IMG/VR virus record: IMGVR_UViG_3300032893_000085 | Location: 1 to 47,241 of that record | DNA: 47,241 bases | Source: a virus | Strand: one strand, 5' to 3' | In this document: positions 1 to 47,241 of the stretch, in pieces | Layout of the letters: each line of letters opens with the position of its first letter | How positions within the stretch are numbered: the first letter of the stretch is position 1 | Notes under the pieces: generated by a model | What the model was told of the DNA's origin: nothing | What the model saw: the letters and a program-made list of their open reading frames with translations, nothing else | Database searches by the model: none | Translations under genes and position numbers: made by a program

Positions 1-156
1 GATGTCTTTGGGCACTGTCACACTTACTGGCGGTAACTTCTATGTCTGTACAACGGCAGGTACAACCAGTGTAGGATCTCCTCCGACTGGTACATCTGGT
101 TCTAGGTTTGCAAACAATCTGACTGACGGTACGGTTACTTGGCGTTACCTGTCTTC
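1..156. repeat. Terminal overlap repeat, left copy
   Basis: Bases 1-156 are the same as 47086-47241 except at one position: C at 127 and T at 47212. That difference falls in the third position of an aspartate codon and is silent. Both copies lie in the same reading frame of the tailspike gene. The simplest reading is that a circular or circularly permuted genome was assembled with an overlap; a polymorphic site or an assembly error explains the mismatch. Confidence 0.95.
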
Positions 157-973
157 GAATACGACGGCACATATCTTGATTGATAGCAATGCCACCGGTA
201 CGCATATTACTAACTCTTTCATGAGTTCTGTCGCGTTTGGTGTACGAGTAATCGATTCGCTTAACACTGGGTCGTCTTATCCTATCGGTATTTGGTTCCA
301 AGGCGAAGTCACTCAGACTACAGCCGGTGGCCTATCTTTCGAAGCAGGCAAGACTGTCTTTGTCTCTGAGACGAATATCTCCGGTATCCTAGACGGCAAC
401 GGTATTCAGACGATCAGTAACTTCGTTGGATCGTTTGGTGTTTCTGGTACTGTCTCAATCTCTGGTTGTAAGAGTAACGGGATTTACTTGAATGTAGGTT
501 CGGGTTTCTCTGTCAACGCGACATCTGTAAGCAATACAGGCTACGGCATCTCTATCGGCTCTGCAACTGATTACGTCATCACCGGCTGTAATCTCGTAGG
601 TAATACTGCTGGAACTATCCGAGGATATACTTCGAGCAATACTCAAGTCTACGCCAATAACATCCCTGACGGTACTAGTCAACTAGGGCAGAATCAGACG
701 TGGCACAACGTGACAGGCTCTAGAGCAGTCGGAACGACGTACACCAATACAGGGTCTTCTCCGATAACAGTTTCTGTCACGATGACATATACTACTGGTG
801 GAAGTAATAACTGGTATCTATATGTGAATGGCGTAGCTGTGGGTTTCAACTCAGGAAATGGCTCAACTGATACAAACGGAACTCTTCTTGCTATAGTTCC
901 TCCTGGAGCGACTTACCAAGCTACTCAAAATGTTGGTTCGGTGACGTTATTTCTGTGGTCTGAACTATACTAA
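2..973 (+). CDS. Tailspike, C-terminal part (gene wraps from window end)
   Basis: This is the carboxy-terminal 323 residues of a protein that starts at 46391. Joining the two parts through the terminal overlap gives about 555 residues in one frame. The segment is rich in Gly, Ser, Thr and Asn with short repeating beta-strand-like stretches, as expected of a beta-helix followed by a small beta-sandwich at the tip. The last 90 residues (from about TWHNVTGSRAVGTTYTNT) look like a separate receptor-binding or trimerisation module. The role is host-surface recognition and probably polysaccharide cleavage. No start for this part exists at base 2; the apparent ATG there is an internal methionine. 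Confidence 0.85.
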   Translation: MSLGTVTLTGGNFYVCTTAGTTSVGSPPTGTSGSRFANNLTDGTVTWRYLSSNTTAHILIDSNATGTHITNSFMSSVAFGVRVIDSLNTGSSYPIGIWFQGEVTQTTAGGLSFEAGKTVFVSETNISGILDGNGIQTISNFVGSFGVSGTVSISGCKSNGIYLNVGSGFSVNATSVSNTGYGISIGSATDYVITGCNLVGNTAGTIRGYTSSNTQVYANNIPDGTSQLGQNQTWHNVTGSRAVGTTYTNTGSSPITVSVTMTYTTGGSNNWYLYVNGVAVGFNSGNGSTDTNGTLLAIVPPGATYQATQNVGSVTLFLWSELY

Positions 974-1007
974 TTACAGTCTCTAGTAAGAAAGCCTTCT
1001 ATTTTCA

Positions 1008-3053
1008 ATGACACAGATCCCCCTTCAACATTCAGACTGGAGACGTGATACCGGCAACGAGCCTATCATCAAAGTCCAGAATAGGTTCTTCGAAAAGAAT
1101 CCTTCGAACTTTGTAGAAGGGGCTTCTGCTCTTATCCGACCCGGCTTTCGCCAATGGGTTAACCTCGGGTCTTCTCCTACTTGCTCGCTTTATTGTCAGG
1201 ACGGCACCTTCGGTAACCACCTCTTTGCTGTTACTCAAACTGGTGTCTATGTCCTAGATAGTAGTGGTACGCCGACTGAACTGACTGTCCCGGGTACGTT
1301 TACCACGAGTAGCACTGCTACGAATACGTTGGCTATCAGCAACGCCATCGGCGATATCGCTCCGTCAGCCTATGTCTGCGGAGATAACGACCTCTGGGTT
1401 GCGTCAGAACTTCCTACGGCTCTCGGTACACTGACGGCATCAGCGTCTGTCAATATCGCAGCTAACGACGTCGTAGTCATCGGAAGCATGTACTACAAGT
1501 TTGTGGTTACTAATCCAAACGACAACACTGAAAATGGTATGTCTGGGCATCCTTTTACTGTAGTCATTGGCGCGAACAACTCTGCCACACTACAAAACCT
1601 TGGCGATGCCGTAAATGCCGTCGGGAACTCGGCTAATTACTCCGTAGTAATCCAGAAGAATCCTCTCGCTAACCTCGACTATGTCTCTGGAAATTCGGCG
1701 TACTTCTATTCAACTTCAGGAGGCTCGTCGGGTAATTCGACGGTGAGTACGACTACGAGTGCGGCTCTTTCTTGGGGTGCTGGGACTTTCCTAGGTGGTG
1801 CTGATAGTGGGGCTTTCTCGACTTTTCGGCGTGTCCCATCTCCTAACGATCCCGGCAATCCTACTCCGACGAAGGTCACGTTCAAGAATATCATCATGAC
1901 GGATTCGTGCATGATTGCTATCGCGAACTCGCCTTACTCTAGGAGCGCAGGTCGCTGGTACTTCGTTAATCCGGGTGAGACGTGGATCGATCCTCTGTCT
2001 TACGCCACGATTGAAAGTAATCCTGACACTGTCGTCTCTGTCCGTTCTATCGGGACCAACGTCTGGTTTCTAGGGCGAGAGACTATCGAAGTCTGGTATC
2101 CCTCTGGAGATCCTGCGACGCCCTTCCAAAGAATTCCGGGCCGTGTCTTTAATCACGGTGTCATCGAGAACAGTGATTGTGTCGTTGGAAATACTCTCTT
2201 CTTCGTAGATACGAACGGACGTGTATTCCAAACAGGTGAGGGTGGCCCTACTCCGATTAGTAACAACTCGATCGAGGCAGTCCTAAAGAACTTCATCCAA
2301 GGTGATAACGGGTCTTCTCTGACACTTGAGAATATCATGAGGGCGTGGTCGTTCTCTATCGATGGGCACACCTACTATGTCCTAAATGTAGGTACTACTA
2401 TTACTTACGTCTACGATATTACGACACAGTACTGGACGGTATGGTCGAATTACAACGACACTGTCCTTCGTCAACACAACGGATGTCAAGCATTCTTCAC
2501 AATCAATAACACGACTTCGCTCGGCACATTCGGGCTGTCCTATCCTATTATTGCAGGCGATATCCGTTCAGGCGCTCTATGGATTATGGATCCTAAGTAC
2601 AGGTATGACGACGTCTACAACGAGAAGACAAGTTCATATCCTATCGAATGTATCCTGACGGCGGGTCTTCCTGCTCGTATGCGCGATACGTTTATCTGTA
2701 ACGAAGTCTATATGACAGGCTCAGTCGGAGATCCCTCTGTTCAACAGTTCTACATCGTAGATGGAGATCTAGGGCCAGAGATTACTGATAACTCGAATCT
2801 TATCTACGACGTCTCAGGAAATACCCCAGAAGGTAACGCCATCCTCGGTATCAATACGAGTAATATTTCTCTATTGACGAGTGACGACAACGGTCAGACA
2901 TGGCAGGACCAAGGCGACATCTCTGTCCAAGTCGGTAACTATACCCAAGAAATCGCTTGGCGAAGTCTTGGTATCGTGACTGCTCCGGGTAGATTGTTTC
3001 AGCTAGTAGACTACGGAGCCATCCCTAGAATTGACGGATTGGACATGAGATGA
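1008..3053 (+). CDS. P22 gp10-like tail hub / packaged DNA stabilization protein
   Basis: A 681-residue protein. The opening MTQIPLQHSDWRRDTG followed by NRFFEKNP and LIRPGFRQW is typical of the P22 gp10 family, which forms the hub of the short tail and plugs the portal after DNA packaging. The rest is a long beta-rich chain with repeated ITYVYDITTQYWTVW-type segments that suggest beta-propeller blades. It follows the tailspike and precedes ejection proteins, which fits tail assembly. Its stop overlaps the next start (ATGA at 3050-3053), so the two are probably translationally coupled. The family assignment is from remembered sequence character. Confidence 0.8.
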   Translation: MTQIPLQHSDWRRDTGNEPIIKVQNRFFEKNPSNFVEGASALIRPGFRQWVNLGSSPTCSLYCQDGTFGNHLFAVTQTGVYVLDSSGTPTELTVPGTFTTSSTATNTLAISNAIGDIAPSAYVCGDNDLWVASELPTALGTLTASASVNIAANDVVVIGSMYYKFVVTNPNDNTENGMSGHPFTVVIGANNSATLQNLGDAVNAVGNSANYSVVIQKNPLANLDYVSGNSAYFYSTSGGSSGNSTVSTTTSAALSWGAGTFLGGADSGAFSTFRRVPSPNDPGNPTPTKVTFKNIIMTDSCMIAIANSPYSRSAGRWYFVNPGETWIDPLSYATIESNPDTVVSVRSIGTNVWFLGRETIEVWYPSGDPATPFQRIPGRVFNHGVIENSDCVVGNTLFFVDTNGRVFQTGEGGPTPISNNSIEAVLKNFIQGDNGSSLTLENIMRAWSFSIDGHTYYVLNVGTTITYVYDITTQYWTVWSNYNDTVLRQHNGCQAFFTINNTTSLGTFGLSYPIIAGDIRSGALWIMDPKYRYDDVYNEKTSSYPIECILTAGLPARMRDTFICNEVYMTGSVGDPSVQQFYIVDGDLGPEITDNSNLIYDVSGNTPEGNAILGINTSNISLLTSDDNGQTWQDQGDISVQVGNYTQEIAWRSLGIVTAPGRLFQLVDYGAIPRIDGLDMR

Positions 3054-3253
3054 CTGCACCCCTGTCTTGGCAGGCGCCTATTGTCGATCCAGCGACGGGA
3101 TGCCCTACTGCCTTCTTCCTAGAAGTCTGGCAAGCTCTTGTGACACTAGGACTAGGTGATCTCAAGAACGTCACATTACCTAGTAATCCCGCCGACGGTC
3201 ACGTCCTGACATTAACTTATAACGAGAGTACAAAGACATGGGTGGGGTCGTAA
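3050..3253 (+). CDS. Small tail-associated protein
   Basis: A 67-residue protein starting in an ATGA overlap with the tail hub gene. It contains the segment GLGDLKNVTLPSNPADGHVL, a pattern often seen in short tail or fibre-connecting proteins, where an aspartate-rich turn is followed by DGxVL. There is no membrane segment. It lies between the tail hub and an acetyltransferase-like gene, so a structural or tail-needle-adjacent role is plausible. I cannot name a family. The next gene starts 16 bases before its stop. Confidence 0.65.
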   Translation: MTAPLSWQAPIVDPATGCPTAFFLEVWQALVTLGLGDLKNVTLPSNPADGHVLTLTYNESTKTWVGS

Positions 3254-3657
3254 GAACAACCGACGTCGAAGCAGTCCGAGAAGCCGTCTTCTTCTCTTAC
3301 AAAGAGATCGACGGTCTAGATATACAGGGGTGGCTTGATGACGATAACAACATCGCTTATATTGATGACGGCTCTGTTGCTCTGTTTCAGAGGTTTCGTC
3401 CGGGGATCGTCATCGGCCACTACTTCTTCAAAGTCAAAGGCAAGATGGCTATCAAGCTTGCGAAAGAGATTATTTCTGAAGTCTTTAAGACAGAAGAAGC
3501 CATAATGGGTATGACACCTCTAGTAAATCTCAAAGCTCGTTGGATGAACCGTCAGTTGGGTTTCAAAAGTAATGGAGTCATCGACGGCAAAGAAGGCCCT
3601 TGCGAACTCGTCATATTGACAAAAAAGGAATGGGAAGCGAATGAGTTTTCTGCGTAA
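3238..3657 (+). CDS. GNAT acetyltransferase-like virion protein
   Basis: A 139-residue protein with the outline of a GNAT acetyltransferase: an N-terminal helix, a central beta sheet (IVIGHYFFKVKG), and a C-terminal NLKARWMNRQLGFKSNG segment that resembles the end of the acetyl-CoA-binding fold, where an N-x-x-x-x-x-x-x-x-x-LGF motif is common. Similar small acetyltransferase-like proteins occur beside ejection proteins in podoviruses (T7 gp13-type position). Whether it is catalytic or only structural cannot be told. It overlaps the previous stop by 16 bases and the next start by 17 bases. The chosen ATG is the first in the frame. Confidence 0.55.
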   Translation: MGGVVRTTDVEAVREAVFFSYKEIDGLDIQGWLDDDNNIAYIDDGSVALFQRFRPGIVIGHYFFKVKGKMAIKLAKEIISEVFKTEEAIMGMTPLVNLKARWMNRQLGFKSNGVIDGKEGPCELVILTKKEWEANEFSA

Positions 3658-3910
3658 CATATTTCAGAATTCGGGCCAACAGGGTAGTGATGGAGGTGGT
3701 TCGTTTTTAGGCAGTAAAGCGCAAGGCCCCACTCTTAATCAACTAATGTCTCAATACCTTTTGCTTCATATGGGTGATGGTATGGGACCAAGTGTGTGGG
3801 ACGAGAAACCTCCTGCGCCTCCACAAATGCCGACAGCATTCCAAAAGAGAACCTTTGATCCTACTGATTTTTCTTCGTGGGACAACTTTAGCAGTACAGG
3901 GAGAAGCTGA
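3641..3910 (+). CDS. Small virion/ejection-associated protein
   Basis: An 89-residue protein opening MSFLRNIFQNSG, close in style to the next gene (MGFLNGIFGGPS). The two neighbours may share an N-terminal signal for capsid packaging. The body is Gly/Ser/Pro rich with aromatic residues at the C terminus (DFSSWDNFSS). Its stop overlaps the next ATG (TGATG at 3908-3912). Function unknown; position between the tail hub and ejection proteins suggests an internal virion component. Confidence 0.65.
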   Translation: MSFLRNIFQNSGQQGSDGGGSFLGSKAQGPTLNQLMSQYLLLHMGDGMGPSVWDEKPPAPPQMPTAFQKRTFDPTDFSSWDNFSSTGRS

Positions 3911-4398
3911 TGGGCTTTCTTAATGGCATTTTCGGAGGCCCGTCGACGAGCCAACAATCATCGAGCGCGTCAAATCAGGCGTTTCCGTATCTGGCATCCG
4001 CCCTCTCGGGAGCACTACCAGATGCGAGTAATGCCTCTAGTATGATCTCGAAACTGCTCGGCGGAGACAACTCAGGCCTACAGCAATACGAACAGAATAC
4101 GGGATACTACCCTGCTCAACAGGCCACGTCTTACGGCGTGACGGCCAACAGGGCAGCATCTGGTATGCTTAACTCTGGGGGAACTCAGACGGCGTTGAAT
4201 ACTGCGGCTAACAACCTAAACCAGACATACGCCAATAACTATCTCTCTGCTTTGACCGGCTACGGCAACCTTGGTGTCTCGTCGGCGAATGCCCTCTCTG
4301 GTTCCGGTTATCAGAGTTCTTCGTCCGGGTCGTCCACCAACGGCGGTAAGACGGGTCTTGGGAAACTCCTAGGCGCTGGCGCGTCAATCTTCATGTAG
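3910..4398 (+). CDS. Ejection (DNA transfer) protein, small, P22 gp7-like position
   Basis: A 162-residue protein with low complexity: Ser, Gly, Ala, Asn and Gln dominate and there is no charged core. The start MGFLNGIFGG is an amphipathic N-terminal helix; the end KTGLGKLLGAGASIFM is a second amphipathic or membrane-active helix. The middle (QATSYGVTANRAASGMLNSG) is typical of small podoviral DNA transfer proteins that leave the virion and form a channel across the envelope. It is the first of three consecutive ejection-type genes. Assignment rests on composition and order rather than on a diagnostic motif. Confidence 0.6.
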   Translation: MGFLNGIFGGPSTSQQSSSASNQAFPYLASALSGALPDASNASSMISKLLGGDNSGLQQYEQNTGYYPAQQATSYGVTANRAASGMLNSGGTQTALNTAANNLNQTYANNYLSALTGYGNLGVSSANALSGSGYQSSSSGSSTNGGKTGLGKLLGAGASIFM

Positions 4399-4408
4399 GG
4401 AGCTTAAT

Positions 4409-5536
4409 ATGGATCTTATCAATATGCTCCTCCAAGGAGCGGCGCCACAAGACCCTAACGCGATCGTAGTAAACGGGTCGACTAACCAACCGCCACAACA
4501 GTCTCCTATTACAGGGCAGACACCTTCTGTTCCTCCTATGAGGATGATCCCCGGGGCTAACATGGTTACTCCGCAGGGTCAACAGCCAGACAACTATCTT
4601 CCGAATACCAGCAATCTTCCGCGTCCTCAAGGTAATCTTTTCCAGAGGATAGTAGGGGCCTTAATAGACGCTCCCTACCGTGGGACTGGAAGACCGGGCC
4701 CTGTAGAACAGGCGCTTCAGAGAAATACCATTGCTAACGCGATGGCTAACTTCGATCCGGCTCACCCCGAACAGACATGGGCAAGAATCGCTGGTGTTGA
4801 TCCTGTAATGGCGCAGCAGCTTGAAGAGAATCACAACAATACTCAGGCCGCCCAGATGTGGCGGACTATGCAGGCTCAGAATACTGCTCAGACACAGATC
4901 GGCAACATTGTCCATCACTTCATGTCTGATCCCGGAACTGACGACGAAGCCAAAGCCAAAGTCTGGTCGGGTGGTCTTCGTGACAAGCTCATCGGTATGG
5001 CACAGAGGGCTGGTCTCCTGAAAGACCAAGACGGCAAACCCATAGCGTCTGAAGACTTCCTTCCTTCTGATTACGACAAGACGGCTATCTCTGCCTATGG
5101 TGATGTCGGTTACGCCGCCAAGGACCAAGACAAGAATGCCAATCAGGCTAATCACTGGGACGACCAAGCACAACACTGGGCGACTATGGACAACAACAAG
5201 AAGGCTCAGATTGCTGCAACTCTACAAGCCGCTACTATCAAGGCAGGTGCTCAGACGGGGGCTGCTTCAATTCGTGCTGCGGCAGCTCTAAAGGCGGCTG
5301 GTCTTGCTCATAGTGATAAAGAGTCTCAACAGATTCTAGATGCGTATAAGATCAACGGCCAGTTCCCTTGGGTCCATGCTCCCGTTCCGGGACAACCTCA
5401 AGGAGGCCAGCCTGCGCCTCAATCAGCCCCAGCACCTACTATTGCCCCGACGCATAACTACGTCAAGACGGGGCGAGACGCTTCTGGAAGACCTGTTGGT
5501 ATGACGCCTGATGGTCGTATCGAGTACATTCAATAA
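4409..5536 (+). CDS. Ejection protein, medium
   Basis: A 375-residue protein. The first 90 residues are Pro/Gln/Asn rich and probably disordered; residues about 95-300 are helical with many Gln and Ala (for example QLEENHNNTQAAQMWRTMQ and ATLQAATIKAGAQTGAAS), the character of podoviral ejection proteins that assemble a trans-periplasmic conduit. The C terminus returns to a Pro/Gln-rich tail (GQPQGGQPAPQ) and ends DGRIEYIQ. Next to a 1375-residue partner and after a gp7-like gene, it occupies the place of the second P22-type pilot protein. No enzymatic motif is visible. Confidence 0.6.
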   Translation: MDLINMLLQGAAPQDPNAIVVNGSTNQPPQQSPITGQTPSVPPMRMIPGANMVTPQGQQPDNYLPNTSNLPRPQGNLFQRIVGALIDAPYRGTGRPGPVEQALQRNTIANAMANFDPAHPEQTWARIAGVDPVMAQQLEENHNNTQAAQMWRTMQAQNTAQTQIGNIVHHFMSDPGTDDEAKAKVWSGGLRDKLIGMAQRAGLLKDQDGKPIASEDFLPSDYDKTAISAYGDVGYAAKDQDKNANQANHWDDQAQHWATMDNNKKAQIAATLQAATIKAGAQTGAASIRAAAALKAAGLAHSDKESQQILDAYKINGQFPWVHAPVPGQPQGGQPAPQSAPAPTIAPTHNYVKTGRDASGRPVGMTPDGRIEYIQ

Positions 5537-5545
5537 GGATTAAGT

Positions 5546-8500
5546 ATGCCGGTTGGTGATATCACTTGGGACGAAGCTCCCGTACAACCTCAGGGAATTA
5601 CTTGGGACGCCACCCCGGCAGCTACTCAAGCTGTCCCGCAAGGTATTAAGTGGGACCAGCCGGCAACTCCTCAGTCCGAACCTATCTCAAAAACTCCGCC
5701 AGCGCCGCAAGCGATTACTTGGGACGCCCCGACTAGAACTCTCCAACCTGTCACTGGTGGTCCTGCTAACCTCAACACCCATCAGCGCGATTTCACTGGT
5801 GTCCCTGAAGGCGAGGCAGTTGTCGACGACGACTGGAAGAAGAAGGCTGCTCAGATTCAGGCAGATGCCTATACTCTCATCCACAACGGTCTGAGCAATC
5901 AAGAGACGCTCGATACTCTCCAGAAGGTTCATGGGACGTTCCGTCCTCAGGATATTCCTGTCCTGAATAGCTACTTCGACGAGTATAGGAAGGGCGGCAA
6001 CCGTCCGATTAACTTTGGACAGGAAGAGCATACCCAGCCTACCGTGACGGCTAACGTTCCTAAAGAGAGTGCACCTCAAGCTGTCGGTCATTCTATCTAT
6101 GACACAATAACCGGTCTTGTTCGTGGTGCCACAGAAGAGCCCAAGAACTGGATCGACAGTTGGGGTGATCGTGCCCTAAACGCATTCGGTCTTGAATCTG
6201 ATACTGAGCTTGCCAAGAACGAAGAAGATCGTGCAGCGCATGAAGCTTCGGAGTACTACAACCCACAAGGTTGGTCACGTACTGTAGGCAGCTTTGTCGG
6301 CAACGCCGTCCCTATCGTAGGTGTTGAGGCTTTGACTGGAGGTGAGGCAACTCCCGGTCTTCTTGAAGGCGCCGCCTCGAAGTACATGACTACCGTTGGC
6401 AAAGGCGCTCTCTGGGGCGCTGTAATGTCTGGTGGTAAAGACGTCGGTATAAACGCCCTGAACGGCGCTCTACTTGCTGGTGCTCTCCACGGAGGTATCG
6501 GCTCTCTTCCTGCCGCACTAGGTCTGGCAGGTTCTGGTATCGACCATGTTGCAGGCGCTCTCGGTATTCCTGTCAACGCCCTCGCTGATAGGATGGCCGG
6601 AGTTATCTCTCGTGCGTCTGATCTCAAGGATGTCCTCTTTCCGACGGATAACCCGAAAGTCACTGCACAGACGTTCGATCCTGAGATGGCTAAGCTTGGT
6701 GTAACGGCTGGAGCAACTGACAGCGCCGCTGCGGTAAGAGCCAATCATCTAGAAATGGTCAAAGCCGCCATCGATGACACGACGAAGAATTGGGAGGAGT
6801 CCCCTAACGTCAACATCCTCGGTTCGGTTCGTAACATAACTAAGGCTCAACGAGCCGAAATCATAGCGGAGGGAGGTGATCCAAAGAATCTCAACGGGTG
6901 GGTGTCGAAGGACGGCACAGTTAATATCGTCGCCGATAAACACGCCACCCCGGAAGAAGTCCAAGCGACACTCTTCCACGAGCAACTCGGGCACGTCGGT
7001 CTTACTAGGACGTTTGGTTCTGGTCTCGACGCCCTCCTCCAGCATGTCTATGACACGAACTGGAAGGCCCGGATGTATGCCGACAGGTACAACGAGAAGT
7101 TCCCTGATGTCTATAAAGGACAGGATCAACATCTCCGGGCGACTGAGGAATACCTCGCCGCTCTCTCTGAGAAGGGCCCGCAAGATCTGTCTGCGTGGGA
7201 ACAGACAAAGCAGTTCATCAAGAACTTCGCTCGTGAAAAGCTGGGTTGGAATCTCAGGACGTCTGACACAGACGTGAAACAGATCCTGTCTGAGACCCAT
7301 ACCAACGCCATGGCGAAAGCTCCTGACGCATCTAAACAAGCAGGTACTCGTCTTAGTCAAGTCTGGTCGGGAGAAACTCCTCCTCAAGGGTCTCGCTTCT
7401 CTATTCGAGGGAATGACATCCTCTCTGAAGATGACTTCAAAGCCAAGTCTCGGTGGACTCGTAACGTCGTAGACGCTGTCAAGTCTGAAATCGGAAGTAA
7501 GATGTCTTTCGATGACGCCATCGATCGTGTCTCTGAAGTTGGTCTTACTCCGTCTAAGATGATGAAGAAAGCCCTCTCGCACGATCCTACGCTTGCCCTG
7601 AATGCCCGACAGGCTATGTATGACATGGGCGAGAAACTCCGGTCACTGTCTACAAAAATTGACAACGGTACAGCGACTGTCGCAGAGACTGACAAGTTCA
7701 AGAAGAACTTCTCTCAATACGTCCGATACATCGAGAACGTCGAGGGCTACGTCAGCAACATCGCCCGGAGTATGTCCTTTTTGAGGATGACTAAGGGAGA
7801 GTTCGACAAGATGCCAGAAGGTGTCGACCTCGCTAAACTCGATGACCCTAACTACCTTCGTGAAGTCGCCTTCAAGATGAGGACTTACAACGACCCTGCC
7901 CAACAGGCAAAGCTCGCTAAGGATATAGCCAAAGGTCTTCCAGAGGACGCTCTCACTAGTATTCACTACGACTTGATGCTGTCAGGTGTTAGGACGCAAA
8001 CTAGGAACGTCTTCGGCCAGATGACTAACCTAGCAATGGATATGCTCGTAGCTAAACCTGCTGGTAAAGCTCTCGGAGAAGTCGGAAACTTCTTGAGGAA
8101 GCTCACAGGTACGACGAGTATGACTCCTTCTGAGACTATGTCTATGAGGGAGTACGGGGCCCGTTGGGTCGGTCTTATTAGGTCTCTGACTGACACGGCG
8201 ACATGGAAACAGACGGCACAGTCGTTTGCCGAGATGCGTCCTATCAGTAAAGGCGATCTACAGTTCGAGACAAAGGGTTCGCCTATTCCCGGTGTCGACT
8301 ACGGGCGTCGTGGTCTTGCTGCGGCCGATAACCTCATCCATAGCATCATTACGAATAGTGACTTCTATGGGGCTGCCGTCAGAGAGGCACAACATCTTGG
8401 TCTGAAAGGCCCTAAGTTCTGGGACCATGTAGACTACCTCGTCAATAATCCAACTGAGAAGATGGTCAAAGAAGGTAACGAGTATGCTTCTGATATAGGC

Positions 8501-9673
8501 CTGATCGGTAAGGCCGACGGACCTCTCTCCAGAGCCATCCAAGCTTTCAATAGTTATGCCGTCAAACATTCTGATACACTGGAAGGGAAGACGATTCTTC
8601 GTCCTCTACGCTTCATCATTCAGAATGCAGTGCCCTTTCAGAGGGTGGCGAGTAACATGGTGCGTATGAGTCTTGAATGGTCGCCTGCTACGGCTTTGTC
8701 TAGGAATACGAGAGCTGCCTTTGGTCTTGAAGGTTCTTCCGTAGCTCGACAGACTGCTATTGCTAAGGCGGTCATTGGTGCAGCTCTTGGCTGGCACTTT
8801 GGTCAGATGTACGTCGACGGCAACCTTCGTAAGAATCCCACAACGGGTTATATCGAGTACAAGAGTGGGAAATTCTGGCATTCGATGAATGGCATGGACG
8901 CCCTCATTGGTATCGTAGGCCCGGCAATGGGTATGATCGACGCCTATAAGAGTGCTAAAGGTCATGACCTTGTTCAAGCTACGGCTGATGTAATCAACGG
9001 CTTCGGGGCGGCTTTCTACTCAGAAGGTTTCGGAGAACAACTCGGAACACTCCTCGACGCGATGAATCCCAAGGGGGAACACTCCCTCCATAAGCTCATC
9101 GACACACAGGCGACTTCGTGGGAACCTGCGCTGGCCAAGGATGTGACTAAGGCATATACCGATCCGATGGTTCGAGATACGTCTGCTAAAGTCCTAAATC
9201 CTGAGACGAAGAGACCCGAAGAGGACTGGGGACAACAAACTCTGAATAAACTCCAAGCTAATATCCCCGGTGAGTCTAATAAACTTCCTCTGAAGCTTGA
9301 CAATCTAGGCAGGCCTACGGAGAGGTATCAGAATATCACAGGTCTCTTTGATAAGACTCCTATCGATACTGATCCTGTCGCTAACGAAATCGACCGACTT
9401 CATAAGGCTCTAGGTAAACCCGTCCTCGGTAATCCGACACAGTTGAATAATCAAGGACAACTTATGGCTGGGACACAGATCCACCAGACGGTCCAGAGTC
9501 TTCTTGACTCTCCCGGTTGGGGCCAAATCCCAGACGCAGCAAAAGCCTCGGTCATCAAAAGACTGGCTACGACAAGCAGGAAGCAGGCTAAGTCTTTTAC
9601 GACTACACCGACGCCTCCCAGTAATCCCTTCGTTGCACCACCCGCCCCACAAGACATTACGTGGGATCAATAA
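5546..9673 (+). CDS. Giant ejection protein with HExxGH metallopeptidase-like domain
   Basis: The largest gene, 1375 residues, last of the virion block. It has a Pro/Gln-rich N terminus containing four copies of an I-T/K-W-D motif and a C terminus ending in ITWDQ. A glycine-rich hydrophobic stretch (about residues 250-340) may be membrane active. Around residue 475 is LFHEQLGHVGL, matching the HExxGHxGL zinc-peptidase-like signature found in large phage polyvalent proteins. Long helical regions follow. The expected job is to enter the cell with the DNA and help it cross the envelope, possibly cutting a target protein. Peptidase activity is inference from the motif. Confidence 0.75.
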   Translation: MPVGDITWDEAPVQPQGITWDATPAATQAVPQGIKWDQPATPQSEPISKTPPAPQAITWDAPTRTLQPVTGGPANLNTHQRDFTGVPEGEAVVDDDWKKKAAQIQADAYTLIHNGLSNQETLDTLQKVHGTFRPQDIPVLNSYFDEYRKGGNRPINFGQEEHTQPTVTANVPKESAPQAVGHSIYDTITGLVRGATEEPKNWIDSWGDRALNAFGLESDTELAKNEEDRAAHEASEYYNPQGWSRTVGSFVGNAVPIVGVEALTGGEATPGLLEGAASKYMTTVGKGALWGAVMSGGKDVGINALNGALLAGALHGGIGSLPAALGLAGSGIDHVAGALGIPVNALADRMAGVISRASDLKDVLFPTDNPKVTAQTFDPEMAKLGVTAGATDSAAAVRANHLEMVKAAIDDTTKNWEESPNVNILGSVRNITKAQRAEIIAEGGDPKNLNGWVSKDGTVNIVADKHATPEEVQATLFHEQLGHVGLTRTFGSGLDALLQHVYDTNWKARMYADRYNEKFPDVYKGQDQHLRATEEYLAALSEKGPQDLSAWEQTKQFIKNFAREKLGWNLRTSDTDVKQILSETHTNAMAKAPDASKQAGTRLSQVWSGETPPQGSRFSIRGNDILSEDDFKAKSRWTRNVVDAVKSEIGSKMSFDDAIDRVSEVGLTPSKMMKKALSHDPTLALNARQAMYDMGEKLRSLSTKIDNGTATVAETDKFKKNFSQYVRYIENVEGYVSNIARSMSFLRMTKGEFDKMPEGVDLAKLDDPNYLREVAFKMRTYNDPAQQAKLAKDIAKGLPEDALTSIHYDLMLSGVRTQTRNVFGQMTNLAMDMLVAKPAGKALGEVGNFLRKLTGTTSMTPSETMSMREYGARWVGLIRSLTDTATWKQTAQSFAEMRPISKGDLQFETKGSPIPGVDYGRRGLAAADNLIHSIITNSDFYGAAVREAQHLGLKGPKFWDHVDYLVNNPTEKMVKEGNEYASDIGLIGKADGPLSRAIQAFNSYAVKHSDTLEGKTILRPLRFIIQNAVPFQRVASNMVRMSLEWSPATALSRNTRAAFGLEGSSVARQTAIAKAVIGAALGWHFGQMYVDGNLRKNPTTGYIEYKSGKFWHSMNGMDALIGIVGPAMGMIDAYKSAKGHDLVQATADVINGFGAAFYSEGFGEQLGTLLDAMNPKGEHSLHKLIDTQATSWEPALAKDVTKAYTDPMVRDTSAKVLNPETKRPEEDWGQQTLNKLQANIPGESNKLPLKLDNLGRPTERYQNITGLFDKTPIDTDPVANEIDRLHKALGKPVLGNPTQLNNQGQLMAGTQIHQTVQSLLDSPGWGQIPDAAKASVIKRLATTSRKQAKSFTTTPTPPSNPFVAPPAPQDITWDQ

Positions 9674-9682
9674 AGGAAAATA

Positions 9683-9913
9683 ATGGCAGACCCAATTCCC
9701 GTATCCATCCTGTCTATCCCTGAGCGGTTGGCGGTACTAGAAACTAAGATTGAACACCTCGTGTCCCAACACGACACCGTGCTAGAGAAGATAGAAACCC
9801 TTCTAGAGTTTAAACACAAAGGTCTTGGTGCTCTAGGGTTCGCAACAGCCATCGTAGGATCATCTATCCTAGGGGCAGTCGCGATGTTCTTAAGCTGGTT
9901 CAAACACGCATAA
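9683..9913 (+). CDS. Small membrane protein, holin-like
   Basis: A 76-residue protein with an N-terminal coiled coil (RLAVLETKIEHLVSQHDTVL) followed by one hydrophobic segment (GFATAIVGSSILGAVAMFLS) and a short WFKHA tail. This coiled-coil plus single C-terminal membrane helix layout is common in type III holins and related lysis or virion membrane proteins. It is the last plus-strand gene before the terminator and lies opposite the minus-strand lysis cassette, which contains another holin candidate. It could be a second holin, an antiholin or an ejection-linked protein. Confidence 0.6.
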   Translation: MADPIPVSILSIPERLAVLETKIEHLVSQHDTVLEKIETLLEFKHKGLGALGFATAIVGSSILGAVAMFLSWFKHA

Positions 9914-9914
9914 A

Positions 9915-9954
9915 AAAACCCCCTGAGAAGCTTTCATGCCGCTCAGGGGGTTTT
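9915..9954. terminator. Bidirectional intrinsic terminator
   Basis: A perfect 13-bp inverted repeat, AAAACCCCCTGAG (9915-9927) with CTCAGGGGGTTTT (9942-9954), and a 14-base loop. An A tract precedes and a T tract follows, so it works as a GC stem plus U tract in both directions. It sits two bases after the last virion-block gene and just beyond the last minus-strand gene (ends 9967), where the two convergent transcripts meet. Confidence 0.92.
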
Positions 9955-9966
9955 CTTTTGTCTTCG

Positions 9967-10233
9967 TCAGTCTTGCTCGGGCTCTTTCGTCGTGTCTTGT
10001 CCAAGAGGATCGTGAGGATCCTTCAATTTCTCAAAAGTCCTAAGACCAGCAAGAGGCGCGAACGACAGAATAAGTACAGAGAGGTCTCTGAGATTCACGC
10101 CTGTCTTAGTCAGGAAAGGGATCAAGATGGTGTTAGCAGCCATAGCCCCGATGAGAACGGTATATCCAACTGGTCTCCACCACACGCGAATGAGACCAAG
10201 TATACCACGATTAAATGTCTGTAGAAGATTCAT
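9967..10233 (-). CDS. Holin
   Basis: An 88-residue protein with two clear hydrophobic segments: WWRPVGYTVLIGAMAANTIL with following residues, and a second helix around LSVLILSFAPLAGL. The R-x-WWRP-x-GY start resembles 3TM/2TM phage holins. The tail is charged and acidic (DPLGQDTTKEPEQD). It would form membrane lesions that release the endolysin. Its ATG overlaps the stop of the endolysin gene (10230-10233), and it is the last gene of the minus-strand transcript. Confidence 0.75.
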   Translation of the reverse strand: MNLLQTFNRGILGLIRVWWRPVGYTVLIGAMAANTILIPFLTKTGVNLRDLSVLILSFAPLAGLRTFEKLKDPHDPLGQDTTKEPEQD

Positions 10234-10667
10234 ACGTCGTACTGCTTGAGATTGTCTTCGTCTATGATACGGGCGATGTTAGTGCCGTAGTTAGGATCGG
10301 TTGCATACACACCGGTCAAAGCGTGCGCCGCTTCCTCTGGCGTCTTCGCCAAGACGACGTGGACGTATCGTGGATTTGTTGCAAGAAGTTTGGCGTGTTC
10401 ATCAAAAGCCTCGGAGATACTGGAGAAGTCTCGGAACTTCGCCGTGATCTCGTAGCGTTGTCCTTTAGAGTTGACCTCGTGCGTCACTACTTCCGTTCCC
10501 GGTTGATCGGCTGCCGCCTTGATCCCGAAGGGGTTGTTCTTTCCCGACATCTTCTTGCCCCACGCCGACTCCCAGCCGTACTGGGCGAGGGAAAGAGATG
10601 TGAAGATCTTCCAAGCCCGTTGAGAGTCCTGCGCCGCTTGGATTACCCCGGCTGCTAGTTTTGGCAT
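10230..10667 (-). CDS. Endolysin, glucosaminidase (FlgJ-like) fold
   Basis: A 145-residue protein: SLSLAQYGWESAWGKKM, followed by NNPFGIKA, then FRDFSSISEAFDEHAKLL and later YATDPNYG. This is the pattern of the glucosaminidase / FlgJ-type peptidoglycan hydrolases, with the Glu in YGWESAWG as the catalytic acid. There is no signal peptide, so holin-dependent release is expected. Spacing and ATGA overlap with the holin support a lysis operon. The gene start lies inside the 3-prime part of the inner spanin ORF in another frame. Confidence 0.85.
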   Translation of the reverse strand: MPKLAAGVIQAAQDSQRAWKIFTSLSLAQYGWESAWGKKMSGKNNPFGIKAAADQPGTEVVTHEVNSKGQRYEITAKFRDFSSISEAFDEHAKLLATNPRYVHVVLAKTPEEAAHALTGVYATDPNYGTNIARIIDEDNLKQYDV

Positions 10668-11139
10668 TCTCTATGTTATTCCAATTCATTTGTGTCTGAG
10701 TGTACCACTCCTGCCAACCTACTGCTATGTCATAGGCTTTTAGACAGGCTTCTGCACTTACTTGGTCGGCTGTGTAGGAATTAGGAGTGGTCGAGTCAGC
10801 GGTTGAAGGAGTACCGGGGGCGCTTGCGGAAATGCCGGGCAAGCTGCTGCCGGAGGGGAGGCCTTTACCGTCGTGCAAGCCGGCAAGATCAGTAGAAATC
10901 CTGCTAGAAACGGTAGACTGAAGAGTTTGATTCGTGGCATTATCGACATTCCTGATTGCTGTCGTTACAGTTTTCGTCTCGGCGTTTGTTGCCATAACCG
11001 CAGACACACACTGTGTCTTTGAGGTCATCTCGTACTTTATAACGAGCGCCTCCGATGCTGACGTGACTAGGAGTAGCGCAACGGCAGCCGCTAGGCCTTT
11101 TTCCAGCGGGGAGGTCAGTAGGGTAAAGGGGTTTATCAT
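10465..11139 (-). CDS. Inner-membrane spanin (Rz-like), long overlap with endolysin
   Basis: A frame of 224 residues. Residues about 13-35 (LEKGLAAAVALLLVTSASEAL) form one N-terminal membrane helix; the next about 130 residues are a periplasmic Ser/Thr/Ala-rich domain with a C-terminal WQEWYTQTQMNWNNIE helix, the layout of an i-spanin. A lipoprotein gene is embedded in another frame (10758-10949). After position 10667 the frame runs over the endolysin gene for 203 bases, where its residues look non-native (many Gly, Arg, Gly). Either the overlap is real or the functional protein ends earlier through an unrecognised event. Start ATG overlaps the upstream stop. Confidence 0.7.
   Translation of the reverse strand: MINPFTLLTSPLEKGLAAAVALLLVTSASEALVIKYEMTSKTQCVSAVMATNAETKTVTTAIRNVDNATNQTLQSTVSSRISTDLAGLHDGKGLPSGSSLPGISASAPGTPSTADSTTPNSYTADQVSAEACLKAYDIAVGWQEWYTQTQMNWNNIENAKTSSRGNPSGAGLSTGLEDLHISFPRPVRLGVGVGQEDVGKEQPLRDQGGSRSTGNGSSDARGQL
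10758..10949 (-). CDS. Outer-membrane spanin lipoprotein (Rz1-like), embedded
   Basis: A 63-residue frame fully nested in the inner spanin gene. It opens with a signal peptide, MPRIKLFSLPFLAGFLLILP (from the second ATG), then the lipobox-like L-P-A-C with cysteine as the acylation site, and a short proline-rich mature part (PPAAACPAFPQAPPVLLQP). A nested Pro-rich lipoprotein inside Rz is the classical spanin arrangement and indicates a Gram-negative host, where it spans the periplasm with the inner spanin to fuse the membranes. Confidence 0.8.
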   Translation of the reverse strand: MSIMPRIKLFSLPFLAGFLLILPACTTVKASPPAAACPAFPQAPPVLLQPLTRPLLIPTQPTK

Positions 11140-11378
11140 AGGACAAAAGCACCTGCCTTCATAAGGGACCAGTAGATGTCTGCCCTAGACCGTACCCATT
11201 CTCCCCAGCCATAGATCTCGAAGGCATAAGTTCCCTCGTCAATCTCGGACTGGACAGCAACCGTACACCCTTTGACATTGGGGACTGTTCCGTTTTCTAT
11301 GTCGTCCGCAAGCTTCCTAAGAAGCTCGGGGATGGGTTTTTCTTCTTCTCGTTGTGATAGGTTGATGATATCAGCCAT
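11136..11378 (-). CDS. Hypothetical 80-residue protein
   Basis: Small protein opening MADIINLSQREEEKPIPELL and containing TVAVQSEIDEGTYAFEIYGW, a mixed alpha/beta pattern without membrane segments. The start overlaps the end of the reductase gene and its stop overlaps the ATG of the inner spanin (ATGA, 11136-11139), so it bridges the nucleotide-metabolism and lysis modules. A GTG three bases upstream (11381) is an alternative start. I do not recognise a family, though short regulators with this C-terminal sheet are common beside phage lysis genes. Confidence 0.65.
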   Translation of the reverse strand: MADIINLSQREEEKPIPELLRKLADDIENGTVPNVKGCTVAVQSEIDEGTYAFEIYGWGEWVRSRADIYWSLMKAGAFVL

Positions 11379-12270
11379 CACTGTTCCCGAAGTCTACGAC
11401 ATCGCACGCCCCGGAAACGCAGGCAAATTCCTGTGAGCCGGTTGTCTTGTCTTCGATCTCATAGAACCGCATGTCGTCCCAATCTATTTCTGGTACAGGG
11501 TGGGCAATGACCCATGCTTCGTATTCTTCCTTGGTCAGTTCTTGGTATGGCGCCTGTTTGTAAGTACCACCATCATAAGGTAGAAAAGACACGCCAGATA
11601 GGCTATCAAAATTCTTGTAAACCCATGCTCCGACATCCATCCATTCGTCTTCTTTAACCGAGATAGTTACAGATGGTTTGTGCTCACACCAACGGTCTTG
11701 GAGGAGTTTCCACGTCGCCAATGCGTCAAGAGCTGTCTGATCGTGGCGCGTCAGAGCACCTTCGGGAGACTTCTTAGCGAAGTAAAACACCGTCGTGACG
11801 TCTTCCTTGCCGAAGGCAGGTTCGTTATAGACTCCTGCGTCCTTCAAGAATTGTGTCAGAGGGTCTTTGTTGTCACCGCGTACAGTCCGTAGATAATAAG
11901 GACTGTGACGAGTATGCAACCCGGAAGCAGAATCCACCAACTGTGAGACAGTCCCGGAAGGTTTGACACAAGTAATAGCAGCAGCAGGATTGATGCCAAG
12001 GCGCCCAGCCCATTCCTTGTTGGTCTCGATCGCGACATTCTTCAATGCCGAAAGCCAGTCTTCGCGGTATACCAATTCTGAATGGTCGAGGATACCGGTG
12101 AGTGACACACCAAGGAGACGTTCTTCCTCACACTGTTTCTGCCAGATCTTCCTCAGATATTTGAAGTCTGTGAAAGTTGATTGTATCGTTCCAAGTATTG
12201 TTGCAATTCGTACCTTTCTTTCGAGGCTACCAAAGCTGTCCTCTGGTCTGACAACAACTTCCGTAAGATT
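11371..12270 (-). CDS. nrdJ: Class II (B12-dependent) ribonucleotide reductase, exon 2
   Basis: The C-terminal 299 residues of the reductase. Starting directly after the intron, it reads NLTEVVVRPEDSFGSLERKV, then GVSLTGILDHSE, AITCVKPSGTVSQLVDSASG (substrate-binding PSGT loop), and VSFLPYDGGTYKQAPYQE, all characteristic of the monomeric adenosylcobalamin-dependent enzyme. The C-terminal swinging tail carries C-V-S-G-A-C, the redox cysteine pair that re-reduces the active site. The frame continues upstream of its first ATG into codons that complete the conserved QFC-NLTE sequence only after splicing. Product: dNTPs from NTPs for phage replication. Confidence 0.9.
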   Translation of the reverse strand, partial: NLTEVVVRPEDSFGSLERKVRIATILGTIQSTFTDFKYLRKIWQKQCEEERLLGVSLTGILDHSELVYREDWLSALKNVAIETNKEWAGRLGINPAAAITCVKPSGTVSQLVDSASGLHTRHSPYYLRTVRGDNKDPLTQFLKDAGVYNEPAFGKEDVTTVFYFAKKSPEGALTRHDQTALDALATWKLLQDRWCEHKPSVTISVKEDEWMDVGAWVYKNFDSLSGVSFLPYDGGTYKQAPYQELTKEEYEAWVIAHPVPEIDWDDMRFYEIEDKTTGSQEFACVSGACDVVDFGNSDG

Positions 12271-12945
12271 CAGATGTATTAAGCAAGAGTCGTTAATTCT
12301 TGCTAAAGGTTTCTAACACACTATGAGCGAACTTGATTAGTTGTTCTTTAGTCGCACTCGCTTTCATTTGATTTGCAAGATGACTAATCACTTGTATGTT
12401 ATCTTTCGTGTAACCTTTTGAGTTATCTACTCTATCTAGAGCAGGACTATTAGGCTTTCCCCCTGATGATCCTTTGTGGACCTGAAGAGGGATATCGAGA
12501 TAAGGACATTTCTCTGGTATTATGATATCACTAGGAAGAATGTTAAACTCAAGACCTGACTTGTCGCACCGTTGTTTGGCGCGATTCCACATCTTGTATT
12601 TTACGTTATCCCAAGAAATTACTCTCTGAGAATTACACTCATGACAGAGGGTGACGCGCTTACTGGTGTGAGGATATACCTTGCCGCACTTAGTACATTC
12701 ACGCTCTGTCTCAGTTACATAATATCCTTCTCGATTATACACTACTTCCCTTTCTGTATGTCCCCATACAGCTTAGACTATATCATCATCTCTCGTACGA
12801 GAGAGCTAGGCGCTTCCGGGCACTTGCCCGTACTCCCTTTCGGGATAGTCGTTGGACCTTCAATGCCTTTCGGCAAAGCTTGGCTGCTGATTACGTGGTC
12901 TACGCTTCCCAGCAATTCACCTAGTTTTACTTCTGCTATCAATTA
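12271..12945 (-). other. Group I intron in the reductase gene
   Basis: A 675-base insertion with group I features on the minus strand. The 5-prime exon ends in U (TGT at 12946-12948) and the intron ends in G (12271); removing it restores CAA TTC TGT AAT CTT ACG, the conserved QFCNLT. Core elements are present: AATTGCTGGGAAGC (near 12905-12918), CAACGACTATCCC (P7 5-prime side, near 12842-12854) and GATGATATAGTCTAAGC (P7 3-prime side, near 12771-12787). The core occupies about 12745-12945, and an HNH gene occupies the rest. Exact ends follow from the exon reading and the U/G rule. Confidence 0.9.
12293..12742 (-). CDS. Intron-encoded HNH homing endonuclease
   Basis: A 149-residue protein within the group I intron, downstream of the ribozyme core. 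Two C-x2-C pairs near the N terminus (CTKCGK and CHECNS) form a zinc knuckle; the C-terminal half contains SPALDRVDNSKGYTKDNIQV followed by SHLANQMKASAT, the HNH-type motif shared with the genes at 16764 and 20886. The expected role is to cut intronless reductase alleles and drive intron homing. It is clearly AT-richer than the exons, in keeping with a mobile origin. Confidence 0.88.
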   Translation of the reverse strand: MYNREGYYVTETERECTKCGKVYPHTSKRVTLCHECNSQRVISWDNVKYKMWNRAKQRCDKSGLEFNILPSDIIIPEKCPYLDIPLQVHKGSSGGKPNSPALDRVDNSKGYTKDNIQVISHLANQMKASATKEQLIKFAHSVLETFSKN

Positions 12946-13974
12946 ACAGAATTGGTGTGGGCGGAGGATAATTTCAGAGCAAGGGTTTGTGCCGAAGTCA
13001 AAAGAGCTATCACGCCGTCCATTTCGCTTAGCGATTTGCTGACAAGCGTAACGACTGAAGATTCCGGGTTCACCTGACTTGCTGTCATATAGGTCTCTCC
13101 ACTTCTTCATAAAGAACGACGGATCAGGTCGACGGTTCTCATAGACGGCGCTGTTATTAGCAAGAGCACGATGACCGTAGCCTTCCCACCAAGCACCAGA
13201 CTTTGCCTTTGACATCCTGTCATCAGTGACATCGAAGAGCGAGATCATGGCTGAACGTCGTACTCCTCCTACTACGACTGTGTCACCAATCTTGCAGAGG
13301 ATGTCGTGGCATTCTAGTGAAGTGAGGCGGCGGCCCGCTGCTCCTCGAAAGACAGCAATACAGAACCTAAAGAGATCCTCAAGAGGGCCGGGTCCTGAAG
13401 CACGGCCACCAAAAGTCTTAAGACGCTCTCCGGCAGGACGAACGCCTGATGTGTCCCATCGAGGAATCTGACCTGCAATAAGGAGGGAGATGAGTTCTCG
13501 GAGAGATTTTGCCCATCCCTCTTTGCTGTCGGCGACTCGGATGGTTGTTCCGCTGTCTTCGAAAGTCTCAGAGATTCGGGGAAGCTGATTCGTGTACTTG
13601 CTTTCGACAGAGTATCCTACTCCTGTACCACACATCAAGATATAGAACGTCTCGTCAAAAGAACGAGGACTGTCGACAGGGAGATAGGCGCAGTTATAGG
13701 CGGCTACGTTACTCCGTTCGAGAGCAGGCCCAGCGGTCATAAGCGCCCGCATACTCGGCATGACTTCGAGGTTATAAATAGCCGAGTACATCTCGTCCCA
13801 TTCTTCCTTCGAAGCGATCTTACCTCGCTCGTCCTTGGAATAGAATTCAATTAGTCGAAAGACTGTCTCGTCCCAATCCTCCCGGCGCCCCGCTGAAGGG
13901 CGCCATCGGGCATAACGACTCTTGTAGATCATGCTTTCATAAATAGATGGGAAAGGATTTGAATCACTCGTCAA
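12946..13974 (-). CDS. nrdJ: Class II ribonucleotide reductase, exon 1
   Basis: The N-terminal 343 codons. Recognisable parts are PSMRALMTAGPALERSNVAA, NCAYLPVDSPRSF (first active-site cysteine), CGTGVGYSVE, VVVGGVRRSAMISLFD and NPCSEIILRPHQFC, in which the cysteine of NPC carries the thiyl radical and the following Glu acts in catalysis. The intron begins right after the last Cys codon, 11 residues past the radical cysteine. The frame starts at TTG 13974, overlapping the previous small gene by 11 bases; an ATG 14 codons later is possible. Together with exon 2 the spliced protein is about 642 residues. Confidence 0.9.
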
Positions 13975-14128
13975 GATAATACTCTTTCAAGATGTCATAG
14001 TCTACGAGACCTTCTTGGAGAAGAAAGTTCACGATTGCCTCTGCTTGGTGAGGCCAGATATCAGTCACATCGATGATATCCATTGAGAGTTCTTTACGAA
14101 GCTGCTCAGTCATCTTCTTGCTCATCAT
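13964..14128 (-). CDS. Small hypothetical protein before reductase
   Basis: A 54-residue ORF starting with two consecutive ATGs preceded by AGGAAG, a good ribosome binding site. It reads KKMTEQLRKELSMDIIDVTD and ends in an acidic DILKEYYLDE, predicted to be a small helical protein. Its stop overlaps the reductase TTG start, so it may help couple reductase translation. No family recognised. Confidence 0.6.
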   Translation of the reverse strand: MMSKKMTEQLRKELSMDIIDVTDIWPHQAEAIVNFLLQEGLVDYDILKEYYLDE

Positions 14129-14231
14129 CTACTTCCTTTGGTCGGTTCTTCCAGACGTCTCGTGTCTTGTGGTTCTCTCGACGCCTTTGTCGACGTTCTT
14201 TTTCGTCGTAACTCTTGATGCCCTTACTCAT
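14106..14231 (-). CDS. Small charged protein
   Basis: A 41-residue ORF with start ATG at 14231, overlapping the next small gene by 23 bases. It is highly charged: a basic first half (KERRQRRRENHKTRD) and an acidic end (EVDDEQEDD). It looks unstructured and could bind nucleic acid or act as a small inhibitor. Function unknown. Confidence 0.5.
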   Translation of the reverse strand: MSKGIKSYDEKERRQRRRENHKTRDVWKNRPKEVDDEQEDD

Positions 14232-14249
14232 GCGTAGAAGATTTCATAA

Positions 14250-14618
14250 TCAGCTTGTTTGATGTACGGCATCTCGTTCTTTCAGAAGAAGTTCAAGGCG
14301 GGCGAGGGCGTTCCAAGCGACGTGCTGGGCGTGGAGGAGTTGACTGTCTGGATCAATCTCCTGCCCCTCACCCTCATAGGACAGGTGTCGAGCCAGCCCG
14401 TCGGTGTACCTCAAGAAGCCGTCGGGGACGTGTTCCCAACCATTCCAAGCATACTTACTTGCCCCAAACTGAGAGACGTCGGCTACGGCACGGAGTGCCC
14501 TAGGGAAATACCCGAGGCACCCACGATAGAGTGGGGACTTTCCTGCGTCGTATTTAACGGCCCCCTGCTCGATAAGGTTCAAGGGGTCGTTAGTGGTTTC
14601 AAGAATATGTCTTGCCAT
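14250..14618 (-). CDS. dATP/dGTP diphosphohydrolase-like protein (DUF5664 type)
   Basis: A 122-residue protein. The conserved core is KYDAGKSPLYRGCLGYFPRA, followed by FGASKYAWNGWEHVPDG, then LARHLSYEGEGQEIDPDSQL with HAQHVAWNALARLELLL. This is the MazG-like, all-alpha dNTP hydrolase domain described in phages (DUF5664 / dATP-dGTP diphosphohydrolase), where acidic residues and His ligate magnesium. It probably trims particular dNTPs. ATG 14618 was chosen because it lies in the end of the upstream gene and the upstream in-frame part would overlap that gene. No PurZ-like gene is visible in the window. Confidence 0.65.
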   Translation of the reverse strand: MARHILETTNDPLNLIEQGAVKYDAGKSPLYRGCLGYFPRALRAVADVSQFGASKYAWNGWEHVPDGFLRYTDGLARHLSYEGEGQEIDPDSQLLHAQHVAWNALARLELLLKERDAVHQTS

Positions 14619-14787
14619 TGTCCATGTCTGCCAGCATCTGTTCAAAGTCTTTACGAGTAAGCATCGACGTCGTGACGTCTTCGCCTTGACCGCCAAGCCA
14701 GAAGTAGAAGTCTCCTGTGTCTTTATCGACAGGGGCTTCTTGGTCGTCTCCAAGCCAAAACATATTCATCTGTTCTTCAATATTCAA
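14599..14787 (-). CDS. Small hypothetical protein, TTG start
   Basis: A 62-residue acidic protein, EQMNMFWLGDDQEAPVDKDT then DFYFWLGGQGEDVTT and a helical C terminus (RKDFEQMLADMDNG). It has two similar FWLGG/FWLGD segments, which suggests an internal duplication of a beta hairpin. The TTG at 14787 overlaps the previous stop (TTTGA); an ATG at 14769 is an alternative. Its 3-prime end overlaps the next start by 20 bases. Function unknown. Confidence 0.6.
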   Translation of the reverse strand: MNIEEQMNMFWLGDDQEAPVDKDTGDFYFWLGGQGEDVTTSMLTRKDFEQMLADMDNGKTYS

Positions 14788-14957
14788 AGGAATTCTTCTT
14801 CAAGTTCATCGAGGATGTCTACGATACGTTCACGGAAGGCCTCGATTATTTCCTCCGTAGTAAACGCCATGTACTCCACAAGCTCAAAACCAAAAAGCCT
14901 GTCAGAGAGTCGGGTCAAGAGATCTTCAGTCTCAGTCGTGCTTCGTGCGCTTGCCAT
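14784..14957 (-). CDS. Small acidic helical protein
   Basis: A 57-residue protein, MASARSTTETEDLLTRLSDR then LVEYMAFTTEEIIEAF and the end DILDELEEEFL. It is predicted to be helical with an acidic amphipathic end. The longer frame reaching 15083 overlaps the exonuclease too far, so the ATG at 14957, inside the exonuclease 3-prime end (26-base overlap), was preferred. No family recognised. Confidence 0.55.
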   Translation of the reverse strand: MASARSTTETEDLLTRLSDRLFGFELVEYMAFTTEEIIEAFRERIVDILDELEEEFL

Positions 14958-15645
14958 CAGACCAACTCCCACAACCTTGACATTGAACCCTTTGTACTTT
15001 GAAAAACTTGGTCCGACGATAACCTCTTGATTGAAGATTTTCGGACTGGCAAACAGGACAGGACAACCCAGAAGTCTTGCCAAGTGTCGGGTGATTAGTG
15101 ATATAGGGAGAAATTCTCTTGTAAAGTTTCACAAGAAGAACACTGTCTTGACGACAGTATTTCTCCATCACTTTTTGAGCTTTGGAATCTCCCGCGAGGA
15201 CGTCTTTCCAAAGAGAGAACCCTTGGTGCTTTACCTTTGCGCCTACTCCGAGAAGGGGCCCTACGAAAGCAAGTTTACCGCTGTCATAACCCATCTTCTT
15301 AATCGTCTTGTATACATCGATAGAAGTCAACGGCGGGAGCGGGGGAAGCTTGTGTTTTAAGAATTCGCCACGAAGCTTTGGGAGATCAAAACGGTCCCCA
15401 TTAAAAGTGAGTACGGCATCACACTCCGACAGAAGTCGATGAGCCTGTTTAAGCATCTCTTCGTGGCCGTTAATCCAATCAGCATAGAAGAAGACTTCTT
15501 TCTCTCCTACCCATTGAGCAGAGAAACAGATAGTACTTCCTTCTCGAATGATCTGGTCAACGCTTATATTCTGCTCAAACAATCGCCAAACGTAAGCCTC
15601 TACTGGTCTCGTTTCAATATCAAGTGCTAGGATTTTATTTGTCAA
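14932..15645 (-). CDS. DEDD-family 3-prime to 5-prime exonuclease with zinc ribbon
   Basis: A 237-residue protein. Exonuclease motifs are LALDIETRP (Asp and Glu of ExoI), VLTFNGDRFDLP (Asp of ExoII) and YCRQDSVLLVKLY (ExoIII), as in RNase H-like DEDD nucleases. The C-terminal 45 residues hold CPVCQSENLQSRGYRRT and CQGCGSW, a zinc ribbon that may aid DNA binding. The TTG at 15645 overlaps the endonuclease VII stop (both in TTGACAAATAA), giving coupled translation; the upstream in-frame stretch lies over the endonuclease VII gene and looks non-coding. Likely role: DNA degradation or recombination. Confidence 0.8.
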   Translation of the reverse strand: MTNKILALDIETRPVEAYVWRLFEQNISVDQIIREGSTICFSAQWVGEKEVFFYADWINGHEEMLKQAHRLLSECDAVLTFNGDRFDLPKLRGEFLKHKLPPLPPLTSIDVYKTIKKMGYDSGKLAFVGPLLGVGAKVKHQGFSLWKDVLAGDSKAQKVMEKYCRQDSVLLVKLYKRISPYITNHPTLGKTSGLSCPVCQSENLQSRGYRRTKFFKVQRVQCQGCGSWSDGKRTKHD

Positions 15646-15949
15646 TCTTTTTTCTTTTCTTTGGTTTCTTTTTCGGGACAAACCAACCTGTGTGCCTCTC
15701 GACATAATCAGCAAGCTGCCGTAGAAGTTCTCCGTTGTGGTGACGACCGATAACTCTATAGTTGTGGTAGGAACAGAGAATGCCCCGGATTTCGCCTGTG
15801 ACATGCGAATGATCTACCGCCAAATTGCGACCCTCTTGTTCGGGAGTCTTTCCGCAAATAGCACAGCCTCCTCCTTGTTTAGCGAGGAGTTCGTCGTATT
15901 GTTCTTCAGTTATACCGTACTTCGACTTAAGGTGAGACGCCCTACTCAC
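15635..15949 (-). CDS. Recombination endonuclease VII-like
   Basis: A 104-residue protein with YGITEEQYDELLAKQGGGC, AICGKTPEQE and LAVDHSHVTGEIRGILC, the endonuclease VII beta-beta-alpha/zinc fold that resolves branched DNA before packaging. The usual second C-x2-C is here C-S-Y-H, so a His may replace one zinc cysteine. The C terminus is very basic (KKKPKKRKK). Start ATG overlaps the stop of the Cas4-like nuclease gene (ATGA), and its own stop overlaps the exonuclease start. Confidence 0.85.
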   Translation of the reverse strand: MSRASHLKSKYGITEEQYDELLAKQGGGCAICGKTPEQEGRNLAVDHSHVTGEIRGILCSYHNYRVIGRHHNGELLRQLADYVERHTGWFVPKKKPKKRKKIDK

Positions 15950-16782
15950 CTAGGAACTTCCGGCACGTCAGGTACGCGGGCGACTTTAGTCAGCCATCGT
16001 GGTCCGTTACTATAGAGGAAAAGGCGGGCATCTGGGAAGCAAGTCCCTTTATGACCGCAGTAGGAACACGGCGTCGCCAACTTCTCGTTTCCGGATTTGC
16101 CGTCAGCAACAGGAGAGTAACAAATAGGCGGAAGAGGGCCATCGAGGATTTCTTTCTGGTGTCTAATTCTGTCGGCAGGTTTGTTGTCTGCGATGACATG
16201 ACGCGGAAGCCAAGTAAGAGCCAACTCTCCAGAGACTTTGTCCATCGCGAGCCAAGCCGCTGGCTCGTCAGGAGTTAGGACGTCGGCGTACCCCGCGAGC
16301 TGCGCGACATAGCCGAAATGATCTTCCTCGAAAATCTTTCCCTTTGAGAATTTCTCAAATCCGATAGGAGAGGCCGACTTGACATCCACGACGACACCAT
16401 CAATGACTGCGTCAAGGTGGCCTTTGACGCCGTCGACAGATACTTCTGCTTGGCAATGCTCGACGATGTGCCCGGCTTCTTTGACAAGGAAGAGGAGGAG
16501 TTGTTCAATGACGTGCCCAAATAGAAATTTAAGTTTAGTTTGACCTGACAGTTTTTGTTTAACTGTTGACGAGGCGTCTAGAAAAATTTGACGATCTGGT
16601 TTCCCAAGACTTGAAAACCTCAAAGGAGGGGACTCTTCTTTTTTAGAAAAAGCTGTCTTCAAGACTTGTGATAGTTCGCAAAAGAAAGTATCCAGATTTT
16701 CTTCTTTAATTTCTATATGATAATCATCGTCAAATAGTTGGTAAACGTCTTTTATCAACGTATCTATTGTTTTATCGCCCAC
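15946..16782 (-). CDS. PD-(D/E)XK nuclease, Cas4/RecB-like
   Basis: A 278-residue protein with the core GVKGHLDAVIDGVVVDVKSA, in which Asp, Asp/Glu and the Lys of DVKS form the PD-(D/E)XK metal site, followed by the QLAGYADVL helix (the Q-x-x-x-Y motif). C-terminal CSYCGHKGTC resembles the iron-sulfur or zinc cysteines of Cas4/AddB-like nucleases. Such genes are common in T7- and roseophage-type replication modules and act in host DNA breakdown or recombination. It precedes endonuclease VII with an ATGA overlap and follows an HNH gene with 19 bases of overlap. Confidence 0.82.
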   Translation of the reverse strand: MGDKTIDTLIKDVYQLFDDDYHIEIKEENLDTFFCELSQVLKTAFSKKEESPPLRFSSLGKPDRQIFLDASSTVKQKLSGQTKLKFLFGHVIEQLLLFLVKEAGHIVEHCQAEVSVDGVKGHLDAVIDGVVVDVKSASPIGFEKFSKGKIFEEDHFGYVAQLAGYADVLTPDEPAAWLAMDKVSGELALTWLPRHVIADNKPADRIRHQKEILDGPLPPICYSPVADGKSGNEKLATPCSYCGHKGTCFPDARLFLYSNGPRWLTKVARVPDVPEVPR

Positions 16783-17261
16783 AGTCCAAATACTCTTAAT
16801 TCAGAGGGTGTCGCGTCATTCTTCATACGATTCGCGACCTTACTTATTACCCAGATATTATCTGGTGTATAACCTTTAGACGAATCTTTTCGATCCAGAG
16901 AAGGAGAGTGCCTAGTTCCTCGTACCATCTCTATTCCGAGAATAGGGCATTTATCAGGGACTACAATATCTTCTACGGTTATAGAGAAATCAAGTCCTGA
17001 TTTCAAGCATCGGTCACGCGCGCCGTAATACAGACGATACTCAGTACTATAATAATACTTTCCTGGATTATTTTCTTTCCAAGTATCGACGTATTTTTTC
17101 TGTTTTTCGAGAAAACTGCCTCTATTCGCCCGATAGTACGCTCGTCCATACGCGACAGCGGAAGCTCTTTGGCACTCTTTTGAACACTTGATATGTGTTT
17201 TGATGCGAGGCTTGAAAGATTTTTGGCAAACTACACAAGACCTTTCTGGAAGATCAACCAC
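16764..17261 (-). CDS. Free-standing HNH homing endonuclease
   Basis: A 165-residue protein with an N-terminal zinc knuckle (SCVVCQKSF and CSKECQ) and a C-terminal SPSLDRKDSSKGYTPDNIWV then SKVANRMKNDAT, very like the intron-encoded HNH at 12293. No intron core is visible around it and neighbours are intact, so it appears free-standing, inserted between a small gene and the Cas4-like nuclease. Its start overlaps the previous stop by 8 bases. AT content is higher than in the neighbours. Confidence 0.82.
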   Translation of the reverse strand: MVDLPERSCVVCQKSFKPRIKTHIKCSKECQRASAVAYGRAYYRANRGSFLEKQKKYVDTWKENNPGKYYYSTEYRLYYGARDRCLKSGLDFSITVEDIVVPDKCPILGIEMVRGTRHSPSLDRKDSSKGYTPDNIWVISKVANRMKNDATPSELRVFGLWAIKQ

Positions 17262-17469
17262 TCTTCATCCGATCCACTTTTTCGATCGTGTCTTGGACGC
17301 CATCGAACTGTTGACTCTCGACAACGAAGACCTTGACCGACGATCCGAGATTCTTGAGGGCGAATTCCAAGATCTTCCGGTCGACAGATTCGGCGTCCTC
17401 CATTTCAACAACTGCTCGACAGCGTTGTTTAACCATTGCATTTCTGACAAACTCAACTTCTAATTTCAT
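17254..17469 (-). CDS. Hypothetical 71-residue protein
   Basis: A small alpha/beta protein, MKLEVEFVRNAMVKQRCRAV followed by EMEDAESVDRKILEFAL and VKVFVVESQQFDGV. The strand-helix-strand alternation suggests a compact ferredoxin-like or beta-alpha-beta fold. It lies 144 bases after the SSB gene, and that gap contains strong inverted repeats that may regulate it. The HNH insertion follows immediately. No family recognised. Confidence 0.65.
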   Translation of the reverse strand: MKLEVEFVRNAMVKQRCRAVVEMEDAESVDRKILEFALKNLGSSVKVFVVESQQFDGVQDTIEKVDRMKSG

Positions 17470-17496
17470 TCAACGTCTCTACTAGAGAAAGCAGAC

Positions 17497-17609
17497 AGTG
17501 GGGGTTGCTCGGGCTGTGCCGTCCTTATTACGTATACATGCTGTCGCACCAAGTATACGCCCACGATTCGAATTAGACCACCGGAAAAGCCAGCAGTCCG
17601 TGGGCCATC
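17497..17609 (-). other. Structured intergenic element (candidate leader RNA)
   Basis: In the gap between the SSB gene and the next small gene, the minus-strand RNA can form an outer 7-bp stem GCCCACG/CGTGGGC, an inner stem GACTGCTGG/CCGGTGGTC with a CUUUU loop (GU pairs included), and a second stem CGTATAC/GTATACG with a 15-base loop. There is no U tract, so it is not a plain terminator. It could be a leader or processing element for the gene at 17469. It looked tRNA-like at first but lacks a proper T stem. Confidence 0.5.
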
Positions 17610-17613
17610 TCAA

Positions 17614-18153
17614 TCACATAGGGAGATCGTCGTCAAGATCGAAGTCCTTACGAAATGTGTCCTGTTTCGAAGCAGGCTCATAGAAAGGATCGGCCTCATC
17701 AAGTTCGGGGAAGTCATCATTATTATACGGTACTAGTTTCAGCACCCGCGTCTTGTTCAGATAAATTCCCTTCGGGCGACCCGGACCAAAATCACGAATA
17801 GTAATCTTGACATCCACGATCGATCCGTTGCCGATCAACTTCTTCGGATCCCACGGCTCTCCAGACTTATCAACGATGACGGGGGGATCGACCTTGTACT
17901 TCTCCCCAGTTACCCTGTCAGTCCGTTCAGACTTGACCTTCAAGGTCAGGTACGGCGCGCCGTCGAGGTAGTTTTCCTTCATCTTGACTCGGTCGGCAAC
18001 TCCGGCAGCCTTAAGCGACTTGATGTCTTTCGGATCGATCTTGAGATCGACCTTCCATTCGAATCCGTCCTTTGAATAATTCGGAAGAGGGTCGCCAAGG
18101 AGCTTGGCGAAGCTTGTCTCGCCACGAAGATACAAAGTTGTAGTATTTCCCAT
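17614..18153 (-). CDS. Single-stranded DNA-binding protein, phage type
   Basis: A 179-residue protein with an OB-fold-like beta pattern (FEWKVDLKID, LTLKVKSE, GSIVDVKITIRDFG, GIYLNKTRVLKLV) and a strongly acidic C terminus ending FDLDDDLPM. The acidic tail is the hallmark of SSBs such as T7 gp2.5, used to contact polymerase and helicase. It is the first gene after its own sigma70-like promoter and sits in the replication module. The start ATG at 18153 is 11 bases after GAGAAG. The assignment relies on architecture rather than a diagnostic motif. Confidence 0.65.
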   Translation of the reverse strand: MGNTTTLYLRGETSFAKLLGDPLPNYSKDGFEWKVDLKIDPKDIKSLKAAGVADRVKMKENYLDGAPYLTLKVKSERTDRVTGEKYKVDPPVIVDKSGEPWDPKKLIGNGSIVDVKITIRDFGPGRPKGIYLNKTRVLKLVPYNNDDFPELDEADPFYEPASKQDTFRKDFDLDDDLPM

Positions 18154-18199
18154 TATTTACTTCTCATTTACTAGGGAGGAACGCCCTACCCTATACCTT

Positions 18200-18228
18200 A
18201 TTATATCAAGATTGTGCGCGGTTGTCAA
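18200..18228 (-). promoter_or_regulatory. Sigma70-like promoter for SSB transcript
   Basis: Minus strand: TTGACA (18223-18228), 17-base spacer, TATAAT (18200-18205). It overlaps the last codons of the metallophosphoesterase gene and lies 47 bases before the SSB start. Both hexamers match consensus exactly. Confidence 0.85.
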
Positions 18229-18767
18229 GAACTTTTCTTATCTAGTTCGTATTTTTTTATGATCTCGTTTAGTTCGATTGGTCGGAAGTTTGTCTGTTCG
18301 ACACAGACAGAAAGATACCTAGGATCAGCCGAGCCGGGATAACCTCCTTCTTCGACACGATTGGCGTGGGTATGCCCATGGATATTCAACTTCCAACGAG
18401 AGAGACTTCCCGGATGGATAGGGATATGGGACATGATAAATCCCTGACGCTGGACATAGCCTCGGACGTCATCGAATAGGTCGATGTACTTCGCCAGCTT
18501 CTTCGGTTCGTGGTTGCCCGGGATCAGGACTTTCCGACCCTTCAGTCGGGAAACAGTACGCCGGATATCTACAACCGTGAAGGCGACATCGCCCAAGATA
18601 TATACTCGATCCTGATCGTTCACACACTCGTTGTACCATCGAATGAGGTCCTCTGTCATTTGTTCGGGGTCGTCCCACGGACGTAGTTTACCGCCGTCTG
18701 ACTTGGTAAACTTGACGATGTTCTTGTGATAGAAGTGGGGATCAGAATAAACAAAAGTTTTACTCAT
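18225..18767 (-). CDS. Calcineurin-like metallophosphoesterase
   Basis: A 180-residue protein with all the two-metal phosphoesterase motifs: VYSDPHFYH (D-x-H), YILGDVAF (GD), LIPGNHE (GNH[DE]), MSHIPIHP and NIHGHTH (GHxH). The order and length match small phage and bacterial phosphodiesterases that act on nucleic acids or cyclic nucleotides; substrate unknown. ATG 18767 is preferred over ATG 18776 because AAGGAG is well spaced (about 10 bases) for the former. Its start overlaps the preceding zinc protein stop. Confidence 0.88.
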   Translation of the reverse strand: MSKTFVYSDPHFYHKNIVKFTKSDGGKLRPWDDPEQMTEDLIRWYNECVNDQDRVYILGDVAFTVVDIRRTVSRLKGRKVLIPGNHEPKKLAKYIDLFDDVRGYVQRQGFIMSHIPIHPGSLSRWKLNIHGHTHANRVEEGGYPGSADPRYLSVCVEQTNFRPIELNEIIKKYELDKKSS

Positions 18768-19039
18768 CTTACCCATACTCCTTCACAATCTGGGCATTGA
18801 TACGAAACAGTACGATCTTTCTCAAGATCATAAATACCAATTTCACGACCCCATTTACCTTTTGTACGCGTCGCGCCATACTGGGAAGCTATTCGATCTG
18901 CGTCAATTTCACTATCTGTTTGATGATAGAAATGCTCCCAGATAGATCCTCCATCTAGGTCTGATCCGCAATGAGGACAGTATCCGTGTTCATTAGATTG
19001 GCTCATTGTGTCGTCACGAGTGCGTCTTAGTGTTGGCAT
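18764..19039 (-). CDS. Zinc-ribbon protein
   Basis: A 91-residue protein with CPHCGSDLDG near residue 21 and CPDCEGVWVR at the end, separated by about 55 residues, a split zinc ribbon. The middle (SIWEHFYHQTDSEIDADRIA) is helical. The start has AAGGAAAAG upstream. It lies between polymerase and metallophosphoesterase genes with short spacing; likely a nucleic-acid-binding accessory factor. No specific family recognised. Confidence 0.65.
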   Translation of the reverse strand: MPTLRRTRDDTMSQSNEHGYCPHCGSDLDGGSIWEHFYHQTDSEIDADRIASQYGATRTKGKWGREIGIYDLEKDRTVSYQCPDCEGVWVR

Positions 19040-19049
19040 TGTCTTTTCC

Positions 19050-20885
19050 TTAATGAGTACTTGCCCAAGTTAAACCTACTTTCGCTTCACATTCGATCGG
19101 CACAGTATAATTGTAATACTCACCGGCAGCAGCAAAGGCATTGCTACACACAACAATAAACCGCTGGACATCTGTAGAAAGGACATCAAACTGGAACTCG
19201 TCGTGGATATCTCCTACTTTAATCGCGTCGATCGAAAGTCTACGACACTCGCGCCAGATATTGAGAGCCGCCCTCTTCATGATCCGGTTCTCATCTCCTT
19301 GAAGAAGGTATCCGAGTCTGGTGTGCATGTGCTCGACTCGTAGAGGTGTGCCGTCGCAAAGGACAATTCTTCCAGTTCTTTCCACCTGTCTTTTAAGGTT
19401 ATCAAGTAGACGCCTAAGTCCTGGAAAGTTGTTTGTAAAGCGGCTTTTAAGGTCTCGGCCGTCTTGCGTCGATCCTCCAATGATCTGCCCGACTTTTGCA
19501 TCTCCTGCTCCCAAGAGGAAGGCATAGATGAAAGTTTTAGCAAGACTTCTTGTTCTAAGACTTCCAATCGTCTGGTTGTAAGTGTGTGGGTCACCGTTGA
19601 CGACTTCGTGTGCAAACTGTTCATTCCTTAGATGGTGTGCGAGGACTCGGAGCTGGATTCCTTTGGCGTCGACGCCGACCATCCTCCTAGTTCGAGGATC
19701 ACGCGTCGTCCAGAGATCTCGGGCTTCATAGGTGAAGACGCCTTCAAGACCCAACAGCGGACCATTCTCTCCAGAACGAACACCGGGAATGTTAGCAGTA
19801 TTAGGGTCGCTATGCCGATACCTGAGAGTATTAGCAAGCCAGAGAGAACCATGAATGCAATGAGTGTCATCGTTATACGCCTCAATCCAAGTATTAATCA
19901 TATTAGCCCGGGCGTTGATCTCCATCCATTGGGCGATCAGGCGAGGACCTTCTAGTCCAGACTCGACGACGAATCTTTCAAGCGATGGTACAAGTTTACC
20001 CTTGCTTGTCGGCTTGGGTCTACCCGTAGGGGTTAGTTCGTCTGGTCCGGGGACCCAACCTGCTGCAAGAAGTTTTTCAACTCTCTGATCTGGGCTTCCA
20101 ATGTTGAAAGCGACGTCGTCGTAGACGTCATACCCGAGACGATCGCTGTGGATGACTGTAGATTTGTATTGGTTTGAATGGCGCAGATATTGCGCCGACT
20201 CTGTCCCATCAGCTTTAAAAGGTCGTCTAAAAGTTCCCACAACTTCTCTGCTTGGAGGCCAGATAAGGTGCACTCGTTCGGCGATTTCGGTTTCGAGCTG
20301 TCGGAGTGTTGCGTATAAGACATGGGCGCCTTCGATGTTAAAGTAAAAGCCGTTCTTCTTCTGCTGCTGGACGAGATACCAAGCCATTGTCTCTAGATGG
20401 ACATTGTCTTCTGAGAAGCCGACTTGTCTCATCCTCTGAACAAGAGCCCGAAAGACAAGCCCACAGAGATGTGCGTCCTGTTGACAGTATCGGATCATCT
20501 CATCGGAGAGACGATAGAAGTCGTTGAACTCACCTTTCAAAGAGTTTAGTCGCCGTCCCCAAGCCTCAAGAGAATGCCCTCCCTCCAACGAGGGAAGGAA
20601 GAGCATCGACATTACCATAGGATCGCACACGCACGACAAAGGAATCGCCGTACCTACTACTCTATTGAGTACCGGTACGTCATATCCGATGCCATTATAG
20701 GCTACAAACTTACAACCGCGCTGCTGTTGATCCTCGAACCATCGTCGAATATCTTCATAGTTTGTAAGCGTGACACTCTCACCAGTTCCGGACTCTGCGC
20801 AGACGCACCACACAATCGAAGGTGTAAGGCTATCGGCCTCAATATCAAAGAACCAATAGTTATCTAGATTTGTTGGCAAGTACAA
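19050..20885 (-). CDS. DNA polymerase, family A, T7-like
   Basis: A 611-residue polymerase with an N-terminal 3-prime to 5-prime exonuclease (FFDIEAD, VAYNGIGYD, RYCQQDAHL) and a polymerase domain: motif A VGVDAKGIQLRVLAHHL (about 404), motif B RSLAKTFIYAFLLGAG (about 446), motif C VGDIHDEFQFDV (about 557). The tyrosine of KTFIY is at the T7 position, implying weak discrimination against dideoxynucleotides. Translation begins at TTG 20885, just after the HNH stop (TAATTG), with GGGAGG at a suitable distance. There is no obvious thioredoxin-binding insertion. It replicates the phage genome with the upstream helicase-primase. Confidence 0.93.
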   Translation of the reverse strand: MYLPTNLDNYWFFDIEADSLTPSIVWCVCAESGTGESVTLTNYEDIRRWFEDQQQRGCKFVAYNGIGYDVPVLNRVVGTAIPLSCVCDPMVMSMLFLPSLEGGHSLEAWGRRLNSLKGEFNDFYRLSDEMIRYCQQDAHLCGLVFRALVQRMRQVGFSEDNVHLETMAWYLVQQQKKNGFYFNIEGAHVLYATLRQLETEIAERVHLIWPPSREVVGTFRRPFKADGTESAQYLRHSNQYKSTVIHSDRLGYDVYDDVAFNIGSPDQRVEKLLAAGWVPGPDELTPTGRPKPTSKGKLVPSLERFVVESGLEGPRLIAQWMEINARANMINTWIEAYNDDTHCIHGSLWLANTLRYRHSDPNTANIPGVRSGENGPLLGLEGVFTYEARDLWTTRDPRTRRMVGVDAKGIQLRVLAHHLRNEQFAHEVVNGDPHTYNQTIGSLRTRSLAKTFIYAFLLGAGDAKVGQIIGGSTQDGRDLKSRFTNNFPGLRRLLDNLKRQVERTGRIVLCDGTPLRVEHMHTRLGYLLQGDENRIMKRAALNIWRECRRLSIDAIKVGDIHDEFQFDVLSTDVQRFIVVCSNAFAAAGEYYNYTVPIECEAKVGLTWASTH

Positions 20886-21326
20886 TTAAGTCGCCTCCCA
20901 ATTCTGTAGAAGCAACTCACACTCTCTCTTAGTCATTGTATTTTTCAACTTGTTTGCACGATTAGAAATGATCCTGACATTGCCGGGTATATAGCCGAGA
21001 GTGTTATCAATCCGATCGAGAGAAGGTGATTGGTCGTCTCCTCCCCTCCCTTTATTCCTGTTGATCGTAATTGGAATTCCAAAGACCGGGCAGATGTCAT
21101 TCCATTTTACATCATCTGCTGTAATAGCAAACCTAATAAAACGGCTCTTCGCTCTGCTCTTAGCTTCTACGAGCATTCTCTGAAGACGTTCTTCAGACGA
21201 ATCAAAAGTTTTCTCGTAAGATTTCCTTGCCCGTCTGAAGTACTGAGACTTATTTCGTTGATACTCAGAACTGTTCTTCACTACGGATACTTCCCCCCGA
21301 CTCGTATAGACTTGCTTCATCATCAC
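20886..21326 (-). CDS. HNH homing endonuclease between helicase and polymerase
   Basis: A 146-residue protein with the same C-terminal motif as the other two HNH genes: SPSLDRIDNTLGYIPGNVRI followed by SNRANKLKNTMTKRE. The N-terminal half is basic and helical and lacks the C-x2-C knuckle seen in the others. The frame begins with three ATG codons inside the helicase 3-prime end (62-base overlap) and its stop abuts the polymerase TTG. No intron core is apparent, so it is free-standing and wedged into the replication operon. Confidence 0.8.
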   Translation of the reverse strand: MMMKQVYTSRGEVSVVKNSSEYQRNKSQYFRRARKSYEKTFDSSEERLQRMLVEAKSRAKSRFIRFAITADDVKWNDICPVFGIPITINRNKGRGGDDQSPSLDRIDNTLGYIPGNVRIISNRANKLKNTMTKRECELLLQNWEAT

Positions 21327-22860
21327 TAAGCTCAGTCAGTCTAGCTGTATCAGCGTTATACCAAAGATACGATGCTGGCCCAGTGTAACCGCAGAAACGA
21401 TTTTTCTGTACTGTAACCTTCGTGATATTCCTGCGCCACTCATCAATGTCCTGACCGTTTCGTTCAAGACGAATAACGATATTGCTCAACTGTTCAACAC
21501 CGGCAGTACCGCGAATCTGTCCTTGCCGATTAGTGTGAATTACTGCAATGACCGCAAGGTCTAGCTCAACAGTCATCGTCTTAAGTTTCGTACTGATCTC
21601 GTCAAGTTGTTTACGTTCATCACCTGATTGATCCGAGACAACGATGGAGAGGTGATCAAGTACGATATACTTGCACCCAAGCGCCGCCATGTGTCGGACT
21701 TTGTCCAATATGGCATCAACACTATTACTCCCGAAATGATCATAGATGACAACACGATCGTTGTTAAGTACGGTATCGAAAGCGGAGCGGAGCTTCTGCT
21801 CGTCTCGCTCAGTTGTTGGAAGATGATAGGGCAGAGAGTCATGGATAGACAGGAGTCCAAGGGCGGTATCTCCGTTAGGCTCTTCAAGATGAAGGAAACC
21901 AACACCATAGTTATTCTCCTTTACCCGCTCATCCGTCAGCAGAAGGTACTCGATATGCTTCAGGAGAGAGGTTTTACCAACGCCTGTGTCGGCTGTGATG
22001 ACAACAAGCTCAGAGAGACGCAGACCGAAAGTTTTCTTGTTCAAGCCAGCAAACGGGTAGTCTACTGTGAAGCTTTCCTTTCGGGAGATGATCTCTTCCC
22101 ACATCTCAGTACCAAGCTTTAAGCCATCAGGTTTGTGTGCCGGAGCCTGCCACCACTCCTTGATGAATACGTCGGCCTTCTTCTTGAGAAGATAGTCGTT
22201 GGCGTCCTTAAACTCGCGGAGGTCTAAGACTTTGATCTTCCCAAGAGGAAAGCCGATATTGGCGCACGCCTTCAATGCCCGCTTTCCCGGATCGTCATTG
22301 TCAAAACACAGGACGATGTGGTCGAACGAGTTCAGGTACTCGAAGTCTCGGCGGATGTCTGCTTCTGCTGTGGACGCAGAGTGGACAGAAACAGCCGGAT
22401 ACCTATTGCCGGTCATTTGGTAGACAGCTAGCGCATCGTCCTGCCCTTCGGTGACAGTGATAAACTTAGCCGAACCGGCTGGGAAGGCGTGCCGACCGAA
22501 CAGACCGGCACTTCCCGTCTTACCCTCGGTAGAGAACTGCTTTTGAGGTCGACGGAACTTGTTCGCGACGTGGTTGTTGTTGATGTCGTAGATAGGATAC
22601 TGGGCCACACCGTCGCGTACGTGGACAGAGTATCGGCGGCAGGTCTCTTGTGTAAAACCCCTTTCAGGGAAGGCAGAGAAGACGGGAGAAATCGGAGTCA
22701 GTGACGCAATCTTCTCTTCGATTGCTTGCTCGCGGACAGTAGTTTTGATCTCGTCTGGGGCGAATACGTCACCACAGGAATGACACTTACCTACACCGGA
22801 GTCCATAATCGAAAATGCATCAGAAGATTTGCCGCAGGGGCAACAAAGGTGGGCAGCCAA
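21265..22860 (-). CDS. Primase-helicase, T7 gp4-like
   Basis: A 531-residue bifunctional protein. The N-terminal zinc motif uses cysteines in LCCPCGKS and KCHSCGD; a TOPRIM primase domain follows (VTEGQDDALAV at about 137, LCFDNDDPGKRA at about 184). The DnaB-type helicase domain has Walker A ITADTGVGKTSLLKH (about 288), Walker B YIVLDHLS, and VIHTNRQGQIRGTAGVEQLS near the end. It begins at TTG 22860 with AGGTA upstream, since an in-frame TAG lies just before. It unwinds DNA and lays primers for the adjacent polymerase. The 3-prime end overlaps the HNH gene. Confidence 0.93.
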   Translation of the reverse strand: MAAHLCCPCGKSSDAFSIMDSGVGKCHSCGDVFAPDEIKTTVREQAIEEKIASLTPISPVFSAFPERGFTQETCRRYSVHVRDGVAQYPIYDINNNHVANKFRRPQKQFSTEGKTGSAGLFGRHAFPAGSAKFITVTEGQDDALAVYQMTGNRYPAVSVHSASTAEADIRRDFEYLNSFDHIVLCFDNDDPGKRALKACANIGFPLGKIKVLDLREFKDANDYLLKKKADVFIKEWWQAPAHKPDGLKLGTEMWEEIISRKESFTVDYPFAGLNKKTFGLRLSELVVITADTGVGKTSLLKHIEYLLLTDERVKENNYGVGFLHLEEPNGDTALGLLSIHDSLPYHLPTTERDEQKLRSAFDTVLNNDRVVIYDHFGSNSVDAILDKVRHMAALGCKYIVLDHLSIVVSDQSGDERKQLDEISTKLKTMTVELDLAVIAVIHTNRQGQIRGTAGVEQLSNIVIRLERNGQDIDEWRRNITKVTVQKNRFCGYTGPASYLWYNADTARLTELSDDEASLYESGGSIRSEEQF

Positions 22861-22897
22861 TAAATGTACCTAATCATTGATTGTTGGAGAAGGTAGT

Positions 22898-22970
22898 TGA
22901 TAGACTGCAACAAGTGACAGATTGCCAGCCTCTTACAGTCTATCATAAGGTTACTAACCTCGCTACCTTA
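22898..22970 (-). promoter_or_regulatory. Structured leader of the primase-helicase transcript
   Basis: The untranslated leader contains a perfect 10-bp inverted repeat TGATAGACTG (22898-22907) / CAGTCTATCA (22936-22945) with a 28-base interior, and nearer the promoter a palindrome AGGTTACTAACCT (22948-22960). The minus-strand leader motif TAGCGAGGTT is also found after the 31.74 kb promoter. It may be an operator and/or a folded RNA control element. Confidence 0.6.
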
Positions 22971-22976
22971 TAGTAT

Positions 22977-23004
22977 ATTATACCACGTATGGAGAAATTG
23001 TCAA
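22977..23004 (-). promoter_or_regulatory. Sigma70-like promoter for replication module
   Basis: Minus strand: TTGACA (22999-23004), 16-base spacer ending ACGTGG, TATAAT (22977-22982). The same CGTGG-TATAATAT context recurs at 36.4 kb (plus) and nearly at 31.74 kb (minus). It drives primase-helicase, polymerase and the following genes. Confidence 0.88.
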
Positions 23005-23031
23005 GAGGAAAGTTCAACAGACCGCGCAGAA

Positions 23032-23247
23032 TTATTCCAAGTCGTTGATTTCAACAGGGAATAAATTCTCATAGCAAGTCTCGTCATCGTACTCCTCTTC
23101 CGTCTCTACTTCCTCATCACCCTCTTCACCAAATGTCTCTGAGATAATACGGAGACACTCGGCACACGGATCCCACGCCATGTAACGAGGATCCCATTGG
23201 ATTTCGTCGGCTTGTAGTTCTTTATCACAGATATTGCAGCGCATCAT
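23032..23247 (-). CDS. Small acidic zinc-binding protein
   Basis: A 71-residue protein with CNICDKELQ and WDPCAECLRI, two cysteine pairs that could hold one zinc, then an acidic tail (EEGDEEVETEEEYDDETC). It is the last gene of the amidoligase cluster transcript, starting in an ATGA overlap with the ATP-grasp gene. The acidic tail suggests a DNA mimic or a binding partner of a basic protein. Function unknown. Confidence 0.65.
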   Translation of the reverse strand: MMRCNICDKELQADEIQWDPRYMAWDPCAECLRIISETFGEEGDEEVETEEEYDDETCYENLFPVEINDLE

Positions 23248-24017
23248 TGGAACTCCCGGAAGAATTGTACGTAATCAGTCACGGTACTTCCAGTAATGCC
23301 GGGAGCTGAGTTGATTTCGAGGACGTATGCCCTGTCGTCACGGGCATTGAAGACGACGTCTACCGCCCCAAAGTCGAGAGGAAAGCAATCGAAAGCCCGG
23401 CAAGCCACATCAATAACACACCGTGGAGGATTGACGTCGGCTCGGGCGTAGATAAACCCGTTCGCGAGGTTGCGAACAGACCAGTCGGGATTTTCATGTC
23501 CTAGATTCCTTGCTTTACGCTGCTGCGAGATCACTACTGTCGCTAGGTCGTCGTTGTCGTCTCGCAGTCGACCGACGTGGATCCGATATTCGTCTTGTTT
23601 TGGGATATAACGGGTGTAGAGAGGGGCCGGGACGAGTTCGTCTCTTGTATTAGCTATGACGATTCCTTCCCCTGAGTGACCTGCGAGGACGGTTCTACAG
23701 ACGATTCGTCCTCGTCGTTCGAGGGCGGAATCAGGTATGGAATCCCTGTCTGTCCAGAATTCGGGTATGATATCGGGGGCCACTCCATATACACGCCGGA
23801 AGAATTCCAGCTTATTAGACACAGAACGAATAGAACGGCCATTGAGGGCACGATCAAGTAGAGGATGTCCATTTGTATTCCCCCAGTTGATGATGACGTC
23901 TCCCGGACGCCCACGGTAACGAGAACCTTCGAGACGGAGGACACGCCCTCCTAGGGCCGTTGCCAGCTCCCGCGCTCCTGCCGAGCCTTGTCGATAAGGA
24001 ATGACTTTGTATGACAT
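23244..24017 (-). CDS. ATP-grasp ligase
   Basis: A 257-residue protein with an ATP-grasp core: a Gly-rich loop in RTVLAGHSGEGIVIA, a central YTRYIPKQDEYRIHV segment, and the metal-binding DFGAVDVVFNARDDRAYVLE then INSAPGITG, where Asp, Glu and Asn bind magnesium. This family joins a carboxylate to an amine through an acyl-phosphate. Its start overlaps the stop of the amidoligase gene (ATGA type), so the two probably act in one pathway. Substrate unknown; peptide or amino-acid ligation is the usual chemistry. Confidence 0.82.
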   Translation of the reverse strand: MSYKVIPYRQGSAGARELATALGGRVLRLEGSRYRGRPGDVIINWGNTNGHPLLDRALNGRSIRSVSNKLEFFRRVYGVAPDIIPEFWTDRDSIPDSALERRGRIVCRTVLAGHSGEGIVIANTRDELVPAPLYTRYIPKQDEYRIHVGRLRDDNDDLATVVISQQRKARNLGHENPDWSVRNLANGFIYARADVNPPRCVIDVACRAFDCFPLDFGAVDVVFNARDDRAYVLEINSAPGITGSTVTDYVQFFREFQ

Positions 24018-25228
24018 CAGAAGTCACCCCCTGCAATAGAAGGCGGTGTAGGAGTAATGGTCCACATACCTTCTTCTGGAAGATCCGGGCGATTAGTTCT
24101 TACGCGCGCCGGAAAAGGTGCCGGACGAGGGGCTGCTTCGTTGAAAGCTTGTCGGACTTGGTTCAGTACATTAACCATATCTTCGTTCGTAGTCGGCGCA
24201 GTTGTCTCGAAATCCGCGATGAGAATATCCGGCGTAGCTAGGGGATGATTACGTGCCAGACGAACACCAGCTTCCTGAAGATTTTGTCGCAATTTCGTCT
24301 TACGCGGTGTATCATCGAAGGGATGCCTTATCTCCCTCCGATTAATCTGTTCCCTTAGCGCGCCCCACGGAACAAAGAACGCCAACTCTTGGTAGTCACG
24401 GAACGAGTCCATACAGACGTCGTCAAAAGCCGTAGAAGCCTCCCTGAAAGCCGTCGAGAACTCTTCGAGATCTTCTCCACAGATCTCTCGAAGGAAGCCT
24501 GTGGGCGTCTTCTCAGACGCTCCACGACCGATTTCATCAGGGAGATATCGAATCGCCGTATCACGGAGACGAACGAGGAATCGGGCCCACGAGATTACTC
24601 GGTCAGGTTGGGTACAACCGTCGAGAGTTCTGAACTCAAATGAGCCGAAGTTCGAGAACGCAGCGAGATTCAACGCAGAGTACTTCGTCCCGTTGTCCCA
24701 CATGAATCGACCAGATTCGAGAGACGACCGCCAAGTATCGGGCAGCCAACCGTTCGTGTCCTTCGTAGTAAGACAGAACTGGTTGCTCTTACGGAGGCGC
24801 CCGGAATAGTTGACGGCGGCCTGCTCAAACAACCCCCAGAGACAGATCATTGAAGTCAATTCCGAGGGTTTCAACCCTTGGATATTGATATGGATGTGAG
24901 TACTTGTCCGGTTAGACGTCCGAATCACGGCTTTCTTCTCGGAGAGAGTCGTGTATAGATGTCGTACCAAACCGTCGACCTCTGGTTCAAAACAAGGCGC
25001 GGAGAGGACGTATTCGATCCCTCCACGCAGGGAGTCGTCGCGATGGGTGATCCACATCGCCTCAGATTTCTTCGCCTTGTACTCCATGAGTTGGGAGCCG
25101 TTGTACAAGTCACCTTCTAGTTCGATCTCGATACCGATATCACCGGGTGTGCTTCGCTCGATCAGAGGTCGGTTGAGTTTCAGATTTGGTAAAGGAGAAA
25201 TCGCCGACAATTCTTTCAGGAATTCCAT
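24017..25228 (-). CDS. Amidoligase family enzyme
   Basis: A 403-residue protein matching the phage/bacterial amidoligase group (a glutamine-synthetase-like fold). Visible signature pieces are DIGIEIELEG, WITHRDDSLRGGIEYVLSAP, STHIHINIQGL and NFGSFEFRTLDG, with the Glu and His residues expected to bind ATP and metal. Such enzymes form amide bonds and are usually found with ATP-grasp enzymes and glutamine amidotransferases, as here. Its ATG at 25228 directly follows the neighbour stop. The C-terminal 60 residues are Pro-rich. Substrate unknown. Confidence 0.82.
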   Translation of the reverse strand: MEFLKELSAISPLPNLKLNRPLIERSTPGDIGIEIELEGDLYNGSQLMEYKAKKSEAMWITHRDDSLRGGIEYVLSAPCFEPEVDGLVRHLYTTLSEKKAVIRTSNRTSTHIHINIQGLKPSELTSMICLWGLFEQAAVNYSGRLRKSNQFCLTTKDTNGWLPDTWRSSLESGRFMWDNGTKYSALNLAAFSNFGSFEFRTLDGCTQPDRVISWARFLVRLRDTAIRYLPDEIGRGASEKTPTGFLREICGEDLEEFSTAFREASTAFDDVCMDSFRDYQELAFFVPWGALREQINRREIRHPFDDTPRKTKLRQNLQEAGVRLARNHPLATPDILIADFETTAPTTNEDMVNVLNQVRQAFNEAAPRPAPFPARVRTNRPDLPEEGMWTITPTPPSIAGGDF

Positions 25229-25840
25229 TCATGCCTCCATAATCTCTTGGATACCAAGGCGTTGCTGCAACTCTTCCCTCAAGTAGAGAGTAGAAGGTCC
25301 GAGGTAAATACCTTTGTCGGTTACGTTACCGACGTGTCGTTTGTTCTTCCATAGTTGGTTACCTCCGTCATTCCCACGGACGAGGGCGAACTCGTGGTGA
25401 ATAGCGATTGGTTGAGCTTGTTGGACATGAGAGAGCGCCTCTCGCCAAGACGGGAACTTCCCTAGGACGCTATCGACGTAGTACTTCCCGAAGTACGTAA
25501 TCAAGTGTTCGTACGAGTGGTCCGATCGGTATATCTGACCCTGCTCGATATTCCAGACTTGGACGTTGCTTCGACAGTGGCCGTGAGTCACAGACCGAGC
25601 CGGGACACGGGTAAGCCAATACAATCTCCCGGGGACGTTGACGAAGCCGAGTTTCGGAAGTTCTCGGAAGTCTTTGAACCTGTCGCTTTCGAGATTGACG
25701 ACGAAGTTAATTCCAGTTTCGAGGTCTTTGACACGGACTTCTCGACCATCGATTGCGCCAAACTTAATAGGCTTGCCGTCGTACATGACGACGGAACTAT
25801 TCAGGCGTTGATTTGCCTGAGTAAGATCGTGCCAGAACAT
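25229..25840 (-). CDS. Hypothetical protein in amidoligase cluster
   Basis: A 203-residue protein between two amidoligase-type genes, packed without gaps on either side (its start overlaps the previous stop, and its stop abuts the next start). It begins MFWHDLTQANQRLNSSVVMY and includes a beta-rich N-terminal half (GREVRVKDLETGINFVVNLE) and a central YWLTRVPARSVTHGHCRSN segment with a His and a Cys that could be catalytic or metal-binding. I do not recognise it. Context suggests an accessory protein of the ligase pathway. Confidence 0.7.
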   Translation of the reverse strand: MFWHDLTQANQRLNSSVVMYDGKPIKFGAIDGREVRVKDLETGINFVVNLESDRFKDFRELPKLGFVNVPGRLYWLTRVPARSVTHGHCRSNVQVWNIEQGQIYRSDHSYEHLITYFGKYYVDSVLGKFPSWREALSHVQQAQPIAIHHEFALVRGNDGGNQLWKNKRHVGNVTDKGIYLGPSTLYLREELQQRLGIQEIMEA

Positions 25841-26709
25841 TACTTTGTCCTTTCTGCGATTGCCTTATCCAAGAGGGAGTGCGGGAACACCCAATTCCAC
25901 GCCATGTTCTTGTAGATACTGGTAGCGGCTTCGAGAGAACCGTCGATACCTTCTCGGACTTGTTCTTCTGATAGATGAAACCTATCAAAGAGTTTCTTAC
26001 TCGTCTTGTAGGTTTGGAGATGTGACACAGCGATACAAACCGACCGGGCGACGGCGATACGAGTCGACTTCTGATGAATCCAGATCGACGACGGCGTCCG
26101 ATATTCAAGACCATAAGGCTTCGGGCGAAATGAACCGGCCTTGCCGTACATCTGACGACGACGATCGTCGGGATCGAGGATACGGCACGGAATACCAAGA
26201 AAAAGATCGAGGACTTTGACGATGTCGGCACAGATCGCGATATACTCGGGGTCATCGGTAGGCATGTCTTTCGCCCAACCGAGATGGACATGCCCCCCAG
26301 TTGCTCGAAATTGGGCAGAGCCATCAGGTGCAGGATTCTTCTGCTCGGTATAGGCGTTCCAATCAGGATCGCAGCCGAGGACAAGGACTTCTTTCGGAAG
26401 ATCGGCGAGATAGTCCGGGTCGAAGTCGACAGTAGTCTCTTTCATGAAAGAAGCTCCCGAATTCCCTTCCTTGACGGCGGAATGCAGTTGCTTCATGACA
26501 TTGACAATACCCTGATTAAACCGCTCGTGCTCACCGATGGGGACTGGGTCGACATTGAACTCAGTCGCGAGACCGTCGACTTGGATCGCACCGCCTTCGA
26601 CAGGAAAGGGGTCTGTCTTTGTGCCCTTGATGAGATCGTGAGCCGAGATAGGTTTTCCCTTCGACTTGACGAAGATCTCGGGGTCGGCGCCGATTGTGAA
26701 GTTAACCAT
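25840..26709 (-). CDS. COOH-NH2 ligase (amidoligase type 2)-like
   Basis: A 289-residue protein with FTIGADPEIFVKSKGKPI near the N terminus, GAIQVDGLATEFNVDP, ATGGHVHLGW, and GSFRPKPYGLEYRTPSSIW, the signature of phage COOH-NH2 ligase type 2 proteins (glutamine-synthetase-like fold). The Glu and His residues in these motifs probably hold magnesium-ATP. ATG 26709 was chosen since it overlaps the amidotransferase stop and the longer frame lies over that gene. Together with the amidoligase two genes away, this gives the phage two different amide-forming enzymes. Confidence 0.8.
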   Translation of the reverse strand: MVNFTIGADPEIFVKSKGKPISAHDLIKGTKTDPFPVEGGAIQVDGLATEFNVDPVPIGEHERFNQGIVNVMKQLHSAVKEGNSGASFMKETTVDFDPDYLADLPKEVLVLGCDPDWNAYTEQKNPAPDGSAQFRATGGHVHLGWAKDMPTDDPEYIAICADIVKVLDLFLGIPCRILDPDDRRRQMYGKAGSFRPKPYGLEYRTPSSIWIHQKSTRIAVARSVCIAVSHLQTYKTSKKLFDRFHLSEEQVREGIDGSLEAATSIYKNMAWNWVFPHSLLDKAIAERTK

Positions 26710-28108
26710 GACGTACCTCTTCGTTATTTGTGATGTCTTTATCACATTCGTTACACACAAAATTCCACTGGTCAATAAACTCGTGGACGTCCTTCAAGTC
26801 ATTGTCTTGAGATTGACACCAAGCACAGGTACGACCTGTATTGGCAGCGAAATCGAACTCCGACCACTCAGCGCCGGTCTTTCTGTCGGTGATATACCAA
26901 ACGTCTCCGAACTTCCGAAGGTCGATATTCGGAGAGATATCAGCCGAGCCACTTCGATATCGCTGAAGACGCTCGTTTGATTGCCCTCCTTTGTTGGTTG
27001 TACGAGAGCCGATCAAAGTTAATACGGGACGGGAGGAAGAACTCTTGGCAGACTTCGTCGTAGAACTCGATGCCGTCGGAGAAACCGAGGACGTTACTGA
27101 GACCGTCCGAGAGGCGTCGGAGGTATCCCGAGTAGTTATCACCTCGCTCTGCGGCTTTGAGCTGGGCTTTGATAGACCGCTCGGAGGCTCGAGCGGTGCC
27201 GTGATCCCGGGGAGTTTCCCTAGGGCGTCGTCTATCCGAGTCCCAAGCTTTTCCAGAAGATATCGAGGAGTGCCTTCCCGAAAAGGGCTGGCGACGCCGC
27301 TCCCTCCTGTGACTTCTGGACCTGACGATCCTTGCCTTCGCCAGTGGGTGTTAGAGTACGTAGTCGTACCCGTAAAATTTCCGGCACGCTTAGCCCCTTC
27401 GATAGTCTTTGGCGCCGTAGCCTTGAAACCGTCGGCTTTGCTGACTTCGAACGACCAGAGTTCGTTCTCGGCCAATCTACAAGTATCGAAGCCTGTGTCG
27501 AGTTCGGCAAGCTTGATCTGGCGTCCGACGACGCCGTGCAACATCCAGGGTTCAGACGCCCAGAACATCGTCTTCTTGTCGACAGACCAAGCGAAATGGA
27601 GAGGGCGTTCGTCATTTCGGAGGAAATTCAAAGTGTTATTCCGACGATCCCACCAGTTCAACGTCCAAGCCCCGGCGACTTCAGGGATGACTTCTTCGAC
27701 GCTACGTTCACTGATCTGGGAGAGAAGCCAGTCGCTGTCGACTTTGAACCCGTCGGCAGATTTGTCCCGACGCCAGCCGAATTCGAGAGTTCCGTTATGG
27801 ACCCCGATGATATTCTCGTGATCGAATGGGTGGGCGTTCTGGTGGGTATTCTCGCCTACCGTTTTCGACCGACAGTGGCCAATCAGAATCTTGCTGTTGT
27901 ATCGATCGACTGCACGATCCCAAGACTTCAGTTCGAAGAGCCGGTCAGGCGTTCCCACCGTCTTGGCCCATCCTACCGAGTTGTCCATGCCAATGCTGAT
28001 CGCACCCGTGGCGTCACGGCCACGAACCTGACAGGCGATGAGCATGTCCTTGAAGACTTCTCTTTCTTTGACGTTTATATTGCCAGCAAGACCGACTATC
28101 CCGCACAT
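26702..28108 (-). CDS. Class II glutamine amidotransferase with C-terminal zinc ribbon
   Basis: A 468-residue protein. The start MCGIVGLAG exposes Cys2 as the N-terminal nucleophile once Met is removed; RGRDATGAISIG, IGHCRSKTVGENTHQNAHPF and VHNGTLEFG are the other class II glutaminase motifs. Residues about 280-400 are Ser/Thr-rich and probably a flexible linker (TVSVTSSVSPTASSSTTKSA), and the C terminus has CAWCQSQ and CNECDKD, a zinc ribbon not usual in this family. It would release ammonia from glutamine for the neighbouring ligases. ATG 28108 was chosen over 28114 to place Cys second. Confidence 0.85.
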   Translation of the reverse strand: MCGIVGLAGNINVKEREVFKDMLIACQVRGRDATGAISIGMDNSVGWAKTVGTPDRLFELKSWDRAVDRYNSKILIGHCRSKTVGENTHQNAHPFDHENIIGVHNGTLEFGWRRDKSADGFKVDSDWLLSQISERSVEEVIPEVAGAWTLNWWDRRNNTLNFLRNDERPLHFAWSVDKKTMFWASEPWMLHGVVGRQIKLAELDTGFDTCRLAENELWSFEVSKADGFKATAPKTIEGAKRAGNFTGTTTYSNTHWRRQGSSGPEVTGGSGVASPFREGTPRYLLEKLGTRIDDALGKLPGITAPLEPPSGLSKPSSKPQSEVITTRDTSDASRTVSVTSSVSPTASSSTTKSAKSSSSRPVLTLIGSRTTNKGGQSNERLQRYRSGSADISPNIDLRKFGDVWYITDRKTGAEWSEFDFAANTGRTCAWCQSQDNDLKDVHEFIDQWNFVCNECDKDITNNEEVRHG

Positions 28109-28137
28109 TATCATTTCCTTTCAAATAGTTAGCAAAG

Positions 28138-28968
28138 TCAAGCCACTTTTCGTTCACGTGGATTGACTGCGAACCAATCTGTCATGACGGCTTCGAGCTT
28201 TGTCATCGTCCACGAACGATACTCGGGAGTGCCGATTTCGGGATGACCTTGGACAAAGAAGCACGGCGTATCCGGGTAATAACCCGCCTCGATTTCGAGT
28301 TCGGTATGGCCGTCAGTGAGAAGGATTTCAGTATTCTCGGCTTTGAACCGCTTCGAGACCTGTCGGGTCGTACACGCGACGACGACGAGTCGGTTATTAT
28401 TCCGAAGCATTTGGTGATGGATACTTGTCGCCATCACGACTTGGCCGGTTTCGAGGTCGGCGATGGTGTGTTCGTGACCGTGGTTGCCGACGTCTTGCCA
28501 GAGGCGACCGTTGTTCATGGCGTGAAGGAATTGGGCGCCACGACAGATACCGAACATGAACTTGTTCTTTTCGACGCAGTGGTGATAGACTTTGACTTCG
28601 AAGGCGTCACGTTCCTCGGACCACCCATACGTCCCGGCGGGCTTCTCGTTATACAACGAGGGATTGATGTCGGAACCACCAGAAAAGACGATAATGTCGG
28701 CTTCTTCGTAGGTCCGCGCAGGATAACAACCTGCCTCGATCATGAGCGCCCGGATACTTCCCGTAAATGCCCCGTCAGTTACGTACACCGACTGCCCGAG
28801 CGAAGGCATTACCGTGCTCTTGTACGGCGTCAACGACTCCGACACTCGTTTGGCATACAGTTTCGCCAGCGGGTCTTGAAGGGGTCGGGAAGGAGCTTCG
28901 CTCTGCGGGGATTCGGTCTTTATTGACCGAGTAGTAGACGTCAAGGAGGAAGGGGAGGGCGTGGTCAT
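28138..28968 (-). CDS. Class I glutamine amidotransferase / gamma-glutamyl hydrolase-like
   Basis: A 276-residue frame whose conserved domain starts at about residue 58: VYVTDGAFTGSIRALM, IVFSGGSDINPSLYN, FGICRGAQFLHAMN (nucleophilic Cys), and FFVQGHPEIGTPEY (catalytic His and Glu). This is the triad of class I GATase/peptidase C26 enzymes, which hydrolyse glutamine or gamma-glutamyl bonds. The ATG at 28968 has a good AAGGAAC site but lies 194 bases inside the upstream gene; an ATG at 28809 gives only the domain. It completes a set of two amidotransferases beside two ligases. Confidence 0.82.
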   Translation of the reverse strand: MTTPSPSSLTSTTRSIKTESPQSEAPSRPLQDPLAKLYAKRVSESLTPYKSTVMPSLGQSVYVTDGAFTGSIRALMIEAGCYPARTYEEADIIVFSGGSDINPSLYNEKPAGTYGWSEERDAFEVKVYHHCVEKNKFMFGICRGAQFLHAMNNGRLWQDVGNHGHEHTIADLETGQVVMATSIHHQMLRNNNRLVVVACTTRQVSKRFKAENTEILLTDGHTELEIEAGYYPDTPCFFVQGHPEIGTPEYRSWTMTKLEAVMTDWFAVNPRERKVA

Positions 28969-29806
28969 TGAATTCGTTCCTTCTGAAGTATCTTGTGTTG
29001 CTTGCAGACTTCGTATCGAAAGGAGAGAGAGAACGTTTCACTCCTCGATTCTTCATGATCTCGGCTTCTCGGGCGGCGAATGCAACAGAGAGCCAGTTGA
29101 GGCCTTCTTTTGCACACGCGCCAGTCTTCTCCCAGACGTAGACGCCGCCGTTATAATTCGTAGGATTTACGGTGGGGCGGTTATCCGAATTGTGTTGATA
29201 AGCGACGGCATTCTCGGAAAAGAAATTCCTCAACCCGTCGACGGATAGATAAGACACGAGCGAATGACTGGACCGGAAGCCGACATTCATCGTATCCGGT
29301 AGGTGGTCACGAAACATCGTCGTACTCGTGACAACGAGTAGTGCCACAAGAGGCGGAACGCCGCGAGAGATGAAGTCCTTGAAAGAAGCCTCCATAGACG
29401 AACCGAAATTATCTCCAGTCGACCGACAGAAGATGTTGAGACAGTTCTGGAAGGGATACCAGAGATCGCCAGTGATCGCGATGAAGCCGTCTTCGGCGTA
29501 TGTGTCGCGATTGAGAACAAATCGCCCGAAAGGCGAACCCTTGACGAAATAGTCATAGGCGGAGGGCAGGACCTCGTAGTCGATACCTGTGGCGCACATA
29601 TCGAACCTGCCATTGCCTTGGAGACGACCGTGACAGGGCTCCTTCGTCAACGTCTGTAGATAGACTTTTCCACAGGCGTCCCTCCGGGCCACCGAAAATC
29701 GAATACCTGACGTCCGCAGGTACTTTAGATCAACCGCTGACTTCCGAAGCATTTCAAGACCTTCGAGACCCTTCTCAGGATCGAAGGGAATCTCACTGAC
29801 GAGCAT
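28775..29806 (-). CDS. Hypothetical protein upstream of amidotransferases
   Basis: A 343-residue protein without a family I recognise. Segments include DLKYLRTSGIRFSVARRD, YDYFVKGSPFGRFVLNRDTY, DGFIAITGDLWYPFQNCLN and FNDHALPFLLDVYYSVNKDR, a mixed alpha/beta fold with aromatic-rich strands. A possible active-site look (H, D, C residues) cannot be assigned. Start ATG 29806 follows GGAGAAAACC, a good ribosome site. Its 3-prime 194 bases overlap the amidotransferase frame, so the true end or the partner start is uncertain. It sits at the head of the ligase cluster. Confidence 0.65.
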   Translation of the reverse strand: MLVSEIPFDPEKGLEGLEMLRKSAVDLKYLRTSGIRFSVARRDACGKVYLQTLTKEPCHGRLQGNGRFDMCATGIDYEVLPSAYDYFVKGSPFGRFVLNRDTYAEDGFIAITGDLWYPFQNCLNIFCRSTGDNFGSSMEASFKDFISRGVPPLVALLVVTSTTMFRDHLPDTMNVGFRSSHSLVSYLSVDGLRNFFSENAVAYQHNSDNRPTVNPTNYNGGVYVWEKTGACAKEGLNWLSVAFAAREAEIMKNRGVKRSLSPFDTKSASNTRYFRRNEFNDHALPFLLDVYYSVNKDRIPAERSSFPTPSRPAGETVCQTSVGVVDAVQEHGNAFARAVGVRN

Positions 29807-29930
29807 AGGTTTTCTCCGTATGAGAGTTCGAGCAGTTTAACTCGCCACGAGAGTAGCGAGGGGACGACATGCTCAGGTCGCCCTGTAGTGTCAGCGAGTC
29901 GCAACCGCCTACTTCTACAAAGAAGCTAGA

Positions 29931-31094
29931 TTACGCGGCGATAAACATCTCTTCAGATTCGGAAACACCATCGGTCGTCACGATATCGACACGGACATAC
30001 TGGCGGACACGAGACCAACGCTGACGAGCCTGTTCTTCGGTAGTAAAAGGCCCTTCACGAGTCCCTCCACGACGGATGGCGTAGTATTCCGTCCTGCGTT
30101 CGACGACAGGGGCCCGCTCTTCAACAGCCCCGGATTGTGCCTCAATGACAGGCAGGGGATCTTCGTCTCGGGCTTCGGGGGTCTGCGAAGTGTCCCAGAC
30201 AAAGCGGTTCATTGGAAAAGTACACTCGGGTTCTTGGCTATTTTCCCAACGAACACAAATATACACATTGGTAGCATAAACGATTACGCCGACGAGATTG
30301 TGCCAGCGGGGCGATGACACCGGAAGGTGATGTCGATACTGGACACGAAGACCGACACGGGCGATGTCTGTCGTGAGATATTCTTCCGACCAGACGGTTT
30401 CCTGAGGAGTTTCTACCGCTTCTGGTTCAGGAGCAGGGGCGGGGGCGACTTCTCGGACGATATTCCTGATGCCGCGACGGTTGTTATTGCCATGAAACCT
30501 GCCGTCTGTCAGTTGATACCACCACGTGCCGACGGCCGCACATTGAACACGGACAAGCCATCCGTCGAGTGCCCAACTTCGAATATCAAGGACAGAAGCA
30601 GGCGTTCCGTCCGTCATCTCGACGATGTCATCGGGATGGTTTACCCAGTCTGCCGGAATACGGATAGCGCCTGTCTGAGGCCACGGAGTCTCTCCATTCG
30701 TCGGAGCAGCGACAGGAGCAGCAGTGACAACAGGCGGCCACCACGTAAGACCTTCGAGAGGTTCCCGCGTCACGACGCGGTGAAAGACGTTGCAGTAATG
30801 CTGTGTATTGCTGTTCTGGAAACGGGTATGGAGAGTAAAGCCGTGTCCGGCGAGGATGGCGGCCCAACCACCGGCGTCACGGACTGCGCGGGTGACCCGC
30901 CTGTCACCTTCTTCACGAGGGTCGAGCTGCCGATCGGTCAGGACGGCTTCGAGGAGACGATTCCCCGGCGTTCCGTGATCGTGTCCGGTGTCGTGTAGCT
31001 GGATGATCTCGGCGAGATCGTCTGGTGTGGCGTTGTCGAAGCCGTAGACGTGAGAGATGCCGCAACAATGGGCGCCATGACGTTCGTATTCCAT
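29931..31094 (-). CDS. Hypothetical protein with tail of repeats
   Basis: A 387-residue protein, not recognised. The N terminus (HGAHCCGISHVYGFDN) holds paired Cys and His residues and IIQLHDTGHDHGTPG, which could bind metal. The centre has Trp-rich beta segments (DGWLVRVQCAAVGTWWYQLT), then a Pro/Ala/Glu linker (EVAPAPAPEPEAVETP) and a C-terminal module (YYAIRRGGTREGPFTTEEQA). The ATG has AAGGAAAC upstream. A 124-base gap separates it from the next gene. It may be a virus-host interaction factor expressed with the amidoligase cluster. Confidence 0.65.
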   Translation of the reverse strand: MEYERHGAHCCGISHVYGFDNATPDDLAEIIQLHDTGHDHGTPGNRLLEAVLTDRQLDPREEGDRRVTRAVRDAGGWAAILAGHGFTLHTRFQNSNTQHYCNVFHRVVTREPLEGLTWWPPVVTAAPVAAPTNGETPWPQTGAIRIPADWVNHPDDIVEMTDGTPASVLDIRSWALDGWLVRVQCAAVGTWWYQLTDGRFHGNNNRRGIRNIVREVAPAPAPEPEAVETPQETVWSEEYLTTDIARVGLRVQYRHHLPVSSPRWHNLVGVIVYATNVYICVRWENSQEPECTFPMNRFVWDTSQTPEARDEDPLPVIEAQSGAVEERAPVVERRTEYYAIRRGGTREGPFTTEEQARQRWSRVRQYVRVDIVTTDGVSESEEMFIAA

Positions 31095-31240
31095 TGATGT
31101 TTCCTTTCGTTAAGCGAGTTCGCTCGCGTTCTGTTTACGCCGATATTGGGAGCGTAGAGATACCGGCAAGTTTGGACAAAGCAATACCCGAAGTACGTCA
31201 GGTACAGACATCCAAGCCCGACGAGGAATGGGGTTGGCAT
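30938..31240 (-). CDS. Possible small membrane protein
   Basis: A frame opening MPTPFLVGLGCLYLTYFGYC, a hydrophobic helix typical of small phage membrane proteins, preceded by AAGGAAGC at a good distance. However, its 3-prime 157 bases run through the next gene in another frame and look random in composition (for example TASTTPHQTISPRSSSY). Either the protein is real with an overlap, or only the first 50 residues matter. Low confidence. Confidence 0.35.
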   Translation of the reverse strand: MPTPFLVGLGCLYLTYFGYCFVQTCRYLYAPNIGVNRTRANSLNERKHQWNTNVMAPIVAASLTSTASTTPHQTISPRSSSYTTPDTITERRGIVSSKPS

Positions 31241-31386
31241 TTCTCAGCTTCCTTGTCAGGATTGAGATGTAGGGCGTGGAGAGCAGAGAGACAGCGGGCC
31301 TTGACGGCAGTCTTGTCTCCGGGATTGAAGAAGCAGAAGAGAAGGCAATCGACTGCCACCCTCTGCTGACGTTCTGTGAGGTTCAT
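31198..31386 (-). CDS. Small Cys-rich hypothetical protein
   Basis: A 62-residue frame, MNLTERQQRVAVDCLLFCFF then KARCLSALHALHLNPDKE, helical with five cysteines. It starts 10 bases after the preceding stop, so the spacing fits the operon. No family recognised. It overlaps the next weak ORF by 43 bases. Confidence 0.5.
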   Translation of the reverse strand: MNLTERQQRVAVDCLLFCFFNPGDKTAVKARCLSALHALHLNPDKEAEKCQPHSSSGLDVCT

Positions 31387-31395
31387 TTAGCGCTC

Positions 31396-31695
31396 CTACC
31401 AAGGATTGAGAATGAGTGTGAAAGGTCCGAACGAATACCAGAAAACGTCTGCTTCAGGATGTTGCCAACAAGGACGAAACCAATCGCGCAGACGGACGTT
31501 CAAGTACAGTCCCTTGAAGATCCTGCGGATACCGTAGTACTGTTGGAAAGGAGAAACGTCAGGATCGTTTTTGGACATCCTTTGTTTCCATCTGTCGTAC
31601 CAACAACAGATATCTGTCTGATATTGCCGCACTTGCGTACGATAGATAAAATCTCCAAAAAGTACAAACAGAATATAGTGTTCGAACCATTTCAT
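31396..31695 (-). CDS. Hypothetical aromatic-rich protein, first gene of transcript
   Basis: A 99-residue protein, MKWFEHYILFVLFGDFIYRT followed by DICCWYDRWKQRMSKND and YYGIRRIFKGLYLN. It is rich in Phe, Tyr, Trp and basic residues and may associate with membranes through its first helix. GGAGGTACAGGCG precedes the ATG. It is the first gene after the 31.74 kb promoter, so it leads the transcript that continues into the ligase cluster. Function unknown. Confidence 0.65.
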   Translation of the reverse strand: MKWFEHYILFVLFGDFIYRTQVRQYQTDICCWYDRWKQRMSKNDPDVSPFQQYYGIRRIFKGLYLNVRLRDWFRPCWQHPEADVFWYSFGPFTLILNPW

Positions 31696-31740
31696 CGCCT
31701 GTACCTCCTAGGTGTTATCAACCTCGCTATCTATATAGAT

Positions 31741-31768
31741 ATTTTACCACGTCCTGAGAATTTGTCAA
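31741..31768 (-). promoter_or_regulatory. Sigma70-like promoter for ligase-cluster transcript
   Basis: Minus strand: TTGACA (31763-31768), 16-base spacer ending ACGTGG, TAAAAT (31741-31746). The surrounding bases (CCTCTTGACAA upstream, ACGTGGTAAAATAT around -10) are nearly identical to the promoter at 22977-23004. The leader also shares TAGCGAGGTT with that transcript. Confidence 0.85.
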
Positions 31769-32037
31769 GAGGAAAATGATAACCCCTTGAAAACATTACA
31801 GGACGTGGTGCGCGGTCGAGATGTTTCTCTGTCAGGATTCTGCGCGTCAAGGCTGGCGAGAGCCGGGAGCCTTTCCCAGAGGTTTCTGGTCGAAATGAAG
31901 AGTCCGTCGTTCAAGTCGACGAAGCACCCGGCGCATCGTACGACCACCGGGATGGGTCTTTCCCGGTCTCGTTCGAGGAGTTTCTGCGACAAGACCTCCG
32001 TCATTACGGAGATTTGTTCCATGTTTGCCGAGACCAT
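31765..32037 (-). CDS. Hypothetical protein, alternative frame
   Basis: A frame of 90 residues from the ATG at 32037: MVSANMEQISVMTEVLSQKL, then RPIPVVVRCAGCFVDLND and ISTRNLWERLPALAS. Its codon choice (GTC, CTC, ATC, GAC) looks like that of real genes in this genome. It overlaps most of the ORF at 31847-32110 in another frame. One of the two, or a frameshift fusion of them, is real. The stop overlaps the -35 box of the 31.74 kb promoter. A TTG at 32067 extends it by ten codons. Confidence 0.45.
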   Translation of the reverse strand: MVSANMEQISVMTEVLSQKLLERDRERPIPVVVRCAGCFVDLNDGLFISTRNLWERLPALASLDAQNPDRETSRPRTTSCNVFKGLSFSS

Positions 32038-32110
32038 GGTCTTCACGATCTTTGACGTTGTAGCCAAAATCCCGAAGCGTCTTCGGTGTCGCGTATGAAA
32101 GAAAGCCCAT
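31847..32110 (-). CDS. Hypothetical protein with strong ribosome site
   Basis: The ATG at 32110 follows GGAGGTAAAA, the best ribosome binding site in this region, and starts two bases after the stop of a small membrane protein. The first 30 residues (MGFLSYATPKTLRDFGYNVK) look coding; from about residue 35 the sequence becomes Arg/Gly-rich (PGKTHPGGRTMRRVLRRL), as if out of frame. A +1 shift would connect it to the better-looking frame at 31765-32037. Function unknown. Confidence 0.45.
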   Translation of the reverse strand: MGFLSYATPKTLRDFGYNVKDREDHGLGKHGTNLRNDGGLVAETPRTRPGKTHPGGRTMRRVLRRLERRTLHFDQKPLGKAPGSRQP

Positions 32111-32112
32111 TT

Positions 32113-32208
32113 TTACCTCCAGAAGAAGTGATACGAGAAGATGATGAGGCAACCAAAAGTTGTGCCAAAGACGGCACCGAGGATTGCGTCGACGACGAGA
32201 GCCCTCAC
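32113..32208 (-). CDS. Tiny membrane peptide
   Basis: A 31-residue peptide starting at GTG 32208 in a GTGA overlap with the upstream gene. It is nearly all one membrane helix (VVDAILGAVFGTTFGCLIIF) with a short YHFFWR tail. Its last codons hold the GGAGG ribosome site of the next gene. Function unknown. Confidence 0.5.
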   Translation of the reverse strand: MRALVVDAILGAVFGTTFGCLIIFSYHFFWR

Positions 32209-32327
32209 GGGATGAAGTCGACTTTGATGTCGTAGTACCTGTCGTCGACATCAAGGGTTGTGACCTTCAAAGCCTCATAGGCGAGTCCGACGAAGGTCAA
32301 GGTATAGATGATTCCGATTGCGATCAT
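32205..32327 (-). CDS. Tiny membrane protein
   Basis: A 40-residue protein: an N-terminal membrane helix (MIAIGIIYTLTFVGLAYEAL) and a polar tail (DVDDRYYDIKVDFIP). CGGAGG lies 8 bases upstream of the ATG. It overlaps the next tiny gene by four bases (GTGA). The pair resembles small early phage membrane proteins; role unknown. Confidence 0.6.
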   Translation of the reverse strand: MIAIGIIYTLTFVGLAYEALKVTTLDVDDRYYDIKVDFIP

Positions 32328-32457
32328 AACGGCCTCCGTAGTTGACGGATGAGTTTGTAGAACGTCCCGTCTTTGGTTCCGGCGCGGTCTGAGGGACTCT
32401 CAAGAGTGTGCCGCCGCGACGATATCCTGAATTAAGCCGGCGCAAAGCCTCGGGCAT
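32275..32457 (-). CDS. Possible small basic protein
   Basis: A 60-residue frame, MPEALRRLNSGYRRGGTLLR then QTAPEPKTGRSTNSSVNYGG. It fills the gap between two better-supported small genes but has no clear ribosome site and overlaps the next gene by 53 bases. Only its first two thirds would be free of overlap. Low confidence. Confidence 0.3.
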   Translation of the reverse strand: MPEALRRLNSGYRRGGTLLRVPQTAPEPKTGRSTNSSVNYGGRYDRNRNHLYLDLRRTRL

Positions 32458-32471
32458 AAGTCGTTTGAGAA

Positions 32472-32642
32472 CTAACCCATCTGGACTCGTTCAGGATTAT
32501 CTGGATTGATTCGATAGGCTTTTACGTCAAGGTCGTGTTTGACGGAGAGAGTCTTTTGGATGAATGAGAGATGACGTCGGAGGCCTTCGTCGGTGGCGAC
32601 CCCCTGATCGATCAGAGATTGTCGGAGAGAGAAATGTTTCAT
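32472..32642 (-). CDS. Small hypothetical protein after SR repeat ORF 1
   Basis: A 56-residue protein, MKHFSLRQSLIDQGVATDEG then RRHLSFIQKTLSVKHDLDVK, ending INPDNPERVQMG. It appears to be a compact helical domain. Its ATG overlaps the stop of the SR-dipeptide ORF (ATGA, 32639-32642), and no separate ribosome site is visible because the upstream bases are hexamer repeat, so it depends on coupling to that ORF. Function unknown. Confidence 0.65.
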   Translation of the reverse strand: MKHFSLRQSLIDQGVATDEGLRRHLSFIQKTLSVKHDLDVKAYRINPDNPERVQMG

Positions 32643-32827
32643 GACGACCACAACCGCAACCACGACCCCGACCCCGACCGCGACCACGACCACGACCCCG
32701 ACCCCGACCACGACCCCGACCCCGACCCCGACCACGACCACGACCGCGACCGCGCCCCCGACCGCGACCCCGACCGCGACCGCGACCCCGACCCTGACCG
32801 CACCCATCTCTGTCTTGCTGGTCTCAT
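32639..32827 (-). CDS. Ser-Arg/Gly/Trp dipeptide repeat protein 1
   Basis: A 62-residue ORF: leader MRPARQRWVR followed by alternating S-x dipeptides, where x is R, G or W (for example SGSGSRSRSGSRSGARSRSW), ending SWLRLWSS. It begins in an ATGA overlap with the upstream gene, with GGAGAA seven bases before, and ends in an ATGA overlap with the downstream gene, so it fits the operon exactly at both ends. Each serine is almost always TCG, and only the first base of the second codon varies (CGG, GGG or TGG). It resembles eukaryotic SR/RGG low-complexity RNA-binding segments. Function unknown. Confidence 0.6.
   Translation of the reverse strand: MRPARQRWVRSGSGSRSRSGSRSGARSRSWSWSGSGSGSWSGSGSWSWSRSGSGSWLRLWSS
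32643..32795. repeat. GACCVC hexanucleotide array 1
   Basis: About 25 imperfect tandem copies of the 6-base unit GACCVC (plus strand), where the fifth base is A, C or G and the rest is nearly invariant. It is followed on the plus strand by a 32-base flank (32796-32827) identical to the flank of array 2. All six reading frames stay open across it. Confidence 0.95.
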
Positions 32828-33093
32828 TTGAGTTCTCCGAAGGACTCGATAGCAGAGGTCTGGAGGTATAGTTGGTTCGGAAGTTTCTGGGCGTCCTTCC
32901 ATTCTTTCGTGTTGAACGGACCAGTCTCGTAGACAATCGACGGATCGGTCAGAAGGACACAGGTGTCGTTGACGCCTTCGAGCGTACCCGTGTAGATATA
33001 GTTCATGCAAAAGAACGTCACACGACGACCAAGAAGAGAGATAAGGCCTTCGTTGGCGACTTCGACGACTTCAACAGTGACAGCTTTTTTCAT
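32824..33093 (-). CDS. Small hypothetical protein between SR repeat ORFs
   Basis: An 89-residue protein, MKKAVTVEVVEVANEGLISL followed by RRVTFFCMNYIYTGTLEGVN and a C-terminal LQTSAIESFGELK. The pattern of beta strands (GRRVTFFCMNYIYTGTLEGV, TCVLLTDPSIVYETG) suggests an Sm-like or small beta-barrel fold, which often binds RNA, though this is only an impression. AGGAGTCTTACC precedes the ATG. It lies between the two SR dipeptide ORFs, and its stop overlaps the start of SR ORF 1. Confidence 0.7.
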   Translation of the reverse strand: MKKAVTVEVVEVANEGLISLLGRRVTFFCMNYIYTGTLEGVNDTCVLLTDPSIVYETGPFNTKEWKDAQKLPNQLYLQTSAIESFGELK

Positions 33094-33135
33094 GGTAAGA
33101 CTCCTTTGTTGCAGATTAGCAGAGTAGGAAAGTTG

Positions 33136-33360
33136 TTATGTTGTCTCCGACCGCGACCCCGACCGCGACCGCGACCACAACCCTGACCCCGCCCACGACC
33201 GCGACCCCGACCGCGACCACGACCGCGGCCGCGACCCCGACCCCGACCACGACCGCGACCGCGACCCCGACCGCGACCGCGACCCCGACCGCGACCCCGA
33301 CCGCGACCACGACCGCGACCACGACCGCGACCGCACCCATCTCTGTCTTGCTGGTCTCAT
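33136..33360 (-). CDS. Ser-Arg/Gly/Trp dipeptide repeat protein 2
   Basis: A 74-residue paralogue of the ORF at 32639: the same MRPARQRWVRS leader, then SRSWSRSWSRSGSRSGSRSR and similar alternations, ending SGSRSETT. Translation would start two bases after the stop of the preceding gene, with AAGAAGG about nine bases upstream. A few serine positions vary (Pro, Ala, Leu). The stop lies 42 bases before the next gene. Codon monotony suggests recent expansion of the array. Function unknown; translation is inferred from start context and gene fit. Confidence 0.5.
   Translation of the reverse strand: MRPARQRWVRSRSWSRSWSRSGSRSGSRSRSGSRSRSWSGSGSRPRSWSRSGSRSWAGSGLWSRSRSGSRSETT
33147..33328. repeat. 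GACCVC hexanucleotide array 2
   Basis: About 30 tandem copies of the same GACCVC unit as array 1, again with variation almost only at the fifth base, and the identical 32-base flank (33329-33360) at its plus-strand right end. The two arrays are 351 bases apart and in the same orientation, which indicates duplication of a leader-plus-array module. Confidence 0.95.
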
Positions 33361-33361
33361 G

Positions 33362-33526
33362 TCAGGAGACCTTCTTCTTGGGAAAAGACTTCGGGTCGAT
33401 ACCGATGAGTTCACAGACGGTGTGCCGAAGTGCGTGTTGTGTCAAAAGAGGTAGCGAGCGGTACGACGACCCCGAAGGAATTTCGACACGCTCTGCTGTT
33501 TTACCGGTTCCACGAACGATAATCAT
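33362..33526 (-). CDS. Small basic hypothetical protein
   Basis: A 54-residue protein: MIIVRGTGKTAERVEIPSGS, then SLPLLTQHALRHTVCELIGI and a basic end KSFPKKKVS. AAGGAGTC lies about eight bases before the ATG. It precedes SR dipeptide ORF 2, and its stop is two bases upstream of that ORF start. No family recognised. Confidence 0.65.
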   Translation of the reverse strand: MIIVRGTGKTAERVEIPSGSSYRSLPLLTQHALRHTVCELIGIDPKSFPKKKVS

Positions 33527-33538
33527 GACGATGACTCC

Positions 33539-33703
33539 TTACGTGTTGTACCAGAGAGGTTTTCTCCAGTAAATTGTCAAGGGGAAGATGTCGACGATGA
33601 GGACACGCTCCGTCTGGAGAAAGCCGACACGCCACATCAGAGGATGATGCCATATCCGAAAGGACAGACGAGGTGAGAGCGGAACGTAGGTGTTCTTGAA
33701 CAT
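33539..33703 (-). CDS. Small aromatic hypothetical protein
   Basis: A 54-residue protein: MFKNTYVPLSPRLSFRIWHH, then WRVGFLQTERVLIVDIFPLT and the end KPLWYNT. It is rich in Trp, Phe, Tyr and Arg, resembling the style of the gene at 31396. It ends 12 bases before the next start. A TTGACA within it (near 33574-33579) has no convincing -10 partner. Function unknown. Confidence 0.6.
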   Translation of the reverse strand: MFKNTYVPLSPRLSFRIWHHPLMWRVGFLQTERVLIVDIFPLTIYWRKPLWYNT

Positions 33704-33743
33704 TTGTGCCACTTTCTTTCTCTCTATCTCTTCAAGACGAAGT

Positions 33744-33818
33744 CTACTTCTTACCCCTACGGGCGGCGAGCTTGCGAAGACGGTCGCGGAAAGCGATTTC
33801 CCGACGAGCCGAAGTCAC
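33744..33818 (-). CDS. Tiny basic peptide after hairpin
   Basis: A 24-residue frame starting at GTG 33818 in a GTGA overlap with the upstream small ORF: VTSARREIAFRDRLRKLAAR then RGKK. It is strongly basic and helical. It may be the detached C terminus of the upstream ORF, separated by the inverted repeat at 33819-33859. Low to moderate confidence as an independent gene. Confidence 0.4.
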   Translation of the reverse strand: MTSARREIAFRDRLRKLAARRGKK

Positions 33819-33934
33819 GGCATCGACCTTCCCCGGATAATGCGGGGAAGGTCGATGCCAAAGACTTGTTCGAGACCACGGACACCCATGGCGGCTTGTT
33901 TGCGGCGGCGACGTGCGGTGCGAGCAACAGACAT
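33815..33934 (-). CDS. Small basic protein with internal hairpin
   Basis: A 39-residue protein, MSVARTARRRRKQAAMGVRG followed by LEQVFGIDLPRIIRGRSMP. GGAGTGAAG precedes the ATG at a suitable distance. The last third is written by a perfect 17-bp inverted repeat, so the sequence after IDLPR is imposed by the palindrome. It looks like a longer basic protein cut by this hairpin. Possibly nucleic-acid binding. Confidence 0.5.
   Translation of the reverse strand: MSVARTARRRRKQAAMGVRGLEQVFGIDLPRIIRGRSMP
33819..33859. repeat. Perfect 17-bp inverted repeat, 7-base loop
   Basis: GGCATCGACCTTCCCCG (33819-33835), loop GATAATG, CGGGGAAGGTCGATGCC (33843-33859). It forms a very stable hairpin in either strand but has no T tract, and it lies within a small coding sequence. 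It could block ribosomes, be an RNase III site, or be the scar of an inverted duplication. Confidence 0.95.
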
Positions 33935-34002
33935 TTCTTCACTCCATATGTCTCTAAAGGAAGGACAAAAGGCAGTTTTAAGACTTGCCTAGGTCTGTCC
34001 GA

Positions 34003-34674
34003 TTAAGCCGCGATGGCCGGACGGATATCCGACAGACCGTCGGCAGGGGCGGGCGCGGGCGTTTCGATCTTGTCCGTGTCATTTTCAGCCGAGGCGGGCG
34101 TTTCGACACGCTCGAATGTCAGGCCCGAAAGCTTGACGACCATGGCCTTGGCCGAAGGGACGTCTTCGGGCTTGATCTTGTCATCAGCGATTTTCTTTTC
34201 GATCGTGCTCGAAAGACGGGATACGAGAGCAAGAAGTTTCTTCCAATCATATTCTTCCTGCGACCGCTTTTCTTCGACGACTTCCCAGAAGGGAATCGTG
34301 TTCGCCGCCTCGATATCCCACCACGTGAGTTTTTCGAGATTGCCGTCGGCTTTTTGTTCCGCCGTCATTTCTTCACGAACGAGCGCCTTGTATTTCGGAT
34401 CGTATTCGCACTTGCCGGACTGTTCGACGACACGGATGGGCGTGAACTTCTTGAACCACGCGATCATTTGCGTGCCCCACGAGCCGGGCATGGCACGGAC
34501 GAGCTCGATGGCGAGTGTGCAATCACCCGTGCCCGAACAGTCCGTGATGTCTGCCGGAGCGGCATGACGAAAGATCATCATGCCGATTTCGTGGGCGTGT
34601 TGGCGCAGGGCGTCGCGCGATGTCGTGAACTTCGCAATCTGCGCAACGATTTGTTTTTTCGTAATCTTAGTCAT
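34003..34674 (-). CDS. Hypothetical early protein, 223 residues
   Basis: Begins MTKITKKQIVAQIAKFTTSR with AAGGATAAACC upstream. It contains DITDCSGTGDCTLAIELVRA, FTPIRVVEQSGKCEYDPKYK, TIPFWEVVEEKRSQEEYDWK and an Ala/Pro-rich tail (ETPAPAPADGLSDIRPAIAA). The body is helical with a central sheet, and the tail is flexible. Base composition is richer in G+C and uses codons such as TCG and GCG more than neighbours, hinting at different ancestry. Early position suggests host takeover. No family recognised. Confidence 0.7.
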   Translation of the reverse strand: MTKITKKQIVAQIAKFTTSRDALRQHAHEIGMMIFRHAAPADITDCSGTGDCTLAIELVRAMPGSWGTQMIAWFKKFTPIRVVEQSGKCEYDPKYKALVREEMTAEQKADGNLEKLTWWDIEAANTIPFWEVVEEKRSQEEYDWKKLLALVSRLSSTIEKKIADDKIKPEDVPSAKAMVVKLSGLTFERVETPASAENDTDKIETPAPAPADGLSDIRPAIAA

Positions 34675-34730
34675 AGGTTTATCCTTCACAGAAGGTGGAC
34701 CATACCACCGAATGCCCCTGTAGTTGTTGA

Positions 34731-35072
34731 TTAGACAAAACCCCTTGCCTTGCGGGCGAGGGCACGTTCGGCACGTTCTTTGTCAAGCCGACGCTTGTCG
34801 ACTTCCGATATTGCCGCTTGCCGCTGGTGGAAGTTGTATCGGCCTTTGTTCTTACGCTTGCCATTCAAGGCCGACTTGCTCTTGTGGAGCTTGGCGAGGT
34901 ATTCCTTTTCGGCTTGGGTGAGGAAGGGTCCAGTGTCTTCGACTTCGATGATTTTGGCAGGGATGAAATGCCTCTTGCCGCCTCTTGTCTCGACACGGCC
35001 AAGTCTCTCTCGGACTCGTGTTTGCGGAGATACGCGAGTATACGTCGGATATTCTTGGGATGAGTAAGCCAT
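34731..35072 (-). CDS. Basic early protein, first gene after the structured RNA
   Basis: A 113-residue basic protein, MAYSSQEYPTYTRVSPQTRV, then RHFIPAKIIEVEDTGPFLTQ, AKLHKSKSALNGKRKNKGRY and ERAERALARKARGFV. The C-terminal half is rich in Lys and Arg and is probably helical, suitable for nucleic-acid binding. GGGAAGC precedes the ATG. It is the first protein gene of the minus-strand early transcript, directly downstream of the candidate large RNA. No family recognised. Confidence 0.7.
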   Translation of the reverse strand: MAYSSQEYPTYTRVSPQTRVRERLGRVETRGGKRHFIPAKIIEVEDTGPFLTQAEKEYLAKLHKSKSALNGKRKNKGRYNFHQRQAAISEVDKRRLDKERAERALARKARGFV

Positions 35073-35089
35073 GCGTTGCTTCCCTACTG

Positions 35090-35660
35090 TGTTGGGACAG
35101 GGGCAACCGCTGATATGGTCCGTAGACCTGCCTAGTCTCGCTCCCTATCACTAGGGCCGCCCTACTCACTCGTAACAGTCTCGAAAGACTGCCAGTAGCT
35201 TTTGAGCCGACTAGGCTACGTGGCGTCATTCGGGGGGCTTATTCCCGTTGCCAACGTAAGGGACGTTGTAAGTGCCACACGGTATTTCACCGACAAGGCC
35301 CGTTGCTAGCAGACCTTGCGCACCTTAGGCTTTGCGTGATGATACCAGTCCTTTCGACCCTGATACCAGAGCGACGCCACAAGCCCGCCGTTTGGAGCAT
35401 GACCTAGGTATTCTGTCCTACTTCCCTTAGACGTTGCCGCCTTCGGCAAGAGACCAACCCGTGTGGCCATTCCTGATGTCACAGAGCAAGCTCTGCTCGT
35501 GTTTTGACCCACGCAAGACATGACATAGCCATGTCAAGCACGATCAAGTGACCGGAGAACTAGAGCCGTGGTCCATCCGAGCCGGGCCGTCTCTCGATGT
35601 CCCCAGCTTACTCCCCTCTGCCGGGTAATCAACCAAAATCTTTCGTTTGTTTTCAATGGG
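35090..35660 (-). ncRNA. Candidate large structured non-coding RNA
   Basis: About 570 bases without a convincing gene but with dense short perfect hairpins. Stems include TGACAT/ATGTCA (35521-35536), TTGCCG/CGGCAA with a CCTT loop (35434-35449), CAGAG/CTCTG (35482-35495), CAACGT/ACGTTG (35252-35268) and CAGTCT/AGACTG (35176-35191), the last giving a UUCG tetraloop on the minus strand. GTGTGG (35461-35466) can pair with CCACAC (35275-35280) over a distance. Frames on the minus strand read as Arg/Trp-rich nonsense. It lies where the early transcript should begin. Size and phage setting recall the ornate large RNAs GOLLD and ROOL, but I cannot confirm membership. Confidence 0.6.
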
Positions 35661-35687
35661 TTATTAAGTAGCATTCTGCAACCTACC

Positions 35688-35890
35688 GGAACAGACAGAG
35701 AACAAACGCCGTGTTCCCTGTTCGGCCCCTGTTCGGTCATGGTTTGTTCTCTTCCGTGTCGCGGGCCAAGACTCCCGCGCGTAGTTCCCGGTGTGTTCTG
35801 GGAATGTTCACGTTGCGTTCAGGCCGGTCGGGGGGGGGGCATGGGACGGGGTTGGTATACGATCGCTATCCAGACCCTCTCGTTTGTTCT
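35688..35890. other. GTTC-rich intergenic tract with G10 run
   Basis: No gene seen. GTTC occurs eight times on the plus strand between 35712 and 35888 and GAAC twice more at the left edge, several as TGTTCGG or TTTGTTCT. A run of ten G lies at 35830-35839. The spacing is irregular, so a protein-binding cluster is only a possibility. The early minus-strand promoter should be near here, but no strong match to consensus was found. Confidence 0.5.
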
Positions 35891-35987
35891 ACAAAAAATT
35901 CAACATTCGAGATTTGCCATTTTAAGCCCCGTACAGCGCAGGAGACCCCTCGAAGCTACCCCAATCGCCCCCGGACCCTTGTTTCGT

Positions 35988-36017
35988 CTCTAAGGTACCT
36001 TAAAATCGATTTTAGAG
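35988..36017. promoter_or_regulatory. Nested palindromes (candidate operator)
   Basis: Two overlapping perfect palindromes, TAAGGTACCTTA (35991-36002) and TAAAATCGATTTTA (36001-36014), enclosed by CTCTAA and TTAGAG. The whole 30-base block is an excellent candidate for a dimeric regulator binding site between the divergent transcription units. Confidence 0.6.
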
Positions 36018-36107
36018 GCTATTGACAACTAGGGCTCACGTTGTTCGCCCCAGGACGCAAAGATACCTGCCTGATATAAACTTTCTTTCTGTCTTTGATT
36101 TTTTCTC

Positions 36108-36136
36108 TTGACAAAACCTTCTTTCTATGATACCCT
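36108..36136 (+). promoter_or_regulatory. Possible sigma70-like promoter upstream of AT-rich tract
   Basis: Plus strand: TTGACA (36108-36113), 17-base spacer, TACCCT (36131-36136), followed by AT-rich DNA. The -35 box is perfect and the -10 is weak. It could transcribe through the candidate origin toward the terminase genes. Confidence 0.5.
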
Positions 36137-36310
36137 ATATACTATTATATAATATATAATATCTACTAGATAGATTCTAGATATCCTCTAAGTAGCTATC
36201 TACTGTTAACTGTTAACTGTTATTATCTAATATCTATCTAGAGGATATCTAGAGACTATTTTAAGACTATTTTAAGACTATTTTAAGACTATCTTGATAT
36301 ATCCTGATAT
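36131..36310. other. AT-rich repeat tract, candidate replication origin
   Basis: A very AT-rich region. It holds a 15-bp perfect inverted repeat (36176-36190 with 36239-36253, containing TCTAGATATCCTCTA), three tandem ACTGTTA units (36202-36222), and about 3.7 tandem copies of the 11-base unit AGACTATTTTA (36253-36296). Lying between divergent early and late blocks and beside promoters, it is a plausible origin where DNA unwinds. No gene is visible here. Confidence 0.55.
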
Positions 36311-36386
36311 TATAAGACTAACCCTTTTCTTTCATTTAAAAACAACAACATAGAGAGTTTTCTTTCCCGTCCTATTAAAATACTGC

Positions 36387-36415
36387 TTGACAGAAACACC
36401 GAATCGTGGTATAAT
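36387..36415 (+). promoter_or_regulatory. Sigma70-like promoter for virion genes
   Basis: Plus strand: TTGACA (36387-36392), 17-base spacer ending TCGTGG, TATAAT (36410-36415). It shares the CGTGG-TATAATAT context with the minus-strand promoter at 22977-23004. It lies 42 bases before the first virion-strand gene. Confidence 0.88.
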
Positions 36416-36456
36416 ATGTTATAGGATAGGGAAGTTCTTATCTAAGAAGGATTACA

Positions 36457-36630
36457 ATGGCTAATTGGATTGCTAAAGCAACAAAAAACAAAGGCGGTCT
36501 TCACAAATCTCTTGGGATTCCTCAAGGGAAGAAGATTCCTGCGTCCAAGATTGAGAAGGCCGCCTCGAAGGGTGGCAAAGTAGGCAAGCAGGCACGTCTT
36601 GCAGAAACTCTTTCAAAGATGAAGAAATAA
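36457..36630 (+). CDS. Small basic protein 1 before terminase
   Basis: A 57-residue basic protein, MANWIAKATKNKGGLHKSLG, then GKKIPASKIEKAASKGGKVG and the end TLSKMKK. AAGAAGG is well placed before the ATG. Small Lys-rich proteins of this kind (FIPQGKKIP region) occur ahead of terminase genes in many podoviruses and may bind DNA. Its stop overlaps the next ATG (TAATGG). Confidence 0.65.
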   Translation: MANWIAKATKNKGGLHKSLGIPQGKKIPASKIEKAASKGGKVGKQARLAETLSKMKK

Positions 36631-36812
36631 TGGCTAAAATGTCACCCACTAAATCCCTCTCAGCGGGTATGAAGAAGCAGACGCCGAAACCTTCAGGCGC
36701 TCTTGGTCTTATCACTGGTCCTTCAATCGGGCAATCAATTCCGAAACCTAAATCTGTCAAGGTCCAGAAGAAGCCTCGTAACGGGCCTTCGAGTAAAAAA
36801 CAGAAATACTAA
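36630..36812 (+). CDS. Small basic protein 2 before terminase
   Basis: A 60-residue protein, MAKMSPTKSLSAGMKKQTPK, then GLITGPSIGQSIPKPKSVKV, ending PSSKKQKY. It is Lys, Ser and Pro rich with no predicted fold. It starts in a one-base stop/start overlap with the previous basic gene and ends seven bases before terminase small subunit. Possibly a virion or DNA-binding component. Confidence 0.6.
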   Translation: MAKMSPTKSLSAGMKKQTPKPSGALGLITGPSIGQSIPKPKSVKVQKKPRNGPSSKKQKY

Positions 36813-36819
36813 GGAAATC

Positions 36820-37335
36820 ATGGCCTACCTTCGCAAAGGTGACCCCATCCCTACAAAAGGCAAGGGATCAAAACTATCCGCCCTCCAACTGGCCTTCATT
36901 GATGAATACTTCGTCGACCTCAACGCCAGCAAGGCAGTCCTTCGTGCTGGTTACAAGACGAATAATCCTAACAGGGTGGCTACAGAACTCCTCAACCATC
37001 CACTTGTCCTTCGTGAAATCGAAAGTCGGCAGACTGCGCGTCGCGAACGACTCGAACTCTCTGCTGATTACGTAATCCACAAGCTCATCGACATCGTCGA
37101 AAGCACGGACAAGAATAACCCGCAAGCCGCTTTACGAGGTCTTGAACTTCTCGGTAAACACCTCGGCTTGTACCGAGACAGACAGGAAATCTCAGGCCCC
37201 GATGGAAATGCAATCGAATATGAACAGCGAGTCCGAGAAGACACAGATGCTGTCGAAAGCGCAATTGCTCGCCTCTCTATCCCCGGAAGAACGGGAAACG
37301 TGGTTAGCATCTCTGACAGAAAAGCAGAAGGCTGA
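36820..37335 (+). CDS. terS: Terminase small subunit
   Basis: A 171-residue protein. The N-terminal LSALQLAFIDEYFVDLNASK followed by AVLRAGYKTNNPNRVATELL is the helix-turn-helix of the terminase small subunit (terminase_2 type) that recognises the packaging site; RREIES-like and ADYVIHKLIDIVESTDKN segments form the central oligomerisation region. AAGGAAATC precedes the ATG at 36820. The 3-prime end overlaps the large subunit gene by about 90 bases, as often seen. Confidence 0.88.
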   Translation: MAYLRKGDPIPTKGKGSKLSALQLAFIDEYFVDLNASKAVLRAGYKTNNPNRVATELLNHPLVLREIESRQTARRERLELSADYVIHKLIDIVESTDKNNPQAALRGLELLGKHLGLYRDRQEISGPDGNAIEYEQRVREDTDAVESAIARLSIPGRTGNVVSISDRKAEG

Positions 37336-38665
37336 TCTTCGCTGGAAATGGGACTTCTGGGCGCGTCCTAACCAACTCGAACCAGAAGGTGATTGGAATA
37401 CATGGTTGATCCTTGCGGGTCGTGGATTTGGGAAGACAAGAATTGGCTCTGAGACGATCAGAAAATGGGCGTGCGGCGATACTCCACTTGCCAAAGGGAG
37501 ATACTCTAGAATCGCCCTCGTGGCTGAAACAGCCGCTGACGCCCGAGACGTTATGGTCCTTGGTGAGTCAGGTATCCTCGCCTGCCATCCCCGAGACTTT
37601 CGTCCTGAATGGTCCCCTACAAACCGACGACTGACGTGGCCTAATGGCGCCATGGCTTGGGTCTATAATGGCACCGAACCTGACCAGCTCCGTGGTCCTC
37701 AACATGACGCCGCGTGGGTAGATGAACTCGCTAAATTCCAGTATCTCCAACAGACTTGGGATCAGCTTCAGTTCGGCCTTCGTCTTGGATCACATCCTAA
37801 GGCCATCGTCACTACGACGCCCCAGCCCAAACCTCTAATCAAGAAACTCGTCCTTGATACAGACACTTACGTCACAAGAGGTTCTACCTTCGATAACGCC
37901 GGTAACCTCGCAAAACCCTTCCTAAAGCAGATTCAAGACAGATATGGTGGTACCAGACTTGGCAGACAAGAACTTGAAGGCGAGATTCTTAACGACATTC
38001 CGGGTGCTCTCTGGCATCGTGAAAACATCGATTCGAATCGTGTCTACGAAGTTCCAGAAGACCTCATCCGAGTCCTCGTGGCCGTCGACCCTTCTACCTC
38101 TTCTAACGAAGGTTCAGACGAGACAGGGATTGTCGTCGTCGGACTTGCTCGCGATAAAGACGGCTACGGAAGAGGCTATATCCTTGAAGACGGAAGTCTT
38201 CGCGGAACTCCAGAAGAGTGGGCTCGTCGAGCCGTCTCTCTCTATAGAAAGTGGGAAGCAGACAAAATCGTCGCAGAAAAAAATCAAGGCGGTGAAATGG
38301 TTTCCTCTGTTATTCGTTCTGTCGACAGGTCTGTTCCTATTTCTCTTGTCCATGCTTCACGCGGGAAAGTAATCCGGGCAGAACCTATTTCGGCTCTCTA
38401 TGAACAGAATCGCATCCACCACGTCGGCCAGTTCGACAAACTCGAAGACCAGATGTGTATCTTCTCAATCGACAACATGCGCTCTGAGTCGTCTGGTTCT
38501 CCAGACCGTGTCGATGCCCTCGTATGGGGCTTGACTGAAATCTTCGACAAGATCACAGGTCGTAGGCGGGTAGAAAAAGATCAGACCGGCGTCATCAAAG
38601 GCGGCGCCAGAGAAACTTACCGCGAATACGGCGAAGACAGTCCTCTAATTTGGATGGCAGGATGA
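37247..38665 (+). CDS. terL: Terminase large subunit
   Basis: A 472-residue packaging motor. The ATPase has Walker A ILAGRGFGKTRIGSE and Walker B DAAWVDELAKF; the nuclease has VAVDPSTSSNEGSDETG, KNQGGEMVSSVI and SPDRVDALVWGLTE, with Asp residues for two-metal cutting. ATG 37247 follows GAGAAG at good spacing and gives the usual short helical lead-in (LLASLSPEERETWLASL); ATG 37220 is an alternative. The stop overlaps the portal start. Confidence 0.92.
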   Translation: MLSKAQLLASLSPEERETWLASLTEKQKADLRWKWDFWARPNQLEPEGDWNTWLILAGRGFGKTRIGSETIRKWACGDTPLAKGRYSRIALVAETAADARDVMVLGESGILACHPRDFRPEWSPTNRRLTWPNGAMAWVYNGTEPDQLRGPQHDAAWVDELAKFQYLQQTWDQLQFGLRLGSHPKAIVTTTPQPKPLIKKLVLDTDTYVTRGSTFDNAGNLAKPFLKQIQDRYGGTRLGRQELEGEILNDIPGALWHRENIDSNRVYEVPEDLIRVLVAVDPSTSSNEGSDETGIVVVGLARDKDGYGRGYILEDGSLRGTPEEWARRAVSLYRKWEADKIVAEKNQGGEMVSSVIRSVDRSVPISLVHASRGKVIRAEPISALYEQNRIHHVGQFDKLEDQMCIFSIDNMRSESSGSPDRVDALVWGLTEIFDKITGRRRVEKDQTGVIKGGARETYREYGEDSPLIWMAG

Positions 38666-40788
38666 ATACGGACGAATTTGACGTCTCCGGTCAGAAGGAT
38701 CGGGATGACGACAAGAAAGTAAAAACTAAAGACTTCAAGCAGATTGATACACTCTATTACGACGACGACGTCAAAAAAGACTACGTCCCGGAAGGTTTCA
38801 AGACTGTAGAAGATTTCCTCTCTGACATGCGGGAAGAGTACCAACTCGATCTCGACGGAGACCGGATCAATCGTGAAGCGGCTATTGATGACAAGAAATT
38901 CTCGGCCGGTGAACAATGGGACCCTGTAGTCCTCCAGCATCGTAAAGGCCTCCCCTGCCTCGTCATTAACTCTGTTCCACAGTTCACTGCCCAACTCGTA
39001 GGAGATTGGCGTGAAAACAAAATCGGGATCAAAGTCGTTCCTTGTGGAGACGGCGATGAAGACATCGCAGAGATCCGTGGTGACCTCATCAGAGCAATCC
39101 AGACTCAGTGTCGAGCCGAACGAGTTTACAACAACGCCTTCGAGTCCATGGTCCAATGTGGTGACGGGGCTTTCCGTGTCGCCGTCCGCTATTCCCGGAA
39201 CGACGTCTTTGACCAAGACATCACCATCGAACCTATCGATGACGCTCTCGCTTGCGTCTGGGATCGTTTTTCTGTAGATCCGACCGGAAGGGATGCTCGG
39301 CATGTATTTGTCGACGACAATCTTTCGCGTAAAGAATTCGACCGGAAATGGCCGAAGGATAACCCTTCGAACCTCTCGATCGACTATCGGAACTCGCTTT
39401 ACTCTGGTGGCTGGCTCTCAGACGAAGGCGTAAAAGTGACAGAATACTGGCGTATGATTGAACGACAGAGACTCCTCGCGATGTTCTCTGACGGCACAAT
39501 CCATATCCTAGACAAGCAAAATCTTGAAGACCTGATCGCAAAACATGGGCAACCGGCTAGGACCAGAATGGCGCCGGTCACATACGCCCAGTTGCATCTT
39601 GTGACAGGCTTCTCGATTCTCTCTGGCCCTCATGAATACATGTTGAACCGCGTCCCGATTATTCGTATGACGGGCCGTATGGTCAACGTCAACGGTCGGC
39701 GAGTCCGCTTCGGTCTTGTCCGATTCATGAAGGACGCCGTCCGGCTTAAGAACTTCTGGCGATCTGTCGCAGCCGAACAGCTCGGTTATGCCCCGAAGGC
39801 CCAGTGGATCGCCACGGCGTCTGCCGTAGAAGGCCGAGAAGACACTCTCAGGAAGGCTCATCTCACCCGAGATCCTCTCCTTGTTGTCAACGACGAAGCC
39901 ATCATAGGTCAGAATCTCCAAAGGCTGGAACCTCCTGCTCCGCAGGCAGCACTTCTCCAAGAGGCAAACGTCAACTCTCAGGATATGAAAGATATCACTG
40001 GGATTCAGGACGCGTCTCTTGGTATTCGTAGTAATGAAACGTCTGGTCGCGCAATTAACGCCCGCCAACGTGAAGGCGACATCGCTTCCTTGACTTACTA
40101 CGACAACGGTAATGCCTCTGTCCTTGAAGCAGGTGACGTCATCAATCAATTGATTTCCCAAGTCTACGATGGCACGCGAATCATCCGCGTCGTCGGTGAA
40201 GACGAAGCAGTGAAGTTCACTAAGATCAATGATCCCAACGATCCTCACTCGCCGGATCTTGCCATAGGTAACTATGACATCGCAATGACTTCGGGTACTA
40301 CTTATACTACACGGCGTGTCGAGGCTGCACAAGCCATGATGGATGCCGTCCAAGTATGGCCTCAGCTTCTTCAGGTCGCAGGCGATCTAGTTGCTAAGGC
40401 ACAGGACTGGCCGGGAGCTGACAAGTTGGCAGATCGTCTCAAGAAGACTATTCCGCCCCAGTTCCTCGACGATAACGACAAGGACAAGCAGCAACCTCAG
40501 ATGACTCCTCAAGAGCTTCAACAGCTCCAGATGGAAGTCCATGCGTTGCTACAAGAAAATCAGCAGTTGAAGGCTGACAAGACTATTGACTTCATGAAAG
40601 TCCAAGTCGAGTCGTATAACGCCGAGACTAAGAGGATTGCCGCCTTGTCGGATAACGCGGTCGACGCGAATAGTCTTGAACTTCAAGGGATCAAGCATAT
40701 TCTCGACCACTCCATAGATATTCAAACCCTTGAACAAGCTTCGAGCGCAGCCGCACAGTCCGCATCGGCTTCGAACAACTCGCAATAA
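38662..40788 (+). CDS. Portal protein, P22-like
   Basis: A 708-residue protein of P22 gp1 type: FKTVEDFLSDMREEYQLDLD, then KKFSAGEQWDPVVLQHRKGL, CLVINSVPQFTAQLVGDWRE and later FVDDNLSRKEFDRKW. The acidic N terminus (EFDVSGQKDRDDDKKVK) and the long helical C-terminal barrel rich in Gln (QMTPQELQQLQMEVHALLQE) fit the P22 portal. ATG 38662 overlaps the terminase stop. It forms the dodecameric gate for DNA. Confidence 0.88.
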   Translation: MNTDEFDVSGQKDRDDDKKVKTKDFKQIDTLYYDDDVKKDYVPEGFKTVEDFLSDMREEYQLDLDGDRINREAAIDDKKFSAGEQWDPVVLQHRKGLPCLVINSVPQFTAQLVGDWRENKIGIKVVPCGDGDEDIAEIRGDLIRAIQTQCRAERVYNNAFESMVQCGDGAFRVAVRYSRNDVFDQDITIEPIDDALACVWDRFSVDPTGRDARHVFVDDNLSRKEFDRKWPKDNPSNLSIDYRNSLYSGGWLSDEGVKVTEYWRMIERQRLLAMFSDGTIHILDKQNLEDLIAKHGQPARTRMAPVTYAQLHLVTGFSILSGPHEYMLNRVPIIRMTGRMVNVNGRRVRFGLVRFMKDAVRLKNFWRSVAAEQLGYAPKAQWIATASAVEGREDTLRKAHLTRDPLLVVNDEAIIGQNLQRLEPPAPQAALLQEANVNSQDMKDITGIQDASLGIRSNETSGRAINARQREGDIASLTYYDNGNASVLEAGDVINQLISQVYDGTRIIRVVGEDEAVKFTKINDPNDPHSPDLAIGNYDIAMTSGTTYTTRRVEAAQAMMDAVQVWPQLLQVAGDLVAKAQDWPGADKLADRLKKTIPPQFLDDNDKDKQQPQMTPQELQQLQMEVHALLQENQQLKADKTIDFMKVQVESYNAETKRIAALSDNAVDANSLELQGIKHILDHSIDIQTLEQASSAAAQSASASNNSQ

Positions 40789-40819
40789 AGCGGCATCGGT
40801 ATAAGGACCGTTAAAACTT

Positions 40820-41803
40820 ATGTCTGAAGAAAACACTATCCCAGCAGATACTGATGATCTCGATGCATTCGAGACTCTGATGTTTCCAAAACCTCAAGAA
40901 GAGCCGGTCGCGACGGAAGTTCCTGAGGTAGAAGAAGGGGTAGCTGAACCTGCTCCTGACGAACCTGTCGAGCCGGAAACCCCTGAGGAAGAGCCTCAAC
41001 CGGAAGACAAGCCAGTCGGCAAAAAGAAGAACAGTTTTCAGGAGCGTATTGACGAGCTTACTGAAAAACGCAAAGACGCCGAAAGGGCTGCCGAGGCTGA
41101 ACGTCTCGAAAAAGAAGCCCTCATCAAGCGCCTTGACGCACTTGAAAAGCTCGCCAAATCTAAAGAACCAGAAGCACCAGTAACACCCCCCGTCGTAGAA
41201 GGCCCGTCTCCTGACGAAGTCCTTGCCGACGGTACTCCTAAATACCCTCTTGGGGAATTCGATCCTAGTTACATTCGCGACTTGACGCGCCACACCATCA
41301 AGCAGGAACGAGAAGCCTCAGAGCGAGAATACCAGCAGAAGGCCGAGATTGCAAAAGCCCAACAAGAGGAACAAGCTCTTGTTCAGACTTGGTCTGCGAA
41401 AGTCGAGGAAGTCGTCGAAAAGACGTATCCTGACTTCGTAGAAAAAACCAGTACTCTTACAGGTGCTTTTCAAAACATCGACCAGAACTACGGTAACTTC
41501 CTCGCCAAAGAGATTATGCAGATGGAGTATGGTACGGATGTTCTTTATCATTTGGCCAATAACCTCGACGAAGCCAAAGCCATTGTGGCTAGCGGACCAG
41601 CAAACGCCCTCCGCAGGTTGGGTCGTCTAGAGGCACGCTTCGCCCTTCAGTCAGAAGAGGGCGCAGCAAAGAAACTCCGAGTGTCAGCAACTCCTGAGCC
41701 GCCGCCAGTCCTTAACAAAGGCAAGGCTTCGGTAAACGAGATTCCTGACGATACCGATGACCTCGACGCTTTCGAACAGAAATTCTTTAAACGAAAGCGT
41801 TAA
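40820..41803 (+). CDS. Scaffolding protein
   Basis: A 327-residue acidic protein between portal and coat. N-terminal third is Pro/Glu rich (EVEEGVAEPAPDEPVEPETP); the centre is coiled coil (KRKDAERAAEAERLEKEALI); the C terminus is basic (EQKFFKRKR), the usual coat-binding end of P22-type scaffolds. The nonapeptide DTDDLDAFE occurs both near residue 10 and near residue 310, an unusual duplication of the end motif. Confidence 0.85.
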   Translation: MSEENTIPADTDDLDAFETLMFPKPQEEPVATEVPEVEEGVAEPAPDEPVEPETPEEEPQPEDKPVGKKKNSFQERIDELTEKRKDAERAAEAERLEKEALIKRLDALEKLAKSKEPEAPVTPPVVEGPSPDEVLADGTPKYPLGEFDPSYIRDLTRHTIKQEREASEREYQQKAEIAKAQQEEQALVQTWSAKVEEVVEKTYPDFVEKTSTLTGAFQNIDQNYGNFLAKEIMQMEYGTDVLYHLANNLDEAKAIVASGPANALRRLGRLEARFALQSEEGAAKKLRVSATPEPPPVLNKGKASVNEIPDDTDDLDAFEQKFFKRKR

Positions 41804-41819
41804 ACTAGGAATTTAATAC

Positions 41820-43121
41820 ATGACTACTGTGACTGTCGATCAGGCCAAACTTGTTCTCAATGCTTTTGCCGCGACTTTTCAGAATAACCTCATTTCGAAA
41901 GACCTCGTGACTTGGAAAAAGTACGACAGCGAAATGAACGACCGAAATGCCTTGACCGTGGTCGAGCAGGTTGGCCCCCGCTATAAAGTCACTCACACGA
42001 CTGCTGGCGTCCAAGACCTTACTTCGGGTACCCAAGACTCCGTCTTTGGTTCCGAACAGTTCAAAGTCCAAGACATCTTCGGGTCGAGCATGGGCTGGGA
42101 CGACTTCGTTCGTGTCCGTGACTTGGGTGATGCCCGTGAGTCGGAAGCGATCAAGAATGCCGCTCTTAACCTCGCTGAACAGATCGACGCCTACATCCTC
42201 TCGGTCGCTGCCACTGCTCCAAATGACGTCATTGGTACGCCGGGTAACCCCGTCGACACTATTGACGACATCAATCAGGCTTATATCCGGCTGAAAGAAC
42301 TTGGTGTCGAAGACACCGATCTCCGCGCCGTCATGCCTTATAGTGACTCGGCTACTCTCGCGACGAGCATCATCGGGCAGGCCTCGCTTGTTGATATCGC
42401 ATCTGGTATCTACCGTCAGGGCTTCAACGGCAGTGTCGCAGGTATCCCGACGCTGTTTACCCAACAGCTTCCGTCGTGGTCTGCTGGTTCTCGCTCGGGC
42501 GGTACGTTGAATGGCGCTAACCAGAACGTCGACTACGCCTCGGTTGCTGTCTCGGGCGCCCCCGGCCAGTATATGTCGCAGACGATTATTCTTACCGGCG
42601 TCGGCGCTGGCGCGACTCTCGTAGATGGCGATGTCTTTACGATTGCTGGCGTCTATGCCTACGACAACCGTGCTCAGAAGGCTCTGACGTGGCTGCAACA
42701 GTTCCGGGTAATCGGTAACTACACTGCTGACGGTTCGGGTAACGTCACTCCGCGTATCTTCCCGGCGATTATCGTCCCCGGTGTTGGTTCGACGACTAGC
42801 AACCAGAATGTGAATACCGCACATGCTACCTGTTCGGCTGTTCCGACTACGAACGCCTCTCTGACTTGGAAGCACACGGCGAGTACGGCGTATACGCCCC
42901 GACTGATTGCTAACAAAGAAGCCATTCAGGTCAACACCGCCGACCTCATCATGCCTGCTACTGGTATCGCGATGCGCAAGTCGCTGACCAAGATCCCGGT
43001 CTCGGTCCGTATGTGGAGGAACTCGAACTTCAACACGGGTCATCACGACGTCCGATTCGACGTAGTCCTTTCGGCTAACGTCCGCGATCGCCGTCGCGCC
43101 ATCCGGTTCTACGGTCAGTAA
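41820..43121 (+). CDS. Major capsid protein, P22 coat-like
   Basis: A 433-residue protein that directly follows the scaffold. MTTVTVDQAKLVLNAFAATF with NNLISKDLVTWKKYDSEMND and the end VRFDVVLSANVRDRRRAIRF fit the P22 coat family. The middle contains the telokin-like/I-domain region and the C terminus the spine helix expected of the HK97 fold. It forms the T=7 icosahedral shell in this family. A stem-loop follows the gene. Confidence 0.88.
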   Translation: MTTVTVDQAKLVLNAFAATFQNNLISKDLVTWKKYDSEMNDRNALTVVEQVGPRYKVTHTTAGVQDLTSGTQDSVFGSEQFKVQDIFGSSMGWDDFVRVRDLGDARESEAIKNAALNLAEQIDAYILSVAATAPNDVIGTPGNPVDTIDDINQAYIRLKELGVEDTDLRAVMPYSDSATLATSIIGQASLVDIASGIYRQGFNGSVAGIPTLFTQQLPSWSAGSRSGGTLNGANQNVDYASVAVSGAPGQYMSQTIILTGVGAGATLVDGDVFTIAGVYAYDNRAQKALTWLQQFRVIGNYTADGSGNVTPRIFPAIIVPGVGSTTSNQNVNTAHATCSAVPTTNASLTWKHTASTAYTPRLIANKEAIQVNTADLIMPATGIAMRKSLTKIPVSVRMWRNSNFNTGHHDVRFDVVLSANVRDRRRAIRFYGQ

Positions 43122-43128
43122 TTTAAAT

Positions 43129-43163
43129 GCTGCCGGCCTCTGCCATGACGGTACGCCGGCAGC
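43129..43163 (+). promoter_or_regulatory. Stem-loop after coat gene
   Basis: GCTGCCGGC (43129-43137) pairs with GCCGGCAGC (43155-43163), a 9-bp GC-rich stem with a 17-base loop, eight bases past the coat stop. With no T run it is likely a partial terminator or mRNA stabiliser that raises coat output relative to downstream genes. Confidence 0.7.
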
Positions 43164-43179
43164 CTCTTAGGAGACAACA

Positions 43180-43431
43180 ATGTTTGTACAAGAAAGATAC
43201 ACTCCTCAGGTCGTCGCGGCAAACACGACTGTCCCCTTGGGTAACTCGATTGCTGGATTTGTTTGCACGAGTAGCGGTACAATTACAATCGTCAATTCCG
43301 TCGGTGTAACTCTGTTATCCGCCTTCCCTGTGACTGGCGGCCAAATCTATTCTTTTCCGTGGTATTTAGGTACTTCTGGTAAGTCGACATTCACGACTGC
43401 TGGTGGAGCCGCCGGTGTTCTAGGTGTATAA
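43180..43431 (+). CDS. Small virion protein, decoration-like
   Basis: An 83-residue beta-rich protein, MFVQERYTPQVVAANTTVPL, then GTITIVNSVGVTLLSAFPVT and KSTFTTAGGAAGVLGV. Glycine/threonine alternation is typical of small head decoration or fibre-tip proteins. AGGAGACAAC precedes the ATG. Its stop overlaps the next start (TAATGA). No family recognised. Confidence 0.6.
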   Translation: MFVQERYTPQVVAANTTVPLGNSIAGFVCTSSGTITIVNSVGVTLLSAFPVTGGQIYSFPWYLGTSGKSTFTTAGGAAGVLGV

Positions 43432-43556
43432 TGACATATAAGTTTGGGACATTTGGTAATAGCGGTTTTAGTCTTTTGACTATTTCGACAACTGGTTCTT
43501 ACTCGTTGGATTTTACACAAGCCGCGAATAGCCAATACATCGCCATTATTTTTTAA
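43431..43556 (+). CDS. Tiny virion-block protein
   Basis: A 41-residue protein, MTYKFGTFGNSGFSLLTIST, ending SQYIAIIF. It resembles the C-terminal region of its upstream neighbour in style (Gly/Ser/Thr strands). The start overlaps the previous stop by one base. Too short to classify; likely a small structural peptide. Confidence 0.5.
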   Translation: MTYKFGTFGNSGFSLLTISTTGSYSLDFTQAANSQYIAIIF

Positions 43557-43566
43557 GGACTAAAGT

Positions 43567-45273
43567 ATGCCTTTTCCTACAGTTACAGTTACACCGGGCA
43601 GCGGCCAGACTGTTAACACCCTACCAAACGCAGGACAGGCTACTTCGGCCAATAGCCTTCCCGTAGTCTTGGCGTCTGACCAGTCAAGTATTCCTGTTAC
43701 TGGTACTTTCTACCAAGCTACACAACCTGTATCGATTGCTAGTGGTTCAATCGCGAACACTGCTTTCGGTATCTCCGGCACCCTTCCTGCTTTTGCGAGT
43801 ACTCCGACAGTCAATATCGGAACGGCTCCGTCGATCGCGGTCACGGGCACGTTCTGGCAGACCACGCAACCAGTTTCGTTTTCGAGTACCCAAGGCGTCA
43901 ACCCCGACAACGTGACCGATGGCGCAACGCAAATCATCAATGGCGCGTCTCTCGGTACGAACGCGATTGCCTTCACGCAAAACATGCAGGGCTATTCGAG
44001 CTTTGAAGTGCAGTGTCTCGCGTCCACGACCGGTAACTATGTCTTTGAGCACTCCAACGACAACTCGAATTGGGATCTGTGCCCGGTCTATCAGAATGGC
44101 GGTTCGATTGGGCAGTCGTATCTTGTCCCGTCATATTATGTGTCAGGCGGCACGGGCAGCAGCAATTCCTATCGGGGCGTGACAAACCGGGCATACCTTC
44201 GTATGCGGTGCTCCAGTGCGGGCACGCTTTACGCGAACGCCAGCTTCAAGCGTTCCGCTGTGCCATTGTTCATGTATGTCACGAACACGCAGTATTATGC
44301 GGCGGGCACACCTAGCGGGAGCCTTACCGGCCCGCTCACGATGGGCGCGGCGGCATCTGCCAACCCGTCCTATACCGACGCCAAAACCGGCGCTTTGTCA
44401 CTGACCACGACCGGATCGCTTCGGTCTGACATCACGACCATCGGCGGCAGCGGCCAACTTGCGGCTGCGGCAGCACCGAACGGGGCTACCGTCTATTCAC
44501 TTGGTACATTCCAAGCAACTGCTCTTTCGAATACAGACCAGAATGGCACGGCTTTTGCTGGATCAGGCAGTGTTCTTGGTACGACTGTCGCTTCTAGTAA
44601 GGGTAGTGGTGCCGTAATTTCAGCCGAAGTCAACGTCTCAGCGTTGACGCTCGGTACTGCATCTGCTGTCTACTTAATTCTGCAAGAGTCGACTGGCGGG
44701 ACTAACTTTACTGATATCTGGGTTTCCGATCCGTTTACAACTACAGGTATCCAGCGAATGCCGGCGATACCAGTTTCTGGTAAGCGGCGTTGGCGTGCCT
44801 TTTCAGTTGGCGGGACTTCGACGACAGTCACAGTGACTATTACGTCACTAGAATTGCCTGCGGGTTATATTCTAACTCGTCAGGGACGCGACGCATACGC
44901 TTCGACTAATCCTCTTGCTTTGATGTACAATAGTACAGCGTTGGCAGCTAGTAACTTCGTACTCGGGACTGTTTCGACAGCGACGACTCCGTTCTTCATC
45001 GAAGGAACGAAGAACTTGACTGCGTTTATGACGCTTGCTGGAAGCCCGACTGTAACGACACAACCTGTTGTCGGTTTGCAACTCTCTATGGATGGGTCAA
45101 ACTGGTATACAGTCTCTGATGCGTCTATGACAGCCGCAGGCAATGGTACGTATATGATTGCAGCTCAATCCGTTGGTGGCGCGAAGTTCGCAAGGTTGGG
45201 TGTTACGACAGCGGCTTCGTACTCTGCGGGTTCGTATACGATCAGCAATATCGGCGTTAACGCTGTAAACTAA
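43567..45273 (+). CDS. Large decoration or head-fibre protein
   Basis: A 568-residue Ala/Ser/Thr/Gly-rich protein. The N terminus has two similar modules: SLPVVLASDQSSIPVTGTFY-QATQPVS and PSIAVTGTFW-QTTQPVS. Such VVLASDQ...VTGTF...TQPVS repeats occur in phage head-associated and fibre proteins. The middle segment (about 43830-44480) differs in codon choice and is GC-richer than both ends, so the gene is probably mosaic. The C-terminal part has a beta-sandwich look (FMTLAGSPTVTTQPVVGLQL). It lies between coat and tail genes. Confidence 0.65.
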   Translation: MPFPTVTVTPGSGQTVNTLPNAGQATSANSLPVVLASDQSSIPVTGTFYQATQPVSIASGSIANTAFGISGTLPAFASTPTVNIGTAPSIAVTGTFWQTTQPVSFSSTQGVNPDNVTDGATQIINGASLGTNAIAFTQNMQGYSSFEVQCLASTTGNYVFEHSNDNSNWDLCPVYQNGGSIGQSYLVPSYYVSGGTGSSNSYRGVTNRAYLRMRCSSAGTLYANASFKRSAVPLFMYVTNTQYYAAGTPSGSLTGPLTMGAAASANPSYTDAKTGALSLTTTGSLRSDITTIGGSGQLAAAAAPNGATVYSLGTFQATALSNTDQNGTAFAGSGSVLGTTVASSKGSGAVISAEVNVSALTLGTASAVYLILQESTGGTNFTDIWVSDPFTTTGIQRMPAIPVSGKRRWRAFSVGGTSTTVTVTITSLELPAGYILTRQGRDAYASTNPLALMYNSTALAASNFVLGTVSTATTPFFIEGTKNLTAFMTLAGSPTVTTQPVVGLQLSMDGSNWYTVSDASMTAAGNGTYMIAAQSVGGAKFARLGVTTAASYSAGSYTISNIGVNAVN

Positions 45274-45282
45274 GAGGTTCGA

Positions 45283-45456
45283 ATGAATTTTATCACTGCA
45301 ATTTTCAGCAATTTTAGTGATTCCGAAAAAGCAGCCCTTGGTGACCTCGCGGCTACACTTGAACCGGAATGGGAAGCAGGCGATGCCGAAACGAGGTTTT
45401 CGCTTGAAATACAGTTTACAGAGGCGCTGAATAACTATCGCGTGTCTCAATCGTAA
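45283..45456 (+). CDS. Small hypothetical virion-block protein
   Basis: A 57-residue acidic helical protein, MNFITAIFSNFSDSEKAALG, then LEPEWEAGDAETRFSLEIQF. GAGGTTCGA precedes the ATG. Its neighbours are structural, but its sequence gives no specific clue. Confidence 0.6.
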   Translation: MNFITAIFSNFSDSEKAALGDLAATLEPEWEAGDAETRFSLEIQFTEALNNYRVSQS

Positions 45457-45470
45457 TATAGGACACATTA

Positions 45471-45599
45471 ATGACGCTTCTTAACGTTACTTCGTTGGCT
45501 TCGTCGGCACCCCTTCCGTGGGACGGCTCTGTCCACCCTAACGGTGTAGGGTATTCTGATACCGCTCACGTTCTTTGTAACATCCTACAAACTGTTTAA
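45471..45599 (+). CDS. Tiny hypothetical protein
   Basis: A 42-residue protein, MTLLNVTSLASSAPLPWDGS, ending YSDTAHVLCNILQTV. It lies 14 bases after the previous small gene and nine before the tail accessory gene. Function unknown. Confidence 0.5.
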   Translation: MTLLNVTSLASSAPLPWDGSVHPNGVGYSDTAHVLCNILQTV

Positions 45600-45608
45600 G
45601 GATTGAAT

Positions 45609-46391
45609 ATGACAACTGTCGGGCAAATCATTATTGACGCATATAGACAGAGCAATCTCTTGTCTATTAACTCTAACCCGACGGATATTCAGAATACAGA
45701 GGGGCTTCGTTATCTCGACAGGATCGTCCGGTCAATCTATGGTAACGAAGCAGGGGAACTCTTAGAGGCTTTTCCAATCGGCAGGAATAATATCCAAGCA
45801 CCTGCCGGTTACCCTTGGTACGACCAAACACCTTACCCTGACTGGTTCGTACCAATGAATAAGAGGCTCATTCTTAATCTGGATGGTCCGGCTACTATAT
45901 ACCTTCATCCTAATCCCGATGACGGAGCCCGGTTTGGTATTCTAGATGTCTCCGGGAATCTCTCGACGTATCCTCTGACTATCTTTGGCAATGGTAAACT
46001 AATCGATGGGTTGAATGAAGAAGTCTTCTCGACGAATGGCGTCAACCAAGAATGGTTCTATCGGGCTGACCTAGGCAACTGGGTCACGACTGTTCCGATC
46101 AGCGATCTCGCGGGAACGTTTCCATTTCCCGAAGAGTTTGATGACCTCTTCATCACCTATCTAGCAATGCGATTGAATCCGTCATACGGTATGCAGTTGA
46201 ACCCACAGATTCAAGACGTGCTACGTCGAGCTAAAGAACAACTCCGTGCTCGATATCACACCGTGATCCAGACACACTCCGAATTCGGCCTACTGCGTCT
46301 TCCGCAGACTGCGGTCGATCGGTATTTGTACGGACCACAACTCGGCTATTACGACGCCAACTCTACGTTTAACATGGGATATCCTTGGTAA
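45609..46391 (+). CDS. P22 gp4-like tail accessory factor
   Basis: A 260-residue protein. MTTVGQIIIDAYRQSNLLSI with EGLRYLDRIVRSIYGNEAGE is the opening of the P22 gp4 family, the first tail factor that binds the portal ring. A proline/tyrosine-rich middle (WYDQTPYPDWFVPMNKRLI) and a C-terminal helix complete it. AAGGATTG precedes the ATG at 45609. Its stop overlaps the tailspike start (TAATG). Confidence 0.82.
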   Translation: MTTVGQIIIDAYRQSNLLSINSNPTDIQNTEGLRYLDRIVRSIYGNEAGELLEAFPIGRNNIQAPAGYPWYDQTPYPDWFVPMNKRLILNLDGPATIYLHPNPDDGARFGILDVSGNLSTYPLTIFGNGKLIDGLNEEVFSTNGVNQEWFYRADLGNWVTTVPISDLAGTFPFPEEFDDLFITYLAMRLNPSYGMQLNPQIQDVLRRAKEQLRARYHTVIQTHSEFGLLRLPQTAVDRYLYGPQLGYYDANSTFNMGYPW

Positions 46392-47241
46392 TGGCTGACA
46401 TTCCTCTTTATAATTCGGCGACCTTCCTTGCCACGCTCCAACGATACCTCTCTGTATCGAGTGGGGCGACGCAGGTTAACTGGATTGCTCCCGGGACTGG
46501 GGCTATTACTAGAACGGTCCAACAATACCTTCAAGAAGACCATGTCTCTATCGTCGACTTTGGGGCCAAGTGCGATGGCGCCACTGATGATACGGCGGCG
46601 TGGGTTGCCGCTATTGCGTCTGGTGCCAATAGGATTCTCATCCCGAATAACACCTGTATCTCGTCTAATACGATTAACGTCACAACTAACGGTGTCGTCT
46701 TGTTTGGGACTGACGCAACCGTAAACATTCTTACTACTTCTGGCGACGGAGTGACATTTACAGGGGCGTCTTACTCTGGTCTAACTGGTCTGTCCTTTGT
46801 TTATAAGAATCAGCCGACTGCTGGTAATGTCGTAAAGATTACAGGAGGTTGTCTCGGTTGTTCTGTCTCTATGACGGCACAATACCACTGGAACGGTGTC
46901 TGGGTCGATCATGCCTCACAGACGAAACTAGACGTCTCAGCTTCTTATGGGTTTGGACCAGCCACCGGTATCCATCTCGGAGGAACTTCAGGGGCTACCG
47001 TCTCTGAGACGACTATTACCTACAAGAACCCTTCGATCTCTCCGGTCACGGTGACAGGTTTTACGGCGTATGCTCCCAGTACGTCGATGTCTTTGGGCAC
47101 TGTCACACTTACTGGCGGTAACTTCTATGTCTGTACAACGGCAGGTACAACCAGTGTAGGATCTCCTCCGACTGGTACATCTGGTTCTAGGTTTGCAAAC
47201 AATCTGACTGATGGTACGGTTACTTGGCGTTACCTGTCTTC
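46391..47241 (+). CDS. Tailspike, N-terminal part (pectate-lyase-like), continues at window start
   Basis: The N-terminal 283 residues of the tailspike. After a short virion-binding region (MADIPLYNSATFLATLQRYL) comes QYLQEDHVSIVDFGAKCDGA followed by TDDTAAWVAAIASG, the classical start of a pectate-lyase_3/GH28-type right-handed beta-helix, and then TILIPNN-like coils (NRILIPNNTCISSNTINV). The frame runs off the window and continues at base 157 of the left end (bases 1-156 being the overlap). It binds and probably cleaves a surface polysaccharide. Confidence 0.87.
   Translation, partial: MADIPLYNSATFLATLQRYLSVSSGATQVNWIAPGTGAITRTVQQYLQEDHVSIVDFGAKCDGATDDTAAWVAAIASGANRILIPNNTCISSNTINVTTNGVVLFGTDATVNILTTSGDGVTFTGASYSGLTGLSFVYKNQPTAGNVVKITGGCLGCSVSMTAQYHWNGVWVDHASQTKLDVSASYGFGPATGIHLGGTSGATVSETTITYKNPSISPVTVTGFTAYAPSTSMSLGTVTLTGGNFYVCTTAGTTSVGSPPTGTSGSRFANNLTDGTVTWRYLS
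47086..47241. repeat. Terminal overlap repeat, right copy
   Basis: The 156-base copy of bases 1-156 with T instead of C at 47212. See the left copy for interpretation. Confidence 0.95.

Follow-up and report, generated by a model that had tools for sequence, protein, structure and literature searches.

Two open reading frames (ORFs) encoding Ser-x dipeptide repeats, found in a 47,241-base IMG/VR virus record (the whole stretch of DNA that was analyzed, hereafter the window), truly code for proteins and belong to a conserved phage module of two translationally coupled genes. The other gene of the module lies directly upstream and encodes a protein of ~90 aa that is predicted to have an Sm/LSm fold. 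A preliminary description of this DNA had reported the two repeat ORFs and overlooked the partner gene, the two-gene module, and a parallel family of Gly-x repeat genes. It had also stated that no phage protein of the Ser-x design was known, and this agrees with our searches: Pfam, PHROGs, the PDB, INPHARED annotations, and open-access papers yielded nothing that describes either the module or the dipeptide-repeat proteins. Pairs of a predicted Sm-like gene and a dipeptide-repeat gene form a large class of virus gene pairs, apparently undescribed in the sources searched.

Ser-x genes of the window

Gene 1 (32639 to 32827, minus strand) runs from ATG to TGA and encodes a 62-aa product with a pI of 12 (32827-32639, MRPARQRWVRSGSGSRSRSGSRSGARSRSWSWSGSGSGSWSGSGSWSWSRSGSGSWLRLWSS); its reading frame was proven in relatives. 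Gene 2 (33136 to 33360, minus strand) encodes a 74-aa product, also with a pI of 12 (33360-33136, MRPARQRWVRSRSWSRSWSRSGSRSGSRSRSGSRSRSWSGSGSRPRSWSRSGSRSWAGSGLWSRSRSGSRSETT). Both begin with the leader MRPARQRWVRS and continue as Ser-x units in which x is mostly Arg, Gly, or Trp. The positions and the common leader were as previously reported, and the first 32 nt of the two genes, coding for MRPARQRWVR, are identical (32796 to 32827 and 33329 to 33360, both on the minus strand). A 28-nt core of the leader was recovered at both window sites, and the exact window leader had no match in other viral contigs. A pure Ser-x pattern had been described; it holds for most units, and a few depart from it (e.g., A-R, L-R, P-R, and A-G). 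The chance expectation for both ORFs is zero. At the DNA level, the arrays are (TCGNGG)n hexamers, and a four-unit pattern allowing up to three mismatches had 52 matches in the window versus 0 in 100 dinucleotide shuffles.

Gene 1 is flanked by two ATGA overlaps, one between its start and the Sm-like partner gene at 32824-33093 (overlap 32827-32824) and one between its end and a 56-aa gene on the same strand at 32472-32642 (overlap 32642-32639), and it has a GGAGAA ribosome-binding site on its 5' side, all of which the preliminary description had noted. Gene 2 is positioned between a 54-aa ORF (33362-33526, minus strand) and the Sm-like gene. Its start directly follows the stop of the 54-aa ORF as had been described, at a distance of one base instead of two. 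Gene 2 is preceded by an ORF without a recognized family, which counts against the overall explanation proposed below. The 54-aa and 56-aa ORFs, considered here only as context, showed no significant family in Pfam/PHROG-type searches. In a long cluster of leftward genes, the Ser-x genes are close to the 5' end, a place that suggests possible early expression and so fits the early role put forward in the preliminary description.

Translation of the Ser-x frame

NGG codons encode exactly Arg, Gly, and Trp, so that a Ser-(Arg/Gly/Trp) pattern could be a mere nucleotide repeat. In the window arrays, all three minus-strand frames are nearly open and the variable base is silent in the Arg-Gly frame; the window alone therefore does not settle the frame, and relatives decide. 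The 89-aa partner gene, used as a repeat-blind bait, returned 55 relatives, most with an oriented array just downstream. Among 52 arrays of this set, the Ser codon was TCT in 28, TCG in 21, and TCA in 3, and it was AGC in locus L169. Relatives thus keep Ser-x while the Ser codon changes, which bears out the earlier claim that this frame is a real protein design. Of the stops inside these 52 arrays, 148 fell in the Val frame, against a single one in each of the Ser-x and Arg-Gly frames. Relatives in which the Ser-x frame was broken by stops while the array persisted had been proposed as a refutation; the reverse was found, and it is the Val frame that collects stops. A start codon was present within 25 codons of the array in the Ser-x frame of 50 arrays, versus 5 for Arg-Gly and 14 for Val. 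The Arg-Gly frame was considered as the true frame and rejected on its starts (5/52 versus 50/52 for Ser-x) and on its output, in which a change of Ser codon gives Leu-Gly or His/Gln-Gly.

Substitutions within the arrays of the viral sets gave further evidence. G>A changes at the second base of x were observed in 97 cases, none of them where N was T, at which TAG would result, and 22 of 63 G>T changes at the same base occurred where N was T. TGG was likewise spared by G>A changes at the third base of x (2/57). Since the arrays for this test were picked by nucleotide pattern and not by ORF, the avoidance of TAG is not a selection effect of the search. Conserved leader residues were spelled with varied synonymous codons; six different ones served for Leu and five for Arg. 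We see no explanation for these data other than translation of the Ser-x frame.

Composition and order of x

In all arrays of at least 12 units in the repeat-blind set, the variable base takes G (Gly) and T (Trp) as well as A or C (Arg). Just one of A and C is used in 36 of 40 arrays, and the Arg codon varies by genome, being AGG or CGG. Mean shares of x were 0.30 for Arg, 0.38 for Gly, and 0.32 for Trp, with at least 10% of each in 38 of the 40 arrays. Bacterial chromosomal (TCGNGG)n arrays retrieved by the same pattern scan were mostly monotone (SW, SR, or SG only) and in unrelated frames; only 2 of 33 had all three residues.

The order of x is far less constant. Loci L133 and L134 share their leader, and their partner genes are identical, yet their x runs differ; such array differences between near-identical genomes may in part be assembly artifacts, as short reads on repeats may exaggerate the scrambling. 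Within-array deviations showed no enrichment at silent positions, so the constraint on single residues is weak. Constraint looks to act on frame and composition, not on individual positions. One contig of a Planctomycetaceae metagenome-assembled genome (L194) has a mixed Ser-x array at its end, preceded by an ORF whose product terminates in STVESFGRAL; this is possibly a prophage or a binning error.

A conserved two-gene module

The family set was assembled from an array-only pattern scan and from bait-based loci, and 110 loci shared one upstream family of ~90 aa. Its members fall into two branches, which are homologous by profile alignment (hhalign, 97%). Partners of the window type have the pattern FCMNYIYTG...AIESFG, and their repeat genes start roughly with M-R-G-L-K-Q-K-Y/W. 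Partners of the other branch, with 408 relatives in IMG/VR, have the pattern YFIRTVT...EVEP, and their repeat genes start roughly with M-N-x-A-I-L-R-x-G-F-D. We scored a module where a repeat ORF lay at most 120 nt downstream of the barrel gene, using repeat-blind relatives at testable loci. The repeat ORF was directly downstream in 47 of 49 loci of the FCMNY branch, 28 of them overlapping by the 4-nt ATGA, and in 74 of 78 loci of the RTVT branch, of which 52 overlapped likewise. The reverse search, started from the array, found the partner at 68 of 80 array loci that had sufficient upstream sequence, and its second count was 59/85.

The Ser-x proteins are cationic (median charge, +9 to +10), and their partners are acidic, with median pI values of 4.9 and 5.4 in the two branches. 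In the parallel family, the Gly-x proteins are anionic (median charge, −8), and their DUF6948 partners are near neutral or basic (median pI, 7.9). The opposite charges of repeat and partner lend modest support to a physical pairing. Both repeat types consist of ~30–40% aromatic and about a quarter to a third charged residues, the remainder being small. At locus L070, the first array ORF joins a Ser-x array to a domain with a weak match to the partner profile (HMM E value of 4e-5 for one sequence; hhalign, 37%), which is no more than suggestive of a fusion of the barrel gene and the repeat gene.

Predicted fold of the partner

The window partner (32824 to 33093, minus strand) is an acidic protein of 89 aa with a pI of 4.8 (MKKAVTVEVVEVANEG...AIESFGELK). 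Its single-chain AlphaFold model has six strands and a mean pLDDT of 93.8. The top 50 Foldseek matches of this model in the PDB were all Sm/LSm proteins, with a probability of 1.0, a best E value of 7e-4, and TM scores of 0.5–0.65 by query. By sequence, the partner could be assigned neither to a Pfam family nor, above noise, to a PHROG, and it had no PDB homolog. The LSM (PF01423) and Hfq (PF17209) profiles did not match it, no LSM match occurred in the window record, and hhalign against a small Hfq alignment gave a probability near 0. The partner is thus predicted to resemble an Sm protein by the fold of its model, and membership in that fold is not backed by a sequence match. Many members of the RTVT branch have a segment like VIVGRGSIVDA, which we take to resemble the Sm2 'RG' motif.

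INPHARED matches to the window partner and to an RTVT partner were metagenome-derived records only (MW202825 and MW202573), and the partner had no match in plasmids. A synthetic Ser-x query gave no match in INPHARED, probably on account of low-complexity filtering. A search of 399 genomes from one bacterial phylum did not recover the RTVT branch, a result that is little informative alone.

A parallel Gly-x pair in isolated phages

A pattern scan for Gly-x arrays identified genes with short leaders followed by Gly-(Tyr/Asp/Ser/Asn) units. Sixty-seven of 98 loci with mixed Gly-x arrays had an upstream gene in common, which belonged to Pfam DUF6948 (PF22253) in 47 of 56 aligned members. In the locus search, performed with a single DUF6948 query, the Gly-x ORF was downstream in 19 of 23 testable loci. 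DUF6948 models as an Sm-like fold: the top 50 PDB fold matches of its model were all Sm/LSm proteins, with a best E value of 0.013, weaker than that of the window partner. Homology between the two partner families is not established, with hhalign values of 7–14%; the window partner itself had no Pfam match and reached 14% against PF22253. The pairs have gene order, coupling, and repeat grammar in common, and the DUF6948 pair differs in having Gly at the fixed place instead of Ser, in being acidic instead of basic, and, for some members, in an extra C-terminal domain of ~150 aa. The Gly-x ORFs that run on into this conserved domain (WH..LTGSC..GR), for which no Pfam family was found, belong to one group and include those of loci L303, L310, L314, and L357, among others.

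DUF6948/Gly-x pairs are present in isolates, namely Chlorobiaceae phage CV-1-33, Iodobacter phage PhiPLPE, Vibrio phage IKEMa6-1, and Pectobacterium phage Pappous. The PhiPLPE repeat has been published as a GC-rich DNA repeat, (KMGCCG)35, and was put forward as a potential attachment site, as were repeats from two further phages; the available text of that paper contained no description of it as a protein gene (PMC3391216). We found that (KMGCCG)35 is a Gly-x array located immediately after a DUF6948 gene.

Proposed function and alternatives

The best overall explanation that we can offer, held at somewhat less than even confidence, is that an Sm-like barrel with coupled sticker-spacer tails forms an RNA-binding or condensate scaffold. 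The upstream gene would encode the ~90-aa beta-barrel, which is predicted to have the Sm/LSm fold and, like Sm proteins, may assemble into a ring. The downstream gene would supply a short conserved leader, with a consensus that differs between partner families, and a hypervariable Ser-x run with Arg, Gly, and Trp in about equal thirds. The leader would dock the repeat protein on the barrel, and the run would be a disordered tail with Ser and Gly as spacers and Trp and Arg as stickers. A ring with several such tails would be a scaffold that is multivalent, cationic, and aromatic; it would bind RNA or another nucleic acid and, early in infection, would probably form a condensate. An anionic counterpart of this scaffold would be provided by the Gly-(Tyr/Asp/Ser) genes beside DUF6948 barrels. 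Because the exact order of x hardly matters and its composition does, a sticker-spacer tail fits better than an enzyme or a folded domain. RNA binding and condensate formation, which the preliminary description had suggested for the repeat proteins and which we infer for the module, become more plausible because the near-obligate upstream partner is predicted to have an Sm/LSm fold.

The module resembles Sm, LSm, and Hfq proteins in the predicted fold of the partner, whose sequence matches neither LSM nor Hfq. It is analogous in working principle to SR proteins, to Sm proteins with RG tails, and to tails of the Lsm4 type. In comparison with Sm proteins, the low-complexity tail of the phage module is in a separate gene, and the ring and the RNA binding are putative. 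Eukaryotic SR, RGG, and RG-tailed Sm proteins likewise have low-complexity runs of Arg with Ser or Gly beside an RNA-binding fold, whereas the phage design keeps strictly to a period of two residues, with every second residue a Ser and about a third of the x positions taken by Trp; it also has a separate gene and no RNA recognition motif, the window repeat proteins consisting of leader and repeat only. Ser and Arg account for 35 of 62 and 47 of 74 residues of the two whole proteins, below the cut-off for SR/RS domains, defined as low-complexity runs with at least 70% Ser plus Arg (PMC9479744). Viral RS domains have been surveyed by composition, and the Ser-x family was not seen among those in the available text of that survey (PMC9479744).

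It has to be asked whether the array acts as DNA or as a passage for ribosomes, with the protein of no consequence. Origin iterons, an attachment or recombination site, or a G-rich structure within which the ORF is incidental would account for the strict, strand-oriented NGG hexamer, and the equivalent PhiPLPE repeat has been published as a possible attachment site (PMC3391216). The switches of Ser codon, the avoidance of in-frame nonsense codons, the in-frame starts, the coupling to the upstream gene, and the conservation of the leader at the protein level make this hardly credible, and a DNA-level element as the main function of the array is largely refuted. A translation device, in which the transit of ribosomes through runs of Ser, Trp, and Arg codons (by stalling or tRNA sensing) regulates neighboring genes and the product is waste, could be read from the start/stop overlaps on both sides of gene 1 and from the high Trp content. 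We regard it as very unlikely, given that the Gly-x family puts other residues in the same place and that the Ser and Arg codons (the latter AGG or CGG) differ between genomes.

Two further alternatives accept the protein and assign it another role, and both seem improbable to us. One is a toxin-antitoxin-like or effector-chaperone pair, in which the acidic barrel restrains a harmful cationic, Arg/Trp-rich peptide (a membrane or nucleic-acid poison) whose release shuts down the host. The order of the genes, a small acidic one first and a small basic one second, the ATGA coupling, and the charge complementarity are as such a pair would have them, and Arg/Trp-rich cationic peptides are a known antimicrobial design. 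However, the parallel Gly-x family is oppositely charged, the order of x is freely scrambled, unlike in known protein toxins, and the Sm-like fold is to our knowledge not a known antitoxin fold. The other is a decoy for counter-defense or host takeover, in which the repeat protein, carried by the barrel, would cover or imitate nucleic acid or sequester a host protein. The location of these small genes, close to the 5' end of a long leftward cluster, and the hypervariable array of constant composition would suit this role, but the existence of both cationic and anionic versions makes a single decoy target unlikely.

If the scaffold reading is true, the module is a natural phage sticker-spacer polymer with a simple grammar (a fixed Ser or Gly, then an aromatic, charged, or small residue) tied to an Sm-like barrel. 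It would be a test bed for function carried by low-complexity composition rather than by exact sequence, and for RNA-protein condensates in bacteria. In a broader form, which we consider possible and rather unlikely, many phages would encode a two-part Sm-like RNA scaffold, composed of a ring-forming barrel and a separate hypervariable two-residue-repeat tail in cationic (Ser-Arg/Gly/Trp) and anionic (Gly-Tyr/Asp/Ser) versions, that builds an RNA-protein compartment in infected bacteria and is convergent with eukaryotic Sm, SR, and RGG proteins. The partner gene is present in hundreds of viral contigs, as the count for the RTVT branch alone indicates, and the repeat gene accompanies it in nearly all that were examined. 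The microsatellite look of the arrays, low-complexity masking, and a frequent lack of annotation suggest why the pairs have been overlooked. Trypsin would be expected to cut the Ser-x proteins to fragments too short to see and to hardly cut the Gly-x proteins.

Other features of the window

The 24-kb right half of the window had no match in INPHARED. Three minus-strand ORFs (12293-12742, 16764-17261, and 20886-21326) have the motif SLDR.D...GY...N..VIS..AN in common and by eye look like free-standing HNH-type endonucleases; the one that was scanned against Pfam gave no match at 1e-3. Genes at 24017-28968 (minus strand) match Amidoligase_2, a phiEco32-like COOH-NH2 ligase, GATase_6, and Peptidase_C26/GATase and possibly form a peptide- or surface-modification cluster. 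A near-perfect inverted repeat with 20-nt arms separated by 1 nt is present at 33819-33859, and a perfect 11-nt tandem repeat (AGACTATTTTA, 3.6 copies) lies at 36253-36292, between the leftward and rightward gene clusters.

Follow-up and report, generated by a model that had tools for sequence, protein, structure and literature searches.

A long untranslated RNA with an elaborate predicted fold is encoded on the minus strand of the virus record IMGVR_UViG_3300032893_000085 (47,241 bases; the whole of this stretch is referred to as the window), and its 3' end is predicted to pair over a long distance with the 5'UTR of the conserved early gene phrog_1448. The existence of the structured leader RNA and of the long-range helix is held with high confidence, and the fold and strand of the RNA are shown as far as sequence comparison can show them. 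Taken as a whole, the reading of this RNA as a structured early leader that is processed by RNase III at the helix and released is given about an even chance.

Genome context of the RNA

From ~37 kb onwards, the plus strand carries the genes for the terminase, portal, scaffold and major head protein, and the replication genes are located on the minus strand. The structured RNA sits in the divergent region between these structural and replication genes and is followed along the minus strand by an ORF for a 113-aa basic protein and then by the phrog_1448 gene. The promoter of the divergent structural side (TTGACA-17-TATAAT, 12/12 matches) was located at 36387–36415 on the plus strand. ORF-poor DNA was found at the equivalent place in relatives identified by their terminase and phrog_1448 proteins.

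Elsewhere in the genome, genes resembling those for amidoligase, COOH-NH2 ligase, glutamine amidotransferase and S6 glutaminyl transferase are clustered at 23244–28114 (minus strand), which is unusual for a podovirus of such size and perhaps represents a peptide or surface modification set. A group I intron (12754–12955, minus strand; E 1e-18 in the Rfam search) adjoins an exon of a class II ribonucleotide reductase (12943–13974), and the ORF downstream of it (12293–12742) gave no Pfam match.

Identification and limits of the structured RNA

The first-pass annotation had proposed that a large and ornately structured minus-strand RNA heads the early region (35090–35660), with at least five perfect hairpins of 5–6 bp, and this proposal was borne out by an excess of hairpins together with covariation. 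Counting perfect Watson-Crick stems of at least 5 bp with loops of 3–8 nt, nine hairpins were found on the minus strand of 35090–35660 (2.76 expected), a number reached by none of 500 dinucleotide shuffles; five of the nine have 6 bp (0.73 expected, 1/500 shuffles). One of these five is the UUCG-type hairpin noted in the first pass, CAGUCU-UUCG-AGACUG at 35176–35191 (minus strand), and a further hairpin, CCCUA-GUGA-UAGGG, lies at 35143–35156 (minus strand). As had also been noted, the GC content of the RNA (0.553) is higher than that of the neighbouring AT-rich tract (0.26 at 36060–36340), and the frames across it read as non-protein, holding only short ORFs, none of them conserved. A conserved reading frame, named beforehand as one of the observations that would refute an RNA, was not found within it, and most indels in its alignment with the homologue described below are not multiples of three. 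Minimum free energy z-scores were -2.25 for the minus strand and -1.42 for the plus strand of the window RNA, compared with -4.16 (sense) and -1.76 (antisense) for the homologue. The RNA is better delimited as ~35098–35600 (minus strand, 5' end at 35600, 3' end at 35098), a core that is supported by homology, by consensus folding and by a coding control. Its 5' limit is based on a conserved block beginning at 35599, its 3' limit on the strand of the long-range helix at 35098–35121.

Conservation of the fold in a related phage

A search with the neighbouring 113-aa protein retrieved a relative, L002 (IMG/VR contig 3300002301_000027), that clearly encodes a homologous RNA (nhmmer E about 1e-167) and in which, upon the covariation check called for by the first-pass annotation, the fold proved to be kept through sequence change. 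The central multibranched domain (35214–35391, minus strand; 178 nt), closed by GUGGCGUC/GACGCCAC, comprises 47 pairs, 100% of which are formed in both phages without a single broken pair. It contains 11 both-sided compensations, as opposed to 0–2 when partners are slid by 1–3 columns, a comparison that favours the structure because the latter was derived from the consensus. Two hairpins outside this domain have been exchanged for others: L002 carries GAUAC-GCAA-GUAUC at the site of the UUCG hairpin, which amounts to a UUCG-to-GCAA tetraloop swap, and GAGGU-AUU-ACCUC in place of CCCUA-GUGA-UAGGG, with conserved flanks. Consensus folding of the pair with alifold yielded z-scores of -6.9 for the minus strand and -3.7 for the plus strand, compared with -0.2 for the adjacent phrog_1448 gene as a coding control. 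When structures predicted from single sequences were cross-scored, 40–56% of the changed pairs were kept, which is not clearly above slid controls, with 9–16 both-sided kept pairs versus 0–12 after sliding. Single-sequence prediction and alignment are both unreliable in the variable arms, and given this weak cross-test, the detailed pairing proposed for the outer arms is tentative. A helix that sequesters the start codon in the window fold was not evident in L002.

The sequence type of the window RNA was found in the window and L002 only, and two sequences are too few for R-scape-grade statistics. DNA-pattern scans of IMG/VR and GTDB genomes gave no member beyond the L002 contig, the other matches (L119 among them) being rejected as chance, mostly coding. 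A covariance model of the central domain, run over 36 loci, recovered the same two phages, and another protein-based scan, for which the phrog_1448 protein was the sole query, returned no additional member of this type.

A long-range helix between the RNA and the phrog_1448 5'UTR

The last 24 nt of the RNA (35098–35121, minus strand) form 22 pairs with 34697–34720 (minus strand), a segment of the 5'UTR just ahead of the phrog_1448 start, and the small ORF for the basic protein is looped out between the two strands. Long-range complementarity had rightly been noted, except that its main instance extends beyond 35090–35660, to the segment at 34697–34720. The best 22-mer pairing score was 44, compared with no more than 32 in shuffles, and folding of a 981-nt transcript in silico predicted a pairing probability of about 1.0 at 21/24 positions. 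The helix was likewise predicted with a probability of about 1 for the full L002 transcript, whereas in three of nine other phages (L094, L092 and L095) folding prefers competing local hairpins.

A helix of 20–25 bp between the 3' end of the leader and the phrog_1448 5'UTR recurs in 13 phages, and its sequence differs completely between lineages. For each 5' strand, the best partner is its own 3' strand or the one from a near-identical sister phage, with energies of -34.6 to -47.0 kcal/mol for the own partner and usually -5 to -30 kcal/mol (few cells to -38) between lineages. The strands are 209–377 nt apart in 12 of the 13 phages, mostly with a small ORF between them, and 38 nt apart in Caulobacter phage Cd1. 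An internal 1x1 mismatch is present in most lineages. These helices were delineated by eye following an automatic scan, which did not separate those of L091, Cd1 and Brevundimonas phage BC from shuffles; in L098, L067, L029 and tf, no such helix was found. Comparison between phages shows that the helix is conserved despite sequence change. Two helical turns, pairing that persists while the sequence varies freely, and the 1x1 mismatch of most lineages are the features expected of an RNase III site. The 20–25 pairs seen in the 13 phages correspond to a helix of roughly two turns between transcript segments.

Sequences flanking the RNA

The small ORF in the loop (34731–35072, minus strand) encodes 113 aa with a pI of 10.6 and is 74% identical in L002; its product gave no Pfam or PHROG match. 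The corresponding products are strongly basic in the window, L002, L042, tf and LKA1, and acidic in Acinetobacter phages. In L034 (1723–1911) and L050 (1261–1452; both in coordinates of the extracted regions), different small ORFs occupy an equal position in leaders that otherwise align, as if they had been exchanged within one loop. The phrog_1448 gene (34003–34674, minus strand; about 223 aa) belongs to PHROG family 1448. Its AlphaFold model matched no PDB fold, and the fold search gave no function.

Upstream of the RNA, four GAAC units with an 11-bp phase were detected at 35784–35820 (minus strand; GTTC-N7-GTTC on the other strand). Phased GAAC-N7-GAAC direct repeats between the promoter side and the RNA were also seen at 35720–35734 (minus strand) and in L002 (40–87). 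Over 15 leader regions, 32 GAAC-GAAC pairs at a distance of 11 were counted, compared with 0–6 at other distances, except for 11 at the multiple 22. GTTC-N7-GTTC is the LexA box of Caulobacter (PMC12700426), and the array matches this alphaproteobacterial motif. The repeats may mediate host SOS control of the early genes or, alternatively, serve as iterons of a phage protein. A run of ~10 G (poly-C on the RNA strand) is located at 35827–35836, and the L002 contig terminates in a similar poly-C tract at the equivalent relative place.

Leaders ahead of phrog_1448 in other phages

Homologues of phrog_1448 occur in hundreds of isolated phages, and those inspected have long upstream regions, for the most part without annotation. 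The structured leaders always lie ahead of this gene, directly or via a small ORF; they were seen in 155 phages of Acinetobacter, 25 of P. putida and in phages of Caulobacter and Brevundimonas. For the leaders of Cd1, BC and Brevundimonas phage Babayka, the alifold z-score was -8.1, with 20 compensatory pairs versus 9.9 (max 13) in shuffles. Nine aligned Acinetobacter leaders (of 155) gave z-scores of -8.0 (sense) and -5.8 (antisense), with 5 compensatory pairs versus 0.4 (max 1), and end in a hairpin of roughly 19 bp in place of the long-range helix. Eight aligned P. putida leaders (of 25) showed 12 compensatory pairs versus 0.6 (max 2), the antisense strand folding as well as the sense strand (z -4.5 and -3.5, respectively). 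For type B (L034/L050) and type C (L042/L046), the z-scores were -8.5 (sense) and -1.9 (antisense), and -5.1 and -2.3, respectively; these energies exceed those of shuffles, whereas the compensatory counts alone do not. The L092/L095 leader has an unsupported fold (z -2.1), and only its helix is supported. Types B and C are joined by sequence through L091, and for the window type the ties to B and C are limited to position, helix, small ORF and GAAC arrays. Similarly, the leaders of Acinetobacter Friunavirus, P. putida PpuP and Caulobacter/Brevundimonas phages resemble the window RNA in being structured and preceding phrog_1448, or a small ORF plus phrog_1448, but share no detectable sequence similarity with it. 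Among the leader loci scanned with Rfam, none gave an RNA family match within the leader, and a literature search, mostly without subscription papers, retrieved no description of such leaders. Within the Acinetobacter leader, the opposite strand carries two proteins annotated as hypothetical (L110, 1526–1621; L129, 152–337), which are probably spurious calls in non-coding RNA.

Proposed mechanism and alternative explanations

We propose that the RNA constitutes the 5' leader of the early minus-strand transcript, that it would be transcribed first in infection and that it folds elaborately. Its last 24 nt form about two turns of helix with the phrog_1448 5'UTR, leaving the small ORF in the loop, and RNase III-type cleavage at this helix would release a discrete RNA and provide the downstream messages with new ends. 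Once released, the RNA might exert an effect in early infection, the small basic protein being a candidate partner. The probabilities for and against release by RNase III are judged to be about balanced, and an action of the leader in trans is suggested only tentatively.

The main rival, since both helix strands also have local partners, is a leader that acts solely in cis and is never released, either by antitermination of the host RNA polymerase over the early operon, as in HK022 put or boxA-like systems, or by switching phrog_1448 translation, with the 3' strand pairing alternatively with the RNA or with a local CCUAGCAA-nnn-GCUAGG just before phrog_1448. This possibility, which we consider doubtful though not slight, is favoured by the place of the RNA at the start of the early transcript, by its constant linkage to phrog_1448, by the local hairpins that win in silico in L094, L092 and L095, and by the precedent of the HK022 put RNA (PMC9378689), which is, however, far smaller than the window RNA. 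BoxA-like cores (YGCTCTTTA) were seen in L002, L092 and Kurenuki, these three leaders only, and are missing from most others, the window included. A multimeric particle, with the RNA self-assembling into a cage as in the RNA-only complexes of GOLLD and ROOL, would agree with the ~500-nt length, the ornate multibranched fold and the phage origin; it is improbable in view of the lacking Rfam match, the lack of a tRNA in the window and the arrangement, in which the RNA leads an operon and is not a separate gene beside a tRNA island (compare PMC12286853).

The AT-rich tract and phased GAAC repeats that adjoin the RNA could also point to an element that functions as DNA, for example a replication origin folding as single-stranded DNA, in which case the pairing would not concern RNA. 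The chance of this is very small, as the transcribed strand gives the stronger fold signal in the window/L002 pair, types B and C and the Acinetobacter leaders (not in P. putida), and the minus strand contains G-U pairs. A self-splicing intron or ORF-bearing mobile RNA, suggested by the ORF within the helix-closed loop and the group I intron elsewhere in the genome, is largely refuted and has the faintest probability: no exon is interrupted, the syntenic position is constant between phages, and no intron model matches at the RNA, though the search finds the other intron at 1e-18.

Compared with these alternatives, processing by RNase III and release of the early leader is the reading we prefer. 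Its generalization to a widespread, undescribed superclass of large RNAs, which many podoviruses would make as their first product in infection, invariably ahead of phrog_1448, and which RNase III would free for an action in trans on the host together with a small basic protein, is rather unlikely to hold in full. There are few large phage RNAs whose role is unknown, and they come with hosts that are difficult to handle. Should the leaders form one functional class, easily grown phages (P. putida KT2440, Caulobacter) would give joint access to transcript, processing, partner and knock-out phenotype, and phrog_1448, an early protein family with no assigned function, would gain a role. Leaders of phrog_1448 are mostly unannotated and sometimes covered by spurious hypothetical ORFs.

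Comparison with known RNAs

The RNA had been suggested to belong to the GOLLD/ROOL type or, alternatively, to a new class of large phage RNA. Upon scanning of 34650–36500 with cmscan, no Rfam family matched the RNA at E≤5, and three chance sub-threshold matches lay elsewhere; GOLLD/ROOL membership is therefore not supported. At the Rfam gathering score, the whole window contained nothing but the unrelated group I intron, and permissive and gathering scans overall returned only this intron, tRNAs and chance sub-threshold matches. A group I intron at the RNA itself was considered and rejected (no catalytic core match; small ORF and phrog_1448 ORF intact). Of the two suggestions, a new class is the one that survives, and this large structured phage RNA may form a class of its own.

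Like the window RNA, GOLLD is large, ornate and phage-borne. Many RNAs of the GOLLD type are longer than 800 nt and located close to tRNA islands (PMC12286853), whereas the window RNA comprises ~500 nt, forms an early operon leader closed against a downstream 5'UTR and does not show the tRNA setting described for GOLLD and ROOL (PMC12286853). ROOL is similar in size, ornate and phage-borne, but its model does not match and its genomic setting is different. HK022 put is an antitermination leader RNA (PMC9378689) and, like the window RNA, a structured element at the head of an early transcript. It is small, however, and has neither a long-range helix nor a looped ORF; antitermination is known for put, and the window leader is compared with it by position and fold only. 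T7-like early transcripts carry RNase III processing sites, which resemble the window helix in providing a helix of roughly two turns between early messages. The window helix differs from them in being long-range in most lineages, in spanning an ORF and in being joined to a large conserved RNA.
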